A DNA stretch of 30,265 nucleotides, taken from a virus. The stretch is taken from IMG/VR virus record IMGVR_UViG_3300027704_000105, positions 1-30,265 of that record; one strand, given 5' to 3'. Position numbers and translations under genes: made by a program. Position 1 is the first letter of the stretch. Each line of letters begins with the position of its first letter. Below are positions 1 through 30,265 of this stretch, piece after piece. The notes beneath the pieces were generated by a model. It was given only the letters and a program-made list of their open reading frames with translations, had not been told where the DNA came from and ran no database searches.

Positions 1-92
1 GCGAGAAGGATGGATTGAAACGTGGAGACACAGAAACAGAACAACTATTAAGTATTCTGTATTTAAGACATCGTTTAAATGCTCACAAGTAA
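1..92 (+). CDS. C-terminal end of an upstream gene (partial, frame 3)
   Basis: Frame 3 is open from the window edge to TAA at 90-92 and gives about 29 residues, charged and Leu-rich (motif QLLSILYLRHRLN near the end). Codon first positions are purine-rich, as in the neighbouring genes, which favours this frame over frame 2 in the same stretch. No function can be assigned from so little sequence. The last codons contain T-TTA-AAT (74-80), a -1 slippery heptamer in the correct register, after which frame 2 stays open to 232. So this may be either the true gene end or the zero-frame part of a frameshifted product. Confidence 0.45.
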   Translation, partial: EKDGLKRGDTETEQLLSILYLRHRLNAHK

Positions 93-232
93 TAAGTAGG
101 ATATATAGAGTCTTACTGGGTGAAGAAGATTTACCTACTTCCGAGAGAAGTGTTTTCTATAATAATACAACATATACTGACAAGGTTTTTAATAAATCTA
201 TAGATGATATGATAAAAGATAAAGACAGATAA
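93..232 (+). CDS. Start-less reading tail in frame 2, possible -1 frameshift extension or small hypothetical
   Basis: Frame 2 is open until TAA at 230-232, four bases before the next gene's ATG. The part after about 110 looks protein-like (GEEDLPTSERSVFYNN, then an acidic/basic tail ending KDKDR). The only in-frame ATG lies near the very end, around 209, so an independent ATG-started gene covering this tail is not available; a start upstream of the window remains possible. Reading into it from frame 3 by a -1 shift at 74-80 would also explain it. A single-base sequencing or assembly error is a third possibility. No family is recognised. Confidence 0.35.
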
Positions 233-236
233 AATT

Positions 237-449
237 ATGCCAAACTTTAACGGAAATAGCGGTGGTGGACCATCGGCGATGAAAATGTACGGAAAAGGTA
301 AAAACCCTATTAAGATGAAAGATGCTAAGCCAGACTACATTGACATAGATAAAGATGGTAACACAACTGAGTCCATGAAAGATGCGGCTTCAGGCGCTAA
401 AATGTATGATAAAGGATCTATGGCTAAAAAATACGGTCACAAGAAATAA
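237..449 (+). CDS. Small protein with EF-hand-like loop
   Basis: This 70-residue protein is Lys/Gly-rich and starts in the context AAAATTATG, the A/T leader type used by several genes here. Residues 36-45 read DIDKDGNTTE, an Asp-x-Asp-x-Asp-Gly loop like the calcium-binding loop of EF-hand and dockerin modules, but shorter at its acidic end. Two short KMYxKG segments (residues 16-21 and 55-60) flank it. Small proteins of this kind are frequent beside structural genes in marine phages; whether the loop binds calcium is inference. Its stop codon abuts the ATG of the next gene, so the two are probably translated together. Confidence 0.6.
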   Translation: MPNFNGNSGGGPSAMKMYGKGKNPIKMKDAKPDYIDIDKDGNTTESMKDAASGAKMYDKGSMAKKYGHKK

Positions 450-869
450 ATGGGATTCAAACTAGGAAAAGAAAAAGGCTTTCAAGCAAATAATGGTGAG
501 ATTAAAACTAAGTTAAGTTTTAGACGAAACCAACAAGCCGCTATTCCTGGAACGCCTATTATACCTATGCCGCTTGAAGAAAACATTATGGGCGAAGCTA
601 ATATGGATGGAACTATATTTGTAAGTAATAAGCTTGATCCTGATAGTTCTGAATACAGACAAGTGGTTAATCATGAGATGAGACACGCTACGGATATGAA
701 GTTAGGTAAGTTGGCTTATGATGATGATCATATCATGTACAATGGAGAGAGATTTGAAAGGGAAGATATAGACGGAGTAGATTCAATATTAGTAGATGGT
801 GAATGGAAGGAAGCTGGAGATACTGGTTTTCCTTGGGAGGATGATGCAAACAACGGAAACGATATATAA
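450..869 (+). CDS. HExxH-motif protein, putative zinc metallopeptidase-like
   Basis: The 139-residue protein carries HEMRH at residues 75-79, matching the HExxH zinc-binding and catalytic motif of metallopeptidases. It lies on a predicted helix (VVNHEMRHATDMKLG), and an acidic C-terminus (PWEDD, residues 128-132) could supply a third ligand. There is no signal peptide or membrane segment. I recall similar short proteins next to structural genes in marine phages, where the motif is kept but no activity is established. It follows the 70-residue gene without a gap and its TAA overlaps the holin ATG (TAATG), so it may belong to a lysis or maturation pair with the holin. The peptidase role is inference from one motif. 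Confidence 0.55.
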   Translation: MGFKLGKEKGFQANNGEIKTKLSFRRNQQAAIPGTPIIPMPLEENIMGEANMDGTIFVSNKLDPDSSEYRQVVNHEMRHATDMKLGKLAYDDDHIMYNGERFEREDIDGVDSILVDGEWKEAGDTGFPWEDDANNGNDI

Positions 870-1261
870 TGAGTATATTAACAAAATTACTATCAGGTGG
901 CGCTGCTAAACTTGTAGAAAGCGTAGGTGGAGTTATAGATAACCTACATACATCTAAAGATGAAAAGCTAGCAGCTGAACTAAAGATTAAAGAGCTTGTA
1001 GCAAGTTATGAAGCAGAAATGCAAAAACAAGTAACTGAGCGTTGGAAGATGGATATGCAATCCGATTCATGGCTTAGTAAAAATATAAGACCACTAGTTT
1101 TAATATTTCTAGTAGTATCTACGATACTGTTAGTTTTTATTGATGCTGGTGTCATTGCTTTTGAGGTTAAGTCCTCATGGGTTGACTTATTACAATTAGT
1201 ATTAATAACAGTGATCGGTGCCTATTTTGGCGGTAGATCAATAGAAAAAGTAAAAAAATAA
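869..1261 (+). CDS. Holin (3TM-type, GTA-like family)
   Basis: This 130-residue protein has an amphipathic N-terminal half (residues 1-65), a central Trp-containing turn (SWLSKNIRP, 67-75), and two strong hydrophobic segments at about 74-95 and 104-122, then a basic tail (RSIEKVKK). That layout matches the 3TM holin family of gene-transfer agents and many Bacteroidota phages, in which the first, weaker helix counts as the third segment. Holins form lesions in the inner membrane that end the lytic cycle and let the endolysin out. The start overlaps the preceding stop as TAATG. No recognisable endolysin lies in this window. Confidence 0.75.
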   Translation: MSILTKLLSGGAAKLVESVGGVIDNLHTSKDEKLAAELKIKELVASYEAEMQKQVTERWKMDMQSDSWLSKNIRPLVLIFLVVSTILLVFIDAGVIAFEVKSSWVDLLQLVLITVIGAYFGGRSIEKVKK

Positions 1262-1263
1262 AT

Positions 1264-1989
1264 ATGAAAACAAGTTATTTTAATTCATCACTAATAAAAC
1301 CATTAGTTATAGCTTCAGCTCAACACGCGGCTTTTAACGACGGTGAAATCGTGTTTGACTGGACGGGGTTTGAAATACCAAGAGGATCAGCAAAGCTACT
1401 AGGTGCAACAATAAAAATTAGAGCAAAAGGTGATGCTGGTCAAACGGTACAGCCAGCCGGTGTAGATTTATTATTTGCTAAGGGACCAGTGCCCGATGCA
1501 ACGCCAACAACACTTGGAACAGCTGGCGCTGAGGTTACTAACTTTGCTTCAACTGATATAGTAGGTGCAATGCCTTTTGGCGCTGCAGATGCTTTTGGTT
1601 TAAGAACGCTTTACCAATCAACAGTATCTTCTTCTGAGTTAGTGCTTGAGCCTAATGGCAATAGTGGCGCTAATGTTGGTGTGGATAAGTTTTATGTAGC
1701 TGGACTAGCGGCTGGAGCCTTGGACTTTAGATCAGCGCTTACGGTAAACGAAACTGGTTTTAGCGCCGCTGCTCAAACGGAAATAACTACTGCTGATTTA
1801 GATCCTAGACTAAACCTTGTAACTGGAGACGTTATACACGCTCAAGATGATGCGGTACTTGGTACTATTCTCACTGTAGACAGTGCAACACAAATAACTT
1901 TAACGGCAGCAAACACAGCTGCTATAGCAGATGATGATGTTTTATACAACATAAATCCAATTGAGATTATATTACATTTTCAAAAATAA
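1264..1989 (+). CDS. Probable virion protein, beta-rich, unknown role
   Basis: The protein has 241 residues, is rich in Gly, Ala, Thr and Val, and has no membrane segment or catalytic motif. Its last 65 residues form a beta-rich module with the pattern GDVIHAQ...GTILTVDSATQITLTAAN, in which short strands alternate with polar turns. A related pattern occurs in the appendage protein at 23776-25227. Such modules are common in phage surface and decoration proteins, so a capsid-decoration or fibre role is plausible, but I do not recognise a named family. It begins two bases after the holin stop. Confidence 0.55.
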   Translation: MKTSYFNSSLIKPLVIASAQHAAFNDGEIVFDWTGFEIPRGSAKLLGATIKIRAKGDAGQTVQPAGVDLLFAKGPVPDATPTTLGTAGAEVTNFASTDIVGAMPFGAADAFGLRTLYQSTVSSSELVLEPNGNSGANVGVDKFYVAGLAAGALDFRSALTVNETGFSAAAQTEITTADLDPRLNLVTGDVIHAQDDAVLGTILTVDSATQITLTAANTAAIADDDVLYNINPIEIILHFQK

Positions 1990-2015
1990 ACAATTAACTT
2001 AAATTAAATTAAATT

Positions 2016-2324
2016 ATGGCAACAACAAAAACAAAAGGTACAAGTAAAAAAATTAAAGAACTCAAAGGTGTTAAGCCTGAAAAAATAACTGAGAAACAGT
2101 TAGAAAAAGTTCAAAGCGTTATTAACGAAATAAACAGAACCCAAATGGAGGTCGGGCAAATGGAGACTAAAAAACATGCTATGTTACACCACGTAACAGT
2201 GTTGCAAGAGCAAGTTGGAGAAATAAAAGATGAGTTTGAAAAAGATTACGGTACTGCTGACGTAAACATTCAAGATGGAACTATAAACTATCCGGAAAAT
2301 GGCGAAGCTGATAAGAAAGATTAG
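2016..2324 (+). CDS. Small coiled-coil protein, conserved in marine phages
   Basis: This 102-residue protein has a Lys/Thr-rich N-terminus, then a long helix of about residues 25-75 with heptad-like hydrophobics (ITEKQLEKVQSVINEINR), and ends in an acidic tail with the motif NIQDGTINYPENG. The combination of this coiled coil and the NIQDGTINY end is, from memory, recurrent in marine phages next to head genes; no function is established. The leader is the five-base-period sequence TTAAATTAAATTAAATT directly before ATG. The 3' end overlaps the next gene by 26 bases. Confidence 0.6.
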   Translation: MATTKTKGTSKKIKELKGVKPEKITEKQLEKVQSVINEINRTQMEVGQMETKKHAMLHHVTVLQEQVGEIKDEFEKDYGTADVNIQDGTINYPENGEADKKD

Positions 2325-2520
2325 TATTGGCAAAGATTATAAGAATGACGCTATGCACTATGCCGTGGGGCAAGAAGTGTATGGTGGTCATACTATATGC
2401 GATATACTAGAAGAAGAAAACAAATTTTCTGTTTATATTAAAAAAGGTAAAGATGTTTTACCTTGGAAAGACTTTAATAAAAACATGGCTGTATCTGTAG
2501 AATATAACCTACAGTACTAA
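2299..2520 (+). CDS. Conserved 73-residue hypothetical protein
   Basis: The protein opens with KLIRKISIGKDYKNDAMHY and continues with alternating strands and charged turns up to VSVEYNLQY. I recall this N-terminal sequence type as a recurrent small phage protein, with no known function. The ATG at 2299 lies inside the preceding gene in another frame (26-base overlap) and is the only start that keeps the conserved N-terminus. The TAA at 2518-2520 overlaps the next ATG as TAATG. Translational coupling on both sides is therefore likely. Confidence 0.6.
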   Translation: MAKLIRKISIGKDYKNDAMHYAVGQEVYGGHTICDILEEENKFSVYIKKGKDVLPWKDFNKNMAVSVEYNLQY

Positions 2521-3131
2521 TGAAAAGCATTCGTGATTTTGTTGTATCACCAAAAGGAGGGAGATACAATAATACTAAGAAACTAGATGGCGGAGAGCTT
2601 ATACTAAACACTGAGATTTATAACCACGAGTATGTTAATAGAGAAGCAACTGTAGTATCTACTCCAATATTAGGTCATGCTGAGATAATGAGGGGCGACA
2701 CTGTTTTGGTGCATCACAACGTGTTTAGAAGATGGCACAACGTAAAAGGGGTTGAAAAGAATAGTAGAAGCTACTTTAATGAATCAACTTACTTTATAGG
2801 TGAAGATCAAATCTTTTTATACAAAAGAGATGAAGAGTGGATTTGCCCTAAAGGATATTGTTTTGTAATGCCACTAAAAGCTGTAGATCAATTTAACATT
2901 GAATCTGAAAAACCTTTACAAGGTATCGTTAAATATTCTGACGGTACAGTTGAAGTAGACGATCTAGTTGGTTTTAGACCAAGTAGTGAATACGAGTTTA
3001 TCGTTGATGGCGAAAGACTATATCGAGTTAAATCTAATTTTATTACAATCAAATATGAACATCAAGGAAACGAAGAGGAGTATAATCCAAGCTGGGCACA
3101 AAGCAGTGGAGGAACTGATAAAAGTAGCTAA
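2520..3131 (+). CDS. GroES-like co-chaperonin (phage type)
   Basis: The 203-residue protein has two beta-rich halves. The N-terminal half carries a GDTVLVHHNVFRRWHNVKG segment and the C-terminal half IVKYSDGTVEVDDLVGF followed by EYEFIVDGERLYRV. The spacing of GDTV, VGF and the closing strand resembles the GroES/Cpn10 barrel, and proteins of this type in uncultured marine phages are, as I recall, annotated as co-chaperonins. Phage GroES homologues such as T4 gp31 adapt the host chaperonin to fold the capsid protein, which suits a gene just upstream of the head genes. About twice the usual length of GroES, so a tandem or decorated barrel is possible. Its last 77 bases overlap the next gene. 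Confidence 0.5.
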   Translation: MKSIRDFVVSPKGGRYNNTKKLDGGELILNTEIYNHEYVNREATVVSTPILGHAEIMRGDTVLVHHNVFRRWHNVKGVEKNSRSYFNESTYFIGEDQIFLYKRDEEWICPKGYCFVMPLKAVDQFNIESEKPLQGIVKYSDGTVEVDDLVGFRPSSEYEFIVDGERLYRVKSNFITIKYEHQGNEEEYNPSWAQSSGGTDKSS

Positions 3132-3330
3132 AGAGGCTATTGTAGATTCAGATGATGATTTAACAGCAGATAAACTTAAGAACGCAGCAGCAACTAAAAA
3201 ACTAGCTATATTTGACGCATTTGAGATACTTAACAGAATCCAAGAAGAAGAAGACTTGCTTGAGGGTAAAACACCTGAAGAGGCAAAGGAAAAAACTTTT
3301 AAAGGATTCGCAGAAGGTAGATCTAAGTAA
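3055..3330 (+). CDS. Probable terminase small subunit
   Basis: Starting at the ATG at 3055 the product has 91 residues, almost all predicted helix: MNIKETKRSIIQAGHKAVEE, a hinge with DSDDDLTADKLKNAAATKK, then a second helix and an acidic-to-basic tail. Small, helical and directly upstream of the large subunit with a TAATG overlap is the usual place and shape of a small terminase, which recognises the packaging site and regulates the large subunit. No helix-turn-helix is obvious. A longer start at 2968 would lengthen the overlap with the preceding gene and adds a segment that looks like out-of-frame sequence, so 3055 is preferred. Confidence 0.5.
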   Translation: MNIKETKRSIIQAGHKAVEELIKVAKEAIVDSDDDLTADKLKNAAATKKLAIFDAFEILNRIQEEEDLLEGKTPEEAKEKTFKGFAEGRSK

Positions 3331-5543
3331 TGTACGAGCAAAGTTTAGTTAAAACGGTTGAGCCAATAAAAAAGACTACTATTAGTAGACTTAACAAGGG
3401 TAAGAAGTGGAAATACGGTTACGACAAAGAGCATGACGTTGTTGTTTTGTCTCACAATGGTCAGGTGGGAGAAATTATAGAAATACAAAGTTTAGTGATC
3501 GCTTTACCTAAGGTACCTAAGGATGTGTATAGCAACATAAAAAACAAATGGGTTAAGTTTGATCAACCGAAAGAATTAGAACGCTTAAAAAACATATTTG
3601 ACTGGAGAAGTTATCCGGAAAGCAATAAAGAAAAATGGCACGATTATATAGACGAAGAATTTAGAAGAAGAGAAGAAGGATTCTGGTTTATGAATGATGG
3701 TAAACCAACCTGGATAACTGGTACGCACTACATGTACTTACAATGGAGTAAGATAGATGTAGGCGCTCCAGACTTTAGAGAAGCAAATAGATTGTTTTTT
3801 ATATTTTGGGAGGCTTGCAAGGCGGACAAAAGATGTTATGGTATGTGTTATCTTAAGAATAGAAGATCTGGATTTTCTTTTATGTCCTCGGCTGAAACTG
3901 TTAATTTAGCCACTCTTGCAAGTGATAGTAGATATGGAATACTATCTAAATCAGGTGCTGATGCTAAAAAAATGTTTACCGACAAAGTTGTCCCTATATC
4001 AATCAACTACCCATTCTTTTTTAAACCTGTACAAGATGGTATGGATCGTCCAAAATCCGAGCTTGCTTACCGTGTACCTGCTAGTAAGTTTACTAGAAAA
4101 AAGATCACGGCAAACGAAAAACTTGAAGATATACAGGGATTAGATACAACGATTGACTGGAAAAACACTGGAGACAATAGTTATGACGGTGAAAAACTAG
4201 CTCTTCTAGTACATGATGAAAGTGGTAAATGGGAAAGACCTGATAACATATTAAATAACTGGAGAGTTACAAAAACATGCTTACGATTAGGTAGTAGAAT
4301 TATTGGTAAATGCATGATGGGATCAACTTCAAATTCATTAGACAAAGGTGGGGAAAACTTTAAAAAACTATACAACTCTTCGGATGTCACAAAGCGAAAT
4401 AAAAACGGTCAGACAAAGTCTGGTCTATACTCTTTGTTTATCCCAATGGAATGGAACTACGAAGGATTTATTGATGAGTATGGAGTTCCAGTATTTACTA
4501 CTCCTGACGTCGACAGATTCGCTCCAGACGGTGAACTAATAGATGTAGGTGTAATAGATAACTGGCAGAACGAAGTAGATGGTTTAAAAGAAGATCAAGA
4601 TGGTTTAAACGAGTTTTACCGCCAGTTTCCTAGAACTACAGAGCACGCGTTTAGAGATGAAACTAAAGGAAGTATATTTAATCTTGTTAAGTTGTACGAG
4701 CAAATAGATTATAACGAAGAAATGTCAAGAACACTAGGAGTTACTCAAGGTAATTTTCAATGGGTTAATGGCATTAAGGATTCTCAAGTTATATTTTACC
4801 CAGATCCAAAAGGTAGGTTTAAAGTTAGTTGGGTTCCATCTCAGCAACTACAAAACAGAGTTGTACTTAAAAATGGTATAAAGTATCCTGGTAACGAGCA
4901 TATGGGTGCTTTTGGTTGTGATTCATACGATATATCAGGAACAGTAGATGGCGTTGGATCTAAAGGGGCTTTACACGGGTTAACTAGATTTTCAATGGAA
5001 GATGCTCCTGCAAACAGTTTCTTTTTAGAATACTTATCTAGACCACCAACAGCTGAAATGTTTTTTGAAGATGTTTTAATGGCTTTAGTGTTTTACGGGA
5101 TGCCAATATTAGCAGAGAACAATAAACCTCGTCTTCTGTACTACTTAAGACGAAGAGGATATAGAGGGTTTAGTATGAATAGACCTGATAAAATATGGAA
5201 CAAATTATCTGTAGCAGAAAAAGAAGTTGGTGGAATACCTAATTCAAGCGAAGATATAAAACAAGCACATGCCGCTGCAATAGAAATGTATATCCAAGAT
5301 CACGTTGGTATAAAGCAAGATGGAACTCATGGAGATTGTTACTTCAATGAGCTCTTAAACGATTGGACAAAGTTTGATATAAACAAAAGAACAAAGCATG
5401 ATGCATCTATAAGTTCTGGTCTAGCTATTATGGCTAACAATAGACACTTGTATGCGCCAAACGCAAAGGTTGAAAAACCTAAGTTAAATATAAACGTTTC
5501 TAGGTACACAAACACTGGAAATAATTCACAAATAATCAAGTAA
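3330..5543 (+). CDS. terL: Terminase large subunit
   Basis: The 737-residue protein is the packaging motor, which cuts concatemeric DNA and pumps it through the portal by ATP hydrolysis. A degenerate Walker A-like segment KNRRSGFSFM lies at residues 177-186, and a Walker B LALLVHDES at 290-298, with catalytic Asp-Glu 296-297. The C-terminal RNase H-like nuclease half has FGCDSYD at 528-534 (first acidic residue D531 or D534), an acidic cluster near 576-581 and HDASISSG near 690-697. The size exceeds that of lambda- or T7-type enzymes, mainly because of an N-terminal extension of about 110 residues. It is followed by the portal gene after tandem stops (TAATAA). Confidence 0.9.
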   Translation: MYEQSLVKTVEPIKKTTISRLNKGKKWKYGYDKEHDVVVLSHNGQVGEIIEIQSLVIALPKVPKDVYSNIKNKWVKFDQPKELERLKNIFDWRSYPESNKEKWHDYIDEEFRRREEGFWFMNDGKPTWITGTHYMYLQWSKIDVGAPDFREANRLFFIFWEACKADKRCYGMCYLKNRRSGFSFMSSAETVNLATLASDSRYGILSKSGADAKKMFTDKVVPISINYPFFFKPVQDGMDRPKSELAYRVPASKFTRKKITANEKLEDIQGLDTTIDWKNTGDNSYDGEKLALLVHDESGKWERPDNILNNWRVTKTCLRLGSRIIGKCMMGSTSNSLDKGGENFKKLYNSSDVTKRNKNGQTKSGLYSLFIPMEWNYEGFIDEYGVPVFTTPDVDRFAPDGELIDVGVIDNWQNEVDGLKEDQDGLNEFYRQFPRTTEHAFRDETKGSIFNLVKLYEQIDYNEEMSRTLGVTQGNFQWVNGIKDSQVIFYPDPKGRFKVSWVPSQQLQNRVVLKNGIKYPGNEHMGAFGCDSYDISGTVDGVGSKGALHGLTRFSMEDAPANSFFLEYLSRPPTAEMFFEDVLMALVFYGMPILAENNKPRLLYYLRRRGYRGFSMNRPDKIWNKLSVAEKEVGGIPNSSEDIKQAHAAAIEMYIQDHVGIKQDGTHGDCYFNELLNDWTKFDINKRTKHDASISSGLAIMANNRHLYAPNAKVEKPKLNINVSRYTNTGNNSQIIK

Positions 5544-5548
5544 TAAAT

Positions 5549-7951
5549 ATGTCGTATTCTGGTAATAAAAGTTATTTTCCAAGTCAAACAGTAAGCGATG
5601 CTGAAAAGCTAAGTTATGAATATGGTTTAAAAGTAGGTAAGGCTATAGAGCAAGAGTGGTTTAATAACGACAGAGGTTCTAATAGATATCAATCTAACCA
5701 CAATGATTTTCACAATTTAAGGTTGTACGCTAGAGGCGAGCAGTCTATCCAAAAGTATAAGGATGAGTTATCTATAAACGGTGATTTGTCCTATTTAAAT
5801 TTAGATTGGAAACCAATTCCTATTATTTCTAAATTTGTTGATATAGTTGTTAACGGTATTGCCGAAAGAACTTATGATATAAGAGCGTTTTCTCAATCAC
5901 CTAATGGTGTTGAAAAAAGAACTAATTATATGGATGATATTCTGCGCGACATGCAGATGAAAGAGTTTAACCAAGAAGCAAAACAAAGGTTCAATGTAGA
6001 TACTACACAAAGTGCAATGAAAGAGCTGCCTGAATCAGAAGAAGAACTAGGTATTCATATGCAACTAACTTACAAACAAAATGTTGAGTTAGCTGAAGAG
6101 CAAGCGTTAAACGTGTTGTTTAGAGGTAGTAATTATGAGCTCATAAAGAAAAGATTCTATCATGACTTAACTGTTTTAGGTATTGGCGCTGTAAAAACAG
6201 GGTTTAATACATCTGAAGGCGCTGTTGTTGATTATGTTGATCCAGCCAACTTAGTGTATTCTTACACAGACTCTCCTTATTTCGAGGATATATACTACGT
6301 TGGAGAAGCAAAAACTATACCTGTAAATGAGCTAGCAAAACAATTTCCTCACTTAACAGAAGAAGATCTAAAAGACATAATGAAAAACAAGTCTACTAAT
6401 AGATCCAACTACAACTCTACACATACGTATGACAAGGAGGATAACAACACTATTCAAATTTTATACTTTAATTACAAAACCTACATGAATGAGGTTTACA
6501 AGGTAAAAGAAACTAGTAGTGGTGCAGATAGGATTATACCAAGAGACGATCAGTATAATCCACCAGAAAATAAAGAAGGTGGATACGGTAGGATGCTAAG
6601 ATCTATAGAGTGTCTTTACGAGGGCGCTATGATACTAGGTACTGATAAATTGCTTAAATGGGAAATGTCTAAGAATATGATGAGACCTAAAAGCGATTAC
6701 ACTAAAGTTAAAATGAATTACTCTATAGTAGCACCAAGAATGTATAATGGTAAAATCGATTCTTTAGTAAAACGCATAACTTCTTTTGCAGACATGATTC
6801 AGTTAACACATCTAAAACTCCAACAAGTATTATCTAGAATGGTTCCTGATGGGGTTTATCTTGATGCTGATGGGTTAGCTGAAATAGATTTAGGTAATGG
6901 AACAAACTATAACCCACAAGAAGCTTTAAACATGTTTTTCCAAACTGGTTCTGTAATTGGTAGGTCGTTTACAAGTGAAGGTGATAGAAATCCTGGAAAA
7001 GTACCTATTCAAGAAATCACAAGTGGTACTGGTGGTGGTAAAATGCAAGCTCTTATAGGTAACTATAATTACTATATGCAAATGATAAGAGATGTAACCG
7101 GGCTTAACGAAGCTAGAGACGGTAGTACTCCTGATAAAAACGCTTTAGTTGGTGTTCAAAAGTTAGCAGCAGCAAATTCAAACACTGCCACTAGACATAT
7201 ATTACAGGCAGGTTTGTTTTTAACAGCTGAAACAGCCGAGTGTTTATCACTTAGAATATCTGATATATTAGAATACTCTCCAACAAAAGATGCTTTTATT
7301 CAAGCTATTGGCGCTCACAACGTGGGCACTCTTGAGGACATGTCTGAATTACATCTTTATGACTTTGGTATATTTATAGAGCTTCAACCAGATGAAGAGG
7401 AAAAATCTGCGCTTGAAAACAATATACAAATGGCACTACAACAAAAGAGTATAGAGTTAGAAGATGCTATTGATCTTAGAGATATAAGGAATATAAAATT
7501 GGCAAACGCGCTTTTAAAACTGCGTAGGAAAAAGAAAGAGCAAAAAGACAGACAGTTACAAACAGAAAACATTAAAGCTCAATCGGATTCTAATACTAAA
7601 GCAGCTCAAGCCGCTTCACAGATGGAAATGCAAAAGAATAAAGCCATAAGTGATGGTAAAACTCAGTTAGAACAATTAAAAGCACAAATCGACACAGCAA
7701 AAATGCAGCAAGAAGCTGCTATTAAAAAAGAGCTAATGGCAATTGAGTTTCAGTACAATATGCAATTGAAAAACGCGGAAGTTAGTGGTGTTGTAAATAG
7801 AGAAACACAAAAAGAAAACCGAAAAGATCAAAGAACAAAAATTCAAGCAACTCAACAAAGTGAGATGATTGAACAAAGAAATGCTAAAAAACCACCTAAA
7901 AACTTTGAAAACGCAAGCGGTAATATACTAGGTGGAGATTTTGAGCTATAG
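5549..7951 (+). CDS. Portal protein
   Basis: This 800-residue protein follows terL directly and has the features of a large podovirus-type portal, the dodecameric ring through which DNA enters and leaves the head. Residues 1-600 form the mixed alpha/beta body, including the helical stretch around MIRDVTGLNEARDGSTPDKN and ALVGVQKLAAANSNTATRH, a pattern recalled from crAss-like and related portals. From about residue 615 to 775 it becomes a long Gln/Lys/Glu-rich coiled coil, probably the barrel that projects into the capsid or binds scaffold. The C-terminus is GGDFEL. The stop is TAG. Confidence 0.85.
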   Translation: MSYSGNKSYFPSQTVSDAEKLSYEYGLKVGKAIEQEWFNNDRGSNRYQSNHNDFHNLRLYARGEQSIQKYKDELSINGDLSYLNLDWKPIPIISKFVDIVVNGIAERTYDIRAFSQSPNGVEKRTNYMDDILRDMQMKEFNQEAKQRFNVDTTQSAMKELPESEEELGIHMQLTYKQNVELAEEQALNVLFRGSNYELIKKRFYHDLTVLGIGAVKTGFNTSEGAVVDYVDPANLVYSYTDSPYFEDIYYVGEAKTIPVNELAKQFPHLTEEDLKDIMKNKSTNRSNYNSTHTYDKEDNNTIQILYFNYKTYMNEVYKVKETSSGADRIIPRDDQYNPPENKEGGYGRMLRSIECLYEGAMILGTDKLLKWEMSKNMMRPKSDYTKVKMNYSIVAPRMYNGKIDSLVKRITSFADMIQLTHLKLQQVLSRMVPDGVYLDADGLAEIDLGNGTNYNPQEALNMFFQTGSVIGRSFTSEGDRNPGKVPIQEITSGTGGGKMQALIGNYNYYMQMIRDVTGLNEARDGSTPDKNALVGVQKLAAANSNTATRHILQAGLFLTAETAECLSLRISDILEYSPTKDAFIQAIGAHNVGTLEDMSELHLYDFGIFIELQPDEEEKSALENNIQMALQQKSIELEDAIDLRDIRNIKLANALLKLRRKKKEQKDRQLQTENIKAQSDSNTKAAQAASQMEMQKNKAISDGKTQLEQLKAQIDTAKMQQEAAIKKELMAIEFQYNMQLKNAEVSGVVNRETQKENRKDQRTKIQATQQSEMIEQRNAKKPPKNFENASGNILGGDFEL

Positions 7952-7982
7952 AATTATTAATTATTATTATATTATATTATGG
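7952..7982 (+). promoter_or_regulatory. A/T-only leader with five-base period before the scaffold-like gene
   Basis: The spacer between portal and scaffold-like gene consists almost only of A and T and ends in TATTATATTATATTATGG, 18 bases that recur exactly at the start of the gene at 10762. There is no Shine-Dalgarno sequence. Bacteroidota ribosomes initiate largely on unstructured A-rich leaders, so this is likely a translation-initiation region; a promoter function cannot be excluded, but no TAnnTTTG box is seen. Confidence 0.5.
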
Positions 7983-9184
7983 AAGAAGAAAATGAAAAAG
8001 TAATCGAAGAGGTTACACAAGAAGTAAACCAAGCAGATCCAGGTGATGAAAACGTGGTACAAGTTGATGAAAGTAAATTTGAATCTGCTGGAGACGACAG
8101 TGTTTTAAAAGTAGATTTAAGTAAACCCCCAACACCAAGAAAAGATGAAATTAAAGAAAGTGACGCTGACAACAGCGGAGTGGTTGATGGCGTTGAAAAT
8201 GCCGACACCACACAAAAACAAGAAAAAGTACAACCGGAAGCACAAGCACAAGAAGCTCCAGTATTAGAAGAAATTACTGAAGAAGAAGTTGAAAAGGTTG
8301 AAGAAGAGGTTGAAGAAGCTATAGCAGAAGCCCAAGCTACCGGGAAACCGCTACCAGAAAATATTCAAAAGTTAATGGACTTTATGGATGAGACTGGTGG
8401 AGATTTAAGTGATTATGTAAAGCTTAATCAAGATTATAGCAAGTTAGATGACAATAGCTTATTAAGAGAGTTTTATACACAGACAAAACCTCATTTAGAT
8501 AAAGAAGAAATTAGCTTCCTTATGGAAGATACATTCTCTTACGACGAAGATATTGACGATGATAGAGATATACGTAGAAAAAAATTAGCGCTTAAAGAGC
8601 AAGTTGCCAGCGCTAAAAGCCACTTAGACGGGCAAAAGTCTACATACTATGAAGAAATTAAAGCTGGATCGAAGCTCACAACAGAGCAACAGAAAGCAGT
8701 TAACTTCTTTGATAGATATAACAAGGAGTCAGAAGTAACTCAAAAAACAGTTAAAACAAACACTGATATTTTTACACAAAAAACAAACAATGTTTTTAAC
8801 GACAAATTCAAAGGTTTTGAATACAACGTCGGTGATAAAAAATACAGGTTTAACGTAAACAATGCTGAAGAGGTTAAAAATACTCAAAGCGACATAAGCA
8901 ATTTTACCAAAAAGTTTTTGGATAAAAACTCTGCTTTAACAGACGCTAAGGGTTATCATAAATCTCTGTACACGGCGATGAACGCTGATGCTGTTGCAAA
9001 ACACTTTTACGACCAAGGTAAAGCAGATGCTATGAAAAATAGTATGGCTAAAGCCAAGAACGTTGATATGAACCCAAGACAAGCTCATGGGGAAATAAAA
9101 ACAGGTGGTTTAAAGTATAAAGTGTTAGGACAAGATTCTTCTGATTTTAAGTTTAAAATTAAAAACAATAAATTTAAAAATTAA
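7979..9184 (+). CDS. Scaffold-like head assembly protein
   Basis: This 401-residue protein lies between portal and major capsid, the usual place of the scaffold. The first 125 residues are very acidic and low in complexity, rich in Glu, Gln, Asp and Val (for example EEITEEEVEKVEEEVEEA). The middle is helical with LDKEEISFLMEDTFSYDED and RRKKLALKEQVASAK. The end is basic (FKFKIKNNKFKN), as in scaffolds whose C-terminal helix binds capsid protein. Scaffolds nucleate prohead assembly and leave or are degraded before packaging. No protease domain is present in it. Identification rests on position and composition. Confidence 0.65.
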   Translation: MEEENEKVIEEVTQEVNQADPGDENVVQVDESKFESAGDDSVLKVDLSKPPTPRKDEIKESDADNSGVVDGVENADTTQKQEKVQPEAQAQEAPVLEEITEEEVEKVEEEVEEAIAEAQATGKPLPENIQKLMDFMDETGGDLSDYVKLNQDYSKLDDNSLLREFYTQTKPHLDKEEISFLMEDTFSYDEDIDDDRDIRRKKLALKEQVASAKSHLDGQKSTYYEEIKAGSKLTTEQQKAVNFFDRYNKESEVTQKTVKTNTDIFTQKTNNVFNDKFKGFEYNVGDKKYRFNVNNAEEVKNTQSDISNFTKKFLDKNSALTDAKGYHKSLYTAMNADAVAKHFYDQGKADAMKNSMAKAKNVDMNPRQAHGEIKTGGLKYKVLGQDSSDFKFKIKNNKFKN

Positions 9185-9196
9185 AAAAACAAAATT

Positions 9197-10687
9197 ATGG
9201 CAATTACAAATGGAACTAATTTGAATAGTGTTCCTTCTTCACAGAAGCAAACATTATCTACAAATTATTTAGATCTTTCATCAGCTGACAATGCTGGTTG
9301 GGGTCAACAATATGTACCAGATCTTATGGAAAAAGAAGCTGAGGTGTTCGGACAAAGAACTATTTCAGGTTTCTTATCTCAAGTGGGAGCTGAAGAGGCT
9401 ATGACCGCTGATCAAGTGGTTTGGTCTGAACAATCAAGACTACACATCTCTGTGAAAGGTACAGTTATTGTAGCTGGTTCTACAAACGGTACATTTACAG
9501 TTACTGGTGATATTGACGGAAACGTTGGTACAGGCTCGGGAGATTTCATCGTTGCAAACCACGGTGTTAGAACTAATGACATTGTGCTTATCGCAAGTGC
9601 TGGTATCGTTACTCAATGTTTAGTTGTTGATGCTGATACAGCTGTTATACAAGTTGAACCTTATGATAAAGCTACCTTAGCTGGTCACGCGACTGGAACT
9701 GGAGTTTCTACTTTATTAGTTGTAGGTTCTGAATATGCAAAAGGAACTGCTTACCTTAACGGTGATGGTGCTGCTGCTGATTCACGTACTCCAGCTAACG
9801 AAGCAACTTTTAAAACTTTTACTAACAAGCCAATCATAATGAAAGATTACTACGAGGTTTCAGGATCTGACGCTTCTAGAATTGGATGGGTTGAAACTTC
9901 TTCTGAAGATGGCGCATCAGGTTACTTATGGTACTTAAAAGCTGCTTCTGATACAAGAGCTAGATTTAACGATTACGTTGAAATGGCAATGCTTGAAAGC
10001 GTTAGAGGATCTAACTCAACAGTTGTTGATACTACTTTAGGCGCTGCTGCTGATGCTGGTGTTGGTACTCAAGGTTTATTCGATGCTATTACTGATAGAG
10101 GTAATGTTACTTCTGGTGTTACTGGTGTTAACGCTGCAACTGATTTAGCTGAATTTGATGCTATCTTAGCTGAGTTTGATTCTCAAGGTGCCATTGAAGA
10201 AAACATGTTGTTTGTAAACAGAGCTACTTCGTTAGCAATGGATGACATGTTAGCTTCTATGAATTCTTACGGAGCTGGAGGTACTTCTTACGGAGTGTTT
10301 GACAATTCTGAAGATATGGCATTGAACTTAGGTTTTTCTGGTTTCAGAAGAGGTTCTTACGACTTCTACAAGTCTGACATGAGATACTTAAACGATAAAG
10401 CAACAAGAGGTGGTATTAACGCAACTGCTGGATCTGCTGCTATTAGAGGGGTTATTGTTCCTGCTGGAGTATCTTCAGTTTATGACCAACAATTAGGAAA
10501 GAACATGAAACGTCCTTTTTTACACGTTCGTTACAGAGCTTCGCAAACTGATGATAGAAGAATGAAAACTTGGACAACTGGTTCTGTTGGAGCTGCAACT
10601 TCTGCTTTAGATGCAATGCAAATGCATTTTTTATCTGAAAGATGTTTAATTACACAAGGTGCTAACAATTTCATGTTAATGAAATAA
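9197..10687 (+). CDS. Major capsid protein
   Basis: The 496-residue product, placed after the scaffold-like gene and before a strong terminator, fits a HK97-fold capsid protein. The N-terminal segment YVPDLMEKEAEVFGQRTISG followed by VVWSEQSRLH resembles large podovirus capsid proteins, including those of crAss-like phages. Residues of about 85-190 form a Gly/Thr/Val-rich beta segment (GTFTVTGDIDGNVG, ADTAVIQVEPYD) that looks like a surface insertion. The C-terminal part contains VRYRASQTDDRRMK. Codons GCT, ACT and TCT dominate more than in the neighbours, as expected of the most abundant protein. No N-terminal propeptide cut site is evident. Confidence 0.85.
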   Translation: MAITNGTNLNSVPSSQKQTLSTNYLDLSSADNAGWGQQYVPDLMEKEAEVFGQRTISGFLSQVGAEEAMTADQVVWSEQSRLHISVKGTVIVAGSTNGTFTVTGDIDGNVGTGSGDFIVANHGVRTNDIVLIASAGIVTQCLVVDADTAVIQVEPYDKATLAGHATGTGVSTLLVVGSEYAKGTAYLNGDGAAADSRTPANEATFKTFTNKPIIMKDYYEVSGSDASRIGWVETSSEDGASGYLWYLKAASDTRARFNDYVEMAMLESVRGSNSTVVDTTLGAAADAGVGTQGLFDAITDRGNVTSGVTGVNAATDLAEFDAILAEFDSQGAIEENMLFVNRATSLAMDDMLASMNSYGAGGTSYGVFDNSEDMALNLGFSGFRRGSYDFYKSDMRYLNDKATRGGINATAGSAAIRGVIVPAGVSSVYDQQLGKNMKRPFLHVRYRASQTDDRRMKTWTTGSVGAATSALDAMQMHFLSERCLITQGANNFMLMK

Positions 10688-10701
10688 GTACTATTATATT
10701 T

Positions 10702-10740
10702 AAGAGGTTGGGGGTAATTCCCCAACCCCTTTTATTTTAT
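10702..10740 (+). terminator. Rho-independent terminator after the capsid gene
   Basis: Bases 10702-10713 pair with 10720-10731 (AAGAGGTTGGGG against CCCCAACCCCTT) with a single A-C mismatch, around a six-base loop GTAATT, and a T-rich tract TTTATTTTATT follows. This is the only strong intrinsic terminator I find in the window. It lies 14 bases after the capsid stop and would limit or attenuate transcription from the head operon into the tail genes, giving the capsid transcript a defined 3' end. Confidence 0.88.
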
Positions 10741-10765
10741 TAATTTATATTATATTATATTATGG
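10741..10765 (+). promoter_or_regulatory. A/T leader, copy of the (ATATT)n start context
   Basis: After the terminator the sequence is A/T only and ends TATTATATTATATTATGG, identical over 18 bases to the leader of the scaffold-like gene. The five-base ATATT period is repeated three times and runs directly into the start codon. Read as an initiation leader without Shine-Dalgarno; a new promoter is expected after the terminator, but no consensus can be pointed to. Confidence 0.5.
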
Positions 10766-11634
10766 CTAAAAAAGCTAACACAACAAAGAAGGTTGAGGTA
10801 AAACCTCAAATCGAAACAATGGAAGAAGTAGTTACAGAATTTTTTGAAGATACTGTGGTTGCTGAACCAAAAATTAAAAAACCGGTTATGGAAAGTCCAG
10901 AGCCAAAAAAAAATACTTGGGAACTAAAAGATAGAATATATTATCTAAAAGGTAACAAAAGACCGGTTTCAAGAATGATTAGATCAGCTAACTTATACTA
11001 TTTTGATGAAAAATTACAGTACTCAAGAGAAATAAAATACTGCGAAAACCAAACAACACCGTTTGTGGATGAAATGAAAGGTGATCAAAGGTTAGCTCAC
11101 ATCATTTTTAGATCAGGAAGTTTGTTTGTGCCTAAGGAAAAAACTGGATTACAAAAGTTTCTTACTTTGTACCATCCAGATCGCGACGTTATGTTTTACG
11201 AAGACAAGCCAGTTGCAAATGCAATTAGTGACATAGCTTGGTTAGAAATGGAAATTGAAGCTTTAAACGCAGCAAAAAATTTAGATATAGATTTAGCAGA
11301 AGCCGTTATGCGGGTAGAGTCAGGATCTAAGGTATCAGAAATGAGTTCTAAAGAGCTTAAAAGAGATTTGTTATTGTATGCTAGAAAAAATCCTGAATTG
11401 TTCTTAGAGCTAGTAAACGATGATAATGTAGTACTTAGAAACTTTGGTATTAAAGCGACTGAGATGGGTATATTAAAACTATCTAATGATCAAAGAACTT
11501 TTTCATGGGGATCTAACGATAGAAAACTAATGAACGTTCCGTTTGATGAGCACCCTTACTCAGCTTTAGCCGCTTGGTTTAAAACTGACGAAGGAATGGA
11601 GATTTACTCCAATATTGAAAAAAGATTAAATTAA
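10762..11634 (+). CDS. Head-associated protein downstream of the capsid gene, function unknown
   Basis: The 290-residue protein has a Lys/Glu/Val-rich, probably disordered N-terminus of about 55 residues, then a compact beta-rich segment (NTWELKDRIYYLKGNKRPVS, LQYSREIKYCENQ), and a helical second half with MSSKELKRDLLLYARKNPEL and FEHPYSALAAWFKTDEGME-like acidic turns. The middle resembles small proteins that bind capsid or neck in marine phages of this gene order; I do not recognise a named family. Its position, after the terminator and before the ring proteins, suggests a head-completion or head-vertex role. This is inference. Confidence 0.5.
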   Translation: MAKKANTTKKVEVKPQIETMEEVVTEFFEDTVVAEPKIKKPVMESPEPKKNTWELKDRIYYLKGNKRPVSRMIRSANLYYFDEKLQYSREIKYCENQTTPFVDEMKGDQRLAHIIFRSGSLFVPKEKTGLQKFLTLYHPDRDVMFYEDKPVANAISDIAWLEMEIEALNAAKNLDIDLAEAVMRVESGSKVSEMSSKELKRDLLLYARKNPELFLELVNDDNVVLRNFGIKATEMGILKLSNDQRTFSWGSNDRKLMNVPFDEHPYSALAAWFKTDEGMEIYSNIEKRLN

Positions 11635-11640
11635 TCTAAC

Positions 11641-11679
11641 TGTAGATGCGGTCGCTCTACGGGGCGATCGTAAACTACA
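11641..11679 (+). ncRNA. GC-rich two-part hairpin in the leader of the first ring gene
   Basis: In otherwise A/T-rich spacer, 11641-11645 (TGTAG) pairs with 11675-11679 (CTACA), and 11649-11655 (CGGTCGC) with 11664-11670 (GCGATCG, one G-U pair), around loop TCTACGGG, with a small internal loop of 3 and 4 bases. A-rich sequence, not a T run, follows, so it is not a standard terminator. It may be a processing or stability element at the 5' end of the tail-gene message. Confidence 0.5.
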
Positions 11680-11694
11680 AACAAAAAAGAAATT

Positions 11695-12456
11695 ATGGCA
11701 GTAAGTATAGATAGAGTATATCAGAAAGTTTTGGCTTTAGCTAATAAAGAACAAAGAGGCTATATAACACCTCAAGAGTTTAACTTATTTGCTGATCACG
11801 CTCAAATGGAAATTTTTGATCAATATTTTTACGACCTAGATACAGTTAGTCGAAAAATGCAAAATGAAATGGACTACACTGATAAATCTGAACATTTACT
11901 CGAAAAAATTAGCATATTTGAAAGGCATAATATCACCGCTTCACTTGCAAACTCTTTTGGAGACGTTCCACTAAGTGGATATAAAGTGTATAGATTAGGT
12001 AGTGTTGCAGTTAAATATCAATCTACTGGAACGCTTATGGCAGAAGAAATAGACTTTGAAGACGTGGAAAGGTATGACACTCCATTGACAAGGCAGTTTG
12101 GTAGCTCTGGCACCACGCTCAACATTAACAATTTAGTAGGCCCAGTTTTTACAAGATCTACGGGTTCAGGAGGCATAAAATTAAAAATAAGACCGTGGCC
12201 TTCTATATCAACAGACTCTGTTTATATTTCATTTGTTGAACACCCAACTTCTCCTAACTGGACATACAATATAGTTGGCGGGAGTGCTATGTATAATCCA
12301 ACAAACCCTAACTATCGCAACTTTTCCCTACACAGTTCAGAGGAAAATAATTTAGTTATAAAAATACTACAACTAGCTGGTATATCTATTAAAGATCCTC
12401 AATTAACTCAAATAGCAGCTCAAGAAGAAATATCAACTAAACGAGAAAAAATATAA
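11695..12456 (+). CDS. Ring/neck-type tail adaptor protein (first)
   Basis: The 253-residue product begins VSIDRVYQKVLALANKEQRG followed by ITPQEFNLFADHAQMEIF, a helical N-terminus recurrent in podovirus-type adaptor proteins, then a beta domain (residues about 95-195), and a final helical segment LVIKILQLAGISIKDPQL. Such proteins form a ring beneath the portal and seal the packaged head, comparable to the ring proteins of crAss-like phages or the adaptor of P22. Position after the head genes and before a second ring-type gene supports this. The gene ends with tandem stops TAATAA and the next ATG follows at once. Confidence 0.55.
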   Translation: MAVSIDRVYQKVLALANKEQRGYITPQEFNLFADHAQMEIFDQYFYDLDTVSRKMQNEMDYTDKSEHLLEKISIFERHNITASLANSFGDVPLSGYKVYRLGSVAVKYQSTGTLMAEEIDFEDVERYDTPLTRQFGSSGTTLNINNLVGPVFTRSTGSGGIKLKIRPWPSISTDSVYISFVEHPTSPNWTYNIVGGSAMYNPTNPNYRNFSLHSSEENNLVIKILQLAGISIKDPQLTQIAAQEEISTKREKI

Positions 12457-12459
12457 TAA

Positions 12460-13971
12460 ATGGGACTAAGAAAAAATTTGACAGATAAAAATTATTACGA
12501 AGGCCAAGAGCAGCTTGGTGGTTATCAGTTTGTGTCTTTACAAAATATCATAAGGCAGTTTCAAATAGCATATATTGGTAATAATAAGATAATTCCATAT
12601 ATGAAAAAGATAGATGTAGCTTTTTACGCGCAAAGAGCGCTACAAGAATTATCATTTGACACGCTTAAGTCTTTTAAGGCCTATCAAATTGATGTTGCTC
12701 CTAACCTTCAAATGATACTACCACATGACTATGTTAATTATACTAAATTATCTTTAGTTGACTCCGCTGGAATAAAACACCCATTATACCCTACTAGTAG
12801 CACAAGTAATCCATTCCAGATATGGCAAGATGATGAAGGTGGATATGGTGAGTATGAATTTCCTGAGGACTTAGAGCTAGTTGTTAATGGAGATTTCTCT
12901 GCGCCCACTAATGCAAACAATAAACCTGCGGCCCCTTGGTATAGAAACATGATACCTCAAACAGGTAACTATTCAACATTTTTTGCAAACATTGAAGTGT
13001 TAGACGACGCGCTAAAATTTAGTCATAGGACTAGAAGTTCCCATGGCTACGTTGCATGGGGTAACTCTATTGGCGCTTGGCAACTCTTAGATGTTAGCGA
13101 CCAAGACTTTATTGATTTTAGCGCATTGGGCACGGCTCGCAACCAGTCAAACGGGACAGGCGTACTAAGGGTTGGTATAACCACTAAACTTCCAGACAGT
13201 AACACTAAAATTATACCTCAAAACGACTCAATCTCAGGTGTTAATCACTTGCTTAGCGCTTACAACCTAACTAACATTGATGGAAACCCTAGTTATTTAG
13301 AATGGGCTGCCGCCGATGGTCAGGTTGAAAAAGAACTATTAAGAGTTAATGTTATTGGATTGAACTCTGTTTATATTTTTGTTGTTTCATTTCAAGATTT
13401 TATTACTGGAACTGGAAACGAAAGCGAAACATTAACTCAAACAAATGAAATAGACAACGTATCGGTAAAAAACAGTAGAAGCAGCACTATGTTGCAAGAA
13501 AATCCAGGTAATGAAAATAGTTCTTCTACTTGGAATAATTTTAAATCAAAAACCTCATCTGAAAACAACAATGACGATTACGAAGACGATACTTATTGGC
13601 CAAATGCTGGTAGAAGATATGGGTTAGATCCTCAGCACGCACAAATAAATGGGTCGTTTTTTATAGATCAAAGATTAGGAAAAATACATTTTAGTTCTAA
13701 TATTAGTGGAAAAACTGTGATCTTAGATTATATAAGCGATAGCCTTGGTACAGACGCTGAAATGCAAGTTCATAAGTTTGCTGAAGAAGCCATGTACAAG
13801 CACATGGTACACGCTATACTGTCTACGTCTTCGTTTGGACAAGGATTAGTACCTAGATTAACAAAAGAAAAATTTGCAGCTATAAGAAAAGCTAAATTAA
13901 GATTATCAAATATTAAGTTAGAAGAATTAACTCAAATACTAAGAGGTAAGTCTAAACAAATAAAACACTAG
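12460..13971 (+). CDS. Ring/neck-type protein (second) with inserted carbohydrate-binding-like domain
   Basis: The 503-residue protein has a helical, then beta N-terminal part (residues 1-137; ALQELSFDTLKSFKAYQIDV, ILPHDYVNYTKLSLVD) and a C-terminal part (339-503) with FFIDQRLGKIHFSSNISGKT and HKFAEEAMYKHMVHAILST. These together would make a usual neck protein of about 300 residues. Between them lies a foreign-looking block that starts LVVNGDFS (140-147) and ends EIDNVSVKN (330-338), the typical edges of CBM4/9-like jelly-roll domains. Neck rings build the portal-to-tail connection; the insert would be exposed on the outside. The gene ends TAGTAA, followed by the next ATG. Confidence 0.6.
   Translation: MGLRKNLTDKNYYEGQEQLGGYQFVSLQNIIRQFQIAYIGNNKIIPYMKKIDVAFYAQRALQELSFDTLKSFKAYQIDVAPNLQMILPHDYVNYTKLSLVDSAGIKHPLYPTSSTSNPFQIWQDDEGGYGEYEFPEDLELVVNGDFSAPTNANNKPAAPWYRNMIPQTGNYSTFFANIEVLDDALKFSHRTRSSHGYVAWGNSIGAWQLLDVSDQDFIDFSALGTARNQSNGTGVLRVGITTKLPDSNTKIIPQNDSISGVNHLLSAYNLTNIDGNPSYLEWAAADGQVEKELLRVNVIGLNSVYIFVVSFQDFITGTGNESETLTQTNEIDNVSVKNSRSSTMLQENPGNENSSSTWNNFKSKTSSENNNDDYEDDTYWPNAGRRYGLDPQHAQINGSFFIDQRLGKIHFSSNISGKTVILDYISDSLGTDAEMQVHKFAEEAMYKHMVHAILSTSSFGQGLVPRLTKEKFAAIRKAKLRLSNIKLEELTQILRGKSKQIKH
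12871..13473 (+). other. Inserted carbohydrate-binding-like beta domain within the second ring protein
   Basis: Residues 138-338 of the ring protein open with LVVNGDFS, continue with alternating strands and aromatic residues (AAPWYRN, HGYVAWGNSIGAWQLLDV), and close with EIDNVSVKN. This edge pair is a hallmark of CBM_4_9-like and related jelly rolls in Bacteroidota secreted proteins. The flanks read as one continuous neck-protein fold, so the block is a domain inserted in a loop. Sugar binding is inferred, not shown. Confidence 0.55.
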
Positions 13972-13974
13972 TAA

Positions 13975-16900
13975 ATGCCAGAAATTAAGAGTAGTTTTCT
14001 TGGAGGTAAGATGAATAAGGATCTTGATGAAAGATTGTTACCTAAAGGCCAATATAGAAACGCTGAAAACATAGAGATTTCAACAGCTGAAAGCGCTAAC
14101 GTTGGTGCTGCTAAAAGTATACTTGGAAATAAAAGGCTTGAATTTTTAATTTCAAATGATTTTACCTGTGTTGGTAGTTTAGCTGATGAAAAAACAAATA
14201 AGCTTTACTGGTTTGTTACTACTTATTTAGAAGATGGTATATTTGAGTATGACACTATTAACGATATTGTGCTACCCGTGCTTCTTGACTTAAACGCTAG
14301 TAACTCTAACGCTGTTTTAAGATTTGGAACTTCACCTATAACCGGTATAAACGTAATAGATAATTTACTGCTATGGACAGATAATCTAACTAATCCAAAA
14401 AAAATAAACATAGACGAATGCAAAAAAGGAACGTCTATTAATGGTGATGGATCTTGGAATCACACTCAATTGTCATTTCCAAACGGAAGCTTTGATGGTG
14501 TAACACTAGAAAATATTGCACCTACCCCATTTGAAGTTCATGATGGTGTAAATTTTTTAGAAAAACGTTATCCAAAAGGTAGGTATTTCTTTTTTCAAGA
14601 AAAACAAATAAGTCGAGCTTTAGGGTTTCCGGATGGTATACCAGATTCCTCATCTCATTACCTGCGTCAATATCGAAATGGAGTACTTTTAAGAAGAGTT
14701 AGATGTAAATTGTGGACTAATTCTACGGACTTGGGAGGTGGTAGCAGCAATGGAACGCATGGTAGAATAGCTGCTTCGGATCCTGCTTTTACGCCGTTTG
14801 AACAAAACCAAAATTACGTAACAGTTCCTGACTTTCACCAAGGTGATATATTATTTGGTGACAATGTTACGGTGGATATAAAAGAAAAGCATATAACAAT
14901 TATTAGACCAAAACCTTTTCTCGCTCCTTCAACAAAAATTAATCACAAGAGAGGACTAGACTCTCGATTAGGAATACCAAATTTATTTGAAACGGTTTTT
15001 CCAAGATTTTCCTATAGATATAAATATAGAGATGGAGAGTTTTCTTCTTTTGCACCATTTACAAATGCTGTTTTTAACCCAATATATCCAAAAGATTTAA
15101 ATAATTCTTCAGAAACTAATGTTTTTCACACTAAGGATAATATTTATGGTATAACTGACCCTAGTAATAAAGCAATGAAAAACTCAATAAATTCTATTGA
15201 GTTAAGTGGTTTTATTAACGCAAAAACCCCAGAGGATGTGATTGAGGTTGATGTTTTGTACAAACAAGAAAACTCTAGCGTAGTATATTCAATAGCAACA
15301 ATAAAACACAATGATCCAGAGTGGCACTTACCAGCTAATGATGAAGGGTATAACCTAGGATATAGCAATGACCACCCCGCTTTTAAAGCCGCAGGTGGAT
15401 ATACTAAGGGCAAGTACATTGTTAATACAGAAAACATTTACGCTGCTTTACCAACTAATCAATTGCTTAGACCATGGGATAACGTTCCAAGAAGAGCAAA
15501 AGCACAAGAGGTAACAGGAAATAGAGTTGTATATGGTAATTATTTGCAAAATTACAATTTAGGCGAGCATAGAACAAAAATTAAAGTTAATTACAGTGAT
15601 AGAAGTAGTAATATAGGTTCGTTTAACACACAAGCGCTACCATCTATAAAGTCGCAAAGAAACTATCAGTTAGGAGTTGTTTATTGTGATAAATACGGTA
15701 GAGAAACACCAGTATTTACATCAACCACAGCAGCGGTAACCGTACCTTGGGCCGATCCTAATGGTTTAAAAAATGCGAGCAGAAGCCTTCAATTAAATGC
15801 TAATGTAGCTGCCAATTTTCCAGAATGGATAGATTCAATAAAGTTTTATATAAAAGAAACTTCTAACGAGTACTATAACTTGGTAATGGATAGAGCTTGG
15901 GTTAGTCAAAGCACTGATGATTTAGATAATTCAGAGGGGCACTTGTGGATATCTTTTCCATCTTCAGATAGAAATAAAATTACAGAAGGAAAATTCATTG
16001 TATTAAAGAAAAAAATTGGATTAGAAGAGGGGCAGATTGCAGTTGAAAACAAGTTTAAAGTGATAAATATTTCAAATGAAGCTCCTGATGCTATAAAATA
16101 CGAGTTGATTAACCAAGGCATTATTACTGCCGCTAGTGATATTGAAAGTATATTCAATAACGCCGATAGCAGAATGGATGTTCCTAATAACAACAATATT
16201 TATTTAGACGCTAGTGGATGGAAAACTAGTGGTTTTAAAGGTGTTCCTCTGGAGCATGGGGAAACACCTGTAGATAGCGCTTTGGATGTTAGTAATATAT
16301 ATATATCTTGGTACAGAATTATTAGTGGATCAAGAGTGGCGTCTAAAAAATACAAGGTTGCTGGTGGGCGCTTGGATAGTTCTGGTTACATGCTTAAGTT
16401 GAAAAATGAAATATCTTCAATTGACGCGGATATAGCACACTTTAATGGAGATTCTAGTGAAGCGTCTCAACCCACAAATATGAACAGTGATTTAGTTGTA
16501 GAGCTTCAGCGAAAAGAACTTAAAACAGGTGAGGATTTTTCAGGTTCATTTTTTGTAAAAATATCAAAAAATCAAGTCTCAGATATAATAGAACAAACCA
16601 ATGTTACTAGTGTTTTAGATAACCATCAAGTAAATGCTAAAACGCCTTGTTGGTGGTGGAGAGATGATATAGCGGTTGATAACAACGTAAGAGCATATCA
16701 ATCTACTTATGGTATTACTAATTACAATGGGTACGATTCCGGAGCGCATAGTGGTGGTAATTCTATTCAATCTGCGGATAACAACGTTTTAGGCGACGTG
16801 GGTATTACTAATGATACACTTGACACTTCAGACTACGCTGAAATATGGAGCGGTATATACGATAACTATGTGGTAAATAATGTGGGTACGTTTTTTCTTG

Positions 16901-19900
16901 ATGGGATGTATATGGCTTCAGGACAAAGCGATGCTAGTAACTACGCAAAATACAATTGCGTAACGTGGTCTGGAGCACACAAAGATAAAAACAAAAGTAC
17001 CTATCATATCAAAGGTCTTTCTGCGTGGAGTTATCCGCCGCTAAAAACCTGGTTAGGTGACTATGAAGATTCTACTGCTCTTATAGAAAACCTAGAAACA
17101 GACACTCCGCTGCTACTTAACAACATGTTAATATCAACTTCACCAGCGCTTCCAGAAAACGCATCTTGGCTTGACAACAGAGTAGATGGTTGGGTAGGAC
17201 ACTCGCAGCGTGTTGAAAGAAATTTCGGTGAAGCCCCTAGTGTGTTGAGAAAAGGAACATCACACGTTAATGGATTAGAAGGTATTGTTACTTCTGGAAC
17301 AGATCATGCTGACAATGGTAGAAGATGGTTAAGTGGTATATCTGGTAACCCAACTGAGTATGGGGTTGGGGTTGACACTAAAACATACTCAGACAACGGT
17401 GAAACTGGAAGGCATTTTATGCATTTATCATTCTTTGCACCAGGCGACGACCTACACGATGGTAATGTAACTATTGATGATGGATCAGACGGTAATTCAT
17501 TTACACTGTTTGAAGGCGGGGCGGTTGGAAGAAGATTACAAGGAATATGGGGTGGTGGGCACTTTACCGGTGATAATTTAAATGATACAATTGGAAATGG
17601 TACTACAGATGAAACTCGCCATCAACATTTATGTTTAGAGGGTAATTACGATTCAAATGGTGATTTTCTCTCTGCGGCACCTGGTCCGGGTGTTGGCTTT
17701 GGTTACGACTTAAAATACAAAGAACTACACGAGAGACAATGGGATCCAACTTTTCCTTCTGATCCTGGCAATAAAATACGTGATTTTATAAGAAACATAC
17801 ATGCTGGTTCGCAATTTAAATTCAACCCATATTTAGAAGACCTAACTAATGCTAATGAAACTATTTACACTATAAAAAGTGTAGATGTAAAAAAAATATA
17901 TAACCATACTTCTTGGAGAAACACTTTTAATAGATGGGAAGAGATTGACGGTTACACGGCAGAAGCTGAAGATAAAAAATTCTGGTCTGTAGAGCGAGCA
18001 GCTATGGACTGGCTTCAATACATAGGTTCGGATGGTAAAAAAATCTATTCTGCCGAATGGGCGGCAGCGTCCAACTTAATGAGTGATAAAATCCAAGATT
18101 TTGGAAAATCTCATAACAGAAGACTTTGTTATATAATAGAGTTAGATAAAGATCCAACTAAAAACGGAAACTTTAATCCTATAGATACAGGTGTAGCACT
18201 AGGTAGAATGACAGCTGATCAAACTAATAATGAGTATCATAATATTGAATTTTTAGATAAAATTAAGTCAGTAGCTGGTATTAATGATTTAAATAAATAT
18301 CCAGCAATTTGGGAAACTGACCCTGCCAAACAACAAGTTGATTTAGATATATACTTCGAGGCAAGTAGTAATATACCTGTTAGACTAAATAATAATACAA
18401 ACGAAATATTTGCGCCAATAGGTTGTAGGGTTGAACTGCTTAATTCTCCAGTGGCAGGCCTGTCTTACTTAACCGAGTGGAATAATAACATAGCTACATT
18501 AACCCCAGGTTTTGCTGTTTTTGACAGTGTGAATGAAATAAATTACTCAGGCGTTTCGTTTAAGTTTATAAAAGAAGATGGTAGTTATGTTATAGCAAAA
18601 GCAGGGGCCAACCAACTAACTGGAGCTATTTCAACTGATCCTCCTAAAACTCTTTTTACCTTTGATGAAAACATTGGAGAAAACATAAGAGTTGGTTTAA
18701 ATTGGAACAATTGCTTTTCATTTGGAAACGGTTTGGAGTCTAATAGAATTGGAGATGACTTCAATGAAATGTTTCTTGTTAACGGTGTTAAAGCATCAAC
18801 AACTACGCAAATAACCTACCAAGAAGAACGTAGATCAACTGGGTTGATTTATTCTGGGCTTTACAACTCTAACTCTGGCGTTAATGATCTTAATCAGTTT
18901 ATAATGGCTGAGAAGATCACTAAGGACTTAAACCCTACGTTTGGTAGTATACAAAAATTATTTCAAAGAAGAATTAGCTTGGTAGCTTTTTGTGAGGATA
19001 GGGTTATTAGTATAACCTCAAATAAAGACGCTATATACAACGCTGATGGAAACCCACAATTAATAGCTTCTGACAGTGTACTTGGTGATGCTAATCCTTT
19101 TGAGGGTAACTATGGTATATCCAAAAACCCAGAATCATTTGCATCAGAAAGCTATAGAGCTTACTTTACAGATAAAAATAAAGGAGCAGTTGTCAGATTG
19201 TCTAAAGATGGTTTAACACCTATATCTACCGGAGGAATGCATGATTGGTTTAGAGACAATTTAAAAGGTTACACCGCCTTAATAGGAACGTATGACGCTT
19301 ATAAGGAAGACTATAACTTAACTTTGTCTCACAAGTTTTCAGAAAACATTATTTTTAATTCATACTTAGAAAGCGGTGGTATAGCATCAACCACAGAAAT
19401 GGGTCAAATAGCTAATGAACTTCAAAACCCAAGTATTTTTAGTGGCATGAGCTTGCAGTACCCTTATGAGATAGATAACATATTAACAGACAATAACTAT
19501 ACGTGGGGAAATATTAATGAAGAATTAATAAGTACTGTTTTAGTTACAAATCACGCCGTTATACCTGAGGGGTCATTGCAGGCTTACGTGCCCTACTTGG
19601 CTCCAGTGGATTATGTAGAAGAAGTAATTGGTGTTGAGGCGGTTTTAGCGGTTACTGAAGTTATAGGCGTAGAATACGTAGAGGCAGTGGCTGAAGTTGT
19701 AGGCGTAGAATACCAAGCCGCAGTGGAATACGTAGAATACGTAGAGGCAGTGGCTGAAGTAACGGCTGAAGATGAGGTTCTTGCACAAGACGCAATAGCG
19801 TTTAGTGCAGGAGTAGTTGGAGTAGATTATAGTGCTCCAGAGTTTGCTATTGATCCTGATGCCAGTGGAAATGGTTTTATTTACAATGGGCCTTTTATAG

Positions 19901-22900
19901 CTGGATGGAATGAAACAACGGGGGATATTTTTGGGGTAAACCGAGTTGATTATTCTGATTCCCTCAAGCCTTCTACCATAGTTAGAAAATGGGGCGCAAA
20001 CGTATATGACGAAGATCAAACCAATTTTCAAGGGTCAGGTGCAAACAACAGCAACCTATGGTATGATTATGGCCAACCTGGAGCAGTCGCGCACACTTAT
20101 GCGCAAATATATGGAGTGATAGGATGGAGATACGCTGGTAAAGCTCTTGGAAAAATCACTCAAGATGCCACTGGCTCCAATCAGGGTACTCAAGGGGCAA
20201 TACTTTTTAATAGAACTTACCCAAACAATACTAGATACGTTGAGTTTAAAGATCTAGGACAACCCCCTAATAATGGCCAAGGTTTGTTGGATCTGTACAA
20301 CTATCAAGCGGGGCAACTTGACAATGAAAACTCTGCTATGTTTGCTGGTGACGAAATAGAAATAAAGGTTATACTTAAGATTAGTATAACAAGTACATTC
20401 ACTTCAGGAAACAATACCAGTTACCCAAATTTAGCACATAATCACGTTATTCCTCAAATAGAACTGCATGACGGTAGTGGCGGTATTATTTCTCCTGATA
20501 AAATAATGTCAACATCAGTAATAGTACAATCCCCCACCTTAAACCAAAACTTATACAACCCAGTATACTACGCATATACTCCTTTTATTACTGAAACAGC
20601 TTACAATACGAGTGGTATAAATGCAGATATTGATCTTGGGTTTGTTTCGTCGGCGCAAGTTGTATTTCCTCAAACACAATATACCACTACATCAACGGGG
20701 CAAAGCGATAGTACTCCTGTTGCTGTTTACACACTTAAGTTTCGCGTAAAATTTAAAGATCCTGCTCAAAGTTACACCAGTGCTTCAAACTCTTATGTTG
20801 ACTCAAAAGTTGTAGATGATCTTAGAATTCGCGTGTGTAACGTAATGCCTTTAAGTACCTTGCCAATTTATAATGGAGTTTCAAATGATTATCAAGGATC
20901 AGGCCCAAGTCCATTACGTGGTAGAGCAAAGTTTTGGGTGCATGAATTAGTCGCGACTAAAACGCTTGGGATAATAAAGCCAGACGTTGAGTTTGTTCAA
21001 TTTGTTGAAGAACAACAAGCTCAAGACGCGCAGGCGTACGTAGCGGCTGTTGAGTATCAACCAGCTATTGATGAGGTTCTTGAAGTACTCGCGTCTGATG
21101 AAGTTGAATTTGTTCAAGCGCAAGAAGCTATACAAGGAGTCGATGCTGTTTTAGCCGTGGCACCTGTTGATGCTGTTGATTTTGTTCAAGCGGTATTAGG
21201 GGTTGATGAAGTGCTGGAAATAGCAGAGGTGGCTGCCGTACCACCTTATGAAGTTGAAGCGTGGACACAAGTAACGCACCAAGGTCTTAATAATTGGTTA
21301 ATAAATACAAGTGGAGGCGCGGATTCATACGTATCAGCAACTACTATAAATAACTTTGGAGGAGACTATCCAGCTGTTAGTGCCTCTGGTTTTGCTCAAA
21401 ACTCAGATCCAGCAATTTCAGGCGGAAGCATAATCAATTATGTAACACCTGGTGTAGAGCCTACCTCAGGTAGTCCTTTTGGGACTTCTCCATATGCTGG
21501 TATTGGGTATGGAAACGGTACGTCTAACTCAGGTACAATAATTGAACACGACAACTCCTATGTTTTAATAGATACCGTTAATTATACTGGAAATTGGAAT
21601 GCTCAATCTTTTTCAATATATCAAGATATATCAGCAACAAGTCTTGTGGTAAATGAATGGTATTTAATTGATGTTGAATTTGATGAATCACACAACGCTA
21701 GTACTGGTAATAATTCTAACGGAAATGGTTTGGTTGAAGTTGATGGGGTTGTTGATAGATCAGGAACACTTGGCACCGAAATTAGCCCACAAGGCGTTGG
21801 TTTTTATTCTGGAGTAAATGCACATACGAATTGCGGCTTAGTTCCAACGGTTAGAACTGAGTACGGTAATACTGATGGGTCTGGTGATAACAAACTTGTT
21901 TTAAGAGGTATTTTTAAGTTCCACTCTAATAGTTGGCGTGAAACTTCAGGTAGTGCTACAAATTATTTACGCTTGCTATTTACTGATTTTACAAACACGG
22001 CTAAAATTACTAAAATAATTACTAGAAGCCTAGAAACAACAACAACAACTGGTACGGCTAATCATTGGTATCATTTTAGTGATGATCAAGCGCATTCATT
22101 TTCACCTAAAGCAATGTACTGGCAATCAAATGGGTCAGCTGCAACCGCTAAGACGCTTTGTTTTGAAGAGGGTGTTGGTGGGACAGAAAACGTAAGTGTG
22201 GGATTAGGTGCTTCTTTTTGGGCACAAGATCTTCCGTTTGGAGGCGCCATGGCAACATCGGTGGTAGGTTGGAAGTTTAAATTTAAAATAACTAACAATC
22301 CAAGAACAAATACGTTTTTAGGCGCCTTAAACGCTTATATAAACACAGAGGTAAGCATAGACAACTCTAGCGACGGTGGGGTTACAGCCAAGTCCCTAGG
22401 TATACTTGTTAAAGATATAGATGCTGTTGGCGATTACGAAATTGACTTTAATTTTGAAACTAGTGACTCTAATTGGACTATAAACGCGCCTGCTGGAGCG
22501 TCTACAACCTTGGAGGTTTATCCAAATCCAACATCAGTTGAAGCTGAAAACAAACTAGTGTTTTACACGCAAAACAATACTCAAACAATTTGCGGTATTA
22601 AAGACACTGTTATTGGAGATAAAACTTTAGTTTTATTAGGTGGATCAATTGGCTCTTGGGACTGGCGTGGGTTTGACCAAACCCAAGACAACTTTATAAC
22701 CTGGGATAATGTTGTTGATATTAATACGGGTACTAGTCAAAACAGAATTGAATTTACTAATTGCCCATTTGTAGACGGTGATAACCGTGAAATTGTAAGC
22801 GCAAGCCAGTACGTGGACACTGTAATTAACAGATATGAGCATTGGACTGTTAGTATTGATCATGGTATTTATGCTGGCGATTTAAGCGTATACTATTTTA

Positions 22901-23763
22901 ACTCTAAAGGATTTGGATTTAGAATATTTGGCATAAATAGTTCTAACCAAGGAACTCTTGTAACAAACGTAGTTGTAGGCGCTCTTAGTTGGGAAAGTAT
23001 AAATCCGGCTGATGAAGATCTTTTGCCTGAAATGAAAAACGCCTTTGTCATTAGGCCGCAGTCTAATAGCGCGCCTGTTAGTGGTTGGGTTGACAATGTA
23101 ACTATGACTAGGAACTTTGCCTTAGAAACTACTAGTAACGGAAACCCTATTTACACTAGCAAAACAATATCTTTTAACGAAGGAGCAAATGGATGGACTA
23201 GTTTTAAAAGCTTTGTTCCTGAAAGCGGTTTTAGTGTATCTAAAAATTACTTTACATTTGATAAGGGTGGATTGTTTAAGCATTACGCTCCAATGATTTA
23301 TGATGCTGCCGCTCAAGAGTATGTAGATTCTTCAGAAGAAATAGCTGAAAACTACAATATATTTTATGGTGTAGATACGTACAAGTCTAGTATAACAACC
23401 ATATTAAATGATCAACCTGGTATTGTAAAAACATTTAATACTTTGAATTACGAGGGTAGCCAAGGAAACGTTAAGCTACCATCACTAGTACAACAAGTTA
23501 ACATTAATAACGCCGCGGCTTGGAGTAGCGGTAGTGATATTTTAGGCTGGAAGTGCACTGATATTACAACTGACTTAGAAGCTGGTTCTGTTAAAGAGTT
23601 TATAAAAAAAGAAGGAAAATGGTTTGGCTATATAAAAGGTGCCACTCATTCAGCTGCTGTTTTAGATACTAGTCGCTTTAGCGTTCAAGGTATAGGCGTG
23701 CCTTCTTCAATATCATCAACACCTATAATGGTGCCAGAAGGTACCGTTGGTCTTACTCAATAA
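13975..23763 (+). CDS. Giant tail-hub / stabilization protein, 3262 residues, modular
   Basis: The N-terminus carries SFLGGKMNKDLDERLLPKGQ and YRNAENIEIST with NVGAAKSILGN, the signature I recall for the large 'stabilization' or nozzle/muzzle-type proteins of crAss-like and marine phages, probably beta-propeller based. Conserved core motifs continue (IQKLFQRRISLVAFCED, NADGNPQLIASDSVLGDANP, ESYRAYFTDKNKGAVVRLS, GGMHDWFRDNLKGY, up to about residue 1790). The core resumes at about 3063 with TISFNEGANGWTSFKSF and FTFDKGGLFKHY. Between 1878 and about 3050 lies an insertion: xxV triplet block, beta domain, second xxV block, and more beta domains. A further unusual Gly/Asp/Trp-rich stretch lies at about 900-1270. 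The protein most likely forms the tail tube end and carries receptor-binding modules. Confidence 0.75.
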   Translation: MPEIKSSFLGGKMNKDLDERLLPKGQYRNAENIEISTAESANVGAAKSILGNKRLEFLISNDFTCVGSLADEKTNKLYWFVTTYLEDGIFEYDTINDIVLPVLLDLNASNSNAVLRFGTSPITGINVIDNLLLWTDNLTNPKKINIDECKKGTSINGDGSWNHTQLSFPNGSFDGVTLENIAPTPFEVHDGVNFLEKRYPKGRYFFFQEKQISRALGFPDGIPDSSSHYLRQYRNGVLLRRVRCKLWTNSTDLGGGSSNGTHGRIAASDPAFTPFEQNQNYVTVPDFHQGDILFGDNVTVDIKEKHITIIRPKPFLAPSTKINHKRGLDSRLGIPNLFETVFPRFSYRYKYRDGEFSSFAPFTNAVFNPIYPKDLNNSSETNVFHTKDNIYGITDPSNKAMKNSINSIELSGFINAKTPEDVIEVDVLYKQENSSVVYSIATIKHNDPEWHLPANDEGYNLGYSNDHPAFKAAGGYTKGKYIVNTENIYAALPTNQLLRPWDNVPRRAKAQEVTGNRVVYGNYLQNYNLGEHRTKIKVNYSDRSSNIGSFNTQALPSIKSQRNYQLGVVYCDKYGRETPVFTSTTAAVTVPWADPNGLKNASRSLQLNANVAANFPEWIDSIKFYIKETSNEYYNLVMDRAWVSQSTDDLDNSEGHLWISFPSSDRNKITEGKFIVLKKKIGLEEGQIAVENKFKVINISNEAPDAIKYELINQGIITAASDIESIFNNADSRMDVPNNNNIYLDASGWKTSGFKGVPLEHGETPVDSALDVSNIYISWYRIISGSRVASKKYKVAGGRLDSSGYMLKLKNEISSIDADIAHFNGDSSEASQPTNMNSDLVVELQRKELKTGEDFSGSFFVKISKNQVSDIIEQTNVTSVLDNHQVNAKTPCWWWRDDIAVDNNVRAYQSTYGITNYNGYDSGAHSGGNSIQSADNNVLGDVGITNDTLDTSDYAEIWSGIYDNYVVNNVGTFFLDGMYMASGQSDASNYAKYNCVTWSGAHKDKNKSTYHIKGLSAWSYPPLKTWLGDYEDSTALIENLETDTPLLLNNMLISTSPALPENASWLDNRVDGWVGHSQRVERNFGEAPSVLRKGTSHVNGLEGIVTSGTDHADNGRRWLSGISGNPTEYGVGVDTKTYSDNGETGRHFMHLSFFAPGDDLHDGNVTIDDGSDGNSFTLFEGGAVGRRLQGIWGGGHFTGDNLNDTIGNGTTDETRHQHLCLEGNYDSNGDFLSAAPGPGVGFGYDLKYKELHERQWDPTFPSDPGNKIRDFIRNIHAGSQFKFNPYLEDLTNANETIYTIKSVDVKKIYNHTSWRNTFNRWEEIDGYTAEAEDKKFWSVERAAMDWLQYIGSDGKKIYSAEWAAASNLMSDKIQDFGKSHNRRLCYIIELDKDPTKNGNFNPIDTGVALGRMTADQTNNEYHNIEFLDKIKSVAGINDLNKYPAIWETDPAKQQVDLDIYFEASSNIPVRLNNNTNEIFAPIGCRVELLNSPVAGLSYLTEWNNNIATLTPGFAVFDSVNEINYSGVSFKFIKEDGSYVIAKAGANQLTGAISTDPPKTLFTFDENIGENIRVGLNWNNCFSFGNGLESNRIGDDFNEMFLVNGVKASTTTQITYQEERRSTGLIYSGLYNSNSGVNDLNQFIMAEKITKDLNPTFGSIQKLFQRRISLVAFCEDRVISITSNKDAIYNADGNPQLIASDSVLGDANPFEGNYGISKNPESFASESYRAYFTDKNKGAVVRLSKDGLTPISTGGMHDWFRDNLKGYTALIGTYDAYKEDYNLTLSHKFSENIIFNSYLESGGIASTTEMGQIANELQNPSIFSGMSLQYPYEIDNILTDNNYTWGNINEELISTVLVTNHAVIPEGSLQAYVPYLAPVDYVEEVIGVEAVLAVTEVIGVEYVEAVAEVVGVEYQAAVEYVEYVEAVAEVTAEDEVLAQDAIAFSAGVVGVDYSAPEFAIDPDASGNGFIYNGPFIAGWNETTGDIFGVNRVDYSDSLKPSTIVRKWGANVYDEDQTNFQGSGANNSNLWYDYGQPGAVAHTYAQIYGVIGWRYAGKALGKITQDATGSNQGTQGAILFNRTYPNNTRYVEFKDLGQPPNNGQGLLDLYNYQAGQLDNENSAMFAGDEIEIKVILKISITSTFTSGNNTSYPNLAHNHVIPQIELHDGSGGIISPDKIMSTSVIVQSPTLNQNLYNPVYYAYTPFITETAYNTSGINADIDLGFVSSAQVVFPQTQYTTTSTGQSDSTPVAVYTLKFRVKFKDPAQSYTSASNSYVDSKVVDDLRIRVCNVMPLSTLPIYNGVSNDYQGSGPSPLRGRAKFWVHELVATKTLGIIKPDVEFVQFVEEQQAQDAQAYVAAVEYQPAIDEVLEVLASDEVEFVQAQEAIQGVDAVLAVAPVDAVDFVQAVLGVDEVLEIAEVAAVPPYEVEAWTQVTHQGLNNWLINTSGGADSYVSATTINNFGGDYPAVSASGFAQNSDPAISGGSIINYVTPGVEPTSGSPFGTSPYAGIGYGNGTSNSGTIIEHDNSYVLIDTVNYTGNWNAQSFSIYQDISATSLVVNEWYLIDVEFDESHNASTGNNSNGNGLVEVDGVVDRSGTLGTEISPQGVGFYSGVNAHTNCGLVPTVRTEYGNTDGSGDNKLVLRGIFKFHSNSWRETSGSATNYLRLLFTDFTNTAKITKIITRSLETTTTTGTANHWYHFSDDQAHSFSPKAMYWQSNGSAATAKTLCFEEGVGGTENVSVGLGASFWAQDLPFGGAMATSVVGWKFKFKITNNPRTNTFLGALNAYINTEVSIDNSSDGGVTAKSLGILVKDIDAVGDYEIDFNFETSDSNWTINAPAGASTTLEVYPNPTSVEAENKLVFYTQNNTQTICGIKDTVIGDKTLVLLGGSIGSWDWRGFDQTQDNFITWDNVVDINTGTSQNRIEFTNCPFVDGDNREIVSASQYVDTVINRYEHWTVSIDHGIYAGDLSVYYFNSKGFGFRIFGINSSNQGTLVTNVVVGALSWESINPADEDLLPEMKNAFVIRPQSNSAPVSGWVDNVTMTRNFALETTSNGNPIYTSKTISFNEGANGWTSFKSFVPESGFSVSKNYFTFDKGGLFKHYAPMIYDAAAQEYVDSSEEIAENYNIFYGVDTYKSSITTILNDQPGIVKTFNTLNYEGSQGNVKLPSLVQQVNINNAAAWSSGSDILGWKCTDITTDLEAGSVKEFIKKEGKWFGYIKGATHSAAVLDTSRFSVQGIGVPSSISSTPIMVPEGTVGLTQ
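19606..19824 (+). repeat. Valine-triplet (xxV) block 1 in the tail-hub protein
   Basis: Residues 1878-1950 run as 25 triplets in one register, with Val in the third place in 20 of them and Gln, Glu, Gln, Ile and Ser in the other five. Glu, Ala, Tyr and Gly fill most other positions (EYVEAVAEVVGVEY). The nucleotide period is 9. The block separates the hub core from the first inserted domain and looks like a rigid or extended linker. Confidence 0.85.
19669..19760 (+). repeat. 29-base in-frame direct repeat within xxV block 1
   Basis: A perfect 29-base sequence beginning GTAGAATACGTAGAGGCAGT occurs at 19669-19697 and again at 19732-19760, 63 bases apart (21 codons). A shorter 14-base copy, TAGGCGTAGAATAC, occurs at 19664-19677 and 19700-19713, 36 bases apart (12 codons). 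All offsets are multiples of three, so gain or loss of a unit keeps the frame. Confidence 0.9.
20980..21240 (+). repeat. Valine-triplet (xxV) block 2 in the tail-hub protein
   Basis: Residues 2338-2422 form 29 triplets with Val in the third position in 20, Ile in 3, Gln in 5 and Ser in 1. Asp, Glu, Ala and Gln are the usual fillers (GVDAVLAVAPVDAVDFVQAV). At DNA level this block is more diverged than block 1 but shares the VEFVQ / VDFVQA words at three places. It closes the first inserted domain and opens the next. Confidence 0.85.
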
Positions 23764-23775
23764 ATAAAATAAACC

Positions 23776-25227
23776 ATGTCATATCATAATTCATCGAGTT
23801 CTTATAGTCCACCTGCTACCTCTCAAAGGCAAGCAGCACCACCTGGATATCATTATATGCCAGACGGAAGTTTAATGCTTGACTCGCAAATGGTAACACC
23901 ACCAAGCACGCCGCTTGCCACGCCACTACCAGAAGATGAAAATTTATTTGAAGAACCACTTATATTTGAATCCTCCGTAGGAGATGGAGGGTTTAACACA
24001 GCAAGATTAGCTAGTCAAAGTATAGTTTTGATAAAAAGTTTAATAATGGATGAGTCCGAGATGCCATTAGCCGAAACAACTAGACAATTTACGGTTATAG
24101 GCACTGTTGGCTCGCAATTTACAATGCACATTACTCAAGAAGATACTATTAAGTACTATGATTTTGTTGAACAAACATTTAACAACGGTCACGTTGGTCG
24201 CAATAACAATTTGGTTGTTACTTTACTTGGTGGTAATTACAGTAACAATATAGTCTTTCCTAGTGGTGGTGGGACTTACAACATCACTTTAACGCCTTTA
24301 TTAGGAACGTTGGTTAGTGGTGGTTATAATGTTTTAAATCGCAAAATAAGCAAACAGGCTAGCAATCCACAAATAACATTTAAAGCTTTTACAGCTAACA
24401 CAAATAATTATGCTACGTTTCCAACCTCAACTTCGTCTGGATCTTTAAATAGCCATGATACTTTTGACTTTAACTGGGATATAACAAACGCATCTACAGA
24501 TGCTGGTGGGTTTGGTTTAATTCCAACAAATAACTTTAAAGATCTTAATTTGATAAAGAATTCATGGTTTTTTACAACAACAGAAACTGTTGATGGCGCT
24601 GTGGCACCTAGTGACTCTAACTTAGGTCTTATTGTTAAAGTAGACGATTTAACTGATATAGGTGTTGGTTCTTATATATCAGCGGTAAGTGCTGGCAGTT
24701 TAGTTGGGAGTCCAGTAGTCACAAATATCAATACTGCAACTAAAGAAATAACACTAAACACTGCACAAACTTTTGCTAATAATATAACGCTAACGTTTAG
24801 AGCCGATGGTGTGACAGCTATTGAAAAAGCAATAGGTGTAAAAATGACTTTTAATTTTGGAAAACTAGATGAAGAAAAATTTAAAAAAACAAATAAGCTA
24901 GTAAAAACAGTTAGAGCCGGTAGTAGTGGTACCACTGTCAATTTAAACGGAACTTATGGTGTTGGGCACAATGATACCTCTGCCTTTATTAGTGGGGTTG
25001 GAATAACCACAGCTACTGTCGTAAGTGTTAGCGCTAGTAGTGGTGCTGGATCTATGGTAGTTAGTGTTTCCCAAGGAACACTAACCGTTGGTACATCAAT
25101 TTTATTTGATAATATAGTTCAAGTTTTTAATGTTTTTGGAAACATAAGAATATTTAGTTATCCAAGTGCAAATCAGGATATATACTTAGATATAGATAAA
25201 TTTTTAACCCCAGGAACGGCATCATAA
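23776..25227 (+). CDS. Virion appendage protein, beta-rich, marine-phage type
   Basis: The 483-residue product has a disordered Ser/Pro-rich N-terminus with PPGYHYMPDGSLMLDSQM, a sequence type I recall at the start of large marine phage structural proteins. It continues as a beta-rich chain: FTVIGTVGSQFTMHITQED (about 105-125), a Gly/Ser/Thr-rich middle, and two C-terminal modules with the pattern VVTNINTATKEITLNTAQTF and TTATVVSVSASSGAGSM. No membrane segment or catalytic motif is present. Its place directly after the giant hub suggests a fibre, spike or hub-bound adhesion protein. The role is inferred from position and composition. Confidence 0.6.
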   Translation: MSYHNSSSSYSPPATSQRQAAPPGYHYMPDGSLMLDSQMVTPPSTPLATPLPEDENLFEEPLIFESSVGDGGFNTARLASQSIVLIKSLIMDESEMPLAETTRQFTVIGTVGSQFTMHITQEDTIKYYDFVEQTFNNGHVGRNNNLVVTLLGGNYSNNIVFPSGGGTYNITLTPLLGTLVSGGYNVLNRKISKQASNPQITFKAFTANTNNYATFPTSTSSGSLNSHDTFDFNWDITNASTDAGGFGLIPTNNFKDLNLIKNSWFFTTTETVDGAVAPSDSNLGLIVKVDDLTDIGVGSYISAVSAGSLVGSPVVTNINTATKEITLNTAQTFANNITLTFRADGVTAIEKAIGVKMTFNFGKLDEEKFKKTNKLVKTVRAGSSGTTVNLNGTYGVGHNDTSAFISGVGITTATVVSVSASSGAGSMVVSVSQGTLTVGTSILFDNIVQVFNVFGNIRIFSYPSANQDIYLDIDKFLTPGTAS

Positions 25228-25238
25228 CAAAATAAACT

Positions 25239-25598
25239 ATGCACACTAAATTAACGTTTGAACATCCTATAAACCCATCACTACACATTGGAGACGAAGT
25301 ATACTTTTCCGACACTAGCGCAGATCAAGTGACGGGGTCAAAACCTATTCACGTAGGCCAGGTTTATGGTATTTTTAGAGATGATAATTATATAGTTATA
25401 AATACAGCTCCAACTGAACCACCTATGTCTTTGTACGTTAACGTAAACCTTATGCCACTTGTGTTGTTTGCAAAGCACATAGAGACTAACGAGTCTAGTT
25501 TAAAAGGTTATTACGCTAATATAACTTTTGAAAACTTATCTAATAAAAAATGCGAGCTATTTGGTTTTGGCTCAGAAACAGATCTTAGTAGTAAATAG
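25239..25598 (+). CDS. Small virion protein, marine-phage type
   Basis: This 119-residue protein opens KLTFEHPINPSLHIGDEVYF and ends GYYANITFENLSNKKCELFG followed by a Ser-Ser-Lys tail. From memory, proteins with the NPSLxxGDxVY start and the GYY..v.F.N....ELF end are common beside tail genes of marine phages, without known function. It is a compact beta-rich domain with no membrane segment. It follows the 483-residue gene after 11 bases and is the last gene before the hairpin that separates the tail and internal-protein groups. The stop is TAG. Confidence 0.6.
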   Translation: MHTKLTFEHPINPSLHIGDEVYFSDTSADQVTGSKPIHVGQVYGIFRDDNYIVINTAPTEPPMSLYVNVNLMPLVLFAKHIETNESSLKGYYANITFENLSNKKCELFGFGSETDLSSK

Positions 25599-25684
25599 GT
25601 GGCAAAAAGTGTGACTATATAATCACACTTAATTAAATTAGCAGGAGGAAAATAATTAATTGTAGTAAAAATAAAAATATAAAT
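25599..25684 (+). terminator. Hairpin with weak T tract, probable partial terminator, plus A/T leader
   Basis: Bases 25607-25614 (AAGTGTGA) pair perfectly with 25623-25630 (TCACACTT) around loop CTATATAA; the tract that follows (AATTAAATTA) is only partly T-rich, so termination would be incomplete. An AGGAGG at 25643-25648 follows but lies 36 bases ahead of the next ATG, with no start at proper spacing. The rest of the spacer is A/T-rich leader ending ATAAATATG. This is the longest intergenic gap in the window (86 bases) and a natural place for a promoter of the internal-protein genes, although none can be recognised. Confidence 0.55.
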
Positions 25685-27406
25685 ATGGGTATACTTGGAA
25701 ACCTTTTTGGAGGTAGAGATAAAAGAAAACAAAAAGATGCAATGGCTGACATGCGAGAGCTGGCAGATGAACAAGTTGACTACTACACTGGGCAGCAGCA
25801 AGACGCACAAGACGCTGTAGACGAGTCAAGAGAGGTTTTTGACAACTTTGAGTTTAAAAATGATTTTGAAGATTTACAAAACCCTTACGCTGACATACAA
25901 ACCGAGTTTGACAATGTTTATGAAAACACTGAAAACGTTTATGAAGGCGCTGAAAACGTTTATGAAGATGCGGTTAATGTAGCCGACGGCATGACAAACG
26001 TTGCTGCTGATGCGCAAAACGTATATGCTGGAGCAAAAAATACATTTGCCGGCGCAAAAAACACGTTTGCTGGCATGGACAACGCATATGCTGGTTTAGA
26101 AAACAAGTACGAAGGCATGGAAAACCGTTTTGAAGATATGACGGTTGATATGAAGGCCGCTGACTTCCAAGCGCAACAAGGGAAAACACAGCGAGCAAAT
26201 ATTATGCAAGGTTTAAAAGGTGCTGCTGGATCAAGTGGTGTAGCGGGTTTAGCACAAGCCATGGCTAACCAAGGCCAAATGCAATCTCAACAAATAGCCG
26301 CTGGTATAGGTCAGCAAGAAAGGCAAAACGCAATGATGTCGGCACAAGAAGGATCTAGAATAGATCAACTACAAAGAGGAGCTGGTATGCAGCTACAATC
26401 TCAAGAAGCTGGCGGTGCCATGGCTAACCAACAAGCCGAAAGATCTGGCGCAATGCAACAGCAAAGTATGCAAATGCAAGGAGCTGCAAGTCAACAAGCT
26501 CAAATACTAGGCGGGGCAGCAGCACAACAGGCCCAACAATTAGCTGGGGCACAAACTCTCCAGAATCAACAAATTGCAGGGGCTTCCGAACAACAAAATT
26601 TAATACTAGGTGGGAGAGATAAACAACAAGATAAAATACTAGCTGGGAGAGATAAACAACAAGATCAAATATTAGCAGGTCAACAAACCGCTGTAAACCA
26701 AGGTATAAGCCAAACAAATATACAAGCTGGAGGCCAAGGAGTTGTAGACATGCAAATTGCTCAGGGTAACGCTGATGTTCAAGCGGCAGAATATGGGCAG
26801 CTAGCAACAGGGCTTGGTATGGATTATGGCTTATTAGCAGGTGCTAACCAAGGGTTACAAAATGCAATGGGTAATCAAATGAGTGGTTTAGGAAATGAAG
26901 CAAATATGTATGGCTCCAATGCGGCTAATAGTATTGGAGGGCAATTTTTACAAGCGGGAGCCACTGTTGCTGCTGGTGCTCTAGGTGCAAAAAGTTCATT
27001 TTTATGTGTTCCACAAGGCGTAAATATTGACTGTGAGAATATTAAAAAGCCAATTGAACAAATAAAAGTTGGAGACATGGTTGTAGGTTATAACGGAGAT
27101 CTTGTTAAAGTGTTGCAAAAACACGAGTACTTAGAAGATCCAAAAGTAGAAAGATTTTACAAGGTTAAGTTTTTAAACACAGAAACAAATAAAACACACG
27201 AGGTAGATGTTTGTGACATGCATAGGATTATGGGTGAAAGAGCTATGAACATAACAAAAAATGTTGTTAGTAAAGAAATTTACAGCGGCGTTAACTATAG
27301 TTATGATCTATTAACAGAAGATGCTGGTTACAGAATAGATGATATCCCTGTTAACAGTATGATAGAAGAGCTAGCTTTAGCTACATCTAAAACAAACAAT
27401 AAATAA
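25685..27406 (+). CDS. Repeat-built internal or ejection-type virion protein with C-terminal Hint domain
   Basis: The 573-residue protein starts MGILGNLFGGRDKRKQ. Residues 77-153 are 11 heptads with Asn in the first position. Then comes ADFQAQQGKTQRANIMQGL with AAGSSGVAGLAQAMANQG, a conserved stretch I recall from many marine phage proteins next to tail genes. Residues 269-334 are six clean 11-residue repeats (consensus xQQxxILAGxx). From C441 a Hint-like domain follows: C441, PIEQIKVGDMVVGYNGD at 456-472, VDVCDMHRIM at 507-516, YDLLTEDAGYRID at 540-552, and PVNSM at 555-559. I infer an internal, ejected or tail-needle protein that may process its own C-terminus. The long helical repeats could span the periplasm. 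Confidence 0.65.
   Translation: MGILGNLFGGRDKRKQKDAMADMRELADEQVDYYTGQQQDAQDAVDESREVFDNFEFKNDFEDLQNPYADIQTEFDNVYENTENVYEGAENVYEDAVNVADGMTNVAADAQNVYAGAKNTFAGAKNTFAGMDNAYAGLENKYEGMENRFEDMTVDMKAADFQAQQGKTQRANIMQGLKGAAGSSGVAGLAQAMANQGQMQSQQIAAGIGQQERQNAMMSAQEGSRIDQLQRGAGMQLQSQEAGGAMANQQAERSGAMQQQSMQMQGAASQQAQILGGAAAQQAQQLAGAQTLQNQQIAGASEQQNLILGGRDKQQDKILAGRDKQQDQILAGQQTAVNQGISQTNIQAGGQGVVDMQIAQGNADVQAAEYGQLATGLGMDYGLLAGANQGLQNAMGNQMSGLGNEANMYGSNAANSIGGQFLQAGATVAAGALGAKSSFLCVPQGVNIDCENIKKPIEQIKVGDMVVGYNGDLVKVLQKHEYLEDPKVERFYKVKFLNTETNKTHEVDVCDMHRIMGERAMNITKNVVSKEIYSGVNYSYDLLTEDAGYRIDDIPVNSMIEELALATSKTNNK
25913..26143 (+). repeat. Eleven asparagine-headed heptad repeats
   Basis: Residues 77-153 form 11 consecutive seven-residue units, each starting with Asn and usually followed by x-Tyr/Phe-x-Gly/Asp (NVYEGAE, NVYEDAV, NTFAGAK, NTFAGMD, NKYEGME, NRFEDMT). 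The nucleotide period is 21, and neighbouring units such as AAAAACGTTTATGAAG-type words are nearly identical at DNA level, which suggests recent tandem duplication. Confidence 0.9.
26489..26686 (+). repeat. Six 11-residue (hendecad) repeats with a 22-base exact DNA repeat
   Basis: Residues 269-334 form six units of 11 residues with consensus xQQxxILAGxx (SQQAQILGGAA, EQQNLILGGRD, KQQDKILAGRD, KQQDQILAGQQ). A 22-base sequence beginning TGGGAGAGATAAACAACAAG is identical at 26611-26632 and 26644-26665, 33 bases apart. Weaker units of the same length extend upstream to about residue 203. Confidence 0.9.
27005..27403 (+). other. Hint (hedgehog/intein-type) domain, C-terminal
   Basis: Residues 441-573. 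Block A: Cys441, then KPIEQIKVGDMVVGYNGD (455-472), the typical splice-domain start. Block B: VDVCDMHRIM (507-516), with His513 in the place of the TxxH histidine but Cys510 in place of Thr. Block F/G-like end: YDLLTEDAGYRIDD (540-553) then IPVN-SM, with Asn557 followed by Ser558. Inteins end His-Asn before Ser, Thr or Cys; here Val precedes the Asn. No homing endonuclease is present; the domain is about 117 residues to Asn557 with a 16-residue tail. Confidence 0.75.
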
Positions 27407-27407
27407 T

Positions 27408-29171
27408 ATGACAAAGTTAAATTCAAGTGCAGACGCAGGTTTAGTAACAGCAGCAACTAGAGCTGGACTAGCAAGCGCGCCAACGGATTATGGTAAGGTG
27501 TTTACAGAAATGAGCGCTTATTACGATAATACTATGAGGAAAACTGCTGACATGTGGAAGGCAGTTGGTACAATTGCTGTGGGTTCTTATTTAGGCGTTA
27601 AAAAAGCTCAAAGAGCAAAGATGGAAGGACCTGGTGGATTAGAAAATTTAGCTAATGGTGAAAATCTTATAAAACAAGTAAAAGGTTTTGGTAAAGAACT
27701 ATGGGGAACTAGAAAGTTAGATGGTGGGTGGTTTGGTGAGCAGGCTAAAGCCGCTAGGGTAGAAATAACTAAACGTAAAGATGCTGTGTATGCTTTTGCG
27801 CAATCTAATGTTGCTGGCGAACAATCTCTTTATAACATGTTTAATGGTTCTACTGGTAAAAGTGGTAAAAAAACAGCACCAACAATCAATGTAGAGGCAA
27901 CTGGTTCGTACCCTATGGAAGTGGCAAATGCCTACGCGCAATCTCAAACAGGTGGAACTACTGATCTTGGAAATTACTTTGTACCAGAACCAGATGTAAA
28001 TGGTAAAATGGCTTGGACATTGTACAATGATGAGAACCTAATAAACTATGAAGCAAAGTCTGTTAAAGAAAATCCTTTTGTAATTAACCCCGACAGTGTA
28101 TTAGGTCCAGAAATAGAAGATATAAAACTACCTAAACCAAACGGAAAACCCGTAATAGGTGATAATGGAAAAAAAATAAGATACACTATAGCTGATATAA
28201 ACGGGATGATGACCCAGGTTGATCCAAAAATGAAAGAATTGTTAAACGGTATATACGGTAAGGCTATGCAATCAGGCACAGCAAATGGAGGTAGCGTTGA
28301 ATTAAATAATTACCAGCAAAACGAAATGAGCGATGCAATGGATTCAATATCTCGTAAACGAACAGCTTGGTTTCAAAAAACAAAATATGGAGAAGATTCA
28401 AAGTCATTTTATGGAGAAGTTACTAGTGGTACGGTAACCGCGGCTAATCTTTTTGGGCAAGTAAGCCGGCATGCAGCTGATGGGGAAACAACATTGCAAG
28501 CCCAAGGACCTTTGAAAGATATTGATGGCATGTCAGACGGTGTAAAAGGGATTCAAAAAAAAGATTTTGAAAATAGCGATAACTATGAAGCGTTGACAAT
28601 GGCTATGTTTAATCAAGGTAATGCAAATTACGATCCAGATTTTACCGCTGGAGTGTTTAAGCAATATATGGAAAAAAAGTTAATAGACATTAAGGATCAC
28701 GCTTGGTCTAGGAGCACAAAAAATCCAGTAAACAAACCTGGATATGTGGCTCCAACTGAATTTAACAGCCTTTTAGCAAACCACGTTCCACTAAAAAGCA
28801 TTAAGCCTGGTAACATGTATACTGGTGGCAAAAACACTGCCATGGACGGTACCATGAGGGCTACATTTGACTTGGTGTCAAAAGCATTGCACACAAGATC
28901 AAGCATTGGTCGTGGTAAAAATAAGATAAGTTGGGATGAAGAAAAACAATCTTACTTCAAAGGAGGAATGGTTATACCTGACAAACGTACTTTGTTTACC
29001 GAAGTAATAAGAACTCATTATAAGCAACGAAAAGAAAATAAGGAAGAAATTGGCTTAGAGTATGGAAAACTAACCGATATGTTTCAGATGAGTAATTACT
29101 TTACGTCTATACCAGAGTGGGATGGGAGTAGTTACAGGCTTTACCCAAATTTAAAAACAAATAATAATTAA
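27408..29171 (+). CDS. Probable internal or ejection protein, function unknown
   Basis: The 587-residue protein has an Ala/Gly-rich helical N-terminus (SADAGLVTAATRAGLASAPT) with a weakly hydrophobic helix around AVGTIAVGSYLGVKKAQRAK, then mostly polar, mixed alpha/beta sequence with no recognisable catalytic motif (PTINVEATGSYPMEVANAYA, GGMVIPDKRTLFTEVIRTHY). The gene lies one base after the stop of the Hint protein and 9 bases ahead of another large internal-type gene, the place where podovirus ejection or cargo proteins are encoded. I do not recognise a family. The amphipathic N-terminus fits a protein that inserts in a membrane upon ejection, which is inference. Confidence 0.5.
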   Translation: MTKLNSSADAGLVTAATRAGLASAPTDYGKVFTEMSAYYDNTMRKTADMWKAVGTIAVGSYLGVKKAQRAKMEGPGGLENLANGENLIKQVKGFGKELWGTRKLDGGWFGEQAKAARVEITKRKDAVYAFAQSNVAGEQSLYNMFNGSTGKSGKKTAPTINVEATGSYPMEVANAYAQSQTGGTTDLGNYFVPEPDVNGKMAWTLYNDENLINYEAKSVKENPFVINPDSVLGPEIEDIKLPKPNGKPVIGDNGKKIRYTIADINGMMTQVDPKMKELLNGIYGKAMQSGTANGGSVELNNYQQNEMSDAMDSISRKRTAWFQKTKYGEDSKSFYGEVTSGTVTAANLFGQVSRHAADGETTLQAQGPLKDIDGMSDGVKGIQKKDFENSDNYEALTMAMFNQGNANYDPDFTAGVFKQYMEKKLIDIKDHAWSRSTKNPVNKPGYVAPTEFNSLLANHVPLKSIKPGNMYTGGKNTAMDGTMRATFDLVSKALHTRSSIGRGKNKISWDEEKQSYFKGGMVIPDKRTLFTEVIRTHYKQRKENKEEIGLEYGKLTDMFQMSNYFTSIPEWDGSSYRLYPNLKTNNN

Positions 29172-29180
29172 ACGTGCAAT

Positions 29181-30265
29181 ATGCTAGATTTTTCTAAAAT
29201 TTTTGATATTTTTAATGACGACGAAGAGGATGAAAAAAAAGATCCTTTTAAAAACATTTTTGACGAGGAAAATAATCCTGAAAAAGAGTCAATTCAAGAC
29301 AATATATCTTCACCAAAAGTTATTGTACCAAAAATAAATCCTACTCAGCCACTGGGTTCTGAAGATTTTTACTCCTTACTAGAAGGCGAGAATGAGGAGG
29401 ATCCACTATTAAAAATTAACAAAGAAAAGGTTGATACTACAATAGATCCAGCAACAGGTAAAAAATGGGCTAAAGATGCCGCTGTTGCTAACATGGAGTC
29501 TAAGGGTAAAAAAGGCTCTACGTACAAACCTAAAGATCCTGTCAAAAAAGACGAAGAAACACTAGAGGCCTGGTTAAACACAGAATATTTTGGAAAAGGA
29601 ATTGCTCAAAGCGCTATAGGTAACACTAACTTAACCGCTTACCAAAACAACGATCAATCACTAGGGAAACTTAGACAAGATTTTAAGCGTAACGTAGGAA
29701 GAACAGAAACAGGGAGAAAAGCTTTTCCAAACCTATCTGATTCTGACATAGACAATATTTTTACTAATGTTTTTGAATCTAAAGTTAGGGTTGAAAAAGG
29801 TATTATATCAAAGGAATCGCAGTATACGGCTATTGATGATGGTTTAAACAAAGGGGTTTCTATTGAAGAAAATGTTAAAGGGTTAAACAATTTAAAAATT
29901 AATACTTACAAAAACAAAGCAGAGGCTAGTTATGCTCAAGTTATAGAAAAATTAAAAGGAGATCTTAACGAGAACGAAAGAGATAGTCTGATGACAAGCA
30001 TAGACAGAGGTACACCTGGTTCGCTAGGAGACATTCTTTTTAATAAAGACGAAACCGTACAAGTAAAAACTTTTGATGGTTTTGTAACAAAAAGAACTGG
30101 TAATCGTGTTCCTAAAAACGAGAAGTATGAAATGTTTCACAACCCTGCTACAGGCGCGAACATCAAGAGAGGCGAAAGAAAAGCTATAGTTGCAAATGGT
30201 GGCACGGTTGTAGATATTACCGACGCATATGAGACTTACTTAGCGTCATACGAAAATACATCAGC
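29181..30265 (+). CDS. Large internal/ejection-type protein, N-terminal 361 residues (partial)
   Basis: The ATG at 29181 opens a frame that has no stop before the window edge. The N-terminus is strongly acidic with a near repeat (DPFKNIFDEEN after FSKIFDIFNDDEED), then a Lys-rich stretch (SKGKKGSTYKPKDPVKKDEE), followed by helical sequence with LSDSDIDNIFTNVFESKVRV and IEKLKGDLNENERDSLM. No peptidoglycan hydrolase motif is visible in the part seen. Last genes of this module in related phages are often the very large internal proteins that are ejected with the DNA, so this is probably the first part of such a protein. The real length and any catalytic domain lie beyond the window. Confidence 0.6.
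   Translation, partial: MLDFSKIFDIFNDDEEDEKKDPFKNIFDEENNPEKESIQDNISSPKVIVPKINPTQPLGSEDFYSLLEGENEEDPLLKINKEKVDTTIDPATGKKWAKDAAVANMESKGKKGSTYKPKDPVKKDEETLEAWLNTEYFGKGIAQSAIGNTNLTAYQNNDQSLGKLRQDFKRNVGRTETGRKAFPNLSDSDIDNIFTNVFESKVRVEKGIISKESQYTAIDDGLNKGVSIEENVKGLNNLKINTYKNKAEASYAQVIEKLKGDLNENERDSLMTSIDRGTPGSLGDILFNKDETVQVKTFDGFVTKRTGNRVPKNEKYEMFHNPATGANIKRGERKAIVANGGTVVDITDAYETYLASYENTS

Follow-up and report, generated by a model that had tools for sequence, protein, structure and literature searches.

The muzzle of crAss001 is a hexamer, and length variation among the muzzles of gut crassviruses has been reported in the crass and IG2 domains (PMC10172136). In the evolved Dit proteins of siphophages, a CBM placed between two long linkers of a hexameric tail-tip protein projects about 60 Å (PMC9437275). 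A polyproline-II chain makes one turn per three residues, and Gly-rich bundles of such chains occur in a T-even phage adhesin and in the snow flea antifreeze protein (PMC8409303).

We analysed a stretch of viral DNA of 30,265 nucleotides (IMG/VR record IMGVR_UViG_3300027704_000105, hereafter the window), whose source is a marine virus related to the crAss phages of the gut. Its 3262-residue ORF product can be identified from sequence as a crassvirus muzzle homologue, which would place it at the tail tip. The features of this gene are as follows.

13975..23763, + strand: muzzle-protein homologue, 3262 aa (Pfam crAss_MUZ_C, phrog_14478, gene order and crAss001 gp44 profile match)
19339..23148, + strand: insertion of about 1,270 residues, aa 1789-3058, in place of a tight turn (phi40:1/crAss001 muzzle comparison)
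19537..19554, + strand: base strand 1, aa 1855-1860, at the start of arm 1 (AF2 strand 26-31, local pLDDT about 60-77)
19582..19824, + strand: arm 1, xxV block 1, aa 1870-1950, 27 triplets, 21 with Val
19825..20979, + strand: D1, CBM4/CBM22-like beta-sandwich by model, aa 1951-2335, 385 aa (AF2 model, VIA-align)
20980..21240, + strand: arm 2, xxV block 2, aa 2336-2422, 29 triplets, of which 20 have Val, 5 Gln and 3 Ile
21262..21279, + strand: base strand 2, AWTQVT, aa 2430-2435; arm 2 ends at this conserved [IV]PAWTEV anchor (kept in relatives; AF2 strand 601-606)
21280..23148, + strand: rest of the insertion, beta-rich, aa 2436-3058 (one part weakly similar to D1 by profile)
23350..23637, + strand: crAss_MUZ_C, muzzle C-terminal domain, aa 3126-3221 (Pfam match)

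The muzzle assignment draws on the crAss_MUZ_C domain (31.5 bits against a cut-off of 27), a phrog_14478 match with an E-value of 5e-124, and profile alignment of crAss001 gp44 to the C-terminal part of the protein (hhalign probability 97.0, E 1.2e-10) and, more weakly, to its N-terminal part (probability 39). Portal and large terminase PHROGs lie upstream, and the gene order is that of Cellulophaga phage phi40:1. A phmmer search of the PDB with the 3262-residue protein returned no match. The likeness to gp44 thus comprises the C-terminal Pfam domain, profile similarity at both ends and the place after the portal and virion genes, whereas gp44 has only 1371 residues. The original prediction had called this protein a tail hub, a name that in crAss001 belongs to other proteins; it is better described as a muzzle homologue.

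Both xxV blocks fall within a single insertion. The muzzle of phi40:1, which has 1324 residues and, according to its database record, was detected in virions by mass spectrometry, matches the muzzle profile up to its residue 1070 and again from 1079, flanking the insertion at window residues of about 1780 and 3064, with the junction sequences 'YNLTLSHKF' and 'YTSKTISF'. This site corresponds to about residue 1200 of gp44 and lies between two strands in its C-terminal part, whereas the published variation in length concerns the crass and IG2 domains. Among 71 further marine muzzles, most are without the insertion and none carries an xxV tract. The beta-rich remainder of the insertion (aa 2436-3058) matched no Pfam or PHROG family. 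One part of it is weakly similar to D1 by profile (E 0.008-0.012, probability 4-5%), a weak hint, on which we did not accept that D1 and the domain after it are repeats.

Several other observations were made in this genome and its relatives. A GroES-like co-chaperonin gene (2520-3131; phrog_13932, E 4e-18) lies immediately upstream of the large terminase gene. The ORF at 25685-27406 holds 21- and 33-base tandem repeats (25909-26074 and 26589-26676), matches the LbR_Ice_bind beta-roll family below threshold, and perhaps encodes a tail fibre. The first part of phrog_18548 matches muzzle residues 3062-3163 (region 23062-23465) and its last part a separate ORF (25239-25598), as though one ancestral protein had been parted in two by the insertion of a gene. 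In Maribacter phage Panino (L034, 5509-9422) the muzzle profile is divided between two reading frames, and in L026 an ORF of 1895 aa precedes one of 845 aa; each may reflect a split gene, an intron or a frameshift.

The two xxV blocks were recounted. Val occupies 20 of 25 third positions in residues 1876-1950 and 20 of 29 in residues 2336-2422, each in a single register, bearing out the two unbroken tracts originally described. Shuffling the residues of each block reached the observed count in none of 100,000 trials (for block 1, mean 9.3 and maximum 16 against 20 observed), and Val off the third positions was found twice in block 1 and never in block 2. Gln is the main substitute, as originally described, with two in block 1 (residues 1870-1950, besides L, E, I and S once each) and five in block 2 (besides three I and one S). 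The triplets have E, A, D, Q or L mostly at position 1, A, E, Y/F or G at position 2, and V, Q or I at position 3, and positions 1 and 2 differ in composition (permutation p = 0.0005 and < 0.0001). With V, Q or I at the third position and only five and two Gly in the two blocks, the tracts match neither a collagen-like Gly-X-Y repeat nor a Gly-rich polyproline-II bundle with Gly at its interhelical positions; we agree with the earlier view that the three-residue period is that of neither a heptad nor collagen. At the DNA level, 24 of 27 nine-base units in block 1 and 28 of 29 in block 2 are distinct and the Val codons are mixed, indicating that the register is held at the protein level. Duplication has nevertheless contributed to the tracts, as seen in a weak 36-nt repeat within block 1 (19655-19760, 68% matches) and in three identical copies of GAATACGTA. 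That block 1 is a copy of block 2 is not supported, since 315 of 1000 phase-preserving shuffles were equally similar and the likeness does not exceed shared composition.

Relatives are encoded by 27 contigs, one of them a duplicate. None of the relatives fetched has a long xxV tract, the long version being seen in one virus only, and about 23 of them carry short arms, typically of 2-8 triplets, at the same positions and in the same phase relative to fixed anchors, again with Gln as a substitute. The signal is strong in arm 2 and weaker in arm 1. In arm 2 of 23 relatives, V or I at -24 to -4 of the AW(T)EV anchor fell 77 times in phase against 6 and 19 times in the other two phases, a bias as extreme in 0 of 2000 shuffles, which ignore relatedness; where V or I is replaced at -11 and -14, this is mainly by Gln. 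In six anchors outside this test, position -11 was V or Q every time and position -14 was V, I or Q three times. Counted from the arm 1 anchor, V or I was in phase 42 times against 17 and 14, and in the ten SLQ-type relatives 30 times against 4 and 3. About half of the relatives have V or I in phase no more than once in arm 1. Random breaks of the register among homologues, which would have spoken against the original prediction, were thus not what the relatives displayed, the phase being kept in both arms. The register is an inherited, and unusual, property of this linker pair, and the arms give the impression of an unusual stalk that has been lengthened, not of random filler. In the relatives' arm 2, Pro is enriched at position 1 of the triplet (51 counts), a compositional feature compatible with polyproline II.

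D1, the segment of 385 residues between the blocks, agrees with the earlier description of linkers flanking a beta-rich domain. An AF2 model of residues 1830-2445 (mean pLDDT 54) reaches a pLDDT of up to 91 in the D1 core, and VIA-align gave Z 9.3 to CBM4-2 (2y64) and 8.9 to CBM22-1 (4xuo), at sequence identities of 3-8%. CBMs lead the list, with middling Z from a model of this mean pLDDT and a best match spanning 143 residues. The modelled domain resembles a CBM4/CBM22-type beta-sandwich fold. For the equivalent domain of the short-armed relative L014 the likeness to CBMs is less clear (Z at most 6.9), and D1 itself matched no Pfam family, CBM families included, and no PHROG.

How the two arms lie relative to each other is suggested by the family. 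In L282, a relative that lacks D1 as well as the two arms, profile segment 1418-1973 is followed directly by 2581-3574, and only a few residues separate the anchors (AIPQGSIRSAAAGVDPIPSSDIPAW). Since the anchors are adjacent where the arms and D1 are missing, the arm bases are neighbours in this family and the arms run out and back; arm 1, D1 and arm 2 form, as judged from sequence, a removable cassette. L282 (residues 540-600) offers a natural muzzle relative for use as an empty-site control. The two base strands are paired in both AF2 models, that of the window protein (local pLDDT about 66-76 for base strand 2) and that of L014. The L014 model has single-residue bridges at 53, 56 and 59 and at 428, 431 and 434 (pLDDT about 48-61), which are third positions of both arms; with partners deduced from the index sums, these sums are constant at 486-487, as in an antiparallel ladder. 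Antiparallel pairing of the arm bases at every third residue is accordingly a lead from modelling, at low confidence. Carried over to the window, the L014 register sets Q1869-V1950 opposite V2422-V2341, with 28 positions per side, and such 28-to-28 pairing would account for the equal length of the arms (28 and 28-29 triplets). In a mirror test chosen after this register had been seen, non-Val positions coincided towards the tip, with an overlap of 8.9 in the antiparallel against 1.0 in the parallel arrangement (p = 0.005, shuffles). The run lengths of the two arms among relatives were not significantly correlated (Spearman coefficient 0.36 with p 0.09, or 0.21 with p 0.34 by score), and zipper pairing along the full arms would be a tentative extension of the modelling lead.

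Similar tracts were sought elsewhere. Scanning viral contigs for GT at nine-base intervals gave at least 120 matches, and a stricter version again at least 120, in both cases mostly antisense Gly-X-Y frames or microsatellites. Two viral ORFs do resemble the window in having long in-frame xxV tracts, one in L046 with 36 triplets of AEV/ANV type and one in L175 with TPV linkers between domains. They differ from the window blocks in their low diversity of nine-base units (11 distinct of 36 and 9 of 14). Searching phage records with the two blocks by tblastn found no match, a negative that carries no information given the low-complexity filter. With the blocks as queries, phmmer against the PDB gave chance-level matches alone (E 0.4 and 0.6), and a literature search on Val-triplet linkers found nothing on point.

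We consider it probable that the two tracts are the arms of one cassette, seated on a muzzle hairpin, which hold the CBM-like domain on an out-and-back spacer. Arm 1, D1 and arm 2 would be inserted in a hairpin of a crassvirus-type muzzle, the arms leaving side by side from two antiparallel base strands, running outward and returning, with the D1 beta-sandwich at their far end. The long arms would be lengthened versions of the short linkers that in relatives have V, I or Q at every third residue in the same places. Because a polyproline-II chain makes one turn per three residues, Val side chains recurring with that period would all lie along the same side of it, and the arm conformation is probably extended or polyproline-II-like. 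Through the Val lane the two arms probably pack on each other, or on a neighbouring subunit, which keeps the spacer extended, while the other two triplet positions (acidic, Ala, Gln or aromatic) would face solvent. At 0.31 nm per residue, 28 triplets would reach about 26 nm, so that a glycan-binding-type domain could be held some tens of nanometres off the tail tip and contact host surface polysaccharide. A stronger version, in which Gly-free antiparallel polyproline-II-like chains zipped by a Val/Ile/Gln lane make a new fold, a rigid stalk of about 26 nm whose arms lengthen together by triplets, seems to us unlikely as things stand.

The main competitor holds that the arms are disordered, flexible spacers tethering D1, with a Val register inherited from ancestral short linkers and spread by duplication of nine-base units. 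The xxV blocks have a pLDDT of about 30-45 throughout, with short helix calls at 102-114 and 511-529 of the model, which leaves room for plain disorder; the 36-nt repeat and the identical copies of GAATACGTA do testify to duplication, and short, irregular linkers suffice in relatives that lack the long tract. Disordered linkers would not, however, be expected to retain a hydrophobic residue in each third position, and the register is kept although nearly all nine-base units differ; the other two triplet positions keep their own composition, the phase is conserved in relatives, and the blocks resemble each other no more than their common composition would lead one to expect. We regard this reading as somewhat unlikely, if a little less so than the zipped fold.

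Further down the scale stands an oligomeric fibrous fold, in which the Val lane might bundle three chains, say, or six, and for which the original prediction had tentatively suggested a trimer. Intrachain pairing of the bases and the equal arm lengths already explain both tracts, which point to two segments of one chain lying side by side and lend the trimer no support, and a collagen-type triple helix has no room for Val in its interior. A hexameric muzzle as in crAss001 (PMC10172136) would bring six copies of each arm close together, and Gly-rich bundles with a three-residue period are at work in T-even phage adhesins (PMC8409303); on balance we find bundling between chains improbable. Hardly credible is an artefact of the DNA, whether a microsatellite translated by chance in frame or an assembly error. 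Most of the GT-every-nine-bases matches listed from viral contigs are indeed microsatellites or antisense Gly-X-Y frames, but here the frame is open through 3262 residues, the units are distinct, the codons are mixed and the phase is conserved in independent contigs, which refutes this explanation for practical purposes.

Compared with the described systems, the out-and-back cassette is a layout of known kind, a domain on two linkers at the tail tip, in which the carrier is new and the linker unusual. The evolved Dit shares only this layout with the window muzzle, the carriers being unrelated, and a three-residue Val register, present in the window arms, is not described for its linkers in PMC9437275. 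Gly-rich polyproline-II bundles resemble the arms in their three-residue period and extended chain and set a precedent in phage host recognition, but they need Gly at the packed position, where the window arms use Val, Ile or Gln. If the arms are ordered, they would represent a Gly-free stalk with a three-residue period, an architecture overlooked by secondary-structure programs, and a phage could change the reach of its host-binding domain simply by adding triplets. Even as flexible spacers, they would indicate that the muzzles of marine crassviruses acquire cassettes of glycan-binding type away from the insertions reported for their gut counterparts, a parallel to what siphophages have in their evolved Dits, and the conserved anchors make this cassette easy to find and test.
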